A stretch of 64,000 bases of DNA from a candidate division FCPU426 bacterium. Its GTDB lineage: Bacteria; Oederibacteriota; Muellerivitia; Muellerivitales; Muellerivitaceae. Shown here piece after piece: positions 1-64,000 of this stretch. A program made the translations under genes and the position numbers. The stretch lies in contig DAIDGV010000024.1 of NCBI GenBank assembly GCA_027452205.1, positions 342,750 to 406,749 of the forward strand. Reading direction: 5' to 3'. Under the pieces are notes generated by a model. It was not told where the DNA came from and did not search any database. It saw only the letters and a list, made by a program, of their open reading frames with translations. The stretch's first letter is position 1; each line of letters opens with the position of its first letter.

Positions 1-874
1 CGTCATAAGCGGGCCCATAGTTCGGGTCCATGGAAAGCATCATCTTGTTGCAGATGTCGATGGCCTGGGGGTATTTTTTCTCCGCGATCAGCACCGAAGC
101 CCAGCATAGATAAGGTTCCATCCGGTGTTCGTCCAGCGCAATGGATCGGTCGAACATCGAGACCGCCTCGTCGGGCTGGTCCAAGTTGGCCAGGGCCATG
201 CCGTAGGACTCATAGGTTTCCGGATTCTTGGGGTCATACTTGATGGACTTCTTGAACTTGGTCACCGCCAGCTCGAAATTGCCCAGGTGACAAGCGGTGC
301 GGCCCCAGTCCCGGAAGGTTTCGGCGTTGTAGGGGTCCATCTCCAGCAATTTCACGTAAACGCTCACCGCTTCGTCCAAGCGGCCCATGTGGGCCAGGGC
401 CCGGCCCAAAGAGTGATAAGGCTTGATGTAATTAGGATCCAGTTGGATCGCCGCGCGGAACTTGGGAATCGACTCGTCCCAGAATCCGCCTTCCGAAAGC
501 ATGGACCCCCAAAGATAGAACCCCGCCTTGTAGGTCGGGTAATGGGCGATCTCTTGCATGAACATTTGATCGGATTTTTTGGTGTCGCCTAACTTGCCCA
601 GCGAATAGGCCCAAGCGCCGTAAGCGTCCGGATTGGTGGTTTTCAGTTCCAGGGCCTTCTTGGCCTTCTCGATCGCTTCGTGATATTGCCCGATCGCCAC
701 CAAGGCTGAGGCCCAGGAAGCGTAAAGATCCCCGTCGTTGGGATGACTGGGCGCGAATTCTTCACAATGCTGGATGATCTGGTGGGCCTGCGTGATCGGG
801 TCCTCGACCGCGCGAAGCAGTGATGGGGTTAAAAGGAGCAGGACAAAGAAGAAAGTTTGGATTCGTTGGACCAA
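1..874 (-). CDS. Secreted TPR-repeat protein, 3' end cut by the window
   Basis: About 291 residues are visible and the frame is still open at base 1, so the C-terminus lies outside. The N-terminus is a hydrophobic signal-like stretch (FFFVLLLLTPSLLRA), so export to the periplasm or outer membrane is likely. From about residue 25 onward there are consecutive 34-residue TPR-like helices with typical spacing (for example YHSLGRALAHMGRLDEAV and YESYGMALANLDQPDEAV). The best start is a TTG at 872-874; a CTG lies a few codons upstream and no strong ribosome site decides between them. TPR arrays mediate protein-protein contacts; the partner cannot be read from the sequence. Confidence 0.85.
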   Translation of the reverse strand, partial: MVQRIQTFFFVLLLLTPSLLRAVEDPITQAHQIIQHCEEFAPSHPNDGDLYASWASALVAIGQYHEAIEKAKKALELKTTNPDAYGAWAYSLGKLGDTKKSDQMFMQEIAHYPTYKAGFYLWGSMLSEGGFWDESIPKFRAAIQLDPNYIKPYHSLGRALAHMGRLDEAVSVYVKLLEMDPYNAETFRDWGRTACHLGNFELAVTKFKKSIKYDPKNPETYESYGMALANLDQPDEAVSMFDRSIALDEHRMEPYLCWASVLIAEKKYPQAIDICNKMMLSMDPNYGPAYD

Positions 875-911
875 TTTTCCGGCCTTTCCCAGTGGTCTAG
901 GAACCCTATTA

Positions 912-954
912 AACCAAAAAAAAGGGCCCCAGGAAAAAATCCTTGGGCCCTGGG
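912..954 (-). terminator. Rho-independent terminator of the beta-barrel gene
   Basis: Stem GGGCCCCAGG / CCTTGGGCCC around an AT-rich loop. On the minus strand it is followed by a run of eight T, so it ends transcription of the gene starting at 1521. Confidence 0.85.
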
Positions 955-966
955 TTAAAGTCTTTA

Positions 967-1521
967 CTAGAAGAGGGAATAACCCAGCAAAAGGTCGAAG
1001 CTGCGGTTCTGGATATTGGTGTCCGTGGTCACATTGGTCAGGCCTATTTCCCAACGGCCGCTCAAGGACAAGGCGTCCACGCTCACCTCAAAACCCACGA
1101 TGCCGCCCCAATCCGTCGAGGCGGGGTTGGTAATGACCCCGTTCTGGGCCTGGGCCAGGGTGTTGAAAGCCGCGTAAGGACCGATCAGCAAAGTAGGGTT
1201 AAGAATAGGAATGCCGAAGGAGAACTTGGCCAGCACCGGCACTTCGATGTAATCCAGTTCAAAATTGCTGGCACCGCCCAGGCTCTGGGCTCCTTTGCGG
1301 ATATAAAGGCATTCGGGTTGAATGGCGAAATTGGCGAACCCCACGTTCACGAAAGCGCCCCCGGCCAAGCCCAGGCGGTTACCTTGGATCTGGCTGGCAT
1401 CCGAATTCACGAATGAAGAGGTCGCCTCGCCCGCTTCCACACCCAGGTGGATCGATTGGGCTTGGGCCGAAGCCGCCCCCAAAACCAAAAGCAGCGCGGA
1501 CAGCAGGACTTTTAATTTCAT
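967..1521 (-). CDS. Outer-membrane beta-barrel (porin-like) protein
   Basis: 184 residues. A clear signal peptide (MKLKVLLSALLLVLGAASAQA) is followed by alternating amphipathic strands typical of small OmpW/OprF-like barrels (outer membrane protein beta-barrel family). Strands such as FAIQPECLYIRKG, IEVPVLAKFSFG and LLIGPYAAFN are seen, and the protein ends in SFDLLLGYSLF, with a terminal Phe as expected for BAM recognition. The ATG at 1519-1521 has AGGAG seven bases upstream; a longer in-frame start is possible but lacks a ribosome site. It appears monocistronic with its own terminator. Ligand and role are unknown. Confidence 0.8.
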   Translation of the reverse strand: MKLKVLLSALLLVLGAASAQAQSIHLGVEAGEATSSFVNSDASQIQGNRLGLAGGAFVNVGFANFAIQPECLYIRKGAQSLGGASNFELDYIEVPVLAKFSFGIPILNPTLLIGPYAAFNTLAQAQNGVITNPASTDWGGIVGFEVSVDALSLSGRWEIGLTNVTTDTNIQNRSFDLLLGYSLF

Positions 1522-1639
1522 GATCAACTCCTTGGCAAAAATTAAAAAAACCATTAACGACAACCACCATCTTAACCGCCGATCACTTCTGATAAACGCC
1601 GCGGTTTCTTTTTGATTCTTAAAAAGTATAGTCCAAATA

Positions 1640-1670
1640 AAAAAGCCCGGAAGGGATTCTTCCGGGCTTA
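1640..1670 (-). terminator. Terminator downstream of gnd
   Basis: Perfect stem AAGCCCGGAAG / CTTCCGGGCTT with a short loop; on the minus strand it runs into T residues. It sits just beyond the gnd stop codon. Confidence 0.85.
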
Positions 1671-1691
1671 AAAGCGTTGTTTAACAGGCTT

Positions 1692-3119
1692 TTACTTCGT
1701 CTTCGACAGCCAGTCCGTATGCACAAAACCCCGTTCCGGATGGTCCACCCTTTCGTAGGTGTGGGCCCCGAAGAAGTCCCGCTGGGCCTGGGTCAGGTTC
1801 TGCGGCAGGTTCGCGGTGCGGTAAGCGTCGAAGTAGGCCAAGCTGGCGCTGAAGGCCGGCGTGGGGATACCGTTGGAAACCGCCACCGAGATGACCTTGC
1901 GCCAATTGGCTTGGGTCGATTCGATCTGCTTCTTGAAGGATTCATCCAACAAGAGCGACTGCAGGTCGCCTTTGCGTTCGTAAGCCTTCATGATCTCGTC
2001 GAGCAATTTGGCGCGGATGATACAGCCGCCCTTCCAAATGCGGGCCATCGCGCCCAGGTCCACGTTCCACTTGTACATGTCCGAGGCGGCCTTGATGAGG
2101 CGCATCCCCTGGGTGTAAGAACAGACCTTGGAGTCATACAGGGCGTCCCGCACCGCGTCGATGAACTGTTTCTTGTCTTCGTTGAAAGCGACCTTCGGTC
2201 CTGAAATGTGCTTGGAGGCCATCACGCGCTCATCCTTGATGCTCGACATGCCGCGGCCTTCCAAGGCCGCCGCGATGGTCGGGATCTGGATGCCCAATTC
2301 CAGGGCGATCTGGGCGGTCCATTGACCCGTTCCCTTTTGACCCGCCTTGTCCAGGATCATGTCCACGAGAGGCTTGCCTGTCTCGTCGTCCTTCACCGTG
2401 AAGACCTTCGAGGTCAGTTCGATGAGGAATGAGTCGAGGATGCCTTTGTTCCATTCAGTAAAGATGTCCGCCAATTCCTTGGCGTTCAGGCCCAGCACCT
2501 TACGCAGGATGTCATAGGCTTCGGCGATCAGCTGCATGTCGCCATATTCGATGCCGTTGTGGACCATCTTCACGAAGTGGCCGGCCCCGTCGGGACCGCA
2601 ATGGGTCACACAGGGGCCTGAGTTGGTCTTGGCCGAAATAGCCTCGAAGATCGGCTTCACGAAAGCGTAAGCCTCGGCGCTGCCGCCCGGCATGATGGAA
2701 GGGCCGAAACGGGCGCCTTCTTCGCCGCCGGACACACCGGCCCCGAAAAAGAAAAAACCTTCCTTGGTCAATTCGGCTTCGCGGCGTTGGGTATCCTTGA
2801 ACCAGGAATTTCCGCCGTCGATGATGATGTCGCCCTTGGAGAGCATGGGCTTGAGCAGCTTGATCGCGTCGTCCACCGGGTCGCCGGCCTTGACCATCAG
2901 CATGATGCGGCGGGGGCTCTTGAGGGAGTTCACGAACTCTTGGGCCGTATGGGCGCCGATGAACTTTTTGCCTTCGTTGCGTTTCATGAAGGGCGTCACG
3001 CGGTCGCTGCGCAGGTTACAGACCGCCACGGTGAATCCGTGGTCCTCGATGTTCATCGCCAGGTTCTCACCCATCACTGCGATGCCTAAAATACCGATAT
3101 CCGCTTTCATTTCCGCCAT
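1692..3119 (-). CDS. gnd: 6-phosphogluconate dehydrogenase, decarboxylating
   Basis: 475 residues, the normal length of the dimeric enzyme. It oxidises and decarboxylates 6-phosphogluconate to ribulose 5-phosphate with NAD(P)+ in the oxidative pentose phosphate pathway (cytosol). The Rossmann motif GILGIAVMGENLAMNI is at 9-24, DGGNSWF near 101, the substrate loop GAGVSGGEEGARFGPS near 126, and the catalytic stretch KMVHNGIEYGDM with Lys184 and Glu191. The C-terminal FGAHTYERVD and HTDW segments are typical. The ATG at 3117-3119 follows GGAGG at ideal spacing, so the 26-residue in-frame extension upstream is not used. No zwf or pgl lies nearby. Coenzyme preference cannot be decided by eye. Confidence 0.97.
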   Translation of the reverse strand: MAEMKADIGILGIAVMGENLAMNIEDHGFTVAVCNLRSDRVTPFMKRNEGKKFIGAHTAQEFVNSLKSPRRIMLMVKAGDPVDDAIKLLKPMLSKGDIIIDGGNSWFKDTQRREAELTKEGFFFFGAGVSGGEEGARFGPSIMPGGSAEAYAFVKPIFEAISAKTNSGPCVTHCGPDGAGHFVKMVHNGIEYGDMQLIAEAYDILRKVLGLNAKELADIFTEWNKGILDSFLIELTSKVFTVKDDETGKPLVDMILDKAGQKGTGQWTAQIALELGIQIPTIAAALEGRGMSSIKDERVMASKHISGPKVAFNEDKKQFIDAVRDALYDSKVCSYTQGMRLIKAASDMYKWNVDLGAMARIWKGGCIIRAKLLDEIMKAYERKGDLQSLLLDESFKKQIESTQANWRKVISVAVSNGIPTPAFSASLAYFDAYRTANLPQNLTQAQRDFFGAHTYERVDHPERGFVHTDWLSKTK

Positions 3120-3255
3120 GACCGCCTCCGGTGCGTGTATTCGAACGGCGCATTCTAACACGAGCCCAAGTCCCAAAAACCAGGGGGTAGCTCGCACAAA
3201 AATACGCGCTCTTGTTTAGGATCCTTTCAGACCATCGTTCTGAGGAGCCCCGCTC

Positions 3256-3521
3256 GTGAACCCTTCCCCTTGGGAATCCAAGTTTTCCTGGTTTCAGGTC
3301 CTCGGGTTCGCCCTATTATCGGTCTTTTGGATGGGAAGGCTTTATGACCATCCTCCCTCAGTCACCGATCTTTTTCTTTTCAATTACGCGGACAAACATT
3401 CAACACGCTGCGATTTCAATCGGGAGATCATCGGGACTTTCGCTATGAATCGGTCTCGTTCCGGTTAGGGCTTTTTATCTCGCTCTTGGGGGCCTGGGGC
3501 CTGGGGGGACACCGGCGTTAG
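3256..3521 (+). pseudogene. Remnant of a YfhO-like multi-membrane-span protein (N- and C-termini joined out of frame)
   Basis: A GTG start with GAGGAG eight bases upstream opens a frame giving one membrane segment (FQVLGFALLSVFWMGRLY), ending at 3468. In another frame the same DNA, from about 3390 to the TAG at 3519-3521, encodes TLRFQSGDHRDFRYES and then VSFRLGLFISLLGAWGLGG. This is very like the C-terminal end of YfhO-type membrane proteins, where a short beta strand with G-x-H-x-x-x-F-x-Y-x-P/S precedes the last helix. The simplest reading is a large internal deletion of a former 700-900-residue gene with its ends left in different frames. The 3' end overlaps the convergent gene by 57 bases. 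A genuine 70-residue membrane peptide is the alternative. Confidence 0.5.
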
Positions 3522-4403
3522 ACCGGTCTTAAGAGCCACCCGGGATAAACCTTGGGCGATAGGTCCCGGCGCGCCTTGGGCCCAGAAATGGACTGTCACC
3601 AGGACCGGGTTCGAGTTCACCAGGTCCGTATGCGTGCTGGTCACCGGGATCTGCTCCTCGATCAGGCTTTGGGTGACCGCGGGAGCCTTATCCGCCGGTA
3701 CCACCCACTGGCCATAGACCTGGGCCTGTCGCCCGTCCGGTTGGAAATAGAGTTCGGAAACCAACCCCATATAAGAGGGGATCTCGACCCCATTCTCCGT
3801 GACCGGCCCCGCGGGGGTGAATTGGAACCGCAAAAGGGACCCTTGCCACTCGCCCGGGCCTAAGGCCTTTTCCACCGGTTGGGCCCAGGACACTAGACTG
3901 ACCGGTCGGGAAGGTACCGGGGTCAGGGAAGGGTTCAGGGGCATACCCGTGGCGGCCAAAAGGGCCCGGGCTTTTTGGGCTAAAGCGACCCGGTTGCCTT
4001 GACCCCAAAAGCGCAGCCGTTCCACCCCGGGGGTTTCCCCGGCCCAGGGCCGGTAAAGGCTGGTCAGGGTCAGCCCCTGAAGGGATAGCTCGTTCTCGAC
4101 CTGCTTCATTTCCCCGTCCACCAGGGTCATTTCGCCGATCAAAAGACACCCTTGGGCCAGGGGTTTGAAGGCGAACCAGCTCGTTAGCCCTCCCGCCGGG
4201 GCCAGCCAGGCGCCATGGACCAGCACATTCAGGTCCGTCCGGGGCACGACCACCTTAAATCCGTCCCCGGTCTCTTGGCCCGGGTACCCCAGGGTCCTTT
4301 GCACGGTCTTCCATCCATGCTGGGAGAGGCTATGCGTCCAGGCCGCCCAGGTCGCGCCGCCCGCCAGAAGCGCGAAACCCAGAAGAAGATAAAGTCGTCG
4401 CAT
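3465..4403 (-). CDS. Exported protein with two DUF1259 (LppY/LpqO-like) repeats
   Basis: 312 residues after an N-terminal signal or anchor (YLLLGFALLAGGATWAAW). Two tandem copies of a domain resembling DUF1259 are visible: residues about 30-150 (VVVPRTDLNVLVHGAWLAP, LTSWFAFKP, then RLRFWGQGNRVALAQKAR) and about 175-295 (LYFQPDGRQAQVYGQWVVP, then VTVHFWAQGAPGPIAQGL). The family's function is unknown; members are exported and often duplicated. The start at 4401-4403 has GGAAGG just upstream, better than an ATG seven codons earlier. It diverges from the ABC permease gene across 173 bases in which I see no operator. Its 3' end overlaps the YfhO-like remnant. Confidence 0.75.
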   Translation of the reverse strand: MRRLYLLLGFALLAGGATWAAWTHSLSQHGWKTVQRTLGYPGQETGDGFKVVVPRTDLNVLVHGAWLAPAGGLTSWFAFKPLAQGCLLIGEMTLVDGEMKQVENELSLQGLTLTSLYRPWAGETPGVERLRFWGQGNRVALAQKARALLAATGMPLNPSLTPVPSRPVSLVSWAQPVEKALGPGEWQGSLLRFQFTPAGPVTENGVEIPSYMGLVSELYFQPDGRQAQVYGQWVVPADKAPAVTQSLIEEQIPVTSTHTDLVNSNPVLVTVHFWAQGAPGPIAQGLSRVALKTGLTPVSPQAPGPQERDKKP

Positions 4404-4576
4404 GGTCCTTCCTTTCGGGTTCATTATCGTTAAATCCCCCGAGCCTCTGTGAAAAAAGGAAAGATGTTAACCTTCGGTAAAAGCGGTCCCGTTGGGTGTT
4501 TTTCGCTTTGCCCCTTTCCGGCATCGGCCTATGATTTCGGGGTTGTCCCTTAAAATTATCCCCTCCGGAACCGCCT

Positions 4577-6364
4577 ATGGAACCCGACAACCAACCACAT
4601 CGGCGCAAATATGATCTTCCTATTAAAAAGATCTGGGGGGAAGCCACTTCCTTTTTAGCCCGCTACCCGAAACTGTGGTGGGTCGACTTGGTCTTGATCT
4701 TCGGTTTGATCGGTCTTGTTTTCGGCGTATTGAATGTTTCCGCCGAATGGACCGGCGTTCACCGCCCCACCATCGACATCGATCTCTCTCCCTGGGCCCT
4801 TCCCAAATACACCTTCTTTTCCCTCTGCCGTGGCCTGATGGCCTACATCATTTCTTTGATCTTCACCATCGCTTACGGTTACTGGGCCGCTAAGGACCAC
4901 ATGGCGGAAAAGGTCCTCATCCCTATGCTGGATATCCTTCAAAGTATCCCGGTGTTGGGATTCCTGCCCGGCTTGGTGCTGGCCCTGGTGGCCATTTTCC
5001 CCAACAACAACGTGGGTTTGGAACTGGCGGCGGTCATCATGATCTTCACCGGTCAAGCCTGGAACATGACCTTCAGCTTCTACCAATCGCTCCGTTCGAT
5101 CCCTCAATACCTGCAGGAAGCCGCGGCGGTCTATCAATTCAACTGGTACCAAAAATCCATCAAGCTGGAACTCCCCTTCTCGGCCATCGGCTTGATCTGG
5201 AACAGCATGATGAGCATGGCGGGCGGTTGGTTCTTCCTGACCGTCACCGAGGCTTTCCAATTGGGCGATAAGGATTTTCGTCTGCCCGGCCTGGGCTCCT
5301 ATATGAGCGTGGCGTCCGACAAAGGGGATAACCTCGCGAAATTTTGGGGCGTCATTGCCATGATCCTCATGATCGTTCTTTTGGACCAACTGCTCTGGAG
5401 ACCCTTGGTGGTCTGGGGCCAGAAGTTCCGCGTGGAAGAAGGCGGCAGTGAGGAAGGGATGAGTTCTTGGTTCTTGGATTTCCTCACCCGCTCCCAGATC
5501 CTTTTGTTCTTCGGCAATCTTTTCAAGAAGAAACAGATCGCCGCCTCCACCGACACCGCCGCGCCCCTGACTGCCGAGGAGAAACCCAAGATCGCCACGC
5601 CGCCCAACGAGACCTTGATCAAGATCATCTCGGCCATTTGCTTCCTGACCCTGTTGGGGGGGATGATCTTCGGCGCTTGGAAGATCATTGAGCTCTTTAG
5701 CAAGGTCACCACGAGCCAATGGCAGACCATCCTCTTGGAAGCCTTCGCGACTTTAGGAAGGGTCCTGGTAGCCGTGGGTGTCTCCGCGGTCTGGACCATT
5801 CCGGTGGGCCTTTGGATCGGCCTCTCGCCCCGGCTTTCCCGTATCGCACAACCCTTTGTGCAGGTGGCGGCCTCTTTTCCGGCGCCGATGCTTTTTTCCT
5901 ATGTCATCCTGCTGATGAAGTTCATGGGCGTCCCCTTGAACTGGGGTTCCATCGCCCTGATGATCCTGGGCGCCCAGTGGTACATCCTTTTCAACGTCAT
6001 CGCCGGGGCCATGTCCATTCCATCGGACCTGTTGGAGGCCTCCCGGATGTACCGCATCAGCGGCTGGGACCGTTTCACCAAAGTGCTCATGCCCGGGATC
6101 TTTCCCTACTTGGTCACCGGCATGGTGACTTCCGCCGGCGGCACCTGGAACGCCAGCATTGTGGCCGAATATGTGACCGATAAGGGCCAGACCCTGACCG
6201 CCTTTGGGTTGGGCTCGCAGATCAGCGAATCCGCCGCCAAGGCCGATTTTCCCATGCTGGCCGCCAGCGTGGTGGTCATGTCCCTGATGGTGGTCATCTT
6301 CAACCGGTTGGTGTGGAAACGGATGTACCGTTTGGCTGAGGAAAAGTATTCTTTAAGCAAGTAG
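4577..6364 (+). CDS. Fused double-permease subunit of a nitrate/sulfonate-type ABC importer
   Basis: 595 residues with two binding-protein-dependent transport permease domains in one chain (about 80-290 and 370-590), joined by a charged cytoplasmic linker. Each half carries an EAA-loop: EAAAVYQFNWYQKSIKLELP near 175 and EASRMYRISGWDRFTKVLMP near 485. These loops dock on the ATPase. The family is that of nitrate/sulfonate/taurine-type importers. The downstream gene (6510) is the matching ATPase, and no solute-binding protein is encoded in the window, so the substrate is unknown. The ribosome site is weak (CCGGAAC). Confidence 0.88.
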   Translation: MEPDNQPHRRKYDLPIKKIWGEATSFLARYPKLWWVDLVLIFGLIGLVFGVLNVSAEWTGVHRPTIDIDLSPWALPKYTFFSLCRGLMAYIISLIFTIAYGYWAAKDHMAEKVLIPMLDILQSIPVLGFLPGLVLALVAIFPNNNVGLELAAVIMIFTGQAWNMTFSFYQSLRSIPQYLQEAAAVYQFNWYQKSIKLELPFSAIGLIWNSMMSMAGGWFFLTVTEAFQLGDKDFRLPGLGSYMSVASDKGDNLAKFWGVIAMILMIVLLDQLLWRPLVVWGQKFRVEEGGSEEGMSSWFLDFLTRSQILLFFGNLFKKKQIAASTDTAAPLTAEEKPKIATPPNETLIKIISAICFLTLLGGMIFGAWKIIELFSKVTTSQWQTILLEAFATLGRVLVAVGVSAVWTIPVGLWIGLSPRLSRIAQPFVQVAASFPAPMLFSYVILLMKFMGVPLNWGSIALMILGAQWYILFNVIAGAMSIPSDLLEASRMYRISGWDRFTKVLMPGIFPYLVTGMVTSAGGTWNASIVAEYVTDKGQTLTAFGLGSQISESAAKADFPMLAASVVVMSLMVVIFNRLVWKRMYRLAEEKYSLSK

Positions 6365-6365
6365 A

Positions 6366-6490
6366 CCGACGTCAAAAGACGTCGGAATTGGGAATTTTGA
6401 ATTAATAATTATGGATTTTTGAAGTTCTCTTTCGCTTAAGGCGAAAGAGAACCAACCATAATTTTTAATTCTTCATTCATAATTCATAAT
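6366..6490. repeat. Intergenic hairpin cluster with AT-rich dispersed repeat, between the two ABC genes
   Basis: Two perfect hairpins: CCGACGTC/GACGTCGG (6366-6385) and GTTCTCTTTCGC/GCGAAAGAGAAC (6424-6452). The second is bracketed by AATTAATAATTATGG and CCATAATTTTTAATT, then AATTCATAATT-type repeats. Relatives of the AT-rich part occur at 8075-8124, 12674-12710 and 23265-23300. No T-run follows the hairpins, so simple termination is not obvious; transcript processing or attenuation is possible. Confidence 0.7.
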
Positions 6491-6509
6491 TGAGGTGTGG
6501 GAGGTTTTC

Positions 6510-7958
6510 ATGGCCGTTGACGTCAAAGAAGTCCAGAACGATTCCAAACTGATCGAGCTCAAGGGTATTAGCCAAGAGTTTTCCCTTCCCAACCAAAAAT
6601 CCCTGAAAGTTTTGGAAAACGTCAGTCTTTGCGTGAACAAGCGTGAAGTGGTCGCGCTTCTCGGCCCCTCAGGCTGCGGCAAATCCACTTTATTGCGCAT
6701 CATGGCCGGGCTTATCCAGCCCACCGGCGGCCAGGTGGCCTATCACGACCAGCCCCTGATCGGGCTGAACCTGGGCGTTTCCATCGTGTTCCAAAGCTTC
6801 GCGCTTTTTCCTTGGATGACCGTGGCCGAGAATATCCAAACCGCCTTGAAGAGCCGTGGTTTTCCCGAAAACGAGATCGATGACCGCGCCCAAAAGGCCA
6901 TCCAGATGGTGGGCTTGGCGGGTTTTGAGGATACCTATCCCCGGGAGTTGTCTGGCGGGATGAAACAGCGGGTCGGCATGGCCCGCGCCTTGTCGGTCGA
7001 TCCCGAGATCCTTTTCATGGATGAGCCCTTCAGCCACGTGGACGCCCTGACCGCGGAGTCGCTGCGCGCCGAAGTCATCGACATCTGGGCCGCCCACGAC
7101 AAGAACCCTTCTTCTATTTTGCTCGTCAGCCACGATATTGCCGAGGTGGTCTATATGGCCGACCGCATCGTGGTCCTGGGCGCCCATCCGGGCCGGGTGT
7201 TGAAGATCGTCGAGAACAAACTTCCCCGCCCCCGCGATTACCGCTCGCCCGACTTCTTGAAGATGGTCGACACCCTGCATGAGATCATCATGGGCCATGA
7301 CCTGCCCGACGCGCCCGAACCCGTTTTGGCGCCCAACCAACCCGCGCCCGTCGAGCCCCTGCCGGATACCTTGCCAGGCGAGATCGTGGGTATCCTGGAA
7401 TATCTCGACGCCCGCGGCGGTCAGGAAGATGTGTTCCGTATCGCCAACGAGACCGATAAAGAGTTCGGTGATGTCATCAAAGTGGTCAAGGCCGCCGAGA
7501 TGCTGGACTTCGTCGACACGCCCAAGCGCAATGTGATCCTGACCGAGGACGGCAAACGGTTCGTGAAGGCCACCTCTTCCCAGCGCCAGGTCATCTGGAA
7601 AGAGCAGTTGCTCAAACTGAGCCTGTTCAAGCAGATCAACGACATGCTGGCCAAGCATCCCCGCAAGAAACTGGACGCGGAGGTCGTGCAGGAGATCATC
7701 GTCATCAACCTGCCCTCGGAGAACCTGGACAAGACCTTCGACACCTTCGTCGCTTGGGCCCGTTACGGCAACTTGTTCGCTTATGAGGAAGAGACCCACA
7801 AGATCTTCTATCCCCGCAAGCGGGCCCCCCGCAACAAGCCCAAGGGCGATAACAACGGCGGCGATAACGGGGATAACGGCTCTTCCGCCGAGGTTCCGGC
7901 CAGTTCCAACCCTACGGTGTCCTCCGAAGAGGGCACCCCGGCTCCGCCCCAGGCCTAA
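6510..7958 (+). CDS. ABC transporter ATPase with C-terminal AAA-associated regulatory domain
   Basis: 482 residues. Residues 1-260 form a complete ABC ATPase: Walker A LGPSGCGKST (51-60), signature LSGGMKQR, Walker B ILFMDEP and switch LLVSHD. Residues about 290-440 match the AAA-associated C-terminal domain found on nitrate/sulfonate-type ATPases (winged-helix-like; IVGILEYLDARGGQEDVFRI). The last ~40 residues are a low-complexity Asn/Gly/Ser/Pro tail. GGGAGG lies six bases before the ATG at 6510. It energises the fused permease encoded upstream. The C-terminal domain probably gates transport in response to an unidentified signal (inference from family). Confidence 0.93.
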   Translation: MAVDVKEVQNDSKLIELKGISQEFSLPNQKSLKVLENVSLCVNKREVVALLGPSGCGKSTLLRIMAGLIQPTGGQVAYHDQPLIGLNLGVSIVFQSFALFPWMTVAENIQTALKSRGFPENEIDDRAQKAIQMVGLAGFEDTYPRELSGGMKQRVGMARALSVDPEILFMDEPFSHVDALTAESLRAEVIDIWAAHDKNPSSILLVSHDIAEVVYMADRIVVLGAHPGRVLKIVENKLPRPRDYRSPDFLKMVDTLHEIIMGHDLPDAPEPVLAPNQPAPVEPLPDTLPGEIVGILEYLDARGGQEDVFRIANETDKEFGDVIKVVKAAEMLDFVDTPKRNVILTEDGKRFVKATSSQRQVIWKEQLLKLSLFKQINDMLAKHPRKKLDAEVVQEIIVINLPSENLDKTFDTFVAWARYGNLFAYEEETHKIFYPRKRAPRNKPKGDNNGGDNGDNGSSAEVPASSNPTVSSEEGTPAPPQA

Positions 7959-7977
7959 AACCCCAAACCCTTATTTC

Positions 7978-8144
7978 GCCACAGATGCCCCACAAATCCA
8001 TATCAACTTGTAATGATCGTGGGGCTATGCCGATCTCAATAAGACCTTTATGGAAGATCCGCATGCAGGGGATACATAAAACCATAATTCTGAATTCTTA
8101 ATTTTGAATTATGAATTGTTGTGATATCCCCTGCATCTGTGGCT
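7978..8144. repeat. Composite palindromic element, copy 1 (ends GCCACAGATGC)
   Basis: Outer inverted repeat GCCACAGATGC (7978-7988) / GCATCTGTGGC (8133-8143). An inner perfect inverted repeat ATGCAGGGGATA (8063-8074) / TATCCCCTGCAT (8125-8136) encloses a 50-bp AT-rich segment. The left part holds GCCCCAC/GTGGGGC and CCGATCT/AGATC(C)G arms. It shares the long block AATGATCGTGGGGCTAT plus CCGATCTCAAT with the copy at 12572, but the AT-rich segment is in the opposite orientation. It fills the gap between the ABC ATPase and dedA genes and carries no open frame. Confidence 0.8.
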
Positions 8145-8239
8145 AAACCGCCTTTTATTCGGGTTTCCCTTTTCATTAGCCATCCCTAGTGCCGGGATGT
8201 TATTTTGTGAACGCTTTCAATCCACGCAAATGAGGCCCT

Positions 8240-8902
8240 ATGGACTTACACCAAATTTTGGATTACTTCCTGCACCTGAACAAGAATTTGGCCGAATTCA
8301 ACGCCCAGCACGGGCTTTGGACCTATGGCTTGTTGTTCTTGATCATCTTCTGTGAGACCGGCTTGGTGGTGACGCCCTTCTTGCCCGGGGATTCGCTCTT
8401 TTTCGCCGCCGGGGCCCTGTCCGCCAGCGGCGGGCTGAACATCTTCACCGTTTATCTGCTCATGACCGGCGCCGCCCTCCTGGGCGATAACGCCAACTAT
8501 TGGATCGGCCGTTCCTTCGGCAAGCCCGTCAGCAAACTGGTCAAGGCCAAGCACATCGAAGAGACCCACAAGTTTTACGAAAAGCATGGCGTGCTCACCC
8601 TGGTCATCGCCCAATTCGTTCCCATCATCCGCACCTTCGCGCCCTTCGTGGCGGGCCTAGGCAAGATGACCTATTCCAAGTTCGTCACTTTCAACCTGAT
8701 CGGCGTGCTGTCCTGGGCCACCCTCTTTTCATGGAGCGGTTATTTCTTCGGCAATCTGGATGTGGTGAAGGAGAATTTCCACTACGTGATCCTGGGCATC
8801 ATCGCGGTCTCCCTGCTGCCCATCGTTTATGAATTGGGAAAGGTTTTCTTAGGTTCCAAATCCGCCCCGGCTGCCGCCAAGGGCAAGAAAAAGAAGAAAT
8901 AG
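8240..8902 (+). CDS. DedA-family membrane protein (SNARE-associated/VTT domain)
   Basis: 220 residues with five or six hydrophobic segments. Family hallmarks are the re-entrant loop FCETGLVVTPFLPGDSLFFA (about 38-57) and the second loop FVPIIRTFAPFVAGLGKM with the essential Arg/Phe-Ala-Pro pattern. DedA proteins support envelope lipid recycling; several act as undecaprenyl-phosphate or phosphatidylethanolamine flippases. The C-terminus is a basic Lys tail (KGKKKKK). TGAGG lies five bases before the ATG. It is single, between two unrelated operons. The transported lipid cannot be inferred. Confidence 0.93.
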   Translation: MDLHQILDYFLHLNKNLAEFNAQHGLWTYGLLFLIIFCETGLVVTPFLPGDSLFFAAGALSASGGLNIFTVYLLMTGAALLGDNANYWIGRSFGKPVSKLVKAKHIEETHKFYEKHGVLTLVIAQFVPIIRTFAPFVAGLGKMTYSKFVTFNLIGVLSWATLFSWSGYFFGNLDVVKENFHYVILGIIAVSLLPIVYELGKVFLGSKSAPAAAKGKKKKK

Positions 8903-9010
8903 GCTCCCTTCGCCACAACCGAGCGCCCGCGATCCGGGGTATAATTGCGAGTAGTCATTCCTTTGGATCGCCGGACCGCTAGGCCTCAAGGCGGCTGGCC
9001 GAGGTTTTCC

Positions 9011-11086
9011 ATGTCCACGACTTTTCTCTACCAATGGGCCCGGATCGGCTCCTTTCTTTTCTTTTTCGGGATGACTTCCTTTCTCCAGGCCGCCACTCAA
9101 CAACTTAAAGGCCATATCCCCCTGGAAGTCGCCAGGGCCCCCTTCTTAGGGGCCATGGACACGACCCAAAGTTTGGACCTGTCCATTGGCTTACCCCTTC
9201 GCAACACCGATCAGTTGAACCAGTTGTTGAAAGATCTCTACGACCCGAAGAGCGTCTATTACCGGCATTTCTTGACCCCGGACCAATTCACCGCCCAATT
9301 CGGCCCGTCGCCCTCGGATTACCAAGCAGTTATGGATTTTGCCCAAGCCCATCATTTAGCCGTGACTCGCGTCCAAGCCAACCGGTTATTGGTGGATGTG
9401 CAAGGCTCGGTAGATGACATCCAAAAGACCTTTCACGTTCATCTGAACCGCTATCAAAGAACTGATGGCACCGAATTTCACGCACCGGACCAAGAACCTT
9501 CCGTGGACTTGGACATTCCCATCGGGCACGTGAGCAATTTGGAGGATTTTCAAAGACCCCGGCCCGGCTACGCGACTTCCGGTCTGCGCCGGCAGTTTTC
9601 TTCTTCCTTCAGTCCTTCCATCAACGGGGGGACCAGTCCTTATTCCTCAGGGGATTATTTCGGCACAGACTATCGGAACGCTTATGTGCCCGGTTGTATC
9701 ACTTCCTCTTTTCAAGGCCAAGGACAGGCAGTCGCTCTGGTGGAATTTGACCGTTACAACTCGTCTGATGTCACAAACTATGCCAATGCGGCTACCTTGG
9801 GCTCACCTGCCATTAATAATATTGGAATCGACGGCTTTAGTGCTATCAGTGGCACTCCTGTCATTTCCGGTGACGATGGCGAGATCGTTTTGGATATTGA
9901 GATGGTCATCTCCATGGCGAAGTCCGCTGTCGTGAACGTTTATGAAGATGATCCTCGTGACAGCAACGCCCAAGCGGACGATCTTTTGAACAAAATTGCC
10001 ATCGATAACACAGCCAAGCAGATCAGTTGTTCTTGGACGGGCTTTGGCGACAGCAATACCGCCGGTATCTTGGCGGAATATGTCGCCCAAGGTCAGTCCT
10101 TCTTCCAGGCCGCGGGTGACCTGGGCGCTTATACTTCATCCGACCCCAAAGCTTCGGTTCCAAATCCTATTGACCTTACATCCAACATGACGGTCGTCGG
10201 CGGCACCCAATTGAGCACATCAAACGGACCTACCTATCAATCGGAATCCGTTTGGAACTCTTCACCAGGGGCCACAGCCACGGCTATTCCAACACCTCCT
10301 AATGCTGTTAGTGGTGGTGGTATTTGCACCGGTGTTCTTGCCATACCAACCTATCAAATACCCTTCAATACGAATGGCGCTTCTTCCAGTTGGCGGAACA
10401 TCCCAGATGTGTCAATGGTTGCTATCGGCATCGATATTTATTGGGGTAGTCCCGACACGAATGTCGGCGGCACCAGCGCCGCCGCCCCTCTTTGGGCCGG
10501 ACTCATGGCTTTGATCAATCAGGAAGCCAGCCAATTCACAAAAGGACCGATCGGATTCCTGAACCCTTACCTTTACACTTTGGCCAATAATGGAGGTGTC
10601 TATACCGGTACTGATTTCCATGACGTGCAATCAGGCAACAATAACTACTGGGGTACCCAACCGGTATCCTTCGCTGCTGCCACACCTGGTTACGACTTAG
10701 CCACTGGTTTGGGCAGCCCCAATTGCAACTTGGTCAACAATCTCATCGGCCTGGTCCCCACCAACACCATTACCCCCACGCCCACCAACAGCCCTACCGT
10801 GACCAACACTCCCCTGCCGCCCACCACGACCAGTTATTATGTTTATCCCCAGCCCGCCCATGGCCAAGTCTCTATCGCTTACAACTCCGATTCGGTGCAA
10901 TCCATCAAGATCACCGTTTATAACCTAGTGGGTCAGTTGGTGGGCACCTTCACGGACAACGCGGTGGTCTCCAACCAGAACCGCACCACCCTTTCCCTGA
11001 CCGGCTTCGCCCCGGGCGTTTATTATTTCGTGATGACCGGGTCCGCGGGCTTGACCACCAAAGGCAAATTCTTGGCGGAGCCCTGA
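9011..11086 (+). CDS. Secreted S53 sedolisin-family serine-carboxyl peptidase with C-terminal sorting-like domain
   Basis: 691 residues. A signal-like N-terminus is followed by a pro-kumamolisin activation domain (about 35-200) and the catalytic domain. Catalytic residues fit S53: Glu291 and Asp295 in GEIVLDIE, oxyanion Asp370 in AAGDLGAY, and nucleophile Ser489 in GGTSAAAP. A calcium-loop motif follows (FHDVQSG, then PGYDLATGLGSP). After a Pro/Thr linker the last ~85 residues (YVYPQPAHGQVSIAYN, KITVYNLVGQLV, GFAPGVYYFVMTG) resemble a Por-type secretion tail or FlgD-like Ig domain. Sedolisins are usually acid-active. GAGG precedes the ATG at 9011; an in-frame upstream ATG lacks a ribosome site. 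The stop overlaps the next start (TGATG). Confidence 0.92.
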   Translation: MSTTFLYQWARIGSFLFFFGMTSFLQAATQQLKGHIPLEVARAPFLGAMDTTQSLDLSIGLPLRNTDQLNQLLKDLYDPKSVYYRHFLTPDQFTAQFGPSPSDYQAVMDFAQAHHLAVTRVQANRLLVDVQGSVDDIQKTFHVHLNRYQRTDGTEFHAPDQEPSVDLDIPIGHVSNLEDFQRPRPGYATSGLRRQFSSSFSPSINGGTSPYSSGDYFGTDYRNAYVPGCITSSFQGQGQAVALVEFDRYNSSDVTNYANAATLGSPAINNIGIDGFSAISGTPVISGDDGEIVLDIEMVISMAKSAVVNVYEDDPRDSNAQADDLLNKIAIDNTAKQISCSWTGFGDSNTAGILAEYVAQGQSFFQAAGDLGAYTSSDPKASVPNPIDLTSNMTVVGGTQLSTSNGPTYQSESVWNSSPGATATAIPTPPNAVSGGGICTGVLAIPTYQIPFNTNGASSSWRNIPDVSMVAIGIDIYWGSPDTNVGGTSAAAPLWAGLMALINQEASQFTKGPIGFLNPYLYTLANNGGVYTGTDFHDVQSGNNNYWGTQPVSFAAATPGYDLATGLGSPNCNLVNNLIGLVPTNTITPTPTNSPTVTNTPLPPTTTSYYVYPQPAHGQVSIAYNSDSVQSIKITVYNLVGQLVGTFTDNAVVSNQNRTTLSLTGFAPGVYYFVMTGSAGLTTKGKFLAEP

Positions 11087-12417
11087 TGAAGGACCGCTAT
11101 GGATGGCTTTTACTTTTAGGCTTTTGGGTCCTGCCCTGGGTGGGCCAAGCCCAGACCCTTTCTACTGCCGGTGAGGCTTTGACCTCCATGGACCTGCCTG
11201 CGGGGCCCAAGGCCACCGCTTTGGGCGGGGCCTTCAGCGCCTGGGCCGATGACACCAGCGCCATCTATTGGAACCCCGCCGGGATGGCCTTTTTCCCGAA
11301 GGTGCAAATTCAGACCGCGTTCAACCAATGGTTCCAGGATTCTTTTTATCAGGATATTGGGGGCGTTCTGCCCCAGGATTGGGGAGCCTTAGGCGGCCGC
11401 ATTTCCTATATCAACTTGGGTTCTTTTACCGGCCGGGATGTCTTTGGTTATACCAACGGGTTCACCTATTCACCCGAGGATTGGGGTGGCACCTTTGCCG
11501 CCGCCACGAAGCTGGGATCTTTGGCCTTGGGCTTGGCGGCCAAGGGTTACGCCGAATTGTTGCCCAATTACGACTACGGCGCCTTTGGCTTGGACGCGGG
11601 CGCTTTATTGCGGACGGGTTTTCTCAGCCTTTCAGCGGGTGTCCGCAACATCGGGTTGATCTCCAATTACGCTTTCCCCACCGAGGCTTACACCGGCGGC
11701 GCGCTGGCCTGGGACGTCGGCCCCGTGAATATCCATTTTGCCACCGACGCCAATTTCACCACCCAGGGTGACGCGCTGCACCATGGCGTGGAACTGGGCT
11801 TTCAAAAGACCGTCTTCCTCCGGGCGGGTTATCAATGGTTCCTCACGCCCCTGGCGGACCAGACCCAGACGGGCTTCAGCGGCGGCGCGGGCCTGGACCT
11901 GTCCGGATTTACCTTGGATTACGCTTGGGTGACCTACGGTAATTTAGGGAACACCAATCAGGTTGCCATTGGGTATTGGTTCGACCTGCCCACAGCCCAA
12001 ACCACGCCCGTCGATGATGACGAGGATTATGGGACAACTCCCGTAAAACCGCAGAATACCCGTACTGCCGGAGTCATCGCCACACCCCAACCGACCGCGA
12101 CCCCCGCTGTGAACCTGGATCAATTGGGCATCCAAGAGGTCTATCATCTGGGGATCGCCGCTTATAAGGACAAGAACTACGACCAAGCGGCCCTTTACTT
12201 CAAGAGCGCCGCGGCCAAGGTCGCCGGCGCGGGGGAAAAGACCTACAAATCCCAGGCCAATATCATGCTGGGGGTGATCTACGAGTACCATCAGACAAGC
12301 CCGGACCATTTGGCCACCGCGATCCGTTATTACCAGGCAGCGGTGGACCTGGACCCTTCCAACACCACCGTGCAAAAGCATTTGGATGAATTAGGGACCG
12401 CGAACCCCTCGAACTGA
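11086..12417 (+). CDS. PorV/PorQ-like outer-membrane barrel with C-terminal TPR region
   Basis: 443 residues: signal peptide (1-22), then a barrel beginning with the motif KATALGGAFSAWADDTSAIYWNPAG typical of PorV/PorQ and long-chain fatty-acid-transporter-like barrels. Repeated Gly/aromatic strands run to about residue 305. A Pro/Thr linker leads to a C-terminal stretch with one or two TPR helices (about 345-443). Its start codon overlaps the stop of the S53 protease, so the two are co-translated. In Bacteroidota PorV shuttles cargo carrying C-terminal sorting domains, so a dedicated partner for the protease is plausible but unproven. TPR fusion is unusual for PorV itself. Confidence 0.8.
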   Translation: MKDRYGWLLLLGFWVLPWVGQAQTLSTAGEALTSMDLPAGPKATALGGAFSAWADDTSAIYWNPAGMAFFPKVQIQTAFNQWFQDSFYQDIGGVLPQDWGALGGRISYINLGSFTGRDVFGYTNGFTYSPEDWGGTFAAATKLGSLALGLAAKGYAELLPNYDYGAFGLDAGALLRTGFLSLSAGVRNIGLISNYAFPTEAYTGGALAWDVGPVNIHFATDANFTTQGDALHHGVELGFQKTVFLRAGYQWFLTPLADQTQTGFSGGAGLDLSGFTLDYAWVTYGNLGNTNQVAIGYWFDLPTAQTTPVDDDEDYGTTPVKPQNTRTAGVIATPQPTATPAVNLDQLGIQEVYHLGIAAYKDKNYDQAALYFKSAAAKVAGAGEKTYKSQANIMLGVIYEYHQTSPDHLATAIRYYQAAVDLDPSNTTVQKHLDELGTANPSN

Positions 12418-12571
12418 CAGGGAAAATCCTCAGGGAATTAAATCCTTAACTTTCTTAAGGCAAAGCAACCAACAACGGGCTTGAACCAGAACCTACAGAT
12501 CCTCGCTTCGGTCGGTCGAAAAACCCTACCCCCAACTACCCACTAAAACAGCGACAAACAACAAGGCTGTC

Positions 12572-12728
12572 TTAGCCACAGATGCCCCTCAAATCAAAAT
12601 AAACACAAATAATGATCGTGGGGCTATACCGATCTCAATTGAAGTTTTATGAAAGATCGGTATGCAGGGGATATAACAACAATTCATAATTCAGAATTAT
12701 GGTTTTTATGTACCCCCCCCTGCGGCCG
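12572..12728. repeat. Composite palindromic element, copy 2, in the 387-bp gap 12418-12804
   Basis: Starts TTAGCCACAGATGC like the other family members. It contains the AATGATCGTGGGGCTAT block, a perfect ATACCGATCT/AGATCGGTAT hairpin and ATGCAGGGGATA at 12662-12673. The AT-rich segment after that (12674-12710) matches the reverse complement of the corresponding segment at 8075-8124, with a short deletion. The right end has decayed to a C-run. The rest of the gap holds only a small CCTTAA/TTAAGG hairpin near 12432 and no gene that I can support. Confidence 0.75.
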
Positions 12729-12804
12729 AATAGTTCCTTTTATTTTCATTCCCGTTCCCTGGATTCGATTTCATAATGCCTTCAACACGCTTGCCGGGGG
12801 CCGA

Positions 12805-14520
12805 ATGAATTCAACCGATGGCCGTAAATTATCTTGGTCGAAGGCCGTTTCCAAGGCCGAGAGGTTCCTCGGTAAAAGACCTTTCCTCGGTTCCTTCATT
12901 CTGGCGTTGCTTCTTTGCTCGTCGATCCTCGTTTTCATCAAGCCTTTTTTTGAGTGGGACGACGACTACTATGTCCGTTTTTTATTGAAGGGGGTCGTTT
13001 TAAGCTCCGTCCCCAGTGAGCTTAATTACCTCGAAAACCCGCTTCTATGCCTGTTCTTGAAGAACCTTTACGGCTTCTTCCCGGGCGTCGAATGGTACGG
13101 ATCTTTTTTTGTATTTTCCCAATTCCTCTCGGTTTGGGCCCTTCTGGCCGCGTTCAACCTGGGGACGAACCGATGCCTGAAATCGGTCCTCTTCATCGTC
13201 GGCTGCGCCCTCCTGGAAGTGAGCTTCATAACCGAACTGCAATGGACGACCGTCGCCACTTCCGCGGCCATCGGGGCATTTTTGCTTTTCGCCGCCATCT
13301 TAAAAAAGGGGAAAACGCGCCATTTCAACCGGGCCCTCGGCCTTGTCTTTGTTTTGTGTGTCATCTCGATCTTGGTCCGTCCGGATTCCTTTTTGCTCAT
13401 TGCGGTCGCGGGCCTTCCCGGATTCATCTACTGGGCCAAAAAGATCGGACGGTCCTTTTACCGCCGGGACATCATCCTGTTTTCCATCCTGACCGCGGTC
13501 GTATCCCTGGGCTTGGTGGCGTTCGACGATTACTGCTATTTTCAAGACGACGCTTGGCGGAATTCACTGGATATTTTTAAGCAACATAACGAGTTGTTCG
13601 ACTTTCGGGACCCGGTTTATACCCCCCAAACGAGGCCGTTCTTTGATTCGATCGGCTGGTCCGCGAACGATCTCGCCCTTTTTAAATATGACTATTTCAT
13701 GGACCCCGGCACCTATAGCCTGGAAAAGCTCCGGCTTTTGAACGACCACTTCCCCCAATTCGGCTTTGATAAAAGCGACCAAGATACCTTCGCAAAAATG
13801 TTCGCGGATATTCGTTTTCAAACGGCCCTATTGTTCATCGGATCCACCTTGTTCCTTCTTCAGGCGGAGGCTTTTCACTTCATCCTGCTGGATATCCTTT
13901 GGACCGCCGTCCTGCTTTGCTTTTGTCACTGGTATCTAAAGCTCCCTTCCCGTATTTTTCTTCCTTGCCTCTTTTTACTGGGCAACCTGTCGGTCTTTCT
14001 CGTCCCCAAAGGACAGAAAAACCTCAAAGATCCCTTGGACCGGGCTTTCGATAAATTGAAGTTCATCCCCATGATCCTCGTTTTCTTTTTCGCCTGCCGC
14101 GCCCTTTCGATCGCCGGCTTGGTGCATCTTCGCCAGGATCGGTTGGAACAGGATTTCAGGGCCTCGGTAAAGGCCTTAGATCCCCAAGACGACCAAATTT
14201 TCGTGACTTGGGGCGGTTCCTTCCCCTACGCCAAAAACGGGGCTTTTGACGGCGATGGCTTCCTCAAACATTTTCACGCGGTCTCGTTGGATTGGTTTCA
14301 ACGCTCCCCCACCACGCAGGACATGATGATCCAATATGGGCTGAGGAATGTTTTTAAGGATTTGGTCGATAACCCAAAGGCGTTCTTGATCTGCGATCCG
14401 GAAGAATTGAATTTGTACAGGTCGTATATGAATGAAAAATTCGGGGAGAAGGTCCTGTTCCAGCCTTATTTCAACTCGGCCCAATTCACGGTGTATCGGG
14501 TTTTGTCGGTCAAAAAATAA
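12805..14520 (+). CDS. Polytopic membrane protein, GT-C glycosyltransferase-like
   Basis: 571 residues with about ten hydrophobic segments in the first ~450 residues and a soluble C-terminal region (about 480-571). The first extracytoplasmic loop begins FEWDDDYYVRF, an acidic pair just after helix 1 that resembles the catalytic loop of GT-C enzymes. I do not recognise a specific family. The start at 12805 was chosen because 52 additional in-frame residues would be translated from the repeat element upstream and look unnatural; GGGGG precedes the ATG weakly. It stands alone. Its Phe/Leu-rich composition resembles other polyprenyl-sugar transferases in the window. Function unassigned. Confidence 0.7.
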   Translation: MNSTDGRKLSWSKAVSKAERFLGKRPFLGSFILALLLCSSILVFIKPFFEWDDDYYVRFLLKGVVLSSVPSELNYLENPLLCLFLKNLYGFFPGVEWYGSFFVFSQFLSVWALLAAFNLGTNRCLKSVLFIVGCALLEVSFITELQWTTVATSAAIGAFLLFAAILKKGKTRHFNRALGLVFVLCVISILVRPDSFLLIAVAGLPGFIYWAKKIGRSFYRRDIILFSILTAVVSLGLVAFDDYCYFQDDAWRNSLDIFKQHNELFDFRDPVYTPQTRPFFDSIGWSANDLALFKYDYFMDPGTYSLEKLRLLNDHFPQFGFDKSDQDTFAKMFADIRFQTALLFIGSTLFLLQAEAFHFILLDILWTAVLLCFCHWYLKLPSRIFLPCLFLLGNLSVFLVPKGQKNLKDPLDRAFDKLKFIPMILVFFFACRALSIAGLVHLRQDRLEQDFRASVKALDPQDDQIFVTWGGSFPYAKNGAFDGDGFLKHFHAVSLDWFQRSPTTQDMMIQYGLRNVFKDLVDNPKAFLICDPEELNLYRSYMNEKFGEKVLFQPYFNSAQFTVYRVLSVKK

Positions 14521-14551
14521 AAACTCGATGGGCGGTAAAGAAAACCAAGAC

Positions 14552-14584
14552 TTATCGGCGTCCATCTGCCTTCATCGGCGGCTA
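14552..14584. repeat. Diverged half copy of the CCACAGATGAACACGG repeat
   Basis: TTATCGGCGTCCATCTGCC and the bases after it match the reverse complement of the left arm of the element at 27059-27133 at about 25 of 32 positions. It lies between the membrane-protein gene and phhB. Confidence 0.55.
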
Positions 14585-14631
14585 AAAGACTTGTTTTTGA
14601 CGTTGTTTGACGAAGTTAAGTAGGTAATTCC

Positions 14632-14967
14632 CTAAGTTTTGGCCGAGATCAAGGCATCTATTTTAGCCGCGCAGATGAAGTCGTTCTCGGACAGCCCGCC
14701 GATGGCGTGGGTCGAATAGCGCACCTTGCACTTCTTGTAGGAAACTTCCAGGTCCGGGTGATGGTCCTCTTGGTGGGCGATATAGGCCGCCGCGTTCACG
14801 AAAGCCCTGGTCTCGTGGAAATTGTGGAAGGTAAAAGTTTTCTGTATCTCCGTGCCTACTTGTTCCCAACCGGGAAGTTCGGATAAATAACCCTTCACCA
14901 TCACTTCATTCAGCGGTTGGGTGCCGCCCCCGCAGGGTTCGCATTTTCGCGCGGACAGTTCGGTCAT
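14632..14967 (-). CDS. phhB: Pterin-4a-carbinolamine dehydratase
   Basis: 111 residues, standard for the PCD/DCoH family. It dehydrates 4a-hydroxytetrahydrobiopterin after aromatic hydroxylation and is cytosolic. The diagnostic motif is complete: AYIAHQEDHHPDLEVSY followed by VRYSTHAIGGLSENDF, including the catalytic His pair and downstream His. The N-terminus ARKCEPCGGG has a small Cys pair sometimes seen in the family. It starts only four bases after the last pilin-like gene's stop, so it is probably co-transcribed with the pilus genes. That is a puzzling association, and no phenylalanine hydroxylase gene is in the window. Confidence 0.95.
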   Translation of the reverse strand: MTELSARKCEPCGGGTQPLNEVMVKGYLSELPGWEQVGTEIQKTFTFHNFHETRAFVNAAAYIAHQEDHHPDLEVSYKKCKVRYSTHAIGGLSENDFICAAKIDALISAKT

Positions 14968-14971
14968 GGCC

Positions 14972-16117
14972 TTACCAAATATCCCGGGCGTTGTTGACCG
15001 AGGTCGTGTCGTCCCAAACGAGACCGGATTTATTATTGCCTTGGGCCACCAGGACGCACCGGGTCAAGACCTGCATACCGCCGCTGGAACCCTTGATGCC
15101 CACCTCAAAACCGCCGGGGAAGGCATTGGGAACGCTAGACGCCGTGCAATAGGCGGGTATCTTGGGCGCCGAAGGGCTGGTGCCCAGGGCCGCGTAATTA
15201 CCCGGGATGCTGTAATTGAAACTGGCGATCGCACCCGAGTTCATGCGGCTTAAGGGATACCAATTGGCCATCGGAACGGTCAAAGAGGTCACCGATTGGG
15301 GAACGGACCCGGCCGCGAGGGTGTAGAAGGACCAGCCGGTCACCGCGCCCGAACCGTCCACCATGGTAAGGCCCGCTTGGGTCGGGTCATAGGCCAAGGT
15401 CATCCCTTGACTGACCAGATAATTGACGACGCTTTTTTCCAAAACGTTGTTGGAATCCGCGTTGGCCAGGTCCTGGATCTCAAAGGCGTCGGCGAACTGC
15501 ACGCTTTGCCACTCGATCAGCCAATAGGACGTAACGCCGGAGATGGGCTTCATGTCCCCCGCGCTGGACAAATAGTCGAAGTAGAACCGGTAAATATCCA
15601 AATTAACGGTACAAGGATATCCCCCGGAATTGGTCACCGAAGAGCCGCTGATGGTCAAGGGAGCCGTATAGGAAACCCCCTTGACGTACATGGACCGGTC
15701 CGTATCGGCGTAAAAAAGCGCGTTGCCGAACTCACTGGCCACCGCGTAAGCGGGGTCGAAGCTGACGGTGGCGCCGCTCTGGGCCGTGGCCAATTGATAG
15801 GTCGAAGGCGAACCCGAGAAGGTGGCCGGCGCGGGCGCCCCGCTGGCGACGATCGAAAGGCTGTTGATGATGGCCGTGGCGCCCGCGGTGTTCTGGTACA
15901 TGTGCTTGCTGCTGTTGACCTGTTCGTGGAAGTGCAGGGCCATCATTGCGTTGGTCTGTTTCAATTGAAGGTGCATTTCCACCTCGGACAGGCCCTGGTA
16001 ACAGATAGTAAAAAGCTGGGTCAGGGTGGGCACTAAAAGGCCCATGATGGAGATGGTGAGCATCAGCTCGATCATCGTCCAACCCTTGGGGCTTATGGGA
16101 GCGGACAACCGTTTCAT
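14972..16117 (-). CDS. PilW/PulJ-like minor prepilin
   Basis: 381 residues. The N-terminus has a type IV prepilin leader, basic then cleavage at Gly before WTMIELMLTISIMGLLVP, with Glu at mature position +5. The hydrophobic helix is followed by an amphipathic helix (LQLKQTNAMMALHFHEQ) and a long beta-rich, Ser/Thr/Ala-rich globular region. Minor pilins of this class initiate or cap pili or pseudopili. GGTGAGG overlaps the upstream stop, so translation is coupled to the giant pilin. The pilus motor and secretin are not in the window. Confidence 0.85.
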   Translation of the reverse strand: MKRLSAPISPKGWTMIELMLTISIMGLLVPTLTQLFTICYQGLSEVEMHLQLKQTNAMMALHFHEQVNSSKHMYQNTAGATAIINSLSIVASGAPAPATFSGSPSTYQLATAQSGATVSFDPAYAVASEFGNALFYADTDRSMYVKGVSYTAPLTISGSSVTNSGGYPCTVNLDIYRFYFDYLSSAGDMKPISGVTSYWLIEWQSVQFADAFEIQDLANADSNNVLEKSVVNYLVSQGMTLAYDPTQAGLTMVDGSGAVTGWSFYTLAAGSVPQSVTSLTVPMANWYPLSRMNSGAIASFNYSIPGNYAALGTSPSAPKIPAYCTASSVPNAFPGGFEVGIKGSSGGMQVLTRCVLVAQGNNKSGLVWDDTTSVNNARDIW

Positions 16118-16121
16118 GTCC

Positions 16122-19100
16122 TCACCAGCTCACGTTGAATTGATAGATGTCGAAGGCATAATGCTCCCCAAAGCCCAACCGGTAAGCCTCGGCCATCAAC
16201 AGATAGGAACCTTGGGTCAGGGTGATGGGGCCGCCTACCACTGGGATGCTGTAGGTGATCGGCGCCACGCCGGTAAGTTGATGAGAAACACTTGCATCAT
16301 AAACCCCGCTCACGCATCCGTTCGAAACCCCGTCTTGAACGAAATGCCATACGTAATCGCTGGTGGAGCAGTACTTCAGGTTATAGACCACGCTGACCGC
16401 CGATTCGGTGTAAAGATTGCTTTGCAGCACCGAGGTCGGCAGGCTGTTGTAACCCGGGTATTCCTCGGTATAAAAGTTGGGGAAGCTGCTCTCGCCCATG
16501 AACCGCCACCAGATATCGGTGACCGGTTCGCCCACGATGGTTTGCCCGGCCGGATTGGCCGTATAGGTCACCGCGCTGGAAATGGTGACCGCCACCGTCT
16601 GGCTTTTGCTGTATTCGGGGTACGCGTTGACCGGATAGATGCCGATCAGGGGGATCTGCGCGATATGACCCGTGCTCAGGGGATTCTCGACCTCTCCGCC
16701 GTCGTTGAAGGTCCGCAGGCCGTAGACCAGGCTGGTCTCCGCCAGGGCCGCGAAACCCACGTTGGCCGAGGGTGAGGTGCCGGTCTCGGTCACATAACCG
16801 ACCCGCTCTTTCCCATTTTCATCCCAGCGGGTCATCCGCACCACGCCGGAGCCGATATAGGCGCTGGAATCGCTGTCGTTATAGTAGATACGGGAACCGG
16901 CGGACGGGTTATCGGTTTCGGTGCTCGGGCAGTCCAATTGCGTTTGAATATAGGGATAGTTGTAGGGAGCCATGTTCCTTTCCAAACTCCCGCTGGTGCC
17001 GCCGAAATACCAAGGCCTTTGCACGCTCACAATGTAAGGCAGGGCGTAAGGATAGATGTTGTAGGTGGTGACCCCCAGGCTTTGTTCCGTGCCCGTCGCG
17101 TTAGAGCTGCCAAAAACATGGTTGAAGACCGCCCCGCCGCTGGTTTTTCCGTCGAAAAAGGATTGGCAGCCATATTGCCCGACGGTGTTGGTATAGGTCA
17201 GTCCGGCGAACCCGTCGTTCGATTGACCGGTCGTCGGCACCGGGATGGATTGCATCGTCTGCAGGAAGAAGTTCTCGGCGGTCACGGGTATGGAAGCCGC
17301 GGGCTTGATCGTCGGCAGGTTCCCATAACTGACCCAGGAATTGTAGGACGCGTCCGGATAGATCTCGCCCAGCCAGGAACGTTGGTACCAAGTCACCGAA
17401 TTGCTGGCGTTGCTCGTCACATTGGAAATGACCCAATGCCCCGTGATCGCCCCCGCGGATTTCGTGTCGCCGTTGATACTGTCATACCCATAGGTCTGCG
17501 CCGTACCGGATTTAATGAAGGGATAATTCAGGATCGAGACCCCATGATTGAAGGGATCGTGGTCGAACCCGATCTCGCCCCCCAGGCCGTAGTAATAGAA
17601 GCTGTAACCGTTGGTCGTGACCCAGATCGAGGTGGTGTTCATCAGCCCTTGCCGGATCAATTGGTAGAACCGCGGCATATCCACCTCGATATTGCCGCCG
17701 CCGTTGTTCCAATCCGCGTTGTTGCCCGAGGCGTTGAACCCCGCGTAGCCGTCGATGTTCATGCCGATGCTGCCCGAACTCGCCTGGCCGTTCTTGAACC
17801 ACCAGTTATAGGAATTGGGTTGGATGGTGACCGCCGCCCCCGCGATGGAGACCCCGCCCACTTTGCAGTCCAAATAGGGACAATCCCTTGGATCGCCCAG
17901 GAACTGGAACTGTTCCGTATAGGGGGGCATGAAAGCGTCCCCGCACCAGACGTAGGTGCGGGACAGGTTGCTCGGCAGGGAAATGGTCGCGTTACCGCCG
18001 CTCACGAAGTTCGAACAGGTCACCCCAAAGCCCAAGCGGGTCTCGATGGCGTGGATGCCGGATACCGTCGAGGGCGCCCCATAAAGCCCGCTATAGGTCG
18101 TCACCGCCGCGCCAAATACGGTGGTCACCGGCATGGTCAGGGTAATGATCCAGCGGGCGGTATTTTTGGGGAAACCCGGGCCGTAATGGATGCTCGTCAG
18201 GTCCGAATTGGTGAATTGATAGGCGGACGGCGAGTTATAGGCGGCTAAATAATTGGCGGCCGTCAGGGCACCCGGGGTCAGGTCCGGACTGCAGGGGATA
18301 TATTCGGCCCCATAAAGCATATCGGACGAATTAAGTCCACCGGCTTGGGGGCTCAAGGTGGGCGTTCCCGTCGGACTGATCGTGTCGGTGGGGGTAAAAG
18401 ATTCGGCCATGATAGCGGTATTCGTCATATTGGCTTCGGCCGTGGAAGTGCCCGCCTGGGTCGCGGTGCGGATGGCGGTTTGGGTTTCTTTCCATACGGT
18501 CGTCGCCGTGCCCGCCGCGGTCGCGGTGGAGACCGCGGTTTGGGTTTCATATTCCTGCTGGGTCGCGGTGGCGACCGCGGTTTCGGTGTTTTTCGCGTTC
18601 CTGGTTTGTGACCAGCTTTGCGCCGAGAATTGTCCCTGGAAATTCGCTTGTTGGGCCGGCGTGGGTTGTAGGGTTTGGGTCGGTCGTTGTGTTTCCAGCG
18701 CCAATTGGGCTTGTGCCTTGGCCTGTGCCCCGGCGGAGGACGACGCGGGGGTGTTGACGGCCGGCTGGCCATTGCCTTTTCCTAGTTGGGTTTGTTGTTG
18801 TTGGACCGCCTGGTTCGGTTGTTGCCCGGATTGGGCAAATTGTTGGGCGAACCCGGGCGATAAGCCCGCCACCACCTGCTGGCCGTTGCGCAGGGGCGTG
18901 TTGAAAAGGGTGATCAAACTTTGCTCGTTGCCGGGGCCGGTATATTGGAACCCGAAGCTCATGGGCCCGGGCGAGACCGCGTTCACGTCCCCCGGCACCG
19001 CGCCCAGGTAACCCGAGGGATAGGGCCCCGCGGGGGAGGCGTAAGCGTAATTCAAGCTGACATTATTGCCGATGATGGCCGTGACCGCCTGCACCGTTAC

Positions 19101-20615
19101 GCTGGCGTCGGGGAAGAAAAGACTGATGGCCGGCACCCGGGGATCGTTCGTCGGCGGGAATTGGCCGCCCGTGTCCTCGGTGTCGTAATAAGCGTAGACC
19201 CGCAGGCGGACCGTGACCGAGGAAGAGGACGTGGTGGCCCCGGGATAGTAAAGCAGTTCGGGATGGGTGACCACACGCACGTTGGTGTTACCGCCGGACA
19301 CGGTAATACCGCTGGTCGTCGTCCATTGGGCGATATTACAACTCACCGATTGGGCCTGCGGGTTCGAACTGCCCAGAAGACTGGTCAATTGATTGCCCGG
19401 GTCCTTGGCTGGGTCGGAGTAATTGCGGATGGGAGGCACCGGCAAGAGCTCGCCGTTCAAGTTGACGATGATGGAGTTCTCAAAGCTTTGCGGTTGGGAC
19501 AGCATCCCCTCCAGCAGCATGCGGTAGCTGATCTCGGTGATACCCGCGTTCTTGACGCTGGTTTGGTTCGCATAGGCCTGGGTAACCGCGCTGTATTCGG
19601 CTATTTCGTCCGGGTAGCGCATGGCGTTGTTGTATTGGTCCGCGATGGTGTAATTCACCCCGGATGACGCGTTGAATTGGGAACTATAGATCGGGTCCGA
19701 AGTACCGTCCAAAAGCACTTGACCCGCCATCTGGAGGCTGTTCTGGTCGTTGTCCGGGTCATAGTATTGCGCGTCGCAGTTGCAGGCGGCGGCGTCCTGC
19801 ATGGTATAACCCGGGTAGAAATAGGCCCAGTTGAAGGTGGTCGACTCCGCGGGATGGGCGGACGAGTTGGTATAAGGCTGGTAATAAGGATCACGCCCGT
19901 AGGAACTGCGGGTGATGAAATGGGGACGGATCACCAGGCCGGGAGTGCGGCTTTCCAGGTCGTAGACGGCTGTTTGCATGGCTTGGCTGAGGGTGGGCAG
20001 GACCGCCCACCAGGCCGGGATGGTGGTGACCTGCAGGATATAAAGGTCCATCACTTGGCTAGGTTGATAGGGCGTTGCCGAGGTTCTTAAGACCCCGCCC
20101 ACCGTCGCCAAAAGCGGACCCGGTTGGGGATTGGTTTCGTCGTAAGCGTTTCCCGGATAGAGGAAGACTTTCACCGTGACCTGACGGGCATAAATGTCAT
20201 TGGCGACACGGTTGACCTCCACCTGCCGCATATAACGCCAGATGCCTCCGGTCTTGATATTGCCGCTGAGCGCATTGGCCGCCGCCGCGTCGATGGAACC
20301 GGTCACCGTGGACGAGCCGTTGTCCACGTTGACATCGGTGGTCAAACAAAGGTCGTACTTGGAGTTGTTCGTGTAATTATCCAGGACCCCGACGCCCAAT
20401 TGCTGGTTGCCGTTCACCAGGGACCGCAGTTCCTCGTACATTTGGATGGCTTTTTGGGTGGCGAAGGTCTGGTCGGCGTTCTTGACCTCTTCTTTATTGA
20501 GCATTCGGTTGGAAAGGATGAGCGTGGTGGCCATGACCCCCAGCACGACCGTCGCCATGGCCACTTCGATGAGGGTGTAACCCTTTTGATCGAATCTTTT
20601 TCTAAGCCGGTACAT
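16122..20615 (-). CDS. Giant 1497-residue type IV prepilin-like protein
   Basis: Typical prepilin N-terminus: short basic leader, Gly cleavage site, YTLIEVAMATVVLGVMATTL with Glu at +5, then an amphipathic helix (NADQTFATQKAIQMYEELRS). Ordinary PilV/PilA proteins are 130-300 residues; this one is about five times longer. Residues about 585-760 are a low-complexity Gln/Ala/Thr linker with imperfect repeats (ETQTAVSTATAAGTATT, ETQTAIRTATQAGTSTAEA) and a TPT-type end. The flanking ~550 and ~740 residues are beta-rich, Tyr/Asn/Gly-rich and contain scattered Cys (for example SCNIAQW and DCPYLDCKVGG), as in adhesins. It lies 14 bases after the PilX-like gene and 4 before the PilW-like one. A tip adhesin is the likely role (inference). 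Confidence 0.85.
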   Translation of the reverse strand: MYRLRKRFDQKGYTLIEVAMATVVLGVMATTLILSNRMLNKEEVKNADQTFATQKAIQMYEELRSLVNGNQQLGVGVLDNYTNNSKYDLCLTTDVNVDNGSSTVTGSIDAAAANALSGNIKTGGIWRYMRQVEVNRVANDIYARQVTVKVFLYPGNAYDETNPQPGPLLATVGGVLRTSATPYQPSQVMDLYILQVTTIPAWWAVLPTLSQAMQTAVYDLESRTPGLVIRPHFITRSSYGRDPYYQPYTNSSAHPAESTTFNWAYFYPGYTMQDAAACNCDAQYYDPDNDQNSLQMAGQVLLDGTSDPIYSSQFNASSGVNYTIADQYNNAMRYPDEIAEYSAVTQAYANQTSVKNAGITEISYRMLLEGMLSQPQSFENSIIVNLNGELLPVPPIRNYSDPAKDPGNQLTSLLGSSNPQAQSVSCNIAQWTTTSGITVSGGNTNVRVVTHPELLYYPGATTSSSSVTVRLRVYAYYDTEDTGGQFPPTNDPRVPAISLFFPDASVTVQAVTAIIGNNVSLNYAYASPAGPYPSGYLGAVPGDVNAVSPGPMSFGFQYTGPGNEQSLITLFNTPLRNGQQVVAGLSPGFAQQFAQSGQQPNQAVQQQQTQLGKGNGQPAVNTPASSSAGAQAKAQAQLALETQRPTQTLQPTPAQQANFQGQFSAQSWSQTRNAKNTETAVATATQQEYETQTAVSTATAAGTATTVWKETQTAIRTATQAGTSTAEANMTNTAIMAESFTPTDTISPTGTPTLSPQAGGLNSSDMLYGAEYIPCSPDLTPGALTAANYLAAYNSPSAYQFTNSDLTSIHYGPGFPKNTARWIITLTMPVTTVFGAAVTTYSGLYGAPSTVSGIHAIETRLGFGVTCSNFVSGGNATISLPSNLSRTYVWCGDAFMPPYTEQFQFLGDPRDCPYLDCKVGGVSIAGAAVTIQPNSYNWWFKNGQASSGSIGMNIDGYAGFNASGNNADWNNGGGNIEVDMPRFYQLIRQGLMNTTSIWVTTNGYSFYYYGLGGEIGFDHDPFNHGVSILNYPFIKSGTAQTYGYDSINGDTKSAGAITGHWVISNVTSNASNSVTWYQRSWLGEIYPDASYNSWVSYGNLPTIKPAASIPVTAENFFLQTMQSIPVPTTGQSNDGFAGLTYTNTVGQYGCQSFFDGKTSGGAVFNHVFGSSNATGTEQSLGVTTYNIYPYALPYIVSVQRPWYFGGTSGSLERNMAPYNYPYIQTQLDCPSTETDNPSAGSRIYYNDSDSSAYIGSGVVRMTRWDENGKERVGYVTETGTSPSANVGFAALAETSLVYGLRTFNDGGEVENPLSTGHIAQIPLIGIYPVNAYPEYSKSQTVAVTISSAVTYTANPAGQTIVGEPVTDIWWRFMGESSFPNFYTEEYPGYNSLPTSVLQSNLYTESAVSVVYNLKYCSTSDYVWHFVQDGVSNGCVSGVYDASVSHQLTGVAPITYSIPVVGGPITLTQGSYLLMAEAYRLGFGEHYAFDIYQFNVSW

Positions 20616-20629
20616 AGGTCCTCCTTTCG

Positions 20630-22201
20630 TCAGATACCCGGAAAGGCCAGCAACACCCTTCGGGCGCTGATGTCCTCACGGTATTGGGCCACATACTTCA
20701 AGGCCTCGGTGACCACATGGGGATTGGCGTTCAGGATGCCATCCTGACCGGCGGACCCCGCGATGTCCACCGCGCCGCCGGTGCCGTTGTAACTGGTGGA
20801 ATTACCCATGATGACCACCCCGTCGATATCCGCTCCATTCATGATGGTCAAGTTTCCGGTCACAAAAACGATGCCGGCGAAATAACAGTTGGTCGAAGGA
20901 GAAGCTCCATTCAAGGTCAGGTTGCCGTTCACGATCAGGATACCCGAACCGTTCAGGTTCTGGTATGCCGTGACCGGATTATTGCCGGTGAAGGAAATAC
21001 TGCCGTTGTAATAGGAAAGCTGGTTGGTGCCGATGGTGATGGTGGCCGAGGCGGACCCCACGTTGTCCGCGATGAACTGGATGTCCTTGATGGACATGCC
21101 GAAGATACTGGAATCGCTGAGCACCGAGCTGGTGGCGTTGATGACCGTACTGCCCCCGAAGAAGTTGGTCGAGCCCGCGCCGTTGGGCAGCGTGGCCGAG
21201 GCGGAAGTGCCCGTGACCGCGCAAAGGGCGTAAGCCCCGCTTTGTTTGCCGTTCAAATAGCTGTAACCGTTCTGGTAAACGCTGACGGCCCGGGTAACAT
21301 AGATGGCCGCGTCGCCCGCCGCGCTGACCGGCAGGTTACAGGTGAGCTTGCGCAGTTCGGTATAGGCCTTGGCCGTGGCCAGGACCTTGTTGGGATAAAC
21401 GTTGTAGGGGACAAGCCATGCCCCATATTGGTCCATCTGGTAATCCATGCGCTTGTAGATATAGCCGGTGGAATTGATGGCCCAAACCAGCCCGTCCCCG
21501 TTCACATAACCGCCTTCCCGGTCACCCGTAATGTCGTGACAGGCGCTGGAACTGGGCGTATAGGTCGGCCCGGTGGGGGGAACGGGATCGACCTGCTCGC
21601 CCACTTCATAACGGGCGAAGTAAACCGCGGTGGTCTGCCCCGCCGCGGGAATGGTGTTGGAGGAGGCATCCACCGGATATTCGTTGGCGATACCGTAAAA
21701 ACAGCTGGTGACCCCGTTGGCGATATTAAGGGTGGTCGATTCGGAAGTATCCGAATAGGCGGGATTGGAGCCGTTGTAAGAGGGCGCAAAAGGTTGATCG
21801 ATATAGGTGTAATAGATCGGGGTCGGGGTGGGAGAAAGGTTGTAGCTGGAAATACCCCAGGTCGGGGTCGATCCCACGGAGACGTTATTGGCGTAAGCGG
21901 TCAACACCTTGTTCTGGCGGACATACCAGCCCAGGGCGTCTTCCAACCCGGCCTTGGCGGAATTCTCCGCGCCGGCCACGTTCAATTGGGCGGCGTTGGT
22001 GTTCTGCCGGACACTGGTCAGGAGGGTCATCGCCACGGGAATCAGGACCGACATGACCAATAACATGATGAAGGCCATCGCGATGAGGGAGCCCTTGGGG
22101 GAACGCAGGTTCGGGATATAGAAAAAATAAGGCCTTTGCCGGGGATCCAATCCCAAGCGCCTTACCGCCCGCTTAATATAAGAAGATGAATTGAAATTCA
22201 T
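20630..22201 (-). CDS. PilX-like pilus assembly protein
   Basis: 523 residues. A 37-residue cytoplasmic leader ends in SPKGSLIAMAFIMLLVMSVLI, matching the PilX N-terminal pattern with a KGS cleavage-like site and a hydrophobic helix without the +5 Glu. The amphipathic helix NVAGAENSAKAGLEDALGWY follows. The C-terminal third has repetitive beta turns (GNLTLNGASP, GNLTIMNGADIDGVVIMG) suggesting a parallel beta-helix. AGGAG nine bases upstream supports the start. It is the first gene of the pilin run (PilX-like, giant pilin, PilW-like, phhB). It may be processed by prepilin peptidase, but the leader is unusually long. Confidence 0.82.
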   Translation of the reverse strand: MNFNSSSYIKRAVRRLGLDPRQRPYFFYIPNLRSPKGSLIAMAFIMLLVMSVLIPVAMTLLTSVRQNTNAAQLNVAGAENSAKAGLEDALGWYVRQNKVLTAYANNVSVGSTPTWGISSYNLSPTPTPIYYTYIDQPFAPSYNGSNPAYSDTSESTTLNIANGVTSCFYGIANEYPVDASSNTIPAAGQTTAVYFARYEVGEQVDPVPPTGPTYTPSSSACHDITGDREGGYVNGDGLVWAINSTGYIYKRMDYQMDQYGAWLVPYNVYPNKVLATAKAYTELRKLTCNLPVSAAGDAAIYVTRAVSVYQNGYSYLNGKQSGAYALCAVTGTSASATLPNGAGSTNFFGGSTVINATSSVLSDSSIFGMSIKDIQFIADNVGSASATITIGTNQLSYYNGSISFTGNNPVTAYQNLNGSGILIVNGNLTLNGASPSTNCYFAGIVFVTGNLTIMNGADIDGVVIMGNSTSYNGTGGAVDIAGSAGQDGILNANPHVVTEALKYVAQYREDISARRVLLAFPGI

Positions 22202-22413
22202 GCTTCGCCGCTCCTGGTCAATGTAGGAAATAAGTCGAAATAAGAGTTTGAGAACAATGGAGCGGCAACCCCAGGTTGCAAGGTGAAATCTTCCGTCAAA
22301 AAAACGTTGTATTTACCTGAGTTAATTATCCCGCCATTGCGGGGATTAGTCAATTAAACCGCCCGGCCGGGAAGCCGGAAGTGGGCCTTTTTTAAGCTAT
22401 GAAAACGAACACC
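22202..22413. other. Leader/promoter region of the pilin operon
   Basis: 212 bases without a gene. On the minus strand I see a GCAACC/GGTTGC hairpin (about 22264-22280), a CCCGC/GCGGG hairpin (about 22331-22344) and, beyond xthA, a CCGGC/GCCGG stem followed by T residues on the plus strand. I compared it with the GEMM cyclic-di-GMP riboswitch pattern and do not find the conserved core. Confidence 0.4.
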
Positions 22414-23259
22414 CTACCGGCTAAATTCGCCGATGAGAAAAGTATGGTCCGAGGGTTTTTCGAGGCCCCGGGGCTTGGTGTCGATCCAAATTTTTTGGAG
22501 CCGGGACACCATTGGTGGTGTACCCATCAAAAAGTCGATCCGCCAGCCTAAGTTCTTCTCAAAAACCTGGGGTTGGCGCATGTCCCAGAAGGTGTAGTGC
22601 CCGGGACCTTTTTCTTTTTCCCGGAACAGGTCCGTCCACTTTCCCTTCATGGTGGCGGCCAAAGCTTCCCGCGCGTCGATGTGAAAACAAGGATGGTCCT
22701 TGTTGCCCTTGGGATTGTTCAAGTCGATCTCGGTCGGCGCCACGTTCAGGTCGCCCATCCAAATGGCCGCGCTGGCGGCGGGCACGTTCTTGTCGAAATA
22801 TTTTTTGAGGTCCGCGAAGAACTTCAGTTTGTATTTGTACTTGTCCGAATCGATAGCATAGCCCTGGGGAATGTAAGTGTTGATCAGCTTCACGCCGTCA
22901 TATTCGCTCACCATCAGCCGGGCTTGTTCCTCCATTTCTTTGGGGTACAACCGCTTGTCCAAGAGGGTCATGGGTTTTTTCGAGATGAAGGCCACGCCGT
23001 TATAGCTTTTCTGCCCGTGGAAAATGACGTTCCAACCCGCCGCCTGGATGACATCCTTCGGGAACTCATGGTCCTGCACTTTGGTCTCTTGGACGGCCAG
23101 CACATCCGGTTGTTCCTTCTTGAGCCAATCCAGCAGGATGGGCATGCGGGCGCGGATGGAGTTCGCGTTGAAAGTGGCGATCTTCAGGTTACCGGAAGCT
23201 TTGACCGGCTTGGCGGCCTTGGCGGGAGCCGCTGTTTTTTTCGGGGCAGCTTTGGGCAT
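22414..23259 (-). CDS. xthA: Exodeoxyribonuclease III / AP endonuclease (XthA family)
   Basis: 281 residues. Base-excision repair enzyme cutting at abasic sites and degrading 3' ends. Exonuclease-endonuclease-phosphatase motifs are present: FNANSIRARMP, AVQETKVQD (metal Glu), MGDLNVAPTEIDL (Asp/Asn), WRIDFLMG and the final catalytic His in SDHTFLIGEF. The first ~24 residues are an Ala/Lys/Pro-rich extension (PKKTAAPAKAAKPVK) not found in E. coli XthA, perhaps DNA-binding. GGAGG precedes the ATG well, so the extension is translated. It lies downstream of the Dabb gene with a 42-base AT-rich repeat between them. Confidence 0.95.
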   Translation of the reverse strand: MPKAAPKKTAAPAKAAKPVKASGNLKIATFNANSIRARMPILLDWLKKEQPDVLAVQETKVQDHEFPKDVIQAAGWNVIFHGQKSYNGVAFISKKPMTLLDKRLYPKEMEEQARLMVSEYDGVKLINTYIPQGYAIDSDKYKYKLKFFADLKKYFDKNVPAASAAIWMGDLNVAPTEIDLNNPKGNKDHPCFHIDAREALAATMKGKWTDLFREKEKGPGHYTFWDMRQPQVFEKNLGWRIDFLMGTPPMVSRLQKIWIDTKPRGLEKPSDHTFLIGEFSR

Positions 23260-23301
23260 GACAACCTCCTCAAATAATTATGAATTCAAAATTTTTAATT
23301 C
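23260..23301. repeat. AT-rich palindromic spacer, member of the AATTCATAATT family
   Basis: ATAATTATGAATTCAAAAT followed by TTTTAATTCTTAATT separates the Dabb and xthA genes. It resembles the AT-rich segments at 6391-6490 and 8075-8124. Confidence 0.5.
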
Positions 23302-23607
23302 TTAATTGACGACATAGTCAGAGACCCGGCGTTCGGCGATGACCGTCTTGGCGTAAGCGATGACCTTCAAGTGTTCCGGATGTTCTTGGTAGGCCTTCAA
23401 AGCCGCGGCGTCCTTGAAAGAAGAATAAAGCGAGATGTCCGAGACCGTATCCCCTTCCTCAAAGGGCAGACCTACTTCCAGTTCCAGGATCTCCGGGATA
23501 TGGGCCGGTAAAGCCTCGAGCATTTGTTTGAACTTAAGGGCGCTTTCTCGACGGGTACGGCCTTCCACACCCTCTTTCATTTTCCACAGCACGATGTGTT
23601 TGAGCAT
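23302..23607 (-). CDS. Dabb (stress-responsive alpha/beta barrel) domain protein
   Basis: 101 residues, the normal length for a single Dabb domain of the ferredoxin-like dimeric barrel type. It begins with the family signature MLKHIVLWKMKEGV. The central ELEVGLPFEEGDTVSDISLYSSF and the terminal YQEHPEHLKVIAYAKTVI with conserved HPEH are diagnostic. The role is uncertain; relatives bind or degrade small aromatic compounds or respond to stress. GAGG upstream of the ATG at 23605-23607 is better than the earlier in-frame start. Probably co-transcribed with xthA. Confidence 0.88.
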   Translation of the reverse strand: MLKHIVLWKMKEGVEGRTRRESALKFKQMLEALPAHIPEILELEVGLPFEEGDTVSDISLYSSFKDAAALKAYQEHPEHLKVIAYAKTVIAERRVSDYVVN

Positions 23608-23787
23608 GGGAACCTCGGCGGAGGATGACAACGGTGTTTATTATCAAGAGCCTCGAACGCATATCAATACATATAACAGGGTTTTGACAGGCCCTTTGGG
23701 CGTTTTTGCTTTAATCCGCCCCCAAAAACCGTTAAGTTAATCCCCGCGCAGGCTTATTCAAAGTCGCAGCCAAATGGAGGCAGCACG

Positions 23788-24603
23788 ATGGGATTATTGT
23801 CCGGTAAAAAAGCTTTCATCTTCGGGGTCGCCAATGATATGTCGATCGCTTGGGGTATCGCCAAAGCGCTCCATGCCGAAGGGGCCGAACTGGGGTTCAA
23901 CTATCTGGGAGAAGCCTTGGAAAAGCGCGTTCGCCCCTTGGCCGAATCGGTCAATGCCTCGCTCATCCTTCCTTGCGACGTGTCGAAAGATAATGAGATC
24001 GAAGCCCTCTATAAAGAGGTCGAGAAGAAGTGGGGTAAGTTCGACATCCTCATCCACTGTATCGCTTTTGCCAACCGGGACGACCTGAAGGGCAATTTCG
24101 TCAACACCAGCCGCGCGGGTTTCGCGCTGACCCTGGATATTTCGGCTTATAGCCTGATCGCCATCACGAAGCCGGCCGTTCCCCTTTTGAACCCCGGCGC
24201 CAGCATCATCGCCCTGACCTATTACGGTTCGGTCAAGGTCATCCCCAACTACAACGTCATGGGCGTGGCCAAAGCGGCTTTGGAGGCCACTGTGCGCTAT
24301 CTGGCCTATGACCTGGGCCCGAAGGATATCCGCGTGAACGCCATCTCGGCGGGCGCCATCAAGACCCTGGCCTCTTCCGCCGTGGGCGGCATCAAGAGCA
24401 TGCTGAAGGCCTCGGAAGACTTGACCCCCTTGAAGCGCAACGTGGACCAGGACGAGGTGGGCAAGACCGCCGCTTACCTGGCCAGCAACTGGGCCTCGGG
24501 CGTGACCGGCGAAGTTCTGTATGTGGATGCCGGCGCCAACATCGTGGGCATGAACCTGGATATCAAGAAACCGGAAGACGCCCCCCCTGCCGCCAAGGCT
24601 TAA
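23788..24603 (+). CDS. fabI: Enoyl-[acyl-carrier-protein] reductase (NADH)
   Basis: 271 residues; final reduction step of each fatty-acid elongation cycle (cytosol). FabI-type SDR signatures are present: the N-terminal GKKAFIFGVANDMSIAWGIA with the long nucleotide loop, HCIAFANRDDLKGNF, and the active-site Tyr-x6-Lys region YNVMGVAKAALEATVRYLA. The end of the protein (VTGEVLYVDAGANIVGMN) is typical. GGAGG lies upstream of the ATG. It is monocistronic, with a strong terminator after it. This is the classical target of triclosan-type inhibitors. The C-terminus carries a short Ala/Pro/Lys extension. Confidence 0.97.
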   Translation: MGLLSGKKAFIFGVANDMSIAWGIAKALHAEGAELGFNYLGEALEKRVRPLAESVNASLILPCDVSKDNEIEALYKEVEKKWGKFDILIHCIAFANRDDLKGNFVNTSRAGFALTLDISAYSLIAITKPAVPLLNPGASIIALTYYGSVKVIPNYNVMGVAKAALEATVRYLAYDLGPKDIRVNAISAGAIKTLASSAVGGIKSMLKASEDLTPLKRNVDQDEVGKTAAYLASNWASGVTGEVLYVDAGANIVGMNLDIKKPEDAPPAAKA

Positions 24604-24613
24604 GTTTCAAAAC

Positions 24614-24650
24614 AAAAGCCCCGCCGGGATTTCCGGCGGGGCTTTTTTAT
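24614..24650 (+). terminator. Terminator of fabI
   Basis: GCCCCGCCGG/CCGGCGGGGC stem with GATTT loop followed by six T. An A-run on the other side makes it potentially bidirectional. Confidence 0.95.
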
Positions 24651-24678
24651 TTCTAAGGCAAACATCGCGGCAAAATCG

Positions 24679-25182
24679 ATTTAGCCACAGATGCAGGGGA
24701 TACAGGGGATGAGCCCAAATCTATTGAGCCAAAGTATCCTTTTTCCATTCTTTACGAGGAACAACGCGTCTAAATTGCAACTCCGGGTTCCCAAAGTTCA
24801 GCAACATACCGATCGGGAATCCTGTGGCCTTCAAATAATTCAAACATTGAGCGAAATGAATATCCTGTAAAGACTGAACAGCTTTTAGCTCAACGATGAT
24901 TTGATCTTCGACCAAGAGATCCGCCATATATTCGCCTACTACATGATCCTTATATTGAACCTCTATCGGTTTTTGCTGGATTACTTTTAACCCTATTTGT
25001 TTAAGTTCAATGGTTAAAGCGTTTTCATAAACCTTCTCTAAAAATCCGCTGCCTAATGTATTCATGACTGAAAAAGAACTACCGATGATCTTTTCAGTAA
25101 TCTCATTAAGAAGCGGCGTATTCGCTTTTAGGTTCGTGAATGTTGAATCCATCCCCTGTATCCCCTGCATCTGTGGCTAAAT
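24679..25182. mobile_element. 504-bp element: GxxExxY gene inside perfect 33-bp terminal inverted repeats
   Basis: Bases 24679-24711 are the exact reverse complement of 25150-25182 (33/33). Each arm starts ATTTAGCCACAGATGC and continues with two tandem copies of CAGGGGAT. Extending outward, 3 of the next 4 bases also pair. Between the arms there is a single gene, and nearly the whole interior is coding. The same arms bracket a gene-less ~90-bp core at 31722-31875, and shorter versions bound the elements at 7978 and 12572. I see no convincing target-site duplication. No classical transposase is present. Mobility is inferred from the structure and dispersion only. Confidence 0.7.
24721..25152 (-). 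CDS. GxxExxY-family PD-(D/E)xK nuclease-like protein
   Basis: 143 residues. It carries the family-naming motif GFLEKVY (36-42) and a full RecB-like nuclease core: Glu39, Asp78 in YMADLL, Glu88-x-Lys90 in IIVELKAV, and Gln102-x3-Tyr106 in QCLNY. The family (PDDEXK_3 type) is widespread in environmental bacteria and functionally uncharacterised. The ATG at 25150-25152 starts at the innermost base of the right terminal repeat, and an AGGGG inside the repeat gives a Shine-Dalgarno site at nine-base spacing. An upstream ATG within the repeat would add six residues (MQGIQG). The stop lies nine bases inside the left repeat. The gene is more AT-rich than its neighbours. Confidence 0.88.
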   Translation of the reverse strand: MDSTFTNLKANTPLLNEITEKIIGSSFSVMNTLGSGFLEKVYENALTIELKQIGLKVIQQKPIEVQYKDHVVGEYMADLLVEDQIIVELKAVQSLQDIHFAQCLNYLKATGFPIGMLLNFGNPELQFRRVVPRKEWKKDTLAQ

Positions 25183-25210
25183 TGATGTTTTTAAATTTTA
25201 GTTGTGCCGT

Positions 25211-25582
25211 TCAAGCTGATTTCTTCCGCTGCATCGGTCGCTTTTCGATGTAACAAAAAGACCTTGTTTCCCTTTTGCGGGGTGGTTGGGGCTGGTGATG
25301 CTCCACAAAATGCAGGTGGTCCTGCCCCTGGATGGAGACCTCCTCCACTTCCACTTTCAAGCAGGAAAGCCATTGACCCGGCGCGGGCCAGGCCATGTCC
25401 AGCGCCACCTTCACCGGGGAAAGGGCCTTGAAGGTGAGGGTATGGAACGTGGAAATATCCACCGTCCAGCCTTTGCCCTCGACAAAGCGCACCAACTCGG
25501 CCGCGCTCGCGGGCCATTGGGCCCGGTCCATCTTGAAGATACCCACCATGCGGATGAGTTTATTCAGGTCTTTATTGATCAT
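25211..25582 (-). CDS. Small hypothetical protein, possible C-terminal frameshift
   Basis: 123 residues from an ATG with a strong GGAGG seven bases upstream. The first ~90 residues look like a real globular domain (NKLIRMVGIFKMDRAQWPAS, then VRFVEGKGWTVDISTFHTLTF). The end (PPRKRETRSFCYIEKRPMQRKKSA region) looks unnatural. The overlapping frame ending at 25191 instead gives NKVFLLHRKATDAAEEISLN, which reads better as protein. A one-base change near the C/A-rich stretch around 25280-25300 could have switched frames. No family is recognised. It follows radC on the same strand, separated by 22 bases, and may be co-transcribed with it. Confidence 0.6.
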   Translation of the reverse strand: MINKDLNKLIRMVGIFKMDRAQWPASAAELVRFVEGKGWTVDISTFHTLTFKALSPVKVALDMAWPAPGQWLSCLKVEVEEVSIQGQDHLHFVEHHQPQPPRKRETRSFCYIEKRPMQRKKSA

Positions 25583-25604
25583 TTCTCTTCCTCCTTGAAG
25601 AGAG

Positions 25605-26330
25605 TCACAGCAATCCCGATTGCCGGAAGGAGAAGGTTCCTTCCGTGGTCACGATGAGATGGTCGTGAATGGTGATGCCCATGGCCCGGGCGGCGGACTG
25701 CACCTGCCGGGTCAATTGCTTGTCGCCTTCGGAAGCCTCCAGGCTTCCCGCGGGATGGTTGTGCGACAGGATGATCCCGGTCGCGTTCAATTCCAGGGCC
25801 CGCTTGAGGATCTCCCGGGGATAGACGGCGGTGTGGTCCACCGTTCCCTCCTGGAGATGCTCGAAGGCTAACAAGTGATTTCGATGGTCCAGGAAAAGCG
25901 CGGTGAAGACTTCCCTGGGCCGGCCGCCGATCTGCTCTTTTAAAAAAGCGGCGACCTGTTGCGGGCTGGAGATGATCCGGCCCCGTTTGAATTCCTGCTT
26001 TGTGGATAGGCGGACCAGGTCTCCAATGGCCTTGAGTTGCAAAGCGCTTTGAAGAGGAAGCCCGCCGAGGTTTTGGAGGCTTTCCAGGTCCGCTTCCAGA
26101 ACGCGGCGGATATTTTGAAAAACGGCGAGAAGTTGTTTGGCATAAGGTTTGGTGTCCCGGTGTGGAATGGAATAGGTCAGCAATAGTTCGAGCAGCTCGT
26201 AATCCTGTAAAGCGTCGGCCCCGGCGGCGGCGTATTTCTCTTTCAAGCGGCGGCGGTGCCCCAAATGACCCGGCAGGGCCTGGGGGCGAATTCCCTGCTT
26301 TTCATGCGCTTTTAGGTCGATTTCCACCAT
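25605..26330 (-). CDS. radC: RadC-family JAB/MPN-domain protein
   Basis: 241 residues. N-terminal helical UPF0758 region (RRRLKEKYAAAGADALQDYE, LLELLLTYSIPHRDTKP) followed by a JAMM metalloprotease-like domain with SHNHPAG and the downstream Asp in EASEGDKQLT. RadC was named for DNA repair but its biochemical role is unsettled; members occur on mobile and SOS-associated loci. The start at 26328-26330 has AAGGAAG upstream. It diverges from lexA across the large palindrome at 26360-26393, so SOS control is likely. Length and motifs are normal. Confidence 0.94.
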   Translation of the reverse strand: MVEIDLKAHEKQGIRPQALPGHLGHRRRLKEKYAAAGADALQDYELLELLLTYSIPHRDTKPYAKQLLAVFQNIRRVLEADLESLQNLGGLPLQSALQLKAIGDLVRLSTKQEFKRGRIISSPQQVAAFLKEQIGGRPREVFTALFLDHRNHLLAFEHLQEGTVDHTAVYPREILKRALELNATGIILSHNHPAGSLEASEGDKQLTRQVQSAARAMGITIHDHLIVTTEGTFSFRQSGLL

Positions 26331-26351
26331 GAAGAACTTCCTTCTATTCGC

Positions 26352-26401
26352 TTGACTTGGAATACAGCTGTATACTAGTATACGGCTGTATTCTTCTTCA
26401 A
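26352..26401. promoter_or_regulatory. Divergent radC/lexA promoter with tandem SOS-box-like palindrome
   Basis: 26360-26393 is a 34-base palindrome with one mismatch pair: GAATACAGCTGTATAC then TAGTATAC and its mirror. Each half is itself palindromic (ATACAGCTGTAT and ATACGGCTGTAT), giving two adjacent LexA-dimer sites. Toward lexA I see TTGACT (26352-26357), 18 bases, TAGTAT (26376-26381). Toward radC I see TTGAAG (complement of 26396-26401), 18 bases, TAGTAT. The two -10 boxes overlap at the palindrome centre, so LexA bound here would block both. The site is unlike the E. coli, Bacillus or alphaproteobacterial boxes I know. Confidence 0.75.
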
Positions 26402-26428
26402 CTAGTTTTTTAAAAAAGGAGACTCGAC

Positions 26429-27046
26429 ATGGCGCCATCCGAAGAAACCTTGACCGACACCCAGAGATCGGTGCTTGAGTACGTTCAAGAACATCTAATG
26501 AAAGATCATCGCCCGCCGACCGTGCGGGAAGTAATGCGGCATTTCAAATGGAACTCGCCCCAAAGCGCCCGGAAACATTTGTTGGCGCTGGAAGAGAAGG
26601 GTTATTTAGAGAGGGAAGAACATACCGCCCGGGGTCTTCGTTTATCGGAAGATTCCTCGGTGGGTATTTCTATTCCGGTTCTGGGTAAAGTCGCCGCCGG
26701 TCTTCCTTTATTAGCGGAGGAGAACCGCGAGACCACCATGGTGGTCGATCCTTCCATGGCCCGGGGCGGACGCAGCTTGTTCGCGCTGACCGTGCGAGGC
26801 GATTCCATGGTGAACGCGCATATCCTGCCCGGCGACCGGGTCATCGTGCAGCAGACCAGCCATGCCACCCCCGGTGAGATCGTGGTCGCGCTCATTGAGG
26901 GCGAAGCCACCGTGAAGACTTTCCGCAAGACCAGCAACAAAGTGGTGCTGGAAGCGGCGAACCCTAAGTACGATCCGATCGTGGTGACGCAGGACAAAGA
27001 CTTCCGCATCATCGGCAAGGTCGTCGGCGTTTTTAGTCCCCGTTGA
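26429..27046 (+). CDS. lexA: LexA SOS repressor
   Basis: 205 residues. N-terminal winged helix (about 8-65; PPTVREVMRHFKWNSPQSAR) binds operator DNA. The C-terminal S24 self-cleavage domain has the Ala90-Gly91 scissile bond in GKVAAGLPLL, nucleophile Ser126 in RGDSMVNAHILPGD and general base Lys163 in ATVKTFRK. RecA-stimulated autocleavage relieves repression after DNA damage. AGGAG lies six bases before the ATG. The recognition helix differs from the E. coli type, consistent with the unusual operator in front of the gene. It probably autoregulates. No recA or other SOS genes lie in the window. Confidence 0.97.
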   Translation: MAPSEETLTDTQRSVLEYVQEHLMKDHRPPTVREVMRHFKWNSPQSARKHLLALEEKGYLEREEHTARGLRLSEDSSVGISIPVLGKVAAGLPLLAEENRETTMVVDPSMARGGRSLFALTVRGDSMVNAHILPGDRVIVQQTSHATPGEIVVALIEGEATVKTFRKTSNKVVLEAANPKYDPIVVTQDKDFRIIGKVVGVFSPR

Positions 27047-27058
27047 ATTTGGATCATT

Positions 27059-27133
27059 AACCACAGATGAACACGGATGAACGCCGATAAAGCCCAAGCC
27101 TTGATCCGCGTTTATCTGTGTACATCTGTGGTT
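27059..27133. repeat. Imperfect palindromic repeat CCACAGATGAACACGG, downstream of lexA
   Basis: Left arm 27059-27084 and right arm 27108-27133 pair at 23 of 26 positions (AACCACAGATGAACACGG against its complement). The core CCACAGATG is shared with the element ends at 7978, 12572, 24679 and 31722. No open frame. A half copy lies at 14552-14584. Confidence 0.8.
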
Positions 27134-27158
27134 CCTTTGTTCCAGTGGCAGGTTTCCC

Positions 27159-28124
27159 ATGAAAGACCCTTTTCTTTCTACTTCCTATTCCCCCGTTTAT
27201 ACCGAAGTCGATGACGATCCTAAAGAAGTGGAATATCTGGAGATCAAGGTCAAAAGCGCGCTGCACCACACCCGCCTGCCCTACAGTCCCAAGCCTTTTT
27301 ACTATTCACTGAACCTTTACCGCGGCTGCCGCCACGGCTGTCCCTATTGCTTTGCCCGTTACAGCCATTGGTTCTTGGGTTTCCAGAACACTTTCGATTT
27401 TCAGCGCAAGATCCAAGTGAAGGTGAACATCGCGGAAGTGTTGGACCGTGAACTGGCCCAAACGAAGCGGAAGAAGGAATGGATCAGCCTGGGCGCCATC
27501 ACCGATCCTTACCAACCCGCGGAGAAAAAGTATGGTTTGGCGCGGAAGATCTTTGAGGTGATCGCCAAGCACCGCTGGCCCGCGGTCTTTTCCAGCAAGT
27601 CGGACCTAGTGGTCAGGGACTTGGATATCCTGAGACGAGTACACGACAACGCCGGGGCGGCGGTGGCCATGACCATCACTACCCTGGACCCAGCCTTACA
27701 AAAATTCCTGGAGCCCCACGCCGTGCCCATTCACCGGCGGCTGGAAACCCTGCGGCAATTGAGGGCCGCCGGCATTCCCTGCGGCATCCACTTGATGCCC
27801 GTCATCCCTTTCGTGACGGATAACGATGAAGCCTTGGAAAGTATGGTAAAGACCGCGGTGGAACTGGACGTGGATTATCTCGTTCACAATGTTCTAAGAC
27901 TTCGCGGGGCGGTGGTGCGGGACTATTATTTCCAGACCCTCAAGACCCATCGGAAAGATGTTTTCCAGAAAACCCGGCAGCTTTATGGATCCCGGTCCTA
28001 TCCACCGGACGATTACGTCCAGGCAATATCCGGGAAAATAAGATCCTATAAGGAAAAGTGGGGTTACCGAAGCCGCTGGCGGGATCTTTTTCCCGTGCGG
28101 CAGCTTTCCCTCTTCGAGACATAA
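27159..28124 (+). CDS. Radical SAM protein, SplB-like (PA0069/Rv2578c type)
   Basis: 321 residues. The [4Fe-4S]/SAM motif is CRHGCPYC (Cys-x3-Cys-x2-Cys), preceded by SLNLYRGC, as in spore photoproduct lyase-like radical SAM proteins of the Rv2578c type. The barrel continues with GAITDPYQPAEKKYGLARKI, AVAMTITTLDP and GIHLMPVIPFVTDNDEA. The true substrate of this subfamily is unknown; a nucleic-acid repair role is often guessed from SplB similarity. The start has a modest AGG site. It lies just beyond lexA with a palindromic repeat between, so SOS linkage is possible but no LexA-like box precedes it. Confidence 0.88.
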   Translation: MKDPFLSTSYSPVYTEVDDDPKEVEYLEIKVKSALHHTRLPYSPKPFYYSLNLYRGCRHGCPYCFARYSHWFLGFQNTFDFQRKIQVKVNIAEVLDRELAQTKRKKEWISLGAITDPYQPAEKKYGLARKIFEVIAKHRWPAVFSSKSDLVVRDLDILRRVHDNAGAAVAMTITTLDPALQKFLEPHAVPIHRRLETLRQLRAAGIPCGIHLMPVIPFVTDNDEALESMVKTAVELDVDYLVHNVLRLRGAVVRDYYFQTLKTHRKDVFQKTRQLYGSRSYPPDDYVQAISGKIRSYKEKWGYRSRWRDLFPVRQLSLFET

Positions 28125-28155
28125 AAAAAGGCGGCCCCCACTGGGGACCGCCTGG
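28125..28155 (-). terminator. Terminator of the NYN-domain gene
   Basis: GGCGGCCCC/GGGGACCGCC hairpin. On the minus strand it ends in seven T, just beyond the NYN stop codon and between convergent genes. Confidence 0.85.
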
Positions 28156-28170
28156 TTCTGAACAACTGGA

Positions 28171-28740
28171 TCAAGCCTCGTAACCCATGTCTTCGCCCGT
28201 GTGACCGGCCGCGGGGAAGATCTGTGCGGCATGGGAGTTGACGACCTCATCCAAGCCCACCAGTTTATCGGCCGCGCGGATCATTTCCCGGCTTTGGGCG
28301 TCGGGGAAGACCGCCAATTCGACCTGCTTGCCCAGTTCTTTGACCAAGTTCATGGCGGGCGAGAAATCCTGGTCTTCGGTCAGGACGATGGCTGTGTCGT
28401 AAAAATCCCGGGCGGCGTAATAGACCATATCCGCGGCCATCAACACGTCCACACCCTTCTCGATCCGGTGGCCTTCCCGGTTCTGGATGATGCGCCCGAG
28501 GCGCAGTTCCAGGTAGGGGGTGCGGTCCAGCGAATCGAAGAAAGACTGCTGGCTTTTGGCCTTGTCCGAAAAATGGTTCGTGTCGAACACGGCGTTATAG
28601 TAGTAAGTCCTCACCAGTTTTCGCCCTTCCCCGGCCAAAGCCAGGGAAAGTTGGTAATAGTCCACTCTTGTCATCTTGTTGTTCCGCTTCAGGGCGAAAT
28701 ACAAGTTACTTCCATCGATAAACACACAAACACGATTCAT
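28171..28740 (-). CDS. NYN-domain (LabA/DUF88-like) putative ribonuclease
   Basis: 189 residues. PIN-like NYN fold with its acidic site: Asp in VCVFIDGSNLYFALK, the EKGVDVLMAADM segment and TEDQDFSPAM. In this family the Asp residues bind metal for RNA cleavage. It begins directly with the domain and has a short C-terminal tail. GAGG is nine bases upstream of the ATG. A small AAGGGTT/AACCCTT hairpin lies in its leader (about 28755-28775). It stands alone, so the RNA target is unknown. Confidence 0.9.
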   Translation of the reverse strand: MNRVCVFIDGSNLYFALKRNNKMTRVDYYQLSLALAGEGRKLVRTYYYNAVFDTNHFSDKAKSQQSFFDSLDRTPYLELRLGRIIQNREGHRIEKGVDVLMAADMVYYAARDFYDTAIVLTEDQDFSPAMNLVKELGKQVELAVFPDAQSREMIRAADKLVGLDEVVNSHAAQIFPAAGHTGEDMGYEA

Positions 28741-28886
28741 AAAAATACCTCTTCTAAGGGTTATCAGGGAACCCTTACATAAAACTTACTATTGTTGATA
28801 AATGGTCTCAAGAGGGATTGTTCATTTTTTTGAAAAAAACGAGGGCCGGAAATGCTCCAAAAAAACTTAAACGATGTGTTATGGGG

Positions 28887-29432
28887 CTATTTTTTGACGT
28901 GGAGCGCGTAAAGCTGAAAAGCGGCGATGACCAAAGCGTGGGTCAACTGGCCCTGGCGGATCATGGCCTCGATCTCGGCCAAGGTGTGAAGCTGCACTTC
29001 CAGTTCTTCGGCTTCGTCCAGGTCCAGGTCGGCCACTTTCTTGGCGCCTTTGGCCAGGTAGATATGACAGGTGTTATTGAGGATCGCCGGGTTCGGCCGG
29101 ATCTTACCCAGTTCCACCCATTCCCTGGCCTCGTAACCTGTTTCCTCCAGCAGTTCCCGTTTAGCGCCTTCCAAAGCGTGGCCGTCATTGCGGTCCACCG
29201 CCCCGCCCGGGATCTCCAAACTGAAAGCCTCGGATCCATGGCGGTATTGGTTGACCATGGGGATCTTGCCGTCATCGGTGATCGCGATCACATTGACCCA
29301 GTCCCAGGTGTTGAGTACGTAAAAGGGATGTTCCTTGCCCGTCACCGGTGAGGCGCTGTTCTTGACCGTTACCTGGAAGAACCCGCAGTCGTAATCGACT
29401 TTTTCGCCCTTCTTTTTCCAAGGCTGGATCAT
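28887..29432 (-). CDS. Nudix hydrolase, ADP-ribose/ADP-sugar pyrophosphatase type
   Basis: 181 residues. Nudix box in GAVDRNDGHALEGAKRELL followed by EETGYE: the REx2EExG core is intact, while the upstream box Glu appears replaced (Gly or Asp at that place). The N-terminal strand-rich region and the WDWVNVIAITDDGKIPMVNQ segment are typical of ADP-sugar pyrophosphatases (NudF-like). The start at 29430-29432 has GGGGAAG upstream and overlaps the stop of the AI-2E-type transporter gene (ATGA), so the two are translationally coupled. Substrate cannot be decided by eye. Confidence 0.9.
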   Translation of the reverse strand: MIQPWKKKGEKVDYDCGFFQVTVKNSASPVTGKEHPFYVLNTWDWVNVIAITDDGKIPMVNQYRHGSEAFSLEIPGGAVDRNDGHALEGAKRELLEETGYEAREWVELGKIRPNPAILNNTCHIYLAKGAKKVADLDLDEAEELEVQLHTLAEIEAMIRQGQLTHALVIAAFQLYALHVKK

Positions 29433-30523
29433 GACATCTTCCCCTTGCGGTGGTTGCCCAGATAGACCTCGCGGTAAATGGCCAAGAAAGCGATCCCCAT
29501 GGAGAGGATGATGGGCCCGAGAAAAATGCCGATGAAACCATAGACCTTTAACCCGCCGATGGTGGTAAAGAAAAGCCAAAAAATAGGCAACTTCGCCTCA
29601 TTGCCGATCAGCCAAGCCCGTAACACTTGGTCCAGGATGGTCATGATGATGCCCAACAATAACAACCCCGCGGCCGCCAAAGGTTGGTTCTGGATCAGGA
29701 GCCACACACAGGCCGGGATCCAGACCGAGGCCGCGCCCAAGAAGGGGATAAAGGAATTGACGAAGGCCAGGAGACCCAAAAGGATCGGCACCGGCACGCC
29801 CGTCAGGTAAAGCCCGATGCCGGTCAGGCTGCCCTGCATCAAGGCGCAAAGAAAGACCGCCCGCACCACCGCGGTGACGGTCACGGAAAAGGTATGGACC
29901 ACCTTTTTTTGATGGTCTTTTTCCATGGGCAAGAAGTCGATGGCCTTGATGGCCAACCGGGAACCGTCCCGGAAAAAGAAGAAGAGGGCGACCGTCACGA
30001 AGACCACTTGAAGAAGGAAGATGGGCAGGTTGCTGAAAGCCTCGGTGACCTTGGTGACGGTCAATTCGGCCAACCGTTGAAGGTTCGCGCTGATCTCTTT
30101 TTGAAGGACCGTGTCGGTCTGGTTCGAGTCCAGTCCCAGGCTTTGGGCCCAACCTTCCAGGTTCAGGAACTTCAACTTTTCCATGACCCATTGGCTCTTT
30201 TGGTCCCATTGGCTGGTGGAAAGGAAGTCGTAGACCCGGGGCAGTTCCCGGGCCAGGTTGACCACCACGAAGAACCCCGGCAGGGCCAAAAGCACCAATA
30301 CTAATAAAGTCGCCATCAAGGCCGACCAGGTAGGCCGGTCGCCGGTCCATTGGAGGAACCGGGAATAAGCGGGGTAGAAGACCATCACCAGGATCGTGGC
30401 CCAAAGGAAAGAGCTGATGAAGGGTCCTAAGAGGGACAAAAGCATGCTTAAAAGCACGGCCAAAAGAGCGAAAAAGGCGATCACAAAAATGCTTTCGCGG
30501 GTAAGAGTGAATTCAGCTTTCAT
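29429..30523 (-). CDS. AI-2E family transporter (TqsA/YdiK-like permease)
   Basis: 364 residues, about eight membrane segments. The family pattern is clear: an N-terminal helix pair (FISSFLWATILVMVFYPAY), a periplasmic helical domain (about 90-165), and the C-terminal core with LLGLLAFVNSFIPFLGAAS, then LDQVLRAWLIG and VYGFIGIFLGPIILSM. Members export autoinducer-2 or act as Na+/H+ antiporters; the substrate here is unknown. The gene overlaps the downstream Nudix gene by four bases and reads away from the rhodanese operon. Confidence 0.92.
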   Translation of the reverse strand: MKAEFTLTRESIFVIAFFALLAVLLSMLLSLLGPFISSFLWATILVMVFYPAYSRFLQWTGDRPTWSALMATLLVLVLLALPGFFVVVNLARELPRVYDFLSTSQWDQKSQWVMEKLKFLNLEGWAQSLGLDSNQTDTVLQKEISANLQRLAELTVTKVTEAFSNLPIFLLQVVFVTVALFFFFRDGSRLAIKAIDFLPMEKDHQKKVVHTFSVTVTAVVRAVFLCALMQGSLTGIGLYLTGVPVPILLGLLAFVNSFIPFLGAASVWIPACVWLLIQNQPLAAAGLLLLGIIMTILDQVLRAWLIGNEAKLPIFWLFFTTIGGLKVYGFIGIFLGPIILSMGIAFLAIYREVYLGNHRKGKMS

Positions 30524-30651
30524 GGGGGCTCCTGGAAATTCGGACCATTTTACCGAAAGGGCGGAACCAAGGGGTGAAAATGCCGAAGGAAATGGCGAAA
30601 CCCTTCAAACCATGCCCGCTCTGGCCTATCATTGGGGCACAAGGAGCTCAG

Positions 30652-31254
30652 ATGGACCTTTCCTTTTTATCGCCTAAAAAACTATCCAGGCGCAAGTCCC
30701 TGTCCGAAGCTTGGGTCCTTTTCGTGTTCGCCACCTTCTTCGCGGTGATTTTCAACGCCTTTTATCCTTATGGCATCGCGTTGAAAGTGGAAGCGCCCAA
30801 AAGCCACCACCTGCAGGATTTTCTCAAGGCTCTCAAACCCGCCGCTTATCCGGGATGGAAGAACACCTCGGCCAAGACCGCCTCGCCCGTTCAGGACCTG
30901 GAATTGGACCAGGTACCCCGGGTCAGCCTAGTGGGAGTCAAGAACCGTTTCGACCAGAAGAGTGCCGTCTTTTTGGATGCCCGCTCGCCGGATGAATATA
31001 AAGAAGGCCATATCCCCGGCGCCTTGAACTTTTACGCCGAGGACATGGACAAGTTCGCGCCCCTGGTCCTTCCCCAGTTGACCAATAAGTCCCAAGAGAT
31101 CATCACCTATTGCCACGGTTCTTCCTGTGACCTTTCACTGCACTTGGCCCAATCCCTGATCGGCCAGGGCTATACCAACGTAAAGGTCTTCTTCGGTGGC
31201 TGGCCGGAGTGGAAAAAATCCGGCTACCCCATCCAGACGGGGGAACAGCCATGA
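30652..31254 (+). CDS. Membrane-anchored rhodanese-like protein
   Basis: 200 residues. An N-terminal membrane helix (WVLFVFATFFAVIFNAFYPYG) is followed by a linker and a rhodanese domain (about 95-195): VFLDARSPDEYKEGHIPGAL, then the active-site loop YCHGSSCDLS with Cys as sulfur acceptor and VFFGGWPEWKKSGYP. The domain probably faces the periplasm. AAGGAG five bases upstream fixes the start at 30652; a longer frame is not used. Its stop overlaps the next start (ATGA), coupling it to a MauE/DoxX-like protein. The pair suggests sulfur or thiol redox work at the membrane. Confidence 0.9.
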   Translation: MDLSFLSPKKLSRRKSLSEAWVLFVFATFFAVIFNAFYPYGIALKVEAPKSHHLQDFLKALKPAAYPGWKNTSAKTASPVQDLELDQVPRVSLVGVKNRFDQKSAVFLDARSPDEYKEGHIPGALNFYAEDMDKFAPLVLPQLTNKSQEIITYCHGSSCDLSLHLAQSLIGQGYTNVKVFFGGWPEWKKSGYPIQTGEQP

Positions 31255-31703
31255 AACGGTCCTCTTCCAAGAAGAACTGGTTGCCCCTCGTTCAAACTTT
31301 ATTAAGGGTCGGTTGCGGGGTGGTCTTGATCCTGGCGGCGGTGGACAAGATCGGCGATCCCGCCAAGTTCCTTAAAGTGGTCGAGAATTACCATGGTTTA
31401 CCGGCGGATCTCATGCCCTTGATCGCGGTGGTCATTCCCTGGATGGAATTCTTCACGGGCGTCGCGCTGGCCCTGGGTTATAAACGCCGGGGCGCGGCAT
31501 TTCTCTTTTGCTTGATGATGGGAACTTACAGCCTGGCCTTGGCTTGGAACTTGGCCAATGGAGTGGAAATGAACTGCGGTTGTTTCTCGATGGATTCCAC
31601 GGAAAAGCTGACGGTCTGGACGGTCCTGCGGGACCTGGGCTTCTTCCTCGGCGGCTGGATCGTCCTCTGCGCGGAAAGAACTTACGCTGCCATCACGGAT
31701 TAA
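31251..31703 (+). CDS. MauE/DoxX-like four-helix membrane protein
   Basis: 150 residues with four membrane helices (LLRVGCGVVLILAAVDKIGD, LIAVVIPWMEFFTGVALALG, FLFCLMMGTYSLALAW, LRDLGFFLGGWIVLCA). The motif NCGCFS before helix 4 is characteristic of the methylamine-utilisation MauE domain, related to DoxX and thought to handle disulfide or quinone redox. It overlaps the rhodanese gene by four bases, so it is its likely partner. No methylamine dehydrogenase genes are present, so the mau label itself is not warranted. Confidence 0.88.
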   Translation: MKRSSSKKNWLPLVQTLLRVGCGVVLILAAVDKIGDPAKFLKVVENYHGLPADLMPLIAVVIPWMEFFTGVALALGYKRRGAAFLFCLMMGTYSLALAWNLANGVEMNCGCFSMDSTEKLTVWTVLRDLGFFLGGWIVLCAERTYAAITD

Positions 31704-31721
31704 TAACGGCGAACAAAAACC

Positions 31722-31875
31722 AATTAGCCACAGATGCAGGGGATCCAGGGGATAAAACCAAGAAATTCTTAAATAGATTTAAGACCATCAAAACAAGATC
31801 GGATTTAGTTGTCTTCATCATTGGTTATTTAGAATTTGACTCAATCCCCTGAATCCCCTGCATCTGTGGCTAAAT
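31722..31875. repeat. Gene-less element with the same terminal repeats as the GxxExxY unit
   Basis: Left arm 31722-31753 and right arm 31844-31875 follow ATTAGCCACAGATGC plus two CAGGGGAT-like units, and pair at all but one or two positions. The arms match those at 24679-25182 almost base for base. The ~90-bp core is AT-rich and has no open frame. It resembles a miniature, non-autonomous derivative. It lies between the MauE-like gene and a convergent TPR gene. Confidence 0.8.
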
Positions 31876-31903
31876 TGATTCAAGTTTTTGTTTTGTCTTG
31901 AGG

Positions 31904-33349
31904 CTAGTCGGCCTTTTCCATTTCACTCAGCAGCGCCCTTACCTTTTGCTGGTCTTCCAGGGACAGGTCGGTCCTTTCCAGGTATTCCTTCAAGACGCTC
32001 TCTCCCTCCGCCATCTTGCCAACGCGGCTATAAGCCAAAGCCAGGTTGATGATCAGCGAGATGGAACGGGGTTCCGGCTGGGCCAGCACCAGGTCGATCA
32101 GTTCCTGCATCTTTCCCCGTCGGCCCAATTCGGCGGTGTAGAACAAGAGCACATCCTCATTGCGGGGTTCGCGTTTGAGCGCTTCCTTCAAGGCTATTTC
32201 GGCGCCATCCCAATCGCCCGCTTCGGTCAAGCCCCAGGCCTTCACCAATAAAGGCCCGAAACTGGTAGGCACTTCTTCGATCAATTGCTCGATCCATTCC
32301 ATGCCTTCTTCCTGGCGGTCCGCTTCCAGGAAAAGGAAGTAAAGCTGGCGCAGCACATCCAATCGGTTCGGGTCCAACAACACCGCGGTTTGGATCTCCT
32401 GCCAGGCCAGTTCCTGCTCGTTCAGCGCTAAATAAACTTTAAAGAGATTCAAATGGCCGGTGGCGGAGTTGGGGTTCTCATCCAAATATTCATTCAGGAC
32501 CTTATCGGCCTCTTTATAACGGCCCGCTTCTAAATGAGCGGTACCCAAACCCAGTTGCGCCTCGAGATAACGGGCGTCCTGGTCCAACACCTTCTGAAAA
32601 GCTTGGCTGGCCACGTCCGTCAAACGGTCCTGCAGCAGCTTCCAACCCAATCCCATCAGGTTCTCGGCGTTGGATTCTTTTTCCAGGGCTTCCCGCATCT
32701 TGCGTTCATAATCCTCCCGCTTCACAAAGAGCGCCTCGTCGGAACCGGGTTTGGGCACGATGAAAAGCTCGCCTAATTCCACCAATTGCTCCAACACAAA
32801 TTGGTCCCCGGGCAAAAGCTTCAGGGCTTTCCAATAGACCTCCGTGGCCTTGGCCTTTTCTCCCATCATGCGGTAAGTGCGGCCCAGGTTGCTGTAGATC
32901 CACCCGGACTCCGGCGCCATGCGCAGGGCTTGGCGGTAGAAGGACTCGGACTTTTCCAATTCCCCGGTCACGCGGAAACAATAAGCCAATTGGAAAGCGG
33001 TCAGGGGACACTCGGGATCGATCTCCAGGATCTCCACCAGCTTCGGGATAGCCTCCGCCACCCGCCCCTTGACGAAATAGGGATTGAGCTCTAAAAGCTT
33101 CGCCCACTTTTGGATGAACAGTTGGTACAGGTAAGCCCCGGGCACCTGGGGAGCGGCCTCCAATAGCCGGGCCATGGTCTGGGCGCCTAGGGAAAAGTCA
33201 TACCCCTTTTCTTTTGCTTGTTCCTCTTGATCGACCGGTACCGGCACATGAATGGGCAAATGATGGAAATCCGCGATGGCTTTGGGCAGGCTGATGAAAG
33301 TGATATCGGAAGGTACTTCCGAAGGGCGGTTGAAAGAGGGGGTCGTCAA
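31904..33349 (-). CDS. Cytoplasmic TPR-repeat protein
   Basis: 481 residues, no signal peptide. From about residue 90 there are ten or more TPR-like units, for example AFQLAYCFRVTGELEKSESF, IYSNLGRTYRMMGEKAKA, AQLGLGTAHLEAGRYKEA and LALAYSRVGKMAEGES. It starts at TTG (33347-33349) with AGGAG at five-base spacing; no ATG fits better. TPR arrays serve as scaffolds; no enzymatic domain is visible. It is convergent with the rhodanese/MauE pair and diverges from the P460-type gene. Confidence 0.88.
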   Translation of the reverse strand: MTTPSFNRPSEVPSDITFISLPKAIADFHHLPIHVPVPVDQEEQAKEKGYDFSLGAQTMARLLEAAPQVPGAYLYQLFIQKWAKLLELNPYFVKGRVAEAIPKLVEILEIDPECPLTAFQLAYCFRVTGELEKSESFYRQALRMAPESGWIYSNLGRTYRMMGEKAKATEVYWKALKLLPGDQFVLEQLVELGELFIVPKPGSDEALFVKREDYERKMREALEKESNAENLMGLGWKLLQDRLTDVASQAFQKVLDQDARYLEAQLGLGTAHLEAGRYKEADKVLNEYLDENPNSATGHLNLFKVYLALNEQELAWQEIQTAVLLDPNRLDVLRQLYFLFLEADRQEEGMEWIEQLIEEVPTSFGPLLVKAWGLTEAGDWDGAEIALKEALKREPRNEDVLLFYTAELGRRGKMQELIDLVLAQPEPRSISLIINLALAYSRVGKMAEGESVLKEYLERTDLSLEDQQKVRALLSEMEKAD

Positions 33350-33465
33350 AAGGTCTCCTGGAAAGGCTGAGGTGGGGTCATTTTAACAGAGGCTTTTTGA
33401 TAAGGGCGGGAGATTTCGGACCCGGCGCCACTTATAATCAGGCCATCAACTTCCGGGAGTTCCTC

Positions 33466-34392
33466 ATGGAAAACCTCATCCACTGGCTGGGCCCGCTTCA
33501 TCCGGCGGTCATCCATTTCCCGATCGCTTGTTCCATTCTGGCTTTCTTCTGCCTGGTAGCGAAACGTTTCTGGCCGAAAGAAAAATGGTCCGAAGCCGCG
33601 GCCATCCTTTGGGCCCTCACCTTTTTATCGGCGGTGGCGGCCTTTTTCTCCGGCCACGCGCTGGCCCTGCAGTTCGGTATCGTCCCCCAATTGTCCTGGA
33701 TCCCCCCGGCCTCGGCCCTTCATGGTCAGCTTCAAGAACACGCGCTCTGGGGCTCGGCTTCGCTGCTCTTGGCCCTCTTCGTGGGGATCGCCGCTTGGAA
33801 GATCTTGAATAGGGAGCCTTGGCCCGATGGGATCAATTTGGGTCTGGGTTTGGTCCTGGCGGTGGCTTTCGCCGTGACCGGGCACGAAGGCGGCGAGATG
33901 GTCTATGGGTTCGACCATGAACAGACCACCGTCAACGCCGGGTCCAGTGACCTTTTCGATTCACTGGGCAATTTTCACGAGAACTTGGTCAAGATGAACA
34001 TCCGCCCTTGGAACAGCCGCGCCCATGGCCACCGCTGGGTGAACACCTATGTATCCCCGGACGCGGTCGAGGCCTATAAACGGTCGGACCCCTTGCCGGT
34101 GGGCAGTGTGGTCGTGAAGGAATCCTTCGAGGATGACAACGGCCAACCCTCCGGGACCTTGGGTCCCCTTTACGTGATGAAGAAAGGCGCGGTCACCGAC
34201 TCACCCCGCACTCGCGGTTGGCTTTACGCTTTCAAGTGGGACAAACCCGCGCCCAATAATCCCGAACGGCTCAAGGACGCGGTCAAGTGGCTGCCTGGCG
34301 ACGGGCATCTGGCCTCTTGTATCAAATGTCATTCGCATTTTAGGGATGAGGATTATTTAGGCGGCGTACCCGAAGGTTTCGAGAACCCTTGA
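33466..34392 (+). CDS. DUF2231 membrane domain fused to a cytochrome P460-type c-heme domain
   Basis: 308 residues. Residues 1-150 form four membrane helices of the DUF2231 type, beginning with the hallmark LGPLHPAVIHFPIA and containing HGQLQEHALWG. Residues about 180-308 resemble cytochrome P460: SRAHGHRWVNTYVSPDAVEA, VVKESFEDDNGQPSG, RGWLYAFKW, and a single heme c site CIKCH at 285-289 near the C-terminus. P460 proteins oxidise hydroxylamine or handle NO-like molecules in the periplasm. DUF2231 is often coupled to heme or copper proteins. The ATG at 33466 was chosen as the first start before the domain; its ribosome site (GGGAG) is moderate. Confidence 0.85.
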   Translation: MENLIHWLGPLHPAVIHFPIACSILAFFCLVAKRFWPKEKWSEAAAILWALTFLSAVAAFFSGHALALQFGIVPQLSWIPPASALHGQLQEHALWGSASLLLALFVGIAAWKILNREPWPDGINLGLGLVLAVAFAVTGHEGGEMVYGFDHEQTTVNAGSSDLFDSLGNFHENLVKMNIRPWNSRAHGHRWVNTYVSPDAVEAYKRSDPLPVGSVVVKESFEDDNGQPSGTLGPLYVMKKGAVTDSPRTRGWLYAFKWDKPAPNNPERLKDAVKWLPGDGHLASCIKCHSHFRDEDYLGGVPEGFENP

Positions 34393-34404
34393 GAGGGTTG
34401 GTGG

Positions 34405-35235
34405 TCAATCGACGACTTTGCGGAAGTAAGGTGAGTTAGCGATCGGCCAGCCCCAGAAATTCTGCCCCATGATCTGTTGGACCGCCTTGGCGCCCTCGAT
34501 CATGCGAAGTCCCGGACGGTTCAAAAGGGCCGGGTCCACCGTATAAAGCCGGCGCTTCTTGACCGCGTTGATCTTTTCCCAACCCATGCGCTTCAAGGCC
34601 GCGTCCGGATTGAAAGAAGTCCCCTCCGTGCCCCGCACCACGAAAATGATGATCTCGGGATCGAACATCAGCATTTCTTCCAAACGCACCACCCGGCTCA
34701 GTTCCCGGGACAACATGGGGAAATAATGGGCCCCGGAGTCGGACATCAGGTCCGGATACCAGCCTCCCGGAGCGGTGGGCGGAACACTCCATTCCTCGCA
34801 ATAAAGCTTCGGGCGGTAACCACCGCCAGGCACCCTTTCCTTCAATCCCGCGATACCCCCGGCGAAATCCAGGGCCAATTGACGGGCCTCTTCCCCGGCC
34901 CCCGCGGCCTTGCCGACCAACCGGAAGCAATCTTCCACGTCTCGGATCGATTTTGGGTCTAGGTGTAAAGTATTCAGGCCCTTTTCCTTAAAACGGCGGT
35001 GAAGTTCCCATTGGTTGGGGAAAAGGGTCAGCACCAACTCGGGGCGCAGGCTCAGCACCCGTTCCTCGGCCATGGTGTACCAATATTCGGGCCGGTTATC
35101 CTCGCCCTCGGGGATGGGGGTCTCGTCGAAATACTCGTTCATCTCGGTGACTTGGTGGGAAAAGCCCAGATAACCGAGGATCTCGGTCAGGGGAGGCGCC
35201 AATGAAACGATGCGATGAAGGGCTTGGGAGTTCAT
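34405..35235 (-). CDS. BtuF-like periplasmic-binding-fold protein lacking a signal peptide
   Basis: 276 residues. Type III periplasmic-binding fold as in BtuF: RIVSLAPPLTEILGYLG at the start, LRPELVLTLFPNQ, the long spine helix region and DPEIIIFVV. No signal peptide precedes the first strand, so it may be cytosolic or the true start may differ; no good ribosome site is seen upstream of the ATG. Such orphan cobalamin- or metal-binding-like proteins without permease or ATPase partners are known in many genomes. The ligand is unknown. It is convergent with the P460 gene at only 12 bases. Confidence 0.8.
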   Translation of the reverse strand: MNSQALHRIVSLAPPLTEILGYLGFSHQVTEMNEYFDETPIPEGEDNRPEYWYTMAEERVLSLRPELVLTLFPNQWELHRRFKEKGLNTLHLDPKSIRDVEDCFRLVGKAAGAGEEARQLALDFAGGIAGLKERVPGGGYRPKLYCEEWSVPPTAPGGWYPDLMSDSGAHYFPMLSRELSRVVRLEEMLMFDPEIIIFVVRGTEGTSFNPDAALKRMGWEKINAVKKRRLYTVDPALLNRPGLRMIEGAKAVQQIMGQNFWGWPIANSPYFRKVVD

Positions 35236-35358
35236 GGTTGAGAGTGTATGGGATGAACCCCGTTTTTTTCCAGCTATTTTTGGGCAAAAACACGCAAACG
35301 GTCTCTTTGCGCGCGAAGGGATCCGCTTCTAGTACAACAACCGATCGATCGAGAAGGC

Positions 35359-36024
35359 TTACTTGTAGAGAAAGAGCGTCAGGTCCAAGTGGTGATAGTG
35401 GTCCATTAAATGCGCTTTCTTCACGCCCAAGGACCTTCCAAAAGTGACCAGCTCCTTGGGATGCACGAGGAAGCGGTCTGATTCTTTCAAACCCGACTCC
35501 GCGTTCAAGGCGTTGAAGGCTACCCCTTTCTTACTTTGTCGCAAAGCTTGTTGCAACAACGCTTTCATGTAAGCCCAATTGTTCTCGACCTTCACGTTGA
35601 ACACACCGGAGAGGAAAGCGTAATCGAAAGTGCGGGCGGGATAAGGATCCTTCAGGATGTTCCGGGCGAAGAACCGAGCGTCCGGATGCAGTTTCTTGGC
35701 CTCTCGGATACCCTCTGGAAAAAGATCGACGCCGGTATAGCGCACCGGGATCTCCTGTTCTTTCAAGTAACCCCAGAAGGCCCCTAAACCACAACCTATG
35801 TCCAGGATCTTGGAACGTTTGAGCGGAGCGATCCAGGTAAGCATCTCAAAACGCACCCGCTGGCTTTCCAGGGTCTTCCAACCCACTTTCTTTTCGGGCG
35901 CGTCGTGAGTGCGCAATTGGGTTTGATAATACTTTTCCAGGTCCTGAAGGTCTTGGGAGGAAAATCCCGGGAAATCCTTCGGCTTCAATCGGGGAGTCGA
36001 ACGGGGCTGAATGATCTTTTTCAC
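35359..36024 (-). CDS. Class I SAM-dependent methyltransferase
   Basis: 221 residues. SAM-binding motif I ILDIGCGLGAFWGYLKE (about 72-88), motif II TGVDLFPEGI, and post-motif FDYAFLSGVFNV. An N-terminal helical extension (FSSQDLQDLEKYYQTQLR) precedes the Rossmann core. The substrate is not recognisable. It overlaps the upstream hydrolase gene by four bases (ATGA) and is the last member of the long minus-strand run that starts with pdxH. Confidence 0.9.
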   Translation of the reverse strand: MKKIIQPRSTPRLKPKDFPGFSSQDLQDLEKYYQTQLRTHDAPEKKVGWKTLESQRVRFEMLTWIAPLKRSKILDIGCGLGAFWGYLKEQEIPVRYTGVDLFPEGIREAKKLHPDARFFARNILKDPYPARTFDYAFLSGVFNVKVENNWAYMKALLQQALRQSKKGVAFNALNAESGLKESDRFLVHPKELVTFGRSLGVKKAHLMDHYHHLDLTLFLYK

Positions 36025-36863
36025 AAGGTCTTTCCTTGGATCTCTTTGTAGAAAGCCAGGGTCTTTTCGATGGCCTGGGTCAGCGCCGCGCTGGGCTGGG
36101 TAAAGGGATGGACCGAATTGAATTTGTGGTCGGCTCCCGCCACCAGGGTCAGCTTGGCCTTGGGATAGATGGCCGCCAGGCTTTCGGACTCATCCGGGAG
36201 AACGCTGGTGTCTTCCATACCGTGCAATAACAGGACCGGCACCTTCAAATGGTGAAGGAAGGTCGGCACATCGCCCTGTTTGCCCCAATTTTCCACATCG
36301 TCCAAAAAGTCCGTCGTATAGGCCAGGGTTTGCCCGGTGCGGGAACTTTCAAAATTCATGGCCCCCTGCTGGCGCCAAAGGCTTTTGGCCTCAAAGAGAT
36401 ACCGGTTCACCCGGGCAATGGTGGACCAAGTGGCGATACCCTGCACTTGGGGGGAATTGGCCGCGGCCAGGATCGAGACCGCCCCGCCCCGGGAGTGTCC
36501 CCAAAAAAAGGCCTTCTCTTGGGGTCCCAGGTCGGGTTCGAACTTGCCTTGGACCAGGCATCGGACGATGGACCGCAGGTCCTCGACTTGTTTGGTAATG
36601 GTGTCCTGCCGGAAGGCTTCCAGGTTCTCGAAGGGCCCGTCGATCTGGGGACCCATCCCGGAACCGGAAAAATTGAACCGTACCACCGGATGCCCGGCCC
36701 CGGCGAAAGCTTGGGCGGTGTAAGGAAAGAAAGCCCAGTCCTTGAAACCCAGCGCGCCGTGGGCCATCACGATAGGCCAGCCAATGATCTTTTCAGGGAC
36801 CGTCAGGGTGCCCCAAAGGTCCCGTTGCCCGTAGCTTTCAACGCAAAAGTCGATGGTTTTCAA
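36021..36863 (-). CDS. Alpha/beta hydrolase (dienelactone hydrolase/prolyl oligopeptidase-like)
   Basis: 280 residues. Canonical fold with oxyanion segment VMAHGALGFKDW, nucleophile elbow GHSRGGA, acid Asp in LLHGMEDTSVLP and catalytic His in AGADHKFNSVHPF. No signal peptide is seen. The true substrate is unknown. It starts 4 bases after the mscL stop and overlaps the following methyltransferase, so it belongs to the pdxH-to-methyltransferase operon. Confidence 0.93.
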   Translation of the reverse strand: MKTIDFCVESYGQRDLWGTLTVPEKIIGWPIVMAHGALGFKDWAFFPYTAQAFAGAGHPVVRFNFSGSGMGPQIDGPFENLEAFRQDTITKQVEDLRSIVRCLVQGKFEPDLGPQEKAFFWGHSRGGAVSILAAANSPQVQGIATWSTIARVNRYLFEAKSLWRQQGAMNFESSRTGQTLAYTTDFLDDVENWGKQGDVPTFLHHLKVPVLLLHGMEDTSVLPDESESLAAIYPKAKLTLVAGADHKFNSVHPFTQPSAALTQAIEKTLAFYKEIQGKTL

Positions 36864-36867
36864 AAGA

Positions 36868-37281
36868 TCATTTCTTCAACAAGTCCCGGATCTCGCCCAA
36901 CAATTCCACTTCCCGGGTAGCTGGCGCCGGAGGCGCCGGTTCCTCGGCTGCCTTTCGATTCATCCGATTGATGACCTTCACCATGAGGAAAACGGTAAAA
37001 GCGATAATGGTAAAATCCACAAGCGACTGGATGAAGTTACCGATATTGATGGTCACTTCCTGGGTCATCTTTCCGGCCAGGTTCAAAGCGGGCGCTTTGA
37101 GTTGGATCTTAATGTCCGTGAAGTTGATCCCACCGATGAGATATCCGAGAGGCGGCATCAACACATCCGACACCAGCGAGGACACGACTTTACCGAAGGC
37201 GCCGCCGATGATGATACCGACCGCCAGGTCCACCATATTGCCCTTCAGCGCGAATTCCCTGAATTCTTTCCACACACTCAT
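36868..37281 (-). CDS. mscL: Large-conductance mechanosensitive channel
   Basis: 137 residues, normal length. N-terminal amphipathic helix and TM1 ([20 protein letters not shown], then [19 protein letters not shown]), a periplasmic loop, TM2 ([20 protein letters not shown]) and a C-terminal helical bundle ([15 protein letters not shown]). It opens on membrane tension to relieve hypo-osmotic shock. AAAGGA seven bases upstream of the ATG at 37279-37281 supports this start. It lies within the operon between the YyaL-like and hydrolase genes. Confidence 0.97.
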
Positions 37282-37292
37282 GTCACATCCTT

Positions 37293-39434
37293 TCACCGAA
37301 GTAATTCCAAAACTTTCTTCCCGTCAGTGGTCGGCAATTGACATTGATAGTTCTTGCAAACATAGACCGTCGGCTTCCCTCCCTGGCTGGGTCTTCCTTC
37401 GGTCCAAGGCACCAGAGCCTTCAATTGCGGGATATTCTTTTCATCGCTGTAGACCAACACTTTGTTCGGCGTGAATATTTTCCAGATCGATCGGATCAGT
37501 TCCTTCGATCCATCCTCAGGACCGGTCACGAACACTTCCGCGGGTCCTTGGTAGTCGAACTGGAATGCCTGCAGCATCCGGGGAAAGTTGGAACCACCCT
37601 TGGCCAGGTCGCCGGAGAAACATTTCAGGATGGCGTCGGCCCGGTCCCGGTACTCATTCTTGCCCGTCAGTTCGGCCAAGCGGTAAAGACTCTCCGCGGC
37701 CACCGAATTACCCGAAGGGATCACGCCGTCATAGGCCTCTTTGGTGCGGGTCAAAAGCCGGGTCTGGTCCTTTTGGTCGGACCCGTTGAAATAATAACCG
37801 CCCGCCTGGTCGTCCCAAAAAAGCCGGTCCATGTCCTTGCCCAGCTCGATGGCTTTCTTTAAATAGTCCAGGTTGAAAGTGCTCTCGTAGAGATCCAATT
37901 GGGCCGCTTGATAAAAAGCGTAATCGTCGATGTACCCCTGTATCTCCGAAGGTCCCTGGCGGTAGGACGCCAATAACCGTCCGTCTTTAAAAAGGTTCTT
38001 CTCGATGAAAGCCGAGGCCTTCTCGGCGGCCTTCAGGTATTTTTCATCGCCCAGCGCTTGGTATCCCAAGCTCAGCGACGAGATCATCAGGCTGTTCCAG
38101 GCGGTCAGGATCTTGTCGTCCAGGTGGGGCCGGACCCGTTTGGCCCGGGCCGCCAGCATCTTGCCCTGCACCATTTGCCACCAGTCCGGCGTTCGGCCCA
38201 GCGCCAGCAGGGGATGCTGCAGGGCGCTCTTTAGATGCAGGATGCTCTTCCCGTCCTCGAAATTGCCGTGGTCCGTCACGCCGTAAAGCTGGCAGTAAAG
38301 ATGGCCGTTGTCCTCGCCCAGAACCGCCTTGATCTCGTCCGGGGTCCAAACATAGAACTTCCCCTCATGGCCCTCGCTATCCGCGTCCTCGGCGCTGTAA
38401 AAACCGCCCTCGGGGCTGGTCATATCCCTTAATAGATAAGTGAAGATCTCACTGGCGACGCGCGCGTATTCGGGCTGTTCGGTCAGTTGATAAGCTTCCA
38501 AATAGGCCCGGGATAAGAGCGCGTTGTCGTAAAGCATCTTCTCGAAATGCGGCACCAGCCATTCGTCATCGGTGGAATAGCGGGCGAACCCGCCGCCCAA
38601 TTGGTCATAGATGCCGCCCTGGTACATCTTGTTCAAGGTCAGTTCGATGGCTTCCAGTAAGGCCGGATCGGGTTTTTGTTGGGTGTAGCGCATCAAGAAG
38701 CTCAACAGCATGGCCGGGGGGAATTTCGGCGCGCTGCGGAAACCGCCATCCTTTTTATCCAGCGCGTTCACCGCGTAGTGACGCACTTGGTCCAGGACCT
38801 TTTGGTCCAGCGTGCCTCCCGAATGGTCCGCCTTGGTCCCGGCGATATAGGCCGCCAATTGATCCCCGCCCTTGCGCACCTCTTCGGGCTTGGTCTTCCA
38901 GGTGCGGGCCACATCCTCCAGGATCATCGGAAAACTGGGCCGGCCATAGCGCGCGTCCGGGGGGAAATAAGTGCCGCCATAGAAGGGATGCAGGTCCGGC
39001 GTGAGGAACACATTGAGCGGCCAGCCGCCCTGCCCCGTCAGCAACATGACCGCGTTCATGTAGATCTGGTCCACGTCAGGCCGCTCCTCGCGGTCCACCT
39101 TGATGCAGACGAAGTTGTCATTGAGGATCTTGGCGGTGGCCTCGTTCTCGAAGCTTTCCCGTTCCATCACATGGCACCAATGGCAGGTGGAGTAGCCGAT
39201 GGACAAAAGGATGATCTTGTTCTCTTTTTTCGCCTTCTCGAAAGCGGCCTCGCCCCAGGGATACCAATCGACGGGGTTATGGGCGTGCTGCAACAGGTAA
39301 GGACTTTTCTCGTGAATCAGACGGTTCGTGTGCTTGAATTCGCCGCTCGACTGTTCGCTCATGCCCCACCATCCCCCGATGAATATAAGAAGGACCAACA
39401 AGATCCAAAAAGGGCTTTTAAGCCTCGACCACAT
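37293..39434 (-). CDS. YyaL/SPATA20-like thioredoxin-fold protein with N-terminal membrane helix
   Basis: 713 residues from ATG 39432-39434, which overlaps the upstream RDD stop by 17 bases. A membrane helix ([18 protein letters not shown]) precedes the family start [20 protein letters not shown]. The DUF255 thioredoxin domain has the redox motif [10 protein letters not shown], followed by [20 protein letters not shown]. The rest is an (alpha/alpha)6 six-hairpin glycosidase-like barrel ([36 protein letters not shown]). The family function is uncertain. Most relatives are cytosolic without the helix, so an alternative ATG (MSEQSSGEF) is possible; neither start has a strong ribosome site. Confidence 0.87.
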
Positions 39435-39735
39435 AAGTATCGGCCAGCTTGTCATGCCAGGTCTGGGAATCCTTGTCCCACAGCATCCAAAAATAACCAA
39501 GCTCAAGAGGTAACGCGGACAACCATCGGCTAATTGATCGAACAAAAGCATGAATCCAATCAGGCGTTTTGCCGTCTGTCCTGACAACTTTGATACCCAT
39601 TATTTTTTTGCCGATCGTATAACCGTTCCATTGGGACAAAAGGATCGTCTCATAAACGATCAAAAGGAAACCAAGGCTCAAGAAAAGATCAATTACCAAC
39701 GCAACCCACCTTCTCCAAAAACCCGCTTTTTTCAT
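39418..39735 (-). CDS. RDD-family small membrane protein
   Basis: 105 residues. The N-terminus has Arg before the first helix ([20 protein letters not shown]) with the signature Arg and Asp of RDD proteins. Motif [17 protein letters not shown] follows helix 2, then [12 protein letters not shown] and [11 protein letters not shown]. Family function is unclear; some members are Na+/H+ antiporter-like. GGAGAG precedes the ATG, which overlaps the trmL stop (ATGA). Its own stop lies inside the start of the YyaL-like gene. Confidence 0.9.
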
Positions 39736-40205
39736 TGGGGCTCTCCCGACCGGGATTGGGACTGCCTGACCGCCTCGAACAGGATGATGCCCACCGAGGT
39801 GGAAAGGTTCAAACTGCGGATAGACTCGTCCTTCTGCGGGATACGATACAACCGGTCGCGGTAAATTTCGTAGAAACTCTTGGGAAAACCGGCCGTTTCT
39901 TTGCCGAAAACAAGGTAGGCCTCGCCCGGAAAAGCGATATCCCAATAGGCCTTTTCCCCCTTGGTGGAAAAAAAGAACAGCGCCGCGTCCTTGGGGATGG
40001 AATCCAGGAACTTTTCCCAAGTGTCATGCCGGTGCACGACCACCTTTTCCCAATAGTCCAGGCCCGCCCGCTGCACTTGTTTGTTATCCAGATGGAACCC
40101 CAACCGGCCCACCAAATGCAGTTCGGCCCCCGCGCCCAAGCAGGTGCGTCCGACGTTGCCGGTGTTCCAGGGGATTTCAGGTTCGATGAGGACAACGTGT
40201 ATCAA
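39732..40205 (-). CDS. trmL: tRNA (cytidine/uridine-34-2'-O)-methyltransferase
   Basis: 157 residues, normal length of the smallest SPOUT methyltransferases. It 2'-O-methylates the wobble base of tRNA-Leu. SPOUT signatures are present: IEPEIPWNTGNVGRTCLG at the N-terminus, LVFGKETAGFPKSF (motif 2) and the knot motif LNLSTSVGIILFEAVRQ (motif 3). It starts at TTG (40203-40205) with AAGGAAA four bases upstream. It is coupled downstream to the RDD gene and lies 10 bases after the DUF2723 gene. Confidence 0.95.
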   Translation of the reverse strand: MIHVVLIEPEIPWNTGNVGRTCLGAGAELHLVGRLGFHLDNKQVQRAGLDYWEKVVVHRHDTWEKFLDSIPKDAALFFFSTKGEKAYWDIAFPGEAYLVFGKETAGFPKSFYEIYRDRLYRIPQKDESIRSLNLSTSVGIILFEAVRQSQSRSGEPQ

Positions 40206-40215
40206 ACTATTTCCT

Positions 40216-41988
40216 TCAACTTTGTGGATCGTTCAACAACAGGCCATAAACCTTTCGCAGTCCGCCCAAAGCGCCGTCCAAGGGAGTGAATCCCTTGTTC
40301 CAGCCCCGCACGCGTAATTGCGCCGGGGCCAAGGCGGGAAGCCCATGGCTGATCGGCGATTCCAAAAGCCAGGCCAGGCCCGTCGAACGGACCTTTAGGT
40401 CCTTTTGCCGGTTCAAATAATACTGGTGGAAAGGTCCGTTGAAACCCGAAAAACCGATGGGCCGCCGGTCCCGGTTCTTCACAACGATCTCGGAAGTGGC
40501 GTAGATGATCCTGGCGTAATGATCCGGTAAGGAAATCTGGGAAGCGGTTAGGCCTAGTTCTGGCTGTTCTTTTTCGAACTGCTCCACACCCCAGGGTTCG
40601 AACAAGAGGAAGGTCGGGATCATCACCACATCCGGTCGGCGATGTTCCACCTGTTGTAAGTAATAGAGGGAGAAAAAGTCCTGGTCCTCTTCGGCGAAGA
40701 ACACCGTACCCCGGGGCAGGGCCTTCAAAAGATCGACCCCATAGTCGTAGTTCAGCAACTCCCGGTCTTGGCTGTAACTTTCCCGATGGCTGATCCAGTT
40801 CAAAGCCAGGGTGCCGGCCATCAAAAGAATGACAAAGAGAGTGGCGATCTTGAACTTTTCCCGCAACTGGTCCAGCACCCAAGACAGACCCAAACTTGCC
40901 CATAAGAAGACGATCCAGTGGAGAGGGAGGAGGAATTTCGCCCCGATCCAATCGTTGGGCATCGATAAAAAAGAGAGGAGCGACGCGACCAACAAAAAAG
41001 CCGAGGCAACCAAGAACCAAAGTAGTTTTCTTTCCCCTTCCACCTTCCAACGCCATAAACCCGCCACGGCCAGGACCAGGAACAACCATCCCAGATCGTT
41101 CAGGCAATGATCCGTGAAAAAAGCGACCTGTTGGGACATTTGGCTCAAGAAAGGTCCGATCTGTTCCCAGCTGACGCGACCCAGCATCGCTCGCCAAAGC
41201 ACCGCTACAAAGTTGATCTCTTGCGAGGAGTAATAGCTTCTCGAAAGGTCCGCCCAAAAAGTGGAAAGGAACCCGGGCGCCCCGATATTCATCGCCGGTC
41301 CCAAATGGGCCCGAAGGGGCAAATAAAGCAAAGGCGATATCCCCAGGACCAGCACCGCTAGGCCCCGGACCCAGTCCCGCAGATCGATCCTCTCGCCCCA
41401 AAGGAAAAGAAGGAGTCCCGCCGGCATGAAAATGACCGCTGTTTCCCAATGATGGGCCAGGGAGAGGCCCGCCAGGAACAAGGTGATCGGCAGGACCCGC
41501 CCATAGGATCCTTTCTTTCTCGCTTGGACCCAAAGCAGCAACGTGAGCAATTGGACGCAAAGACTTAAATGATAAATACCGCCCTTGGCGCTCAGGGCGT
41601 TCTGCCAATAGGTCGGCGACAGGGCCAAGGCCATTCCTCCTATGACCGAGCAGAACCATCGGACCCAAAGGGAACGGGAAAGGGTTGCCCCCCAGCCTTG
41701 CAGTATCTCCAGCAGGACCAGCGCCAAAAGCGCCGCGCCGAGCGAGGCCCAACAGGATGAAGCCCAGCTGGCGCGAAAAAGCGGGCCGCCTAAAGGCAAA
41801 AGGGCTTGGATTCTTCCGACCAAGGAGGCCAAGGCATAGCTGGGCGGATGCTGGATCCCCAAAGTAACCCCGGCGGTGACGGTTTCCGCCGAATCGTCAT
41901 TGGGAAAGGCCGGGTTCAAGGTGGTCAAATAGACCGCCTGGGCGCCCATGAAAACGAGGAAGAATAGGATCCAGCGTTCGTTCTTCAA
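40216..41988 (-). CDS. DUF2723 membrane protein (putative GT-C glycosyltransferase)
   Basis: 590 residues with about ten membrane segments and a soluble C-terminal third. The N-terminus holds the DUF2723 hallmarks: LNPAFPNDDSAETVTAG (acidic pair after helix 1) and GIQHPPSYALASLVGRI. LSLAHHWETAVIFMP is also family-like. These proteins resemble PMT/ArnT-type enzymes using lipid-linked sugars at the outer face of the membrane; the acceptor is unknown. A TTG start with AAGGAG at five-base spacing is used. It sits between a P60-like lipoprotein and trmL in the operon. Confidence 0.88.
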   Translation of the reverse strand: MKNERWILFFLVFMGAQAVYLTTLNPAFPNDDSAETVTAGVTLGIQHPPSYALASLVGRIQALLPLGGPLFRASWASSCWASLGAALLALVLLEILQGWGATLSRSLWVRWFCSVIGGMALALSPTYWQNALSAKGGIYHLSLCVQLLTLLLWVQARKKGSYGRVLPITLFLAGLSLAHHWETAVIFMPAGLLLFLWGERIDLRDWVRGLAVLVLGISPLLYLPLRAHLGPAMNIGAPGFLSTFWADLSRSYYSSQEINFVAVLWRAMLGRVSWEQIGPFLSQMSQQVAFFTDHCLNDLGWLFLVLAVAGLWRWKVEGERKLLWFLVASAFLLVASLLSFLSMPNDWIGAKFLLPLHWIVFLWASLGLSWVLDQLREKFKIATLFVILLMAGTLALNWISHRESYSQDRELLNYDYGVDLLKALPRGTVFFAEEDQDFFSLYYLQQVEHRRPDVVMIPTFLLFEPWGVEQFEKEQPELGLTASQISLPDHYARIIYATSEIVVKNRDRRPIGFSGFNGPFHQYYLNRQKDLKVRSTGLAWLLESPISHGLPALAPAQLRVRGWNKGFTPLDGALGGLRKVYGLLLNDPQS

Positions 41989-41997
41989 AAATGCTCC

Positions 41998-42600
41998 TTA
42001 TCGCACCGCGAAGGCCGCGCGGAAAGTTTCCCGGGCTCGGATCTTGCGTCCCGTGGCCGAGTCCCGGGCCACGACCTCGTTGATATTGTCGTCGAAAAAA
42101 CTGAACCGGCGGCGGTGGATCCGGGGCGGCCGTCGGTCGTCGGACGAGTCGATATAAGTGACCAGTCCATTGTCGTAACTTTCCACGATCCCGGTGTGGG
42201 TCATCTCATCCCTGGCGTCGATGCGGCCGTCCCGGTTGATGTCATAGGTCTTGTCGAAGATCAGGATATCCCCCGGCCGGATGTCCTTCACTTGCGCCCG
42301 GCGGGTCTTGAGCAGGGTCAAATAGGTGTTCAGGTCCCGGGTTAGGTTGTGGTTTCCTTTACGGTGGTTCAAGAAGCGGTTCATCTTTCCCGAATGATAA
42401 CAAGCCAGCACGAAATGGGAACAATCAACCTTCCAACCGGGCCGGTGGGCCCAAAAGTCCCGGGCGTTCTGCACCGCTTCCTCGGGCGAAGCTGTGGGAG
42501 TGTCCTCGCTCAAAAGATACCGCCCCGGCGCCATGCAGCCCCCGCCCAGAAAACCCAAAGCCACCCAGACCAAGACCAGGAAAGCGGACCGGCGGGTCAT
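41998..42600 (-). CDS. NlpC/P60-like or CHAP-like lipoprotein, putative cell-wall hydrolase
   Basis: 200 residues. N-terminal signal ending GFLGGGC suggests lipidation, although the lipobox is not canonical. The papain-like catalytic Cys is probably in VDCSHFVLACYHSG, and the His in MTHTGIVESYD, with DIRPGDILIFD between them. An EF-hand-like acidic loop (DINRDGRIDARDE) may bind calcium. Its start overlaps the mprF stop (ATGA), so it is translationally coupled to the lysyl-phospholipid synthase. A role in envelope remodelling is a reasonable inference. Confidence 0.75.
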   Translation of the reverse strand: MTRRSAFLVLVWVALGFLGGGCMAPGRYLLSEDTPTASPEEAVQNARDFWAHRPGWKVDCSHFVLACYHSGKMNRFLNHRKGNHNLTRDLNTYLTLLKTRRAQVKDIRPGDILIFDKTYDINRDGRIDARDEMTHTGIVESYDNGLVTYIDSSDDRRPPRIHRRRFSFFDDNINEVVARDSATGRKIRARETFRAAFAVR

Positions 42601-45161
42601 TTTTTCAGGCCCGCCCGGTTCCCCCGGGAAATGAGCGACGCGATGTTGTTCAAAGCGTCCTCCAGGGAAAGGTTCACGGAGTAGGCTAGGTAGCAGGCCA
42701 TCCACTCGGGGTTGAACCGATCCTTCTCCTTGCGGATCTCGGTCAAATGATGGGCCCGGCCATAAGGTGAGAGGATCTCCAAGAGGGACGCCTCAAAGGG
42801 CGCCAAGGGGCTTTCTTCCATGTCCAAAAGACCCGCGCTGCCCAAGTTGAACCAATGGAAATCCTTCTTTTGGGCCCAGAAAAGCACCTCCAGCAAAAGA
42901 TAATCTTCTAGGAATTTGGGCTCTTCCCCCGCTGTACGCAAAAGGTCCACAGCCATCTCGGTCTTGCCGTGGCTTGGGAGCAGGTTGGCGAAAGCCACGA
43001 GTTTCCCCTCTTTTCGAACGACCGCGACGGACCCGCGTTTGAGATAACTGTTACGGAAGAACCCCGTGGAGAATCCTTTTTCCCGGGTCTTGTGATGGCT
43101 CAACCAGGATTCGGATACATCCCGCAATTCACGCAGATGGGCCGTCACGCCCACGGACGGGATGACGTCGAATTGATAATCCTCTTTTTCGTGGAAGCGC
43201 TGGTAAGTGTTCTTCAGGTCCGCCGAAAGGCCCTCCAGCTTGAGGCTCTTCAAGTTCACCCGGGCTTCCTCGGCGATCTTCAAGGCGGTCAAGCCCAGGT
43301 TCAAATAAGCCTCGAAGTGGTTCTGATCGACCTGGAAGAAGACCGGCAGGGCGTTCTTTTTCCGGCAAAGGTCGCGGAACCTCAGGGTCAGGTCCTCCCG
43401 GTCCTTCTCATGGCCCACCGGGTCGCCCAGGACGATCCAGCTCTTCCCCTCGATGGCGTACATCAGGAAAGCGTCGCGCTTTTTATTGAACAAAAGGGCT
43501 TTGTCGCCCAACAAAGCCAGCCCGGCATAGCTCTTGTTCGAATGTTTGAGCGCTTCTTGGGCTTTGTCCAACTCGTCGATATTGGGAAAATCGGTCTCGG
43601 GCTGGGTGGGCGAGATCAAGCTGATGATCGAGAAGACCAACAGCGTCAGGGTCACCCCAAAGCTGGAGCGCAGATACCGGGCCGCGTCCTCCACGATGTC
43701 GAAGGTGGTCCAAAGGTCCATGGAAAGGGTCTCGTAACGGTAATTGACCACGCCGATCCAAATGGACCCGAGCCAGACGAAAAGGATCAAGGCCACCCAG
43801 CCCACCGGATAGCGCTGCTGGAAAATGGAACCTTTCCGGGGAAAATAGGCCCGGCTGAACAACATCGCCACAAAGAGGATCAAAAGCAGCAAGGCTTCCC
43901 GGTAGGCGAAACCTTTGAAAAAACAACCCAACACACCCAAACCCAGCAAGGCCAATACCGTGACATAGGCGCTTCCTAGGCGCTGCTGGATACCCCGGCC
44001 CAGCACCAACAACCAGCCACCCACCAAGGCCGTCAAAAAATGAGCGCCTTCTAGGAAAGGAAGGGGCAGGAACTCATTGAGCCAAAGCACCCGCCGGTTC
44101 ACCTCGGGCGAAACATTGGATAAAAGCAGCATACCCCCCGACAAGAAGACCAGTCCTCCATAGACATGCGGAAGGAAATCCGGCGCCCATCGGTTAAGGA
44201 TCTGCAGGGCCCTTTTGAATCCTTCCTTATTGCGGATGATCTCGAAAGTGGAAAAGGTGAAGAGACCCAGGACGAAGGGGATCAGGTAATAAATGAAACG
44301 GAAAGCCAAAAGGGCGCCTAACACATCGGAAGCGGGCAGCGCTGGCGAAAGAAGGACCACCACCACTGTTTCCAGAACACCCAACCCGCCTGGAACCTGG
44401 CTGATGAAGCCGACAAACTGGGCTAATAGATAAATGGCCAAAAAGGAAAAATAACTTACTGAGCTGTCGGGCAGCAATAGGTAAAGGGCGCCGCCGGAGA
44501 ACATCCAATCCGTGCAGCCGACGAGCATTTGACCCAATACGATGCTCAACGAGGGCATGGGGAACTTCCATTTGAAGACCTGCAGGTTCCCTCTTAAGAA
44601 AACCGAAAACAAAAGATAGGTCACGATGATCAGGGAGCAAAGAAGGCCTACCGGCGTGACCGATTGGAAAGGGATGTGGATCGAATCGGGCAGCGTAGGA
44701 GGGTTGAGGAAAAAGAACAGGGACCCCATGGTGAAAAAACCTACCCAATAGGTCGAACCGCAAACGATGAGCACATTGGCCGTTTCCACCGCGCTCAAGC
44801 CCCAGGCCGAATAGAAACGATAGCGGATACCGCCGCCGGTGATGAGCGCCGCGCCCATATTGTGGCTGAAAGCGTAGGAGGTGAAAGAGGTCAGGGCGAT
44901 CTTGGGATATTCGATGGGCTTTTTGATATGCCGGAATCCCAGTACGTCATAGAAGGTCAGGGCGAAATAGCTGGCCATGGTGGCCAGGAAAGCGAGAAGG
45001 AATTGTTCCGCGGGCATTTGCCGGAGGTAATGCACCACATCGTCATAGTGGCTGGTCCGGATCTCCCGGCGCAGCACCCAGAGGGCGATATAAAAGAGGA
45101 CGACCACTACGAGGACACTGATGGTCTGGACGACCTTATTTCGCTTGTCGGTGTTTTCCAT
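42597..45161 (-). CDS. mprF: MprF-type lysylphosphatidylglycerol synthase/flippase
   Basis: 854 residues. Residues 1 to about 510 form the LPG flippase/synthase membrane region (about 14 helices; FAHNMGAALITGGG-like segment at SHNMGAALITGGGIRYRFYS, and FISQVPGGLGVLETVVV). The C-terminal DUF2156 GNAT-like domain (about 550-854) contains GKSWIVLGDPVG and MAVDLLRTAGEEPKFLEDYL, typical of aminoacyl-tRNA-dependent phosphatidylglycerol aminoacylation. It modifies and flips the lipid, lowering surface charge. The ATG at 45159-45161 aligns with family starts; the ribosome site is weak. It follows pdxH by five bases. Confidence 0.92.
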   Translation of the reverse strand: MENTDKRNKVVQTISVLVVVVLFYIALWVLRREIRTSHYDDVVHYLRQMPAEQFLLAFLATMASYFALTFYDVLGFRHIKKPIEYPKIALTSFTSYAFSHNMGAALITGGGIRYRFYSAWGLSAVETANVLIVCGSTYWVGFFTMGSLFFFLNPPTLPDSIHIPFQSVTPVGLLCSLIIVTYLLFSVFLRGNLQVFKWKFPMPSLSIVLGQMLVGCTDWMFSGGALYLLLPDSSVSYFSFLAIYLLAQFVGFISQVPGGLGVLETVVVVLLSPALPASDVLGALLAFRFIYYLIPFVLGLFTFSTFEIIRNKEGFKRALQILNRWAPDFLPHVYGGLVFLSGGMLLLSNVSPEVNRRVLWLNEFLPLPFLEGAHFLTALVGGWLLVLGRGIQQRLGSAYVTVLALLGLGVLGCFFKGFAYREALLLLILFVAMLFSRAYFPRKGSIFQQRYPVGWVALILFVWLGSIWIGVVNYRYETLSMDLWTTFDIVEDAARYLRSSFGVTLTLLVFSIISLISPTQPETDFPNIDELDKAQEALKHSNKSYAGLALLGDKALLFNKKRDAFLMYAIEGKSWIVLGDPVGHEKDREDLTLRFRDLCRKKNALPVFFQVDQNHFEAYLNLGLTALKIAEEARVNLKSLKLEGLSADLKNTYQRFHEKEDYQFDVIPSVGVTAHLRELRDVSESWLSHHKTREKGFSTGFFRNSYLKRGSVAVVRKEGKLVAFANLLPSHGKTEMAVDLLRTAGEEPKFLEDYLLLEVLFWAQKKDFHWFNLGSAGLLDMEESPLAPFEASLLEILSPYGRAHHLTEIRKEKDRFNPEWMACYLAYSVNLSLEDALNNIASLISRGNRAGLKK

Positions 45162-45166
45162 GGGAC

Positions 45167-45814
45167 TTAAGGCGCGAGGCGGGACATCTTCCAACTGCCC
45201 GATCCCTTCCGTTGGTATTGCAGCCGGTCATGGAGCCGGTTGGGCCTTCCCTGCCAGAACTCGATCGTATGAGGGATCAAACGGAACCCGCCCCAATGCG
45301 GAGGCCGGGGAATTTCCCGGCCGGCGAATTGTTCTTCCAGGGCCCGCATCCGTCTTTCGAGGAAATCCCGGTCCGGCACGATATCGCTTTGATTGGAAGC
45401 CCAGGCGCCCAATTGGCTGCCCCGGGGCCGGGTCTTGAAGTAAATGTCCGATTCTTGGGCAGAAACCTTGGTGACCTTGCCATCGACACGCACCTGCCGA
45501 CTCAACTGAGGCCAAAAGAAAAGCAGACTGGCCACGGGTTTTTGGCGCAGTTCCCGGCCCTTGCGGCTTTCGTAATTGGTGTAGAAGACGAACCCTTTCG
45601 GGTCTAGGCCTTTCAAAAGGACAATGCGGTTGGAAGGTTTACCCGAGGATGAGACTGAGGCCACCGCCAAAGCGTTTGTGTCCAACACCTGGGCCTTCAA
45701 CGCTTCCTTGAACCAGCGCTGGAAGAGCGTAATAGGGTTGGCGGGAACGTTCTTTTCGATCAATTCTTCGTGGCGGTATTCGCGGCGAAGGTGGGCGATG
45801 GAGACCTTTTTCAT
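45167..45814 (-). CDS. pdxH: Pyridoxamine 5'-phosphate oxidase
   Basis: 215 residues, normal length. FMN enzyme oxidising PNP/PMP to pyridoxal 5'-phosphate. Family motifs: NAPVANPITLFQRWFKEAL-like start (EKNVPANPITLFQRWFKEAL), NRIVLLKGLDPKGFVFYTNY (FMN site), SRQVRVDGKVTKVS, TRPRGSQLGAWASNQS and the C-terminal FWQGRPNRLHDRLQY with RLHDR. The start has AAGG upstream. It heads the ten-gene minus-strand run (pdxH, mprF, P60-like, DUF2723, trmL, RDD, YyaL-like, mscL, hydrolase, methyltransferase). Confidence 0.97.
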   Translation of the reverse strand: MKKVSIAHLRREYRHEELIEKNVPANPITLFQRWFKEALKAQVLDTNALAVASVSSSGKPSNRIVLLKGLDPKGFVFYTNYESRKGRELRQKPVASLLFFWPQLSRQVRVDGKVTKVSAQESDIYFKTRPRGSQLGAWASNQSDIVPDRDFLERRMRALEEQFAGREIPRPPHWGGFRLIPHTIEFWQGRPNRLHDRLQYQRKGSGSWKMSRLAP

Positions 45815-45952
45815 GGCCTTAATCTCTCATAAATAAGGGTGATTTTAAATAAGATGGTTTGTCTTGTAGCTAACGCTTTGGTTTTCTAGAATACCCCTCC
45901 ACTTAAGCCGGTTTTCGCCGTGAACAGGCGCTAAAACCATCACAAACCTCTC

Positions 45953-46041
45953 GGAGAGGTGGCAGAGTGGACGGCGCTTCCGCCAGGAAGCGGAACGAAA
46001 GTGTCCGTGAAAAATAGAACTTAAATAAGGGTTTTATTTCG
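45953..46041. repeat. tRNA-Ser 5' fragment joined to a structured repeat, upstream copy
   Basis: 45953-45970 repeats exactly the first 18 bases of the tRNA-Ser gene (GGAGAGGTGGCAGAGTGG). It is followed from 45973 by GGCGCTTCC/GGAAGCG and CGAAA/TTTCG hairpin arms. This 69-base block aligns at roughly 70 percent with 46270-46336 on the other side of the tRNA. The fragment has no T-arm or acceptor partner, so it is not a functional tRNA. The remaining bases to 46113 hold a perfect ATGCGTC/GACGCAT hairpin and no gene. Confidence 0.65.
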
Positions 46042-46113
46042 TTCATGCGTCGAAGACGCATTCCCTTCCCAAAGCGGAAGAGAGTCGTTACAACTTATTT
46101 AGCTGTTTGACCC

Positions 46114-46203
46114 GGAGAGGTGGCAGAGTGGTCGAATGCGTCTGACTCGAAATCAGATTTACGGGCAACCGTAACGGGGGTTCGAATCCCTCCCTCTCCG
46201 CCA
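46114..46203 (+). tRNA. tRNA-Ser (anticodon CGA)
   Basis: Complete class II tRNA with encoded CCA. Acceptor GGAGAGG (46114-46120) pairs with CCTCTCC (46193-46199). The anticodon arm is CTGACTCGAAATCAG with CGA, reading UCG. There is a long variable arm (about 46158-46174) and T-arm GGGGGTTCGAATCCC. Directly after, CCATAAAGGGCG pairs with CGCCCTTTATGG (46201-46212 / 46229-46240): a 3' trailer hairpin that includes the CCA end, possibly aiding termination or end processing. Confidence 0.96.
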
Positions 46204-46269
46204 TAAAGGGCGGCATCTACAAAGGTGTCGCCCTTTATGGTTTAGCGGTAGATTCGAACCCAAGGGTTC

Positions 46270-46336
46270 GGCGCTGCCAAAGGCAGCGAGCCGAAAATTT
46301 CCATTAAAAATAAAGCTTTTATAAATATTTCTTTCG
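46270..46336. repeat. Structured repeat, downstream copy flanking tRNA-Ser
   Basis: GGCGCTGCC/GGCAGCG hairpin followed by CCGAAA/TTTCGG arms around an A/T-rich core. It is a diverged direct repeat of 45973-46041. It is preceded by CGAACCC/GGGTTCG (46255-46270), a palindrome that resembles a tRNA T-arm. No gene lies between the tRNA and 46350. Confidence 0.6.
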
Positions 46337-46350
46337 GCTATCCCTCTGCC

Positions 46351-46671
46351 CTATCCCTTCATCACTCTCGCCCAAGCCAAAGTTGCTTTGGTCTTTGCCT
46401 CTTCTTCCGTAGGTTTCCTCAGTTCCAGAACGAACAACGCCAAGTCCCCCGGTATCAGTTTCGCTTTCTTTAAAAGAGCCTCTTCCAAAAGCATGTAGTG
46501 GAACCCCCGCCGAAAACCGATCTCGCCCTCAAAACGACACTTCTTTACGATTCCTTTGATGAAATACCGGGGCTGTTTTCCCCATATCTTCGCTGGGTCC
46601 AAGGGCAGATGGATAGCGATCAATTCTTTATGGCCCTCGAATACCATGGCCTCGAACTTCATTTTTTTCAT
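46351..46671 (-). CDS. DUF1905-domain protein
   Basis: 106 residues. Beta-barrel DUF1905 pattern: KKMKFEAMVFEGHKELIAIH, then IWGKQPRYFIKGIVKKCRFE, HYMLLEEALLKKAKLIPGD and LALFVLELRKPTEE. Family members are small intracellular proteins of unknown function, often fused to YdeI/OmpD-associated domains; here only the DUF1905 part is present. GGAGG seven bases upstream fixes the ATG at 46669-46671. Confidence 0.85.
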   Translation of the reverse strand: MKKMKFEAMVFEGHKELIAIHLPLDPAKIWGKQPRYFIKGIVKKCRFEGEIGFRRGFHYMLLEEALLKKAKLIPGDLALFVLELRKPTEEEAKTKATLAWARVMKG

Positions 46672-46766
46672 GGTTCTGCCTCCGGTTTTCTTCCCATCCA
46701 TTCGAATAAGACCAGAATTATAATAAGACCGTTATTGCCTCTTCAATCCACCTATGGAGAACTTCT

Positions 46767-47402
46767 ATGAAAAAAGTCGCCTTGCTGTGCCTCTTCCTTC
46801 TCGCTTTCGCATCCCACTCCTTGGCCGATGACCGCCCCAACCACTACGACGACTGGGAAGTTAAGACCGACAAGGTCATCAAGAAGACCGTTCTCGTCAA
46901 GAAGGGTTATCCCAATGGAGACTGGGTGCCCGGCATGGGTGATGCCTTCAGCCAGAACAATCTCATGTTGCAGTATTCTTTCGAGGCCGTTTTCATAGGC
47001 GATCCGGGCAGCGCAAACCGGAAGGTCAGCTATTACCTGCTCTTCGACAATGTGATCAACCAAAAGATCACCGCCAAGAACCCCATCGATGATCACTGGT
47101 TCAAATACACCCCTTCCACCGAAGTTACCTTGGTCTTGGATGATGACAGTAAGACCTTGTCCCAGGATTATCACTCAGGCCAATCGGGTGACGACTTTAT
47201 TGGTATCCACGCCTATGAAGAAGTTCGCGTTCCCTTGACGGAGGATCTTATCAACAAGATCCTGGCCGCCAAGACGGTGGCCTTCAATTTAAGCTCCGAT
47301 GACAAGGACGCGAACAAGTCCTTCGTTTTCGACCAAAAGTTCAAGGATGTGTTGAAAGCTTTCATCTATCGCGCCAATGAGATCAAAGGCGACTCGAAAT
47401 AA
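46767..47402 (+). CDS. Secreted hypothetical protein
   Basis: 211 residues. A clear signal peptide (KKVALLCLFLLAFASHSLA, cleavage before DDRPNH) suggests a periplasmic or secreted location. The mature protein is acidic and beta-rich in the middle (LMLQYSFEAVFIGDPGSANR, VTLVLDDDSKTLSQ) with a helical end (QKFKDVLKAFIYRANEI). Only two Cys-poor regions are seen and no known family is recognised. GGAGA is just upstream of the ATG. A strong terminator follows, so it is monocistronic. Confidence 0.8.
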   Translation: MKKVALLCLFLLAFASHSLADDRPNHYDDWEVKTDKVIKKTVLVKKGYPNGDWVPGMGDAFSQNNLMLQYSFEAVFIGDPGSANRKVSYYLLFDNVINQKITAKNPIDDHWFKYTPSTEVTLVLDDDSKTLSQDYHSGQSGDDFIGIHAYEEVRVPLTEDLINKILAAKTVAFNLSSDDKDANKSFVFDQKFKDVLKAFIYRANEIKGDSK

Positions 47403-47407
47403 AAAAG

Positions 47408-47442
47408 AAAAGGCGGGAGGATAATATCCTCCCGCCTTTTTT
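47408..47442. terminator. Bidirectional terminator between convergent genes
   Basis: AGGCGGGAGGATA pairs with TATCCTCCCGCCT, with A-run before and six T after. It serves the secreted protein gene on plus and the reductase-like gene on minus. Confidence 0.92.
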
Positions 47443-47451
47443 AATGACGGA

Positions 47452-48123
47452 CTACCGCACCACTTTGATGTTCACCATGCCGGTCTTGGTCGCGCCCCAA
47501 AGCCGGATCCACAACCCCATGTACATTTCCGGGCCCCGGGCGCTGGAAATATCCCCCAAGTCCAACACGTCCTTCCAGCCGAAGGACTTCAAGAGCTCGG
47601 TCACCTTGGCCTTCGCCTCGGCGTCATTGCCGCAAACAAAGATGGTGTGATCGCCGCCGCCCACCGCCTGGGGGTTCACCATCACCGGCGCGGAGATGGT
47701 ATTGAGCGATTTGACGACCTTCAGGTTGGGAAAAGCGTTCTGGATCTTCTCGGCGTTGCAGCGGTCCTGCCCCGCCAGGGCGCCCGGCGGCATGCCTTTG
47801 CTGAAATCCAGTTCATTGGTTGTGTCGATCAAGATTTTCGGACCGACCTTGCCCGCCTCGGCTAATTTGAGAGCGTCCACCGCGATCTGTCCGTGGGTGC
47901 AATTGATGAGGAGTTCCCCATGGGCCGCGGCTTCTTTGAAAGTGACCACCCGGGCCTTGTTTTGCACTTGGGGCAGCCATTCCCGCAGGGTGACCGCCAT
48001 GTTCTTTTTGTCGTCTAATTTTTGCGGATCGCGAGTGCCCAAGGCCACATCGTGTCCCAACTCCACCAGTTTCGCGCCCAAGGTTTGACCCACAACGCCC
48101 GATCCGATGATGCCGATCTTCAT
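47452..48123 (-). CDS. NAD(P)-binding reductase of the F420-dependent NADP oxidoreductase family
   Basis: 223 residues. N-terminal Rossmann motif MKIGIIGSGVVGQTLGAKLV, then DVALGTRDPQKL where the Arg suggests NADPH binding. The family segments LINCTHGQIAVDALK, ILIDTTNELDF and VVKSLNTISAPVMVNP (KxLN) are typical. Such proteins act on F420, quinones or small carbonyls; without F420 genes in view the electron partner is unknown. It is single and downstream of the lysR-like gene on the same strand. Confidence 0.9.
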   Translation of the reverse strand: MKIGIIGSGVVGQTLGAKLVELGHDVALGTRDPQKLDDKKNMAVTLREWLPQVQNKARVVTFKEAAAHGELLINCTHGQIAVDALKLAEAGKVGPKILIDTTNELDFSKGMPPGALAGQDRCNAEKIQNAFPNLKVVKSLNTISAPVMVNPQAVGGGDHTIFVCGNDAEAKAKVTELLKSFGWKDVLDLGDISSARGPEMYMGLWIRLWGATKTGMVNIKVVR

Positions 48124-48203
48124 AGAGAGCCTTCTTTCCCTAAAGATGAACTAGGGTCATGCTAAAGAAGGACTTTTAACCAAATCAAGCGGGATGCCGT
48201 GAA

Positions 48204-49079
48204 TTAACCTTTGACCTTACCGAGAATGACTTTTTTGAGGCTTTCCGCCGCCGGGGAAAGGGGCGCTTTTTTGCGCCAAGCCAAAGAGAGGGTCCGGTGG
48301 GCCCGGGGCTGGGCCAAGCTGCCATAGGCCACCCCCGGATATTTGGCCACCATTTGGGGCACTAGGCTGATCCCCAATCCTGCCGCTACCAGTGCCTGCA
48401 CCGTTTCGATACCGCCGCTCTCGAAGACCACTTTGGGCTCGAGCCCCGCTTTGCGGTAAAGGTCCAGCGTGATCTGGCGAAAGCCGTGGCCGGTCTTCAT
48501 CAGGATGAAAGGTTCTTCGGCCACTTGTTTGAGATGAAGGGACTTTTTGCCGGCCAGTGGATGTTTGGCAGGCAGGGCCAAAAGCAATTCTTCCTCCAGG
48601 ATGGTCTGGTGGTCCAAGCCGGGTCTCAGGCCTGCCTCGTCCATGATAGCCAGTTCAATCTCGCCTTGTTCCAGGTCCCGAGCCAGATCCGGGGAGGATT
48701 GTTCCTTCAATTGCACTTCGATCTGGGGATGGTTCTTCCGGAAGGTCGTCAGGATCGGTGGCAATAAATGGGCGCCGGTGGTCGGCATGCAACCCAGCGA
48801 AACCTTTCCTAATTTCAACCCGGACAAAGCCTTGGCTTCTTCCCGGGCGGATTCCATCTGTTCCAGCACCGCCTTGGCCCGGGGCAGGAAGAGCTCCCCC
48901 CGCGAAGTCAGCTTGGTCTGTTTTTTCGCCCGTTCAAAGAGCGGTCCACCCAGTTCGCCCTCCAGCTTGGCGATCTGGATGCTCAGGGAAGGTTGCGACA
49001 CGTTGCATTGCCGGGCGGCGGTGGTGAACCGGCCCGTTTGCGCGACCGCGAGAAAATAACGGAGTTGGTGAGTTTCCAT
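48204..49079 (-). CDS. LysR-family transcriptional regulator divergent from leuCD
   Basis: 291 residues. Helix-turn-helix at about 18-40 (GRFTTAARQCNVSQPSLSIQ) and LysR substrate domain from 90 (KVSLGCMPTTGAHLLPPIL, LVAAGLGISLVPQMV), closest in look to OxyR/CynR-type members. It diverges from leuC across 91 bases containing two LysR-type T-N11-A palindromes, one of which covers its own start codon. No Shine-Dalgarno site precedes the ATG, so a leaderless message is likely. Control of leucine biosynthesis genes, with an isopropylmalate-type coinducer, is an inference from position. Confidence 0.93.
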   Translation of the reverse strand: METHQLRYFLAVAQTGRFTTAARQCNVSQPSLSIQIAKLEGELGGPLFERAKKQTKLTSRGELFLPRAKAVLEQMESAREEAKALSGLKLGKVSLGCMPTTGAHLLPPILTTFRKNHPQIEVQLKEQSSPDLARDLEQGEIELAIMDEAGLRPGLDHQTILEEELLLALPAKHPLAGKKSLHLKQVAEEPFILMKTGHGFRQITLDLYRKAGLEPKVVFESGGIETVQALVAAGLGISLVPQMVAKYPGVAYGSLAQPRAHRTLSLAWRKKAPLSPAAESLKKVILGKVKG

Positions 49080-49112
49080 AGTTGATAACTATATTAAATA
49101 TAGAAACTATAT
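49078..49112. promoter_or_regulatory. Paired LysR-type operator between lysR-like gene and leuC
   Basis: ATAGTTGATAACTAT (49078-49092) and ATATAGAAACTATAT (49098-49112) are perfect 6-3-6 palindromes, each with the T-N11-A pattern of LysR sites. Their centres are 20 bases apart, two helical turns. The first overlaps the regulator's start codon; on the minus strand TATAGT ends about ten bases before that ATG and could be its -10 box. Confidence 0.7.
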
Positions 49113-49170
49113 CTTTTACAAATGGTAATTCCGGGCCTATGGTTATCCCATCTTCCTCAGAGAGGTTTTT

Positions 49171-50577
49171 ATGGCAAAAGGCACGCTTTACAACAAAGTT
49201 TGGGACGCCCACGTGGTGGAAAAACTGCCCACGGGCCAATACCAGCTTTTCATCGGTCTTCATCTCATTCACGAGGTCACCAGCCCCCAGGCTTTCGATA
49301 TGATCGCTGAGAAGGGCCTGAAGGTGGCCTATCCCAGCCGCACCTTCGCGACGGTCGACCATATCGTGCCCACCAAGAGCCAGACCCGTCCTTTCCAGGA
49401 CAGCGAGGCCGAGCAGATGATGGAAGCCATCGAGAAGAACGTGAAGAACTTCGGCGTTTCCTTTTTCGACTTCAAATCGGGCAAACAGGGCATCGTGCAT
49501 ATCGTCGGCCCGGAGAACGGCTTGACCCAGCCGGGCATGACCATTGCCTGCGGCGACTCGCACACCTCCACCCATGGCGCCTTCGGCACCTTGGCTTTCG
49601 GCATCGGCACCACCCAGGTGCGCGATGTGTTGGCCACCCAATGTTTGTCCATGGATACCCTCAAGGTCCGCCGGGTGAATGTGAATGGTAAGTTGAAGCC
49701 GGGTGTAACAGCGAAGGACGTGACCCTCTATATCATCCAAAAGCTGGGCGTGAAGGGCGGTATCGGTTACGCCTATGAGTACGGCGGAGACGTGTTCGAC
49801 GCCATGACCATGGAAGAGCGCATGACGGTCTGCAACATGGCTATCGAGGGCGGCGCCCGCATCGGCTACGTGAACCCCGACCAGACCACCTTTGATTACA
49901 TCAAGGGCCGTCCCTATGCCCCCGCCGGGGACAAGTGGGATAAGGCTTTGGCCTATTGGAAGTCCGTCGCCTCCGACAAGAACGCGGAATACAACGACGT
50001 GGTCAACTTCAAGGCCGAGGACATCGAACCGATCGTCACCTGGGGCATCACCCCGGATCAATCGGTGGGTGTGAACGACAAACTGCCGGAAGTTTCCAGT
50101 TTCAGCGCGGACGAAGTGAAGACGGTGGAGCTGGCTTACAAGCACATGGAACTCAAGCCGGGCCAATCCATCAAGGGCACGCCCATCAACGTGGCCTTCA
50201 TCGGCAGCTGCACCAATGGCCGCATTTCGGACCTGCGGGAGGCCGCCAAGGTGGCCAAAGGCCGCAAGGTTTCGAAGACCGTGCGCGCTTTCATCGTTCC
50301 TGGCTCCCAGCAAGTGAAGGCCCAGGCCGAGAAGGAAGGCTTGGATAAGATCTTTACCGAAGCGGGTTTTGAATGGCGTGAGGCGGGCTGTTCCATGTGC
50401 CTGGCCATGAACCCCGATAAATTGCAGGGCAATGAAATTTCGGCTTCCTCCTCGAACCGCAATTTCATCGGCCGGCAGGGCAGCAAGACGGGACGCACCA
50501 TGTTGATGAGCCCCGCCATGGTGGCGGCGGCCGCTATCGAAGGAAAAGTCGCGGACATCCGGGAGGTGCTGAAATGA
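49171..50577 (+). CDS. leuC: 3-isopropylmalate dehydratase large subunit
   Basis: 468 residues, normal for bacterial LeuC. With LeuD it isomerises 2-isopropylmalate to 3-isopropylmalate in leucine synthesis. [4Fe-4S] ligands are visible: Cys in [14 protein letters not shown] and the Cys pair in [13 protein letters not shown]. Substrate and start motifs [19 protein letters not shown] and [14 protein letters not shown] are typical. GAGAGG lies five bases before the ATG. It overlaps leuD by four bases (ATGA). Confidence 0.98.
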
Positions 50578-51176
50578 GCAAGATCAACCAAATCGAAGGC
50601 AAAGCCGTACCCGTCGAGGGCAATGATATCGACACAGACCGCATCATCCCGGCACGTTATTTAAAAGAGATCACTTTCACCAACATGGGCAAGTATCCAT
50701 TTTATGACGAGCGTTTTGACGCCGAGGGCAAACCCAAGGGCCATCCCTTCGACTTGCCGCAGTTCCAGGGCGCGCACTTGTTGTTCGTGAACCAGAACTT
50801 CGGCTGCGGGTCTTCGCGCGAACACGCTCCCCAATCACTGATGCGCTGGGGCGTGCGGGCAATCATCGGCGAGTCCTTCGCGGAGATCTTCGCGGGCAAC
50901 TGCACCATGCTGGGCATCCCCACGGCCACCGTCAGCCAGGCCGAGATGAAAAAGCTGCAGGAAATGGTGAAAGCCAATCCGAATACCCATTTCACCTTGG
51001 ACCTGGACAAGAAAACGCTCTTGGCCGACGGCAAAGAGCATTTGAAGTTCGACATCCATGAATCCAAGCGCAACGCCCTGGTCAATGGCACCTGGGATAC
51101 CACGGGAATTCTTTTGGCCAACGCGGGCAAGACCGCGGAGGTTGCCAAGAAGCTCCCTTACGTGAGCGGGTTTTAG
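50574..51176 (+). CDS. leuD: 3-isopropylmalate dehydratase small subunit
   Basis: 200 residues. Swivel domain partner of LeuC. Motifs: [37 protein letters not shown] and [15 protein letters not shown]. Length and motifs match the classical bacterial LeuD. It is translationally coupled to leuC. leuA and leuB are not in the window. The gene is followed by the ACCACCAAGACACC repeat. Confidence 0.98.
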
Positions 51177-51230
51177 TTCTGATCGAGAACTAAGACACGA
51201 TCATGAGAAAATCCTGGAACAATCTTTTGA

Positions 51231-51352
51231 ACCACCAAGACACCAAGGGCACCAAGAAAACCTCATAAAAAGACCAGGATGGGCAGCATTTTTTGAACAA
51301 GATGATTTTGTCGTTCTTAGTGAACTTGGTGTCTTGGTGGTAAATGAGGTTT
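51231..51352. repeat. Palindromic repeat ACCACCAAGACACC between leuD and a methyltransferase gene
   Basis: Left arm 51231-51256 and right arm 51316-51341 pair at 23 of 26 positions. A second short inverted pair AAACCTCAT (51258-51266) / ATGAGGTTT (51344-51352) lies next to each arm. The latter contains GAGG and provides the Shine-Dalgarno site of the downstream gene. I recall this sequence type as a dispersed repeat in many environmental genomes. Confidence 0.8.
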
Positions 51353-51353
51353 C

Positions 51354-52103
51354 ATGTCTGAACAAACTTGGAATTCAAAAGAATACAACGAGAACGCCCG
51401 CTTCGTCACCGAACTGGGCGCGGGCGTCGTAGAATTGCTCGCGCCTCAAGCGGGTGAACGCATCCTGGACCTGGGCTGTGGCGACGGCATCCAAGCCAAA
51501 GAACTGATGGCCAAGGGCTGTCAGGTGGTCGGGGTCGACGCTAGCCCGGACTTTGTGGAGAACGCCAAGAAGTTGGGCGTCGATGCCCGGTTGATGGACG
51601 GCCAAGCGCTCACCTTCGACGCTGAATTCGACGCGGTCTTCAGCAACGCCGCCCTGCACTGGATGAAAAAGAAAGAAGAAGTGCTCCAGGGGGTCCACCG
51701 GGCCCTCAAACCCCGGGGCCGTTTCGTGGCCGAAATGGGCGGGCATGGCAATATCGCCACTTTCGAGAAAGCTTGCCGGATCGCCCTGGCCAAGCGGGGT
51801 CTGATCGATAAGGTCCCTGAACCGAATTATTACCCGACGGTCGAGGAATATAGCAGCCTCTTAGCAAATCACGGTTTTCGGGTCGAGTTCATGGACCGCT
51901 TCAACAGGCCTACACCCCTGCCCAAGGACGCTAAGGCTTGGTTACAGACCTTCCGTAAGAATTATCTGGAGGAACTGGACCCAGCCGATGTTCCTGTTTT
52001 TTTAGAGGAAGTCCAGGAAGCCGTCCGGCCTCAACTCTGCGGCCCGGACGGTAAATGGACCGCGGACTATGTTCGTTTGCGCTTTCTGGCCTTCAAAGCC
52101 TAG
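51354..52103 (+). CDS. SAM-dependent methyltransferase, trans-aconitate methyltransferase-like
   Basis: 249 residues. SAM motif I RILDLGCGDGIQAKELMAKG, motif II VGVDASPDFVENAKK and the Tam-like signature VFSNAALHWMKKKEEVL. In characterised relatives the acceptor is a tricarboxylate such as trans-aconitate, and yeast Tmt1 also methylates 3-isopropylmalate. Its position right after leuCD makes a leucine-pathway acid a possible substrate (inference). The ribosome site lies within the repeat upstream. Confidence 0.85.
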   Translation: MSEQTWNSKEYNENARFVTELGAGVVELLAPQAGERILDLGCGDGIQAKELMAKGCQVVGVDASPDFVENAKKLGVDARLMDGQALTFDAEFDAVFSNAALHWMKKKEEVLQGVHRALKPRGRFVAEMGGHGNIATFEKACRIALAKRGLIDKVPEPNYYPTVEEYSSLLANHGFRVEFMDRFNRPTPLPKDAKAWLQTFRKNYLEELDPADVPVFLEEVQEAVRPQLCGPDGKWTADYVRLRFLAFKA

Positions 52104-52125
52104 GGGATTCCGCTAAAATCCTTTC

Positions 52126-53757
52126 ATGACCCTTTTCTCCCCGAAGTTCCTTTGGTTCTGGTTCCTGTTCTTCAGCCTGGTCTTGGCCGCGCAGGTCGTT
52201 CCCCGCATCTATGAGGAATCTCCCACCAGCGATGAGCCCGTCGAATTGACCAATGGTTATTTCTATTGGCAGGGCGATGTGGTGACCCACAACCATCATC
52301 CCCCCTTGCCCAAGATGCTCCAGGCCCTTCCCCTGCGTTTTATGGGGCTCAACAACGCCGTTCCGCCGCAGATCACCGACATTCAATCGAAGGCCTACTA
52401 CTTTTTCTTCATCCTCAATAAGGACCGGGTCGAAGCCATGGTCCAAGCGGGCCGCTGGGTCACCTTGGCCTTTGGCCTGGGCATCGGCTTGCTGCTTTTC
52501 TATGCCGTACGTGGAAAATCCTTCATCGTGGTTTTCTCCAGTTTGTTCCTTTGGGCCTTTCATCCCACCTTCCTGGCCTATTCGGGGATCGCCCTGGCGG
52601 ACTTGCCCGCCGCTTTCTTTTTTTTCCTGGTGGTGCTGGCCTTTGAGGCCCACTTGAAAGAGCCGGGCCCGCGGGGTGCTTTCATCGCGGGACTGCTGGG
52701 CGGCATGGCCATTTGTTCGAAATTTTCCGCCTTGGCCTTGGTGCCGATCTTCGCGGCGCTGGAAGCCTGGAATTTTTACCGCGCCCGTCCCGCCCGGCAA
52801 AAACTCATCCGGGATTGGGCTGCCGGGATCATCGGCTCCCTCCTCGCCATTGGCGTTCTTTACCTGCCCGGTACCCTTTTGCTTCCCGAACATCTTTTGC
52901 CCTGGTCCTATTTCCTGGCCGGATTGCGGCACATGACGGCCTATTCGGGCCTTCATCATCCCACTTATTTCTGCGGCTTGGCTTCCCGGGATAACCACTG
53001 GCTTTATTTTCCGGCGACTTTCTTATTGAAGGACACCCTGCCCTTTTTGGTCCTGCTTTTCTTGGGACTGGCCCTGGCGATCTTGCGCCGCAGGCCCCTT
53101 CCCTTTTGGCTGTGGTTCTCCCCGCTTTTTTTCTTCGCTTGCATCCTGCCGGTGCAGAACCTGGGCATTCGCTATCTGCTGCCCGCTTTCCCTTTTTTCA
53201 TCCTCATCGCCGCGGGGACCTTGGGCTGGCTTTGGGAGATCCGATGGGAACGGCTGCCAAACATTAATGGAAAATGGGTGGTCGTGGGACTATTGGCCTG
53301 GCACGCGGGTACGACGCTTTGGAACGCGCCCGACATGATCGGTTATTTCAATGATGGGGTCCCGGCGGCGAGGAAGGCTTATTACCTGGCGGACAATGAC
53401 CTGGATATCGGGCAGGACGTGAAGCGCCTGGCCGAAGTGGCCAAGCAAAGAGGTTGGAAACACATCAAGCTGGCCCAGTTCGGCGGCGCGGTGAACTTAT
53501 CTTTTTATGGCGTTCCCGTGGAACCTTGGAGTGAGAAGGATACCGAGGCGCCCCAGCCCGGCACGGTCTATGTGGCCAACGTGACTTTTTTCCAGATCGG
53601 TCCGCTCTTCTTCCCGGACCTCATTCGCATCGCCCGCTGTTGGGCCGCGCGCACCCCGCCTACGGGCCAGGTCGGCGACGCTTGGATCTATTTCGAGGAA
53701 CCGGGTGAGACGAAGCCCGACAGATCCCCCCGCATCCAGAGCATCCGCAGTTTTTAA
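52126..53757 (+). CDS. GT39/PMT-like membrane glycosyltransferase
   Basis: 543 residues with about eleven membrane segments. The first loop SPTSDEPVELTNGYFYW and THNHHPPLPKMLQALPL carry the Asp-Glu and His-Pro-Pro-Leu pattern of protein-mannosyltransferase/ArnT-like GT-C enzymes, which use polyprenyl-phosphate sugars on the outer face of the inner membrane. CGLASRDNHWLYFPATFLLK and FACILPVQNLGIRYLLPAFP also fit. The acceptor is unknown. It follows the methyltransferase by 22 bases, so co-transcription is possible. Confidence 0.9.
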   Translation: MTLFSPKFLWFWFLFFSLVLAAQVVPRIYEESPTSDEPVELTNGYFYWQGDVVTHNHHPPLPKMLQALPLRFMGLNNAVPPQITDIQSKAYYFFFILNKDRVEAMVQAGRWVTLAFGLGIGLLLFYAVRGKSFIVVFSSLFLWAFHPTFLAYSGIALADLPAAFFFFLVVLAFEAHLKEPGPRGAFIAGLLGGMAICSKFSALALVPIFAALEAWNFYRARPARQKLIRDWAAGIIGSLLAIGVLYLPGTLLLPEHLLPWSYFLAGLRHMTAYSGLHHPTYFCGLASRDNHWLYFPATFLLKDTLPFLVLLFLGLALAILRRRPLPFWLWFSPLFFFACILPVQNLGIRYLLPAFPFFILIAAGTLGWLWEIRWERLPNINGKWVVVGLLAWHAGTTLWNAPDMIGYFNDGVPAARKAYYLADNDLDIGQDVKRLAEVAKQRGWKHIKLAQFGGAVNLSFYGVPVEPWSEKDTEAPQPGTVYVANVTFFQIGPLFFPDLIRIARCWAARTPPTGQVGDAWIYFEEPGETKPDRSPRIQSIRSF

Positions 53758-53766
53758 GGCCGGGCC

Positions 53767-54249
53767 TTATTCCTGGGAATCGATGAGTTTCATGATGATC
53801 TTCCACTCCGCGTCGGTGACTGGCTGGACCGAAAGGCGTGAGTACTTGAAGAGCGCCATGTTCTTCAGGCCGGGGACCTTCTTCAGGAAATCAATGGAGA
53901 GGATCTGTTTACAGGATTTCACGTATTTCACATCCACCATGTACCAGATAGGCTTGGCCGGATCGCTCTTCTCGTCAAAATGAACGTCCTTCGGGTCGAA
54001 GGCGGTGTGGTCCGGATAGCCTTCTTTCACGATCTCGCCCACCCCGATGATGCCGCTGGGTTTGGCGCCGGAATAATAAAAGAACATGCCGTCGCCCTTT
54101 TTCATCTTGTCGCGCATGAAATTGCGGGCGGTGTAATTGCGCACTCCGTCCCAGAAAGTGACCTTGTCCTTTTTCCACTGCTCGACCGGATAGACGTCCG
54201 GTTCGGCCTTCATCAACCAATGCCTGTATTCTTTGTCCCAAACGCCCAT
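53767..54249 (-). CDS. EVE-domain protein
   Basis: 160 residues, single EVE domain (PUA-like fold). Hallmarks: HWLMKAEPDVYPVEQWKKD, WDGVRNYTARNFMRDKMKKG, DGMFFYYSGAKPSGIIGVGE and the terminal KVPGLKNMALFKYSRLSVQP. EVE proteins bind modified bases in nucleic acids and occur alone or in defence-related fusions. Here it is a plain, stand-alone member of the thymocyte-nuclear-protein-1 type, so a housekeeping role is as likely as defence. Confidence 0.94.
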   Translation of the reverse strand: MGVWDKEYRHWLMKAEPDVYPVEQWKKDKVTFWDGVRNYTARNFMRDKMKKGDGMFFYYSGAKPSGIIGVGEIVKEGYPDHTAFDPKDVHFDEKSDPAKPIWYMVDVKYVKSCKQILSIDFLKKVPGLKNMALFKYSRLSVQPVTDAEWKIIMKLIDSQE

Positions 54250-54308
54250 AGGTGCCGCCTCAGTGAAAGTTATTCGACGCCGCTGATTTTAGGCCAAATG
54301 CCCATTGT

Positions 54309-55796
54309 TTAAAAGAATCGGGCGGTCACATCGATCCGGGGCCCGGAAAAATCGATGGAAGCCCCTCCGCTGACGGTGGACTGTCCTGAAAGGTTCGACG
54401 CCGAGGCGGTGATGGAAGAGAAACTCAATGCCCGGTAACCCAATCCCAGGTCCATGGCGAACTTGCCCGGGTCTACCACCCATTCGATCTTCGCTGAGAA
54501 AGCGCCTCCCAACGCCGAGGAGTTCAAGTCCAGGTTCTCATAGACCTGGCCTTGATAGATGAAGGTCGTGTTCAACAAAGTGTAATAACCACCCTGGGCG
54601 TCGAGCATCAACCGGAATTCCTTGTTCAGCGGGAAAAGGTATTTCACGTCGAGCGCCGCGCCCGCGGCGTTCTCCGACCAGGTCGAGGTCGAAGTTACCG
54701 TCATTGGCGAACCGCCGATATTGGTCACGTAATTCGAGAAAGCGATCTCGTTCTGCTTGGCCAGGTATTGCAGTTGTACCCCGACCTGTAGGCTCTGGAT
54801 GATCGTATAGTCCCCGCCAAAGTCCACTTCGACCTCCAGGGGAATGCCCGTGGGCGGATTGACCGTGCCCAAACCGAAACTGTTCAGGTCCTGGTAGCCG
54901 TAGAAATTCGCCGCGGCGCCAAGCTCCCAGGCCATGCTGCCTTCATGGGGCAAGCGGTCATCCTCCGTCTTGGCCTGGACGGACGAAACGGTGATGGAAG
55001 GGGTCGGCTGGGCTGGCAACGGGGTCGAGGCGCCCATCGTAGGCGTATTCGTCGGGGCGGGTGGGGGGGGAATGCTGGCGGTTGCGGCAGGTGTGTTCGC
55101 CACCGGGACCGCGGGCGGCGGCGGTAAGGGCGCGTCACTGGGCAATACCTGGGAGCCGCTCATGGGCATCGGCGCGTTGGAGGTAGGCGATTTCGGGACA
55201 TTGCGGTTGATGAGGTTCCTCAAAAAATCGATCAAGGGAGGATTGTCCGGTTTGATCTCCAAGCTCTTCTTGTAATGGCCGATAGCGTCGTCGAAACGGC
55301 CCATCCGGTATTCATCGCCGCCCAGGGCCTGGTAAGCTTCCGAGCTTTGGGGCTCGTCCCGGACCACCGCTTGGAAATAAGGCAATGCCAAAAGATATTG
55401 GCCTTCCAAATAAAGCCGGTTGGCGGCGCGGTAGTAAGACGCCGTGAGGGCCAACTTGTCCAGCGTGGACGAGGGATTGACCGGATGGCTGGTGAGGATG
55501 GTCAGATATTGGGACAGTTCCAGGTTGTTCGGGTTCAAGCTCAAGCTGGTCTTGAAATGGGCGATGGTTTTGTCGACCTCCCCCAACTGGTATTCGATAC
55601 CGCCCAAGGCCTGATAGGCCTTCCAGTTCTGGGGATCTTCCTCGATGACCGCTTCGTAATAAGGCACCGCTAATTGAAGTTGCCCGCCCAGGTAAAGACG
55701 GCTGCCCGCCCAATAGTAAAGGTCTGCGGGACCGGCCCAAAGGGCGCTGGAGGAAAGAAAGAGTAGGAATAGACCCGCGTAAAAATTTTTGGACAT
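54309..55796 (-). CDS. TPR protein with C-terminal outer-membrane beta-barrel
   Basis: 495 residues. Signal peptide (NFYAGLFLLFLSSSALWA), then a TPR region (about 25-190; VPYYEAVIEEDPQNWKAY and the near-duplicate LPYFQAVVRDEPQSSEAY show an internal duplication). A Pro/Ala/Thr linker (about 195-275) leads to a predicted barrel (about 290-495) ending DFSGPRIDVTARFF with terminal Phe. AAGGGAA precedes the ATG at 55794-55796. A periplasmic TPR with an outer-membrane anchor suggests an assembly or secretion platform; the partner is unknown. Confidence 0.82.
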   Translation of the reverse strand: MSKNFYAGLFLLFLSSSALWAGPADLYYWAGSRLYLGGQLQLAVPYYEAVIEEDPQNWKAYQALGGIEYQLGEVDKTIAHFKTSLSLNPNNLELSQYLTILTSHPVNPSSTLDKLALTASYYRAANRLYLEGQYLLALPYFQAVVRDEPQSSEAYQALGGDEYRMGRFDDAIGHYKKSLEIKPDNPPLIDFLRNLINRNVPKSPTSNAPMPMSGSQVLPSDAPLPPPPAVPVANTPAATASIPPPPAPTNTPTMGASTPLPAQPTPSITVSSVQAKTEDDRLPHEGSMAWELGAAANFYGYQDLNSFGLGTVNPPTGIPLEVEVDFGGDYTIIQSLQVGVQLQYLAKQNEIAFSNYVTNIGGSPMTVTSTSTWSENAAGAALDVKYLFPLNKEFRLMLDAQGGYYTLLNTTFIYQGQVYENLDLNSSALGGAFSAKIEWVVDPGKFAMDLGLGYRALSFSSITASASNLSGQSTVSGGASIDFSGPRIDVTARFF

Positions 55797-55827
55797 CCGT
55801 TCCCTTAAAACCCTTGAATGAACTGGA

Positions 55828-56139
55828 TCAGCTTTCGATCGTCCCGTGATGGCGCCAGCTTTCAAAACCGCCGATCAAGCTATAGACCTCGGTAAAACCC
55901 TGGTCCATCAGGTAGGCCGCCGCGCCCAGGCTGGTGTGGCCGTGATAACAATAGGCCACGATAGGCTTGGATTTGTCGGTGTTCTTCACGAACTTCTCGA
56001 TATTGGCGTCGCTCAGATAAACGGCACCGGGCACATGGGCCGCCTCGAAGGAAGCCGGGTCCCGCACGTCCACGAAGGTCGCGCCGGATTGGAGGAACTG
56101 CTGGGCCTTCTCGAAACTGATCTCTTTCACGTCATCCAT
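55828..56139 (-). CDS. GlpE-like single-domain rhodanese
   Basis: 103 residues, one rhodanese domain without a signal peptide. FVDVRDPASFEAAHVPGAVY and the active-site loop VAYCYHGHTSLGAAAYLMDQ with the catalytic Cys match GlpE-type thiosulfate sulfurtransferases. GFESWRHHG is the typical end. It overlaps the preceding glycosyltransferase gene by eight bases on the same strand, so it is translated with it, although no functional link is evident. Confidence 0.94.
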   Translation of the reverse strand: MDDVKEISFEKAQQFLQSGATFVDVRDPASFEAAHVPGAVYLSDANIEKFVKNTDKSKPIVAYCYHGHTSLGAAAYLMDQGFTEVYSLIGGFESWRHHGTIES

Positions 56140-56917
56140 TGTGGGTCCCCCTTTTGAGGATCTCTTTTTCCCAGAGCTTGCCGTATTTGACGAAATCGTG
56201 GAAAGCCGAAAGCCCGCAGACCATCAAACCATGCCAGCCATCCAAAAAGCCCCGGCGGGAAATATACATCCGGAAAAAGGTCAGGAAAGGCGCCACGGTC
56301 ACATAGAACCACCAAAAGATCTTTTTCTTTCTCTTCACGTCCACAATGGCCAGGTTCGAGTAGCGGTTCATCTTCTCGATGTATTGATAGATGGAATCAT
56401 AGGTGTAGTGGTTCATGGGCTCGTCCAGTTCCAGGGCCCTCCCCTTCACTTCCAAACCCTCATGGACCGGCTCCAGGGTGAAAGCGCCTTGGCCCCGTTT
56501 GATGAGGCGCAATTGGGAATCGGGCCACCAGCCGCAGTGCTTGATCCATTTGCCCAGGAAAAAGGCCCGGCGTTTGATGAAATAACCGTCCACCCCTGTG
56601 GGGTTGGTCGCGGCGGTCCTTTCCATCTCGGTGACCAGTTTCGGGGTCAGTTCCTCGTCGGCGTCCAGGGAAAGGATCCAATCCCCGGTGGCCTTCGCCA
56701 GGGCCCAGTTCTTTTGGTCCCCATAGCCCTTCCAGGCCCGGGTAAATACTTTAGCTCCGCATTTCTTGGCCACCGCCACGGTGCGGTCCGTGCTTTGGGC
56801 GTCCACTACGATGGTCTCTAGGCGGGTAAAGACCTTCTTGGAAAAGATCAGGCTTTTCAGGCAACGTTGGATATTGCGTTCTTCGTTGAGGGTGATGACA
56901 ACAATGGATAGTTTCAA
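56132..56917 (-). CDS. Family 2 glycosyltransferase, WaaE/KdtX-like
   Basis: 261 residues. GT-A fold: LSIVVITLNEERNIQRCLKS, nucleotide-sugar Asp in ETIVVDAQSTDRTVAVAKK and metal motif ILSLDADEELT. The middle GYFIKRRAFFLGKWIKHCGW and WWPDSQLRLIKRG are characteristic of lipopolysaccharide core beta-1,4-glucosyltransferases. It lies in a three- to four-gene envelope glycan group together with the GT4/deacetylase genes upstream. The sugar donor is not certain. Confidence 0.92.
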   Translation of the reverse strand: MKLSIVVITLNEERNIQRCLKSLIFSKKVFTRLETIVVDAQSTDRTVAVAKKCGAKVFTRAWKGYGDQKNWALAKATGDWILSLDADEELTPKLVTEMERTAATNPTGVDGYFIKRRAFFLGKWIKHCGWWPDSQLRLIKRGQGAFTLEPVHEGLEVKGRALELDEPMNHYTYDSIYQYIEKMNRYSNLAIVDVKRKKKIFWWFYVTVAPFLTFFRMYISRRGFLDGWHGLMVCGLSAFHDFVKYGKLWEKEILKRGTHNG

Positions 56918-56920
56918 CTT

Positions 56921-58228
56921 TTAAACGTCCTCTTTTCCCGAGAGTTTGCGGTAGCGCAGGTAAAAACAGCTGGTTTTCTTGAGGAAATCGAACATCGTGG
57001 TATGGGGGAACATATGCACCCGTTTGATCTCCATCAGGTCCCCTCCGAAGCGCGTGGGACCGTGTTTAACTGTCAGTCCGAAAGTATAGCCCGCCGTCCG
57101 GGTGATGGCTTTGATTTCTTCGTTGAAGTTTCCATAGGGGTAAGCGAAGGAGTGGACGGGCTTCTTCAGGAACTGCTCGAGGATCTTCTTCGAACCGGCT
57201 ACTTCCTTTTCGATCGCGGCCTTTTTAAGGGTATTGAGCCGGACATGGTTAATGGAATGAGAGCCGAACTCCACTAAGCCTGACCGCTGCATTTCCAATA
57301 TCTGGTCCGGGCGGAGTAATTGATGTTCCGCCTCGCCTTCGGGAAGATCCCAATAGTTGGTCTTGGCTTTGCGGTCCGCCAGAATATAGATGACGGCCTT
57401 CATATCGTATTTCTTCAGGAGCGGGAACAAATGATCATAGTTGTTCTCATAGCCGTCATCAAAAGTGAGGATGATCGGTTTTTTCGGGATTCGTTTCTTC
57501 AGCAGGTCCTCGAAAGTGATCGTTTCAAAACCCTTTCGCTTCAAGAACTGCAATTGCTTTTCAAGGTCCTGGGTCAACACATGCAGGTTGAACTTCGCCA
57601 GCTTCGGTTCCTCCTCCAGGACTTGGTGATACATCAGGATGGGCAGCTCATGGATCTGGGACAGGTTGCTCTCGAACAACACCCGGTCGTAGAGCGTGGC
57701 CATTTGGGGATAGACCTTCTTCATGTCGTACTCGGCCTTCAGCAGTTCATGGCCGGTTTGGGCGACTTTATTCCGCCGCTGGGGGTCCTTTAAAAGAGCG
57801 ATGACATCTTTCGCCAGCCGGTCCCAATCGAAAACTTCGGTCTCCCAGCAATCGCCGAAATTGGTGACCTTGGCTTTCTCCACGTTCTCCGGACCCAAGG
57901 GACCGATATAGGTCCTTTCGCCGATGGCGATGACCGCTTTTTTCTGCCGCATGGCTTCCAGCGCCACCCGGCCCGCGCCGATGACCACTGTGGCTTTTTG
58001 GTAATAGGGTTTCAGGTTGGCTTGGTGCCCTTCAAAATGAACAGCGGGATTTTCCTTTTGGACCTGCCGGTGGACATCCTTGACCGGACCGCCCACGACA
58101 ATAAACCGAGCGCGCGGGAACCTTTTAAAGATTTGTGGCGCCTGCCGCAGGATATTCAGGATGACTTCATTTTTAGGGCCCGATAAGCGACCCACGATGA
58201 GGATGACGGGATTAGAGTTCGAGGCCAT
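56921..58228 (-). CDS. C-terminal half of a GT4 glycosyltransferase fused to a polysaccharide deacetylase
   Basis: 435 residues. Residues 1-175 are the C-terminal, donor-binding Rossmann domain of a GT4 enzyme (NPVILIVGRLSGPKNEVILN, VVIGAGRVALEAMRQKKAVI, but no N-terminal acceptor domain). Residues about 195-425 are a NodB-type deacetylase: LPILMYHQVLEEE, metal Asp pair in IILTFDDGYENNY, EFGSHSINHVRLN with the HxxxH metal motif, and FAYPYGNFNEEI. The missing GT N-terminal half is encoded by the overlapping gene at 58212-58688. Deacetylation of N-acetyl sugars in a surface polysaccharide is likely. Confidence 0.85.
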   Translation of the reverse strand: MASNSNPVILIVGRLSGPKNEVILNILRQAPQIFKRFPRARFIVVGGPVKDVHRQVQKENPAVHFEGHQANLKPYYQKATVVIGAGRVALEAMRQKKAVIAIGERTYIGPLGPENVEKAKVTNFGDCWETEVFDWDRLAKDVIALLKDPQRRNKVAQTGHELLKAEYDMKKVYPQMATLYDRVLFESNLSQIHELPILMYHQVLEEEPKLAKFNLHVLTQDLEKQLQFLKRKGFETITFEDLLKKRIPKKPIILTFDDGYENNYDHLFPLLKKYDMKAVIYILADRKAKTNYWDLPEGEAEHQLLRPDQILEMQRSGLVEFGSHSINHVRLNTLKKAAIEKEVAGSKKILEQFLKKPVHSFAYPYGNFNEEIKAITRTAGYTFGLTVKHGPTRFGGDLMEIKRVHMFPHTTMFDFLKKTSCFYLRYRKLSGKEDV

Positions 58229-58688
58229 TGCGCACGATCACCAATTGGTCGGGTTGAAAGACCTTCGTTTCGTTCAGCATTTGCTCGCGGATGTTCTCGC
58301 AGACCACCGCGCAGCGCTTTCCATAGATATTGAAATACCGGTTGGAGAAATGCAGGTGTTGGCGGCCATGGAGGGTGGAAAGGTAAGCCGTCCCGGTCAG
58401 GCGGCAGGCCCAGTAACAGACCCAGCTGGCCGCCCGGGAATGGGCATGGACGATGTCGATGCTTTCGCGGCGGATGAGCCGCGTCAGGGTCAGGATGTTG
58501 GACAAGCGTTGGAAGAACCCTCTCTTATAGATAGGCAGGATGATGATCCGGGCCGGGGTAGCACGGGTGAATTGCCCGGAAGCGACAAAGGTACGGTGGC
58601 CGTCCCGCGCTTGGGCATGGATAAGAGCGGCGGTGGAGGTTTCAGAACCCGAGACAAAATCGCCGCTTAAAACGTGAAGGATGTTCAA
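58212..58688 (-). CDS. N-terminal half of a split GT4 glycosyltransferase
   Basis: 158 residues. It starts like a GT4 acceptor domain (NILHVLSGDFVSGSETSTAA, IDIVHAHSRAASWVCYWACR, AYLSTLHGRQHLHF) and stops right after VIVRNGLEL, exactly where GT4 enzymes normally continue into the donor domain (NGIDxxxF then xVGRL). The next gene begins 17 bases earlier in another frame and supplies that domain. Either two interacting half-proteins or a recent single-base frameshift explains this. It is the first gene of this envelope glycan cluster on the minus strand. Confidence 0.8.
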   Translation of the reverse strand: MNILHVLSGDFVSGSETSTAALIHAQARDGHRTFVASGQFTRATPARIIILPIYKRGFFQRLSNILTLTRLIRRESIDIVHAHSRAASWVCYWACRLTGTAYLSTLHGRQHLHFSNRYFNIYGKRCAVVCENIREQMLNETKVFQPDQLVIVRNGLEL

Positions 58689-58827
58689 ATCGACCCTTTG
58701 ACGGGGAACCTGAGTGCCCCGGTAATGACGGGGTCATTATAAAGGCTGGAACCTCGAAAAAAATTGAATAGAGCGACAATCGAGGTTTCAGGCCAGAGAT
58801 TTCCGCAGGAAATCGTGGGCATACAAT

Positions 58828-58881
58828 TAAAAAAGAACGGCGGTTTTCACCCGGGCTGGGCAAAAACTACCGTTCTTTTCT
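58828..58881 (-). terminator. Terminator downstream of htrA
   Basis: AAAAGAACGG plus CGGTTTT pairs with AAAACTA plus CCGTTCTTTT around a GC-rich loop. On the minus strand it runs into seven T, 25 bases after the htrA stop. Confidence 0.85.
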
Positions 58882-58905
58882 GTTTCTCTGACGCCTTCGG
58901 GGCTT

Positions 58906-60414
58906 TTAGTCCCCCGTTTGCAGGATGGTATAAAGGGTTTGGCCGTCGCGCCACACGAACAAGCGCACCCCGTTCTTCAGATCGCTCTTCTTCAAGAGCA
59001 CCGTCAATTGATTGGCGGACACGATCTGCCTATTCCCCAATTTCAGGATCACATCGCCGGGTTGCAGGCCCGACTGGGCGGCGGGACTTTGCTGGCCTAC
59101 ATCGGTGATGACCGGTCCCTTGGGCGCGTTGGGCGGCAGTTGGGAGCGGATATCCGGGGTCTGGTCCTGATAGGCCAATCCGAGGGACTCACTCTGGCCC
59201 TGGCCCGAAAGTCCGTTGGGGCCGTTCTCACCGGCCTTCTCGTTCTTTTTATCCAAGGCGGCCTCATCCAAGGCTTGCAAGACCACCGGCACGTTGCTCT
59301 TCGCACCATTACGCTGGATCGTCAGGGTGACCGTGTCACCCGGGTGGAAGGTATAAAGTTGGGAGACCAGGTTGCCCGAATCGGTCACTGTCGTCCCGTT
59401 CAAGGCCAAAACCACATCGCCCGGCTTCAGGCCCGCTTTTTCGGCGGCACTGCCGGGGTTGATATCTGAAAGCAAGGCGCCTTGATCCGAGGCCAGTCCG
59501 AAGCTTTTGGCCATGGCGGGGCTGAGGGTTTGCACCACAGCACCCAGGCCGGCGCGGACGATCTTGCCGTTGTTCACCAGGTCCTCGGCAGTCTTGCGGG
59601 CGATGTTGGAAGGAATGGCGAAACCGATACCCACCGACCCGCCTGATTGGCTGTAGATGGCCGCGTTCACGCCGATGACTTCGCCCTCGATATTGCAAAG
59701 GGGCCCGCCGGAGTTACCCGGATTGATGGAAGCATCGGTCTGGATATAGCTTTGGCCGTTGCCGCCCTCGCCGATCTCCACACTGCGGCCCTTTGCCGAG
59801 ATGACACCGGTGGTGACCGTATGGTCCAAGGCGAAGGGATTGCCGATGGCGATGGCCCATTGGCCCACTTTAATGTCGTCCGAATCGCCGAAGACCACAT
59901 GGGGGAACACCCGCTTGCCGTCCTCGATCTTGATGACCGCGATATCGACCTTCTCATACTTGCCGACGATCTTGGCCGGGTAGGTGGTGCCGTCTTCCAG
60001 GGTGACCGTGATCTTCTCCGCTTTGCCCACCACATGAGCGTTGGTCACGATGTAACCGTCGGAGGTCACCAAAAAGCCCGAGCCCAGGGCCCGTTGTTTG
60101 CGTTTGAAAGTGGGGTTTTGGCGGGGATACCCGCCGTAAGGATTACCGAACCAAAAGTTGAAGAGCTCGTTCATGTTGCCATAACCCTGAACATCCTCGG
60201 TCCATTCGGACCCGATGTTCACCACCGCCGGGGAAACCTTGGCGGCCACTTCGATGAAAGCGTCTTGCAGGCCCAACGCCGCGCTGTTAGCGGGCAATTG
60301 GACCGGGGGTGTGCCTTCGTCCAGCGTCAGGGCCAAAGAAGGGATCGGCATCAGTGCGGCCAGGAACAACACCAGTGCCACGCTGAATTTTTTGAAAAAG
60401 GTATCGGAAGACAT
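58906..60414 (-). CDS. htrA: Periplasmic serine protease/chaperone, Do (HtrA/DegP) family
   Basis: 502 residues. Signal peptide (SVALVLFLAALMPIPSLA), trypsin-like domain with His in IVTNAHVVGKA, Asp in KVDIAVIKIEDG and Ser in NPGNSGGPLC, then two PDZ domains (SDINPGSAAEKAGLKPGDVV and ITDVGQQSPAAQSGLQPGDV). A Lys/Glu/Gly-rich linker separates the PDZ domains. It degrades or refolds misfolded envelope proteins. GGAGG five bases upstream fixes the ATG at 60412-60414. Its 205-base upstream region has repeated motifs, and an HspR-like regulator is next upstream, suggesting heat- or envelope-stress control. Confidence 0.95.
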   Translation of the reverse strand: MSSDTFFKKFSVALVLFLAALMPIPSLALTLDEGTPPVQLPANSAALGLQDAFIEVAAKVSPAVVNIGSEWTEDVQGYGNMNELFNFWFGNPYGGYPRQNPTFKRKQRALGSGFLVTSDGYIVTNAHVVGKAEKITVTLEDGTTYPAKIVGKYEKVDIAVIKIEDGKRVFPHVVFGDSDDIKVGQWAIAIGNPFALDHTVTTGVISAKGRSVEIGEGGNGQSYIQTDASINPGNSGGPLCNIEGEVIGVNAAIYSQSGGSVGIGFAIPSNIARKTAEDLVNNGKIVRAGLGAVVQTLSPAMAKSFGLASDQGALLSDINPGSAAEKAGLKPGDVVLALNGTTVTDSGNLVSQLYTFHPGDTVTLTIQRNGAKSNVPVVLQALDEAALDKKNEKAGENGPNGLSGQGQSESLGLAYQDQTPDIRSQLPPNAPKGPVITDVGQQSPAAQSGLQPGDVILKLGNRQIVSANQLTVLLKKSDLKNGVRLFVWRDGQTLYTILQTGD

Positions 60415-60460
60415 AAAAGCCTCCAAGATCGGCGGGACAAAAGGGTCTTTTCCTGACCCG

Positions 60461-60547
60461 TCGAATTTAAATTGAGTTAACAGGGTGCTAAAAAATGATT
60501 TTCACCCTGTCTAACAGCCATAGGCTAGGAGCGGATCGAATTTAAAT
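60461..60547. promoter_or_regulatory. htrA upstream region with direct and inverted repeats
   Basis: TCGAATTTAAAT occurs twice as an exact direct repeat (60461-60472 and 60536-60547). Between them ACAGGGTG (60480-60487) pairs with CACCCTGT (60503-60510). These could be regulator sites for htrA (reading left from 60414). They do not match the classical HAIR element. I cannot place the promoter with confidence. Confidence 0.5.
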
Positions 60548-60586
60548 CACTTTCTTTTCAAGGGATTGATCCGCGACCAAAATAGG

Positions 60587-60609
60587 AAAAGTCCGGTTTG
60601 AGGACTTTT
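60587..60609 (-). terminator. Hairpin/terminator downstream of the HspR-like gene
   Basis: AAAAGTCC pairs with GGACTTTT, seven-base loop, just beyond the hspR-like stop; the minus strand continues into a T-rich stretch. Confidence 0.6.
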
Positions 60610-60619
60610 CATCATTCTG

Positions 60620-60922
60620 TTAAAGGAAATCTTGCGGATCGAATCGCTTATTCTTTAGACGTTCTTCGATGTCCGGATGTTGCAGGGACAACCGCACCAC
60701 GATCTGCACGCCCGCGAGATTGACCCCGCAGGTTTTGACGAGATAGTTGATGCAGTCGAGCCGTTCGATGTCACATTGCGAATAAAGCCGTGTTTTTCGA
60801 ATCGTCCGGCAGGGCGAGATCAGACCCAACCGCTCATATTGCCGAATGGTTTGTTCATGCAATTGAAGCAGTTGGGCGACCACGCTGATGGTATAGACCG
60901 GATGTTCCCGACCGACTTCCAT
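60620..60922 (-). CDS. HspR-like MerR-family regulator
   Basis: 100 residues. The start HPVYTISVVAQLLQLHEQTI RQYERLGL corresponds to the MerR/HspR winged helix (about 8-50), followed by RLYSQCDIERLDCINYLVK and a helix VNLAGVQIVVRL. HspR represses dnaK/clpB-type heat-shock genes in actinobacteria and epsilonproteobacteria; HspR-like proteins are also seen beside htrA or small heat-shock genes elsewhere. It lies between a sigma factor gene and htrA, all on the minus strand. The Cys residues might allow redox sensing (speculative). Confidence 0.85.
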   Translation of the reverse strand: MEVGREHPVYTISVVAQLLQLHEQTIRQYERLGLISPCRTIRKTRLYSQCDIERLDCINYLVKTCGVNLAGVQIVVRLSLQHPDIEERLKNKRFDPQDFL

Positions 60923-60992
60923 TTTTCTCGACCTCTCCGGTGAATTAACGGGCTACTGAAAAATATTTTCAGCAGCCTTTAGAACGTTATAG

Positions 60993-61847
60993 TTAGGCGA
61001 CCAAGTAATCCCGCAGCAACTTTGAGTTCTTCGAGTTGCGGATCTTCTTCATGGCCCGCTCCTCGATCTGGCGCACACGCTCTTTCGAGATATGCAGTAA
61101 GTGGCCGATCTCGTCCAAGGTGCGCACACCCTGGCCGTCCAGCCCAAAGCGCAAGCTCAGCACTTGCCCGTCCCGGGGGTCCAGGTCGTCCAAGGCGGTC
61201 TTTATTTTATCCACGAGATCGCGATCCATCATCTTTTTCTCGAAGGCCACCGCGTCCTGCGGGTCCTGCAAGAAATCGCCGATGGGCTTTTCACTGTCCC
61301 CGACCAGGGTGGTGTCCAAGCTCACGTAACCGTGGTTGAACTGCTGCACCTCGTTCAAGGTTTCGCGGCTGATATCGGTCTTTTTCATGACCTCGGCGTC
61401 GCTCAAGGCCTCGCCTTTTTTTAGTTCCAGTTCCGCGACCCTCTTGTTGATGCGGCGGATCTTCTTGGTCTGGCTTTGCGGGATACGCACCATGTCGGCC
61501 TTGTCCAAAATGGCGGCCAGGATGGATTGACGGATCCACCACACCGCATAGGACACGAACCGGACGCCCCTTTCAGGGTCGAAGGTCCGGGCGGCCTTGA
61601 TGAGGCCCAAATTGCCCTCGTTGATCAGGTCCAAAAAGGTCAGTCCGCGGTTGCGGTAACCCTTGGCGATGGAAACGACGAAGCGCAGGTTGGCTTCGAT
61701 CAGGTGGTTCAAAGCCTTCTCATCGCCTTTGTGGGCTTGGCGGCTCAGGTCTTTCTCTTCTTGAGGGGTCAAAAGGGGAACTCGGGCGATCTCTTTCAGG
61801 TAAGTCCCCAGAGACTTTTCCTCGAACGCGAATGGTAGCTTTTCCAT
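60993..61847 (-). CDS. Sigma-70 factor, RpoD/SigA-like group 2
   Basis: 284 residues, lacking region 1.1. Region 1.2 (SLGTYLKEIARVPLLTPQEE), region 2 (NLRFVVSIAKGYRNRGLTFL, NEGNLGLIKAARTFDPERG, FVSYAVWWIRQSI), region 3 and region 4 with HTH TLDEIGHLLHISKERVRQIE are all present. Size and motifs indicate an alternative or minor vegetative-type sigma factor recognising -35/-10 promoters. GGAGG before the ATG at 61845-61847 fixes the start. It has a near-consensus promoter and a GGCT/AGCC hairpin (60951-60977) after its stop. Linkage to hspR-like and htrA suggests stress regulation. Confidence 0.93.
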   Translation of the reverse strand: MEKLPFAFEEKSLGTYLKEIARVPLLTPQEEKDLSRQAHKGDEKALNHLIEANLRFVVSIAKGYRNRGLTFLDLINEGNLGLIKAARTFDPERGVRFVSYAVWWIRQSILAAILDKADMVRIPQSQTKKIRRINKRVAELELKKGEALSDAEVMKKTDISRETLNEVQQFNHGYVSLDTTLVGDSEKPIGDFLQDPQDAVAFEKKMMDRDLVDKIKTALDDLDPRDGQVLSLRFGLDGQGVRTLDEIGHLLHISKERVRQIEERAMKKIRNSKNSKLLRDYLVA

Positions 61848-61910
61848 GACATCCTCCTTGTCCCTTGCAGGGGACTTACAACCACTTCTAAAAATCTTAG
61901 ATTTAAAATC

Positions 61911-61964
61911 CATATAATCTTTGTCTACAAAACAGATTATATGAGTCGATTTATATCAAGTCAA
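61911..61964 (-). promoter_or_regulatory. Near-consensus sigma-70 promoter with overlapping palindrome, upstream of the sigma factor gene
   Basis: On the minus strand TTGACT (61959-61964), 17-base spacer, TATAAT (61936-61941). The leader would be about 80 bases. A perfect 10-base inverted repeat CATATAATCT (61911-61920) / AGATTATATG (61934-61943) covers the -10 box and start point, so a repressor site is likely. The rest of the gap 61944-62031 shows nothing else. Confidence 0.8.
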
Positions 61965-62031
61965 CCTAAGTTTTTACTATATCCAATAAAGGCCTATTTA
62001 TATGGGTTTTTAGAGGGTTTGAGGCTTATCT

Positions 62032-62168
62032 GTCATTGCGAACCGCGAACTATGCGGTGAAGCAATCTCAGTTCTTGGGTGGTTCAGGTTTTAACTCAAA
62101 GACTTATTTAAATTGAGATTGCCACGTCGTTACTGTCCCCCTATTCAGGGGCCACTCCTCGCAATGAC
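62032..62168. repeat. Palindromic repeat GTCATTGCGA...TCGCAATGAC
   Basis: Outer arms GTCATTGCGA (62032-62041) / TCGCAATGAC (62159-62168) and inner arms GCAATCTCA (62062-62070) / TGAGATTGC (62114-62122) are perfect. A CCCCCTATTCAGGGG hairpin is inserted in the right half. From memory, repeats of this type are scattered through many unrelated bacterial genomes. No gene lies in 61848-62192. Confidence 0.85.
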
Positions 62169-62192
62169 GTCAAAATAATGATTTTGTGAAGC

Positions 62193-63248
62193 TTAGTGCG
62201 GCTTAGTCTCTTCGGCGGTTTGGGTCTTGAGGAAAGACCGCATGGTATCCAGGTAAAGGGCGGTCGAGACCGCCAAGGGGATCAAAAAGAACACGAAGCG
62301 GAAGAGCAAAGCGGCCACCAGGGTCTTTTCGAACCCGACCCCCAGGTAACCAAAGGTAATGGCTAAAAGGGACTCGCTCACGCCCAAACCCGCCGGCACC
62401 GGGTTGATGTTGGATGAGAGGAACATCACCGTAAAGCCCACCAAGAGCAGGCCCAAAGGCAGGCTCACCCCCACCGCATGGAAGCAAAAATAAAGGGTCA
62501 GCGCCGTGAAGGACCAATCCATCGACACCCAAAAAAGCACGAGGAAAAGCTGGGTCCAACCTTGGTGCAAGAAAGCCACCGTGGCTTCGATCTTGTTACG
62601 GGTCTCGACCAGCATCTTGCTGTTGCTCTTCTTGCGCAGGATCTTGTGATTGACCCAATTTCCCGTGACAAGCAATTGACGCAACAACCAGCGGCGGAAA
62701 GCGGTATTGAAGAAGATCATGATCATACCGATGACTACCAATAAGAGCCCCGCCATGAAAGCCAGGATGACCAGTTGCTTCGGACCCGCCGCGAACTCCG
62801 GGTGGCCGTGAAGGTAGAAAAGACCGCCTAAACAAACAAAAGAAAGCACCAAATTGAAGACCATGTTCTGCGCGAAGGAGAGTGGAATGGTGACCGAAAG
62901 AGGGACCTTTTCATGTTTGAGCAAAAAAGCACGGATCGCGATGCTCGACATACCACCCGAGGAAATGATGAAGTTGATCGTGGCCGAGATGAACATGATG
63001 GAAAAGAACTTGCCGAAGGGCACTCGGTAAGGGGTCATCTCAAAAAGCGAATTGAAGGAAAGCGTGAAGGCCAGGTAAGCGACGCCTGTGGAAAGCAACG
63101 CGAAGATCATCTGACCCATTTGTAGATGCTGGAAAACATCGACAAGCTTATGGTAGTCGCTCAAAAGGGTCGTCGCCAACCCCAGCACCATGATGCCGAG
63201 CACGATGAGCGAAACGATGATGAGTGTCTTTTTGTTAGGCGCGTGCAC
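62193..63248 (-). CDS. LPG-synthase-TM / UPF0104 family flippase-like membrane protein
   Basis: 351 residues, about eight membrane helices. Matches the lysylphosphatidylglycerol synthase TM region family (AglD/UPF0104): FISATINFIISSGGMSSIAIRAF near 90, LSFAQNMVFNLVLSF and NINPVPAGLGVSESLLAITF, LLFRFVFFLIPLAVS near the end. There is no DUF2156 synthase domain, unlike the mprF product at 42597, so a flippase or polyprenol-related role is more likely. Start is GTG with GAGG five bases upstream. It overlaps the upstream membrane-protein gene by 14 bases. Confidence 0.88.
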   Translation of the reverse strand: MHAPNKKTLIIVSLIVLGIMVLGLATTLLSDYHKLVDVFQHLQMGQMIFALLSTGVAYLAFTLSFNSLFEMTPYRVPFGKFFSIMFISATINFIISSGGMSSIAIRAFLLKHEKVPLSVTIPLSFAQNMVFNLVLSFVCLGGLFYLHGHPEFAAGPKQLVILAFMAGLLLVVIGMIMIFFNTAFRRWLLRQLLVTGNWVNHKILRKKSNSKMLVETRNKIEATVAFLHQGWTQLFLVLFWVSMDWSFTALTLYFCFHAVGVSLPLGLLLVGFTVMFLSSNINPVPAGLGVSESLLAITFGYLGVGFEKTLVAALLFRFVFFLIPLAVSTALYLDTMRSFLKTQTAEETKPH

Positions 63249-64000
63249 GGGTTCCTCTTTCTTTCAACGAACCGCCATTATGGAACGGCTTCATCCTCCC
63301 GCCAAGTTCTTTTGCGATCTGGATCAAAGTGCGGTGGTTCAGAGGGAATTCCAACAGCACATGGGCCAAGCTGAGGAAAAGCAACCAGCGTAAGCCCATA
63401 CCGTAATTGAAAGCATAGAGCCCAACCGAGATGGCCCAAATAACACCGATGACGATCAGACGGACCTTCGAGACTTGATGCCAGCCGATGATGGAGGTTT
63501 TCGAGAACCAGTTGAAATAGTGGTACAAGTAGGCGAAAGCGATGAAGGACATCAGCGAGAGCGAGACCGGATGATGATAAAGATAATTGTTCATGGCGCC
63601 AGCAAAGTCCTTGATGGAAGCCATCGAAGTTGGGAACCCGGACAGACCGAAGATCTTGGAAAAATAAAGATTCACCGCCAGAAAGGGACTGCTCAGCGAG
63701 CCATCGTCCCGTACCGTTCCGTAATTGTCCGCCACATAGTTCCCTACCTGATAACCCGCATGAGCGGGATGAATGAAGATGAACGAGAAGGAGATCAGGA
63801 CAAAGACCGCCAGAGAAAGCAGGCCGGAAGCATTACGACCTTTTAAAGCCCCCGCCAAAATGAAAAGACCCGTAAAGACGAACACATGGATCAGCGTGGT
63901 CAGAAAGACCCCGAAAAGAATGAAGAACCAGGCCGAAGACCCGATCAGAAAGCCCGCCACCGCCAGAAGGACCACCATTGCCCAACGGGCCACCGGGGTC
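63235..64000 (-). CDS. Polytopic membrane protein, 5' end beyond the window
   Basis: At least 252 residues; the frame is open to base 64000 so the true start probably lies outside, though a GTG at 63991-63993 is possible. About six hydrophobic segments (VVLLAVAGFLIGSSAWFFIL, VFVFTGLFILAGAL, LLSLAVFVLISFSFIFI, VSLSLMSFIAFAYLYHYF, LIVIGVIWAISVGLYAF, WLLFLSLAHVLLEF). A soluble loop HPAHAGYQVGNYVADNYGTV lies between helices 3 and 4. No family recognised. It overlaps the flippase-like gene and is probably co-transcribed with it. Confidence 0.7.
   Translation of the reverse strand, partial: TPVARWAMVVLLAVAGFLIGSSAWFFILFGVFLTTLIHVFVFTGLFILAGALKGRNASGLLSLAVFVLISFSFIFIHPAHAGYQVGNYVADNYGTVRDDGSLSSPFLAVNLYFSKIFGLSGFPTSMASIKDFAGAMNNYLYHHPVSLSLMSFIAFAYLYHYFNWFSKTSIIGWHQVSKVRLIVIGVIWAISVGLYAFNYGMGLRWLLFLSLAHVLLEFPLNHRTLIQIAKELGGRMKPFHNGGSLKERGTRARA

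Follow-up and report, generated by a model that had tools for sequence, protein, structure and literature searches.

A GxxExxY nuclease-like gene flanked by inverted short-unit arrays: an apparently undescribed nuclease-repeat partnership

Genes of the large orphan protein family GxxExxY and inverted arrays of 9-10-nt units together form a real and widespread nuclease-repeat partnership that is apparently undescribed. It is exemplified here by an element in a 64,000-nucleotide stretch of DNA from a candidate division FCPU426 bacterium (contig DAIDGV010000024.1; hereafter the window). The reading that we favour, and which is probably correct if only by a little, is that of a minimal selfish element, in which the arrays would serve as the ends of the element and as probable binding sites for the nuclease that is encoded between them.

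The original prediction had described perfect terminal inverted repeats around one GxxExxY gene. Table 1 shows the layout of this unit, and the repeats were confirmed: the exact cores of the two arms are inverted copies that match at 33/33 positions, and the full arms are 40 nt long, with 95% complementarity and a separation of 438 nt, a pairing for which 100 shuffles give an expectation of 0. The gene, with its stop codon at 24721-24723, is the only one between the arms. It had also been proposed that the right repeat supplies the Shine-Dalgarno site and the first base of the start codon. The AGGGG, 9 nt upstream of the ATG at 25152, does lie within the arm, but the arm includes the whole of this ATG (25152-25150) as well as an alternative upstream ATG at 25170. 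The same ends were correctly noted to occur without the gene elsewhere in the window, where one clear and one degenerate hairpin carry them. The element has terminal inverted repeats, as expected of a DDE-type insertion sequence or MITE, and a profile search of it found no DDE transposase, the only matches being to PDDEXK_3 and GxxExxY. It is situated between fabI and orf123, outside rRNA. An Rfam search gave nothing above the gathering score, and a known RNA element was rejected, as the weak His_leader and rli40 matches fall on or adjoin the fabI terminator hairpin. The minus-strand 123-aa ORF at 25211-25582, between the element and radC, is found at approximately 30% identity in the genomes of seven relatives and had no match in an NCBIfam search.

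Table 1. Positions in the window of the GxxExxY element and of gene-less hairpins.
Feature	Position	Strand	Details
Left arm	24672-24711	+	About three 9-10-nt units (CCACAGATG CAGGGGATA CAGGGGATG); exact 33-nt core 24679-24711
Right arm	25150-25189	-	Inverted copy; exact 33-nt core 25150-25182; contains AGGGG and both candidate gene starts
GxxExxY (TIGR04256/PF13366) PD-(D/E)XK nuclease-like gene	24721-25170	-	Start 25170 or 25152
Gene-less hairpin, arm class of the window element	31717-31880		Arms 37 nt, 89%, 90 nt apart
Degenerate gene-less hairpin, arm class of the window element	7974-8147		15-nt core, 144 nt apart
Gene-less hairpin, related arm class	27059-27133		Arms 34 nt, 85%, 7 nt apart
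Gene-less hairpin, CACCAAG arm class (the class flanking the decayed GxxExxY copy L006)	~51230-51342		

The enclosed protein matches TIGR04256 GxxExxY (E 3.9e-44; 149.7 bits against a cut-off of 35) and PF13366 PDDEXK_3 (E 1.4e-42; 145.2 bits against a cut-off of 22). The full PD-(D/E)xK signature predicted for it is present as described when residues are counted from the 25152 start (E39, D78, E88, K90, Q102 and Y106), and the equivalent positions are conserved. Across 35 diverse homologues, with numbering from 25170, G42, E45, Y48, D84, E94 and Y112 are invariant, and K96 and Q108 are at least 90% conserved. The nearest folds to a confident AlphaFold2 model (pLDDT 86.9) are Cas4 SSO0001 (E 2.2e-4), LHK-Exo (2.9e-4) and lambda exonuclease (8.1e-4), with moderate TM-scores of approximately 0.5. 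The QxxxY motif is known from this same group of enzymes, and the protein, as modelled, resembles a Cas4/lambda-exonuclease-like nuclease, with which its QxxxY motif is consistent; a search by sequence for a solved close homologue found none. Substitution estimates (dN 0.08-0.25; dS above 1.7 or saturated) show that the protein is under strong purifying selection. A phage origin was rejected: 50,697 phage records gave 0 matches, viral contigs gave no confirmed one, and there was no PHROG. Carriage on plasmids was seen in just 8 of 72,556 records.

At least 80 GxxExxY loci were retained from a search of 84,980 species genomes, and they come from many bacterial phyla and from Methanosarcinales. 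Among the matches listed, 68% of 77 loci have a cognate flank score of at least 28, compared with 0.8% of 391 shifted windows, and 58% score at least 34, compared with 0% of shifted windows; for relatives of the host, cognate arms scoring at least 28 were found at 27 of 33 loci. The possibility raised with the original prediction, that homologues never have flanking inverted repeats, is contradicted by these figures, since most homologues across phyla do have them. Detectable arms are missing at approximately 30% of the loci among the matches listed. ORF-based controls had comparable arms in 4 of 214 cases, and these four include one GxxExxY and one TIGR02436 gene. Some GxxExxY copies sit in tight gene neighbourhoods: a Sphingomonas copy between fabD and fabG (L321) and a Bacteroides copy after radA (L318) are packed closely, with little space for arms, and these two are perhaps domesticated.

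Unlike a simple terminal inverted repeat, each arm is built as an array of roughly three units of 9-10 nt (TTTNARCCRCNRAK and so on). The 9-10 periodicity is seen as a match fraction of 0.39/0.375 against 0.28 in shuffled sequence (sd 0.01), and the consensus of arms anchored on RCCRC, a motif that the method itself fixes, reads TTT-N-A-RCCRC-NRA[G/T] followed by two further units. The units point towards the gene in 63 of the 69 elements for which a direction could be called. The single fixed 33-bp end that had been proposed as the terminus stands as an exact match in the window element but not as a general rule, since the ends are unit arrays that differ from element to element. Arm similarity is weakly predicted by protein distance (Mantel r 0.16, and near zero below 50% identity); given this weak correlation, strong coevolution of protein and arm was rejected.

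Within the host genome (2.89 Mb), six GxxExxY loci were found, and their inverted arms are clear at five and degenerate at one (L003); the arms of L005 and L003 were seen only with a more sensitive comparison. Decay has affected two of the six genes, leaving one with an internal stop and the other as a fragment. The arm sequence is wholly different between loci (CACAGAGTA three times, CAGGGGATA, CGGATAAACGCCGATAA, CACCAAG three times, and others). Arm classes and inverted repeats were surveyed in 1,652,276 bases (57% of the genome), where the six classes have 47, 9, 42, 7, 9 and 10 arms, those at genes included, against 0 in the reversed control, and every class has gene-less copies. The core of the window arm occurs 77 times in the host genome at up to 3 mismatches, and the reversed pattern 0 times. 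Most neighbouring arms face each other across 70-226 nt; among divergent arm pairs, seven of eight have a near-constant offset of 65-68 nt. The loops of the hairpins often contain another arm class or a AATTCTGAATT-type repeat that resembles the arms of the host TIGR02436 gene, and hence one class is nested in another. When the inverted repeats in the surveyed bases were ranked by score, a GxxExxY gene lay inside three of the four top pairs with a separation of 250-800 nt. The one TIGR02436 gene present is likewise enclosed, and the remaining pairs are composite gene-less arrays or of other kinds. GxxExxY is the main cargo of inverted pairs in this part of the host genome.

The original prediction had allowed that the arm might be equally frequent in genomes lacking the gene. 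Arms are instead concentrated in genomes that carry it: scored with the pattern CCACAGA-N(2-5)-CACAGA, which covers one flavour of arm, 14 of 20 gene-positive genomes of the phylum have at least 3 arms compared with 1 of 25 gene-negative genomes (p 2.9e-6; 45 genomes), with totals of 515 and 6 arms, respectively. Outside the family of the host the co-occurrence has p 0.002, the related genomes being non-independent. Gene-positive genomes without the pattern belong to two families (f4 and f12) in which several genes have other arms, and as the pattern describes a single flavour they are not clear counter-examples. A relative of the host from another family (G013) is a strongly expanded case, with 273 matches to the CACAGA pattern in 2.6 Mb alongside five GxxExxY and nine TIGR02436 matches.

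At two loci, orthologous intergenic sites in sister genera were found filled, decayed or empty. At the fabI-orf123 site the gene is present in the window genome and in G006 (66.7% protein identity, the G006 copy being broken at a contig end), a single arm is present in G002, and there is nothing in G001, G003, G004, G005 or G007. At an epimerase/rlmI-like site the gene is present in G001, G005 and G007, a deleted remnant is found in G002, and G000, G004 and G006 have 53-74 nt only. The empty orthologous sites carry no arm. Since the three filled epimerase sites come from two genera and have similar left arms, long retention is suggested there, and this element may have been inherited rather than hopping often; the resolution of the GxxExxY gene tree is too low to tell vertical descent from repeated insertion. 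Judged by eye, left arms at this site resemble left arms, and clear concerted evolution between the arms was rejected in favour of such left-left conservation. No target-site duplication was readable at the junctions of the two orthologous sites or of further inspected indels, because the flanks of the relatives are too diverged. An insert of approximately 80 nt with shared GATCTTCCATAA/GGAAGGTCGG-like ends was seen in the arms of one locus each in G006 (L190) and G002 (L200), the former of which may be partly a contig-end artefact. At L224 (G004:C17:362000-381900, ~9362-9927), a small ORF, which putatively encodes an ORF6N-type protein and is possibly another small mobile gene, occupies an intergenic site whose counterpart in G002 is short.

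How such an element might work can be sketched from its parts, a single QxxxY PD-(D/E)XK nuclease gene and the unit arrays on either side of it. The nuclease would recognise an array in steps of about one helical turn, and it would cut or trim arms that have been extruded as hairpins or that are single-stranded at the replication fork. The segment bounded by the arms could then be copied or deleted by host repair or replication, and gene-less hairpins would be mobilised in trans, in the way that RAYTs are believed to act on REPs. The original prediction, of a nuclease paired with palindromic repeats in the manner of RAYT/REP but with another class of enzyme, holds with respect to the pairing, as the arms track the gene and most homologues are armed. 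That the nuclease itself mobilises the repeats is the leading mechanism, and one that we infer.

Alternatively, the palindromes could be BIME-like sequences that are spread by another enzyme, or by replication slippage or recombination, and that occasionally capture a small GxxExxY gene as passive cargo. The majority of arms are indeed gene-less, and the composite arrays with their near-constant offsets suggest array duplication. Such capture is nevertheless improbable, as the contents are non-random (GxxExxY and TIGR02436 recur both in the unbiased census and among the control positives), the unit class differs between the two families, and the arms follow the presence of the gene. There is a small chance, slightly better than that of capture, that the protein is a recombination or maintenance nuclease that does not transpose, in which case cutting or trimming of arms would promote gene conversion between copies and a homing-like spread by repair. 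Lambda exonuclease and Cas4, the nearest folds, are DNA-end-processing and recombination enzymes, and the arms are matched within an element and variable between elements, both of which would suit this role; however, empty sites without an arm offer nothing to home to, and the epimerase-site orthologues show left-left likeness by eye, with no clear arm-to-arm conversion.

The least probable of the readings weighed here is that the arms are not mobile ends at all but operators, or a long-range RNA hairpin, for a host nuclease gene with a role in, for example, defence or repair. It would account for the start codon and likely ribosome site inside the right arm and for the keeping of arms beside intact genes, but it leaves unexplained the many gene-less copies, the nesting and the filled and empty sites. 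With regard to defence, the window protein has no PADLOC match, and its host paralogue weakly matches Cas4-type models and one candidate model and no others.

For the working of the selfish element that we favour, RAYT/REP (REPIN, BIME) is the best analogy, as distinct from family membership, and the likeness in the logic of gene-repeat pairing is well supported. In both, a single enzyme gene lies between two inverted repeats, gene-less copies are dispersed in alternating arrays and follow the presence of the gene, and orthologous genes can remain in place with the inverted arrangement retained (PMC2817692, PMC3116915). In contrast, RAYTs are Y1/HUH transposases, whereas the GxxExxY element has a PD-(D/E)XK nuclease (no Transposase_17 in a profile search); REPs are small hairpins or palindromes, whereas the GxxExxY arms are tandem units that form a hairpin only as a pair; and the GxxExxY element, unlike RAYT/REP, occurs in many phyla and in Methanosarcinales. 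Rpn/YhgA-like proteins (PF04754) are also PD-(D/E)XK proteins, are annotated as transposases and are linked to RecA-independent horizontal transfer (PMC5350276), but PF04754 and GxxExxY are separate Pfam families. Compared with the Cas4/lambda exonuclease/LHK-Exo group, which has the nearest solved folds and the same QxxxY motif, GxxExxY is a stand-alone core of approximately 120 residues and, at most loci, lies between repeat arms of its own. Searches of the open-access literature by family name, unit sequence and topic found no description of GxxExxY-repeat pairing, and the literature found assigns no origin to the CACAGAG/CACCAAG/ACAGGAT-type palindromes that surround GxxExxY in many environmental genomes. 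The link gives both gene and palindrome a testable function and, if the proposed mechanism is true, a PD-(D/E)XK nuclease joins the RAYT transposases among the enzymes that keep repeat families.

TIGR02436 genes outside rRNA (L145-L174, with L159 in the host genome) share the layout of the GxxExxY elements. Among loci in the relatives, 68% of 28 score at least 28, compared with 0 of 97 controls. Their unit class is a different one (GTTTATAAN, GTTACAG and similar): RCCRC is present in 48 of 68 GxxExxY arms and in 0 of 18 TIGR02436 arms, consistent with a separate unit class for each family (p 0.0005). The intervening sequence (IVS) of 23S rRNA holds a TIGR02436-type (S23/four-helix-bundle) ORF between inverted repeats, and resembles the GxxExxY element in its size of approximately 0.4-0.5 kb, its one small ORF, its patchy distribution and its proposed mobility, although the S23 protein is unrelated to GxxExxY and the window unit is intergenic whereas the IVS lies in rRNA (PMC4990558). 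We suggest tentatively, as a possibility that falls short of an even chance, that a single unrecognised class of minimal elements has the GxxExxY and the S23/TIGR02436 units as its two branches. Elements of this class would consist of one gene between inverted arrays of 9-10-nt units, with the 23S rRNA IVS as a special case, and each protein would mobilise its own unit class, gene-less hairpins in trans included, in many bacterial phyla and in Methanosarcinales. The long unexplained intervening sequences would thereby gain a wider context. Apparent gene-less relatives of the TIGR02436 arrays were also seen nested in GxxExxY-type hairpins.
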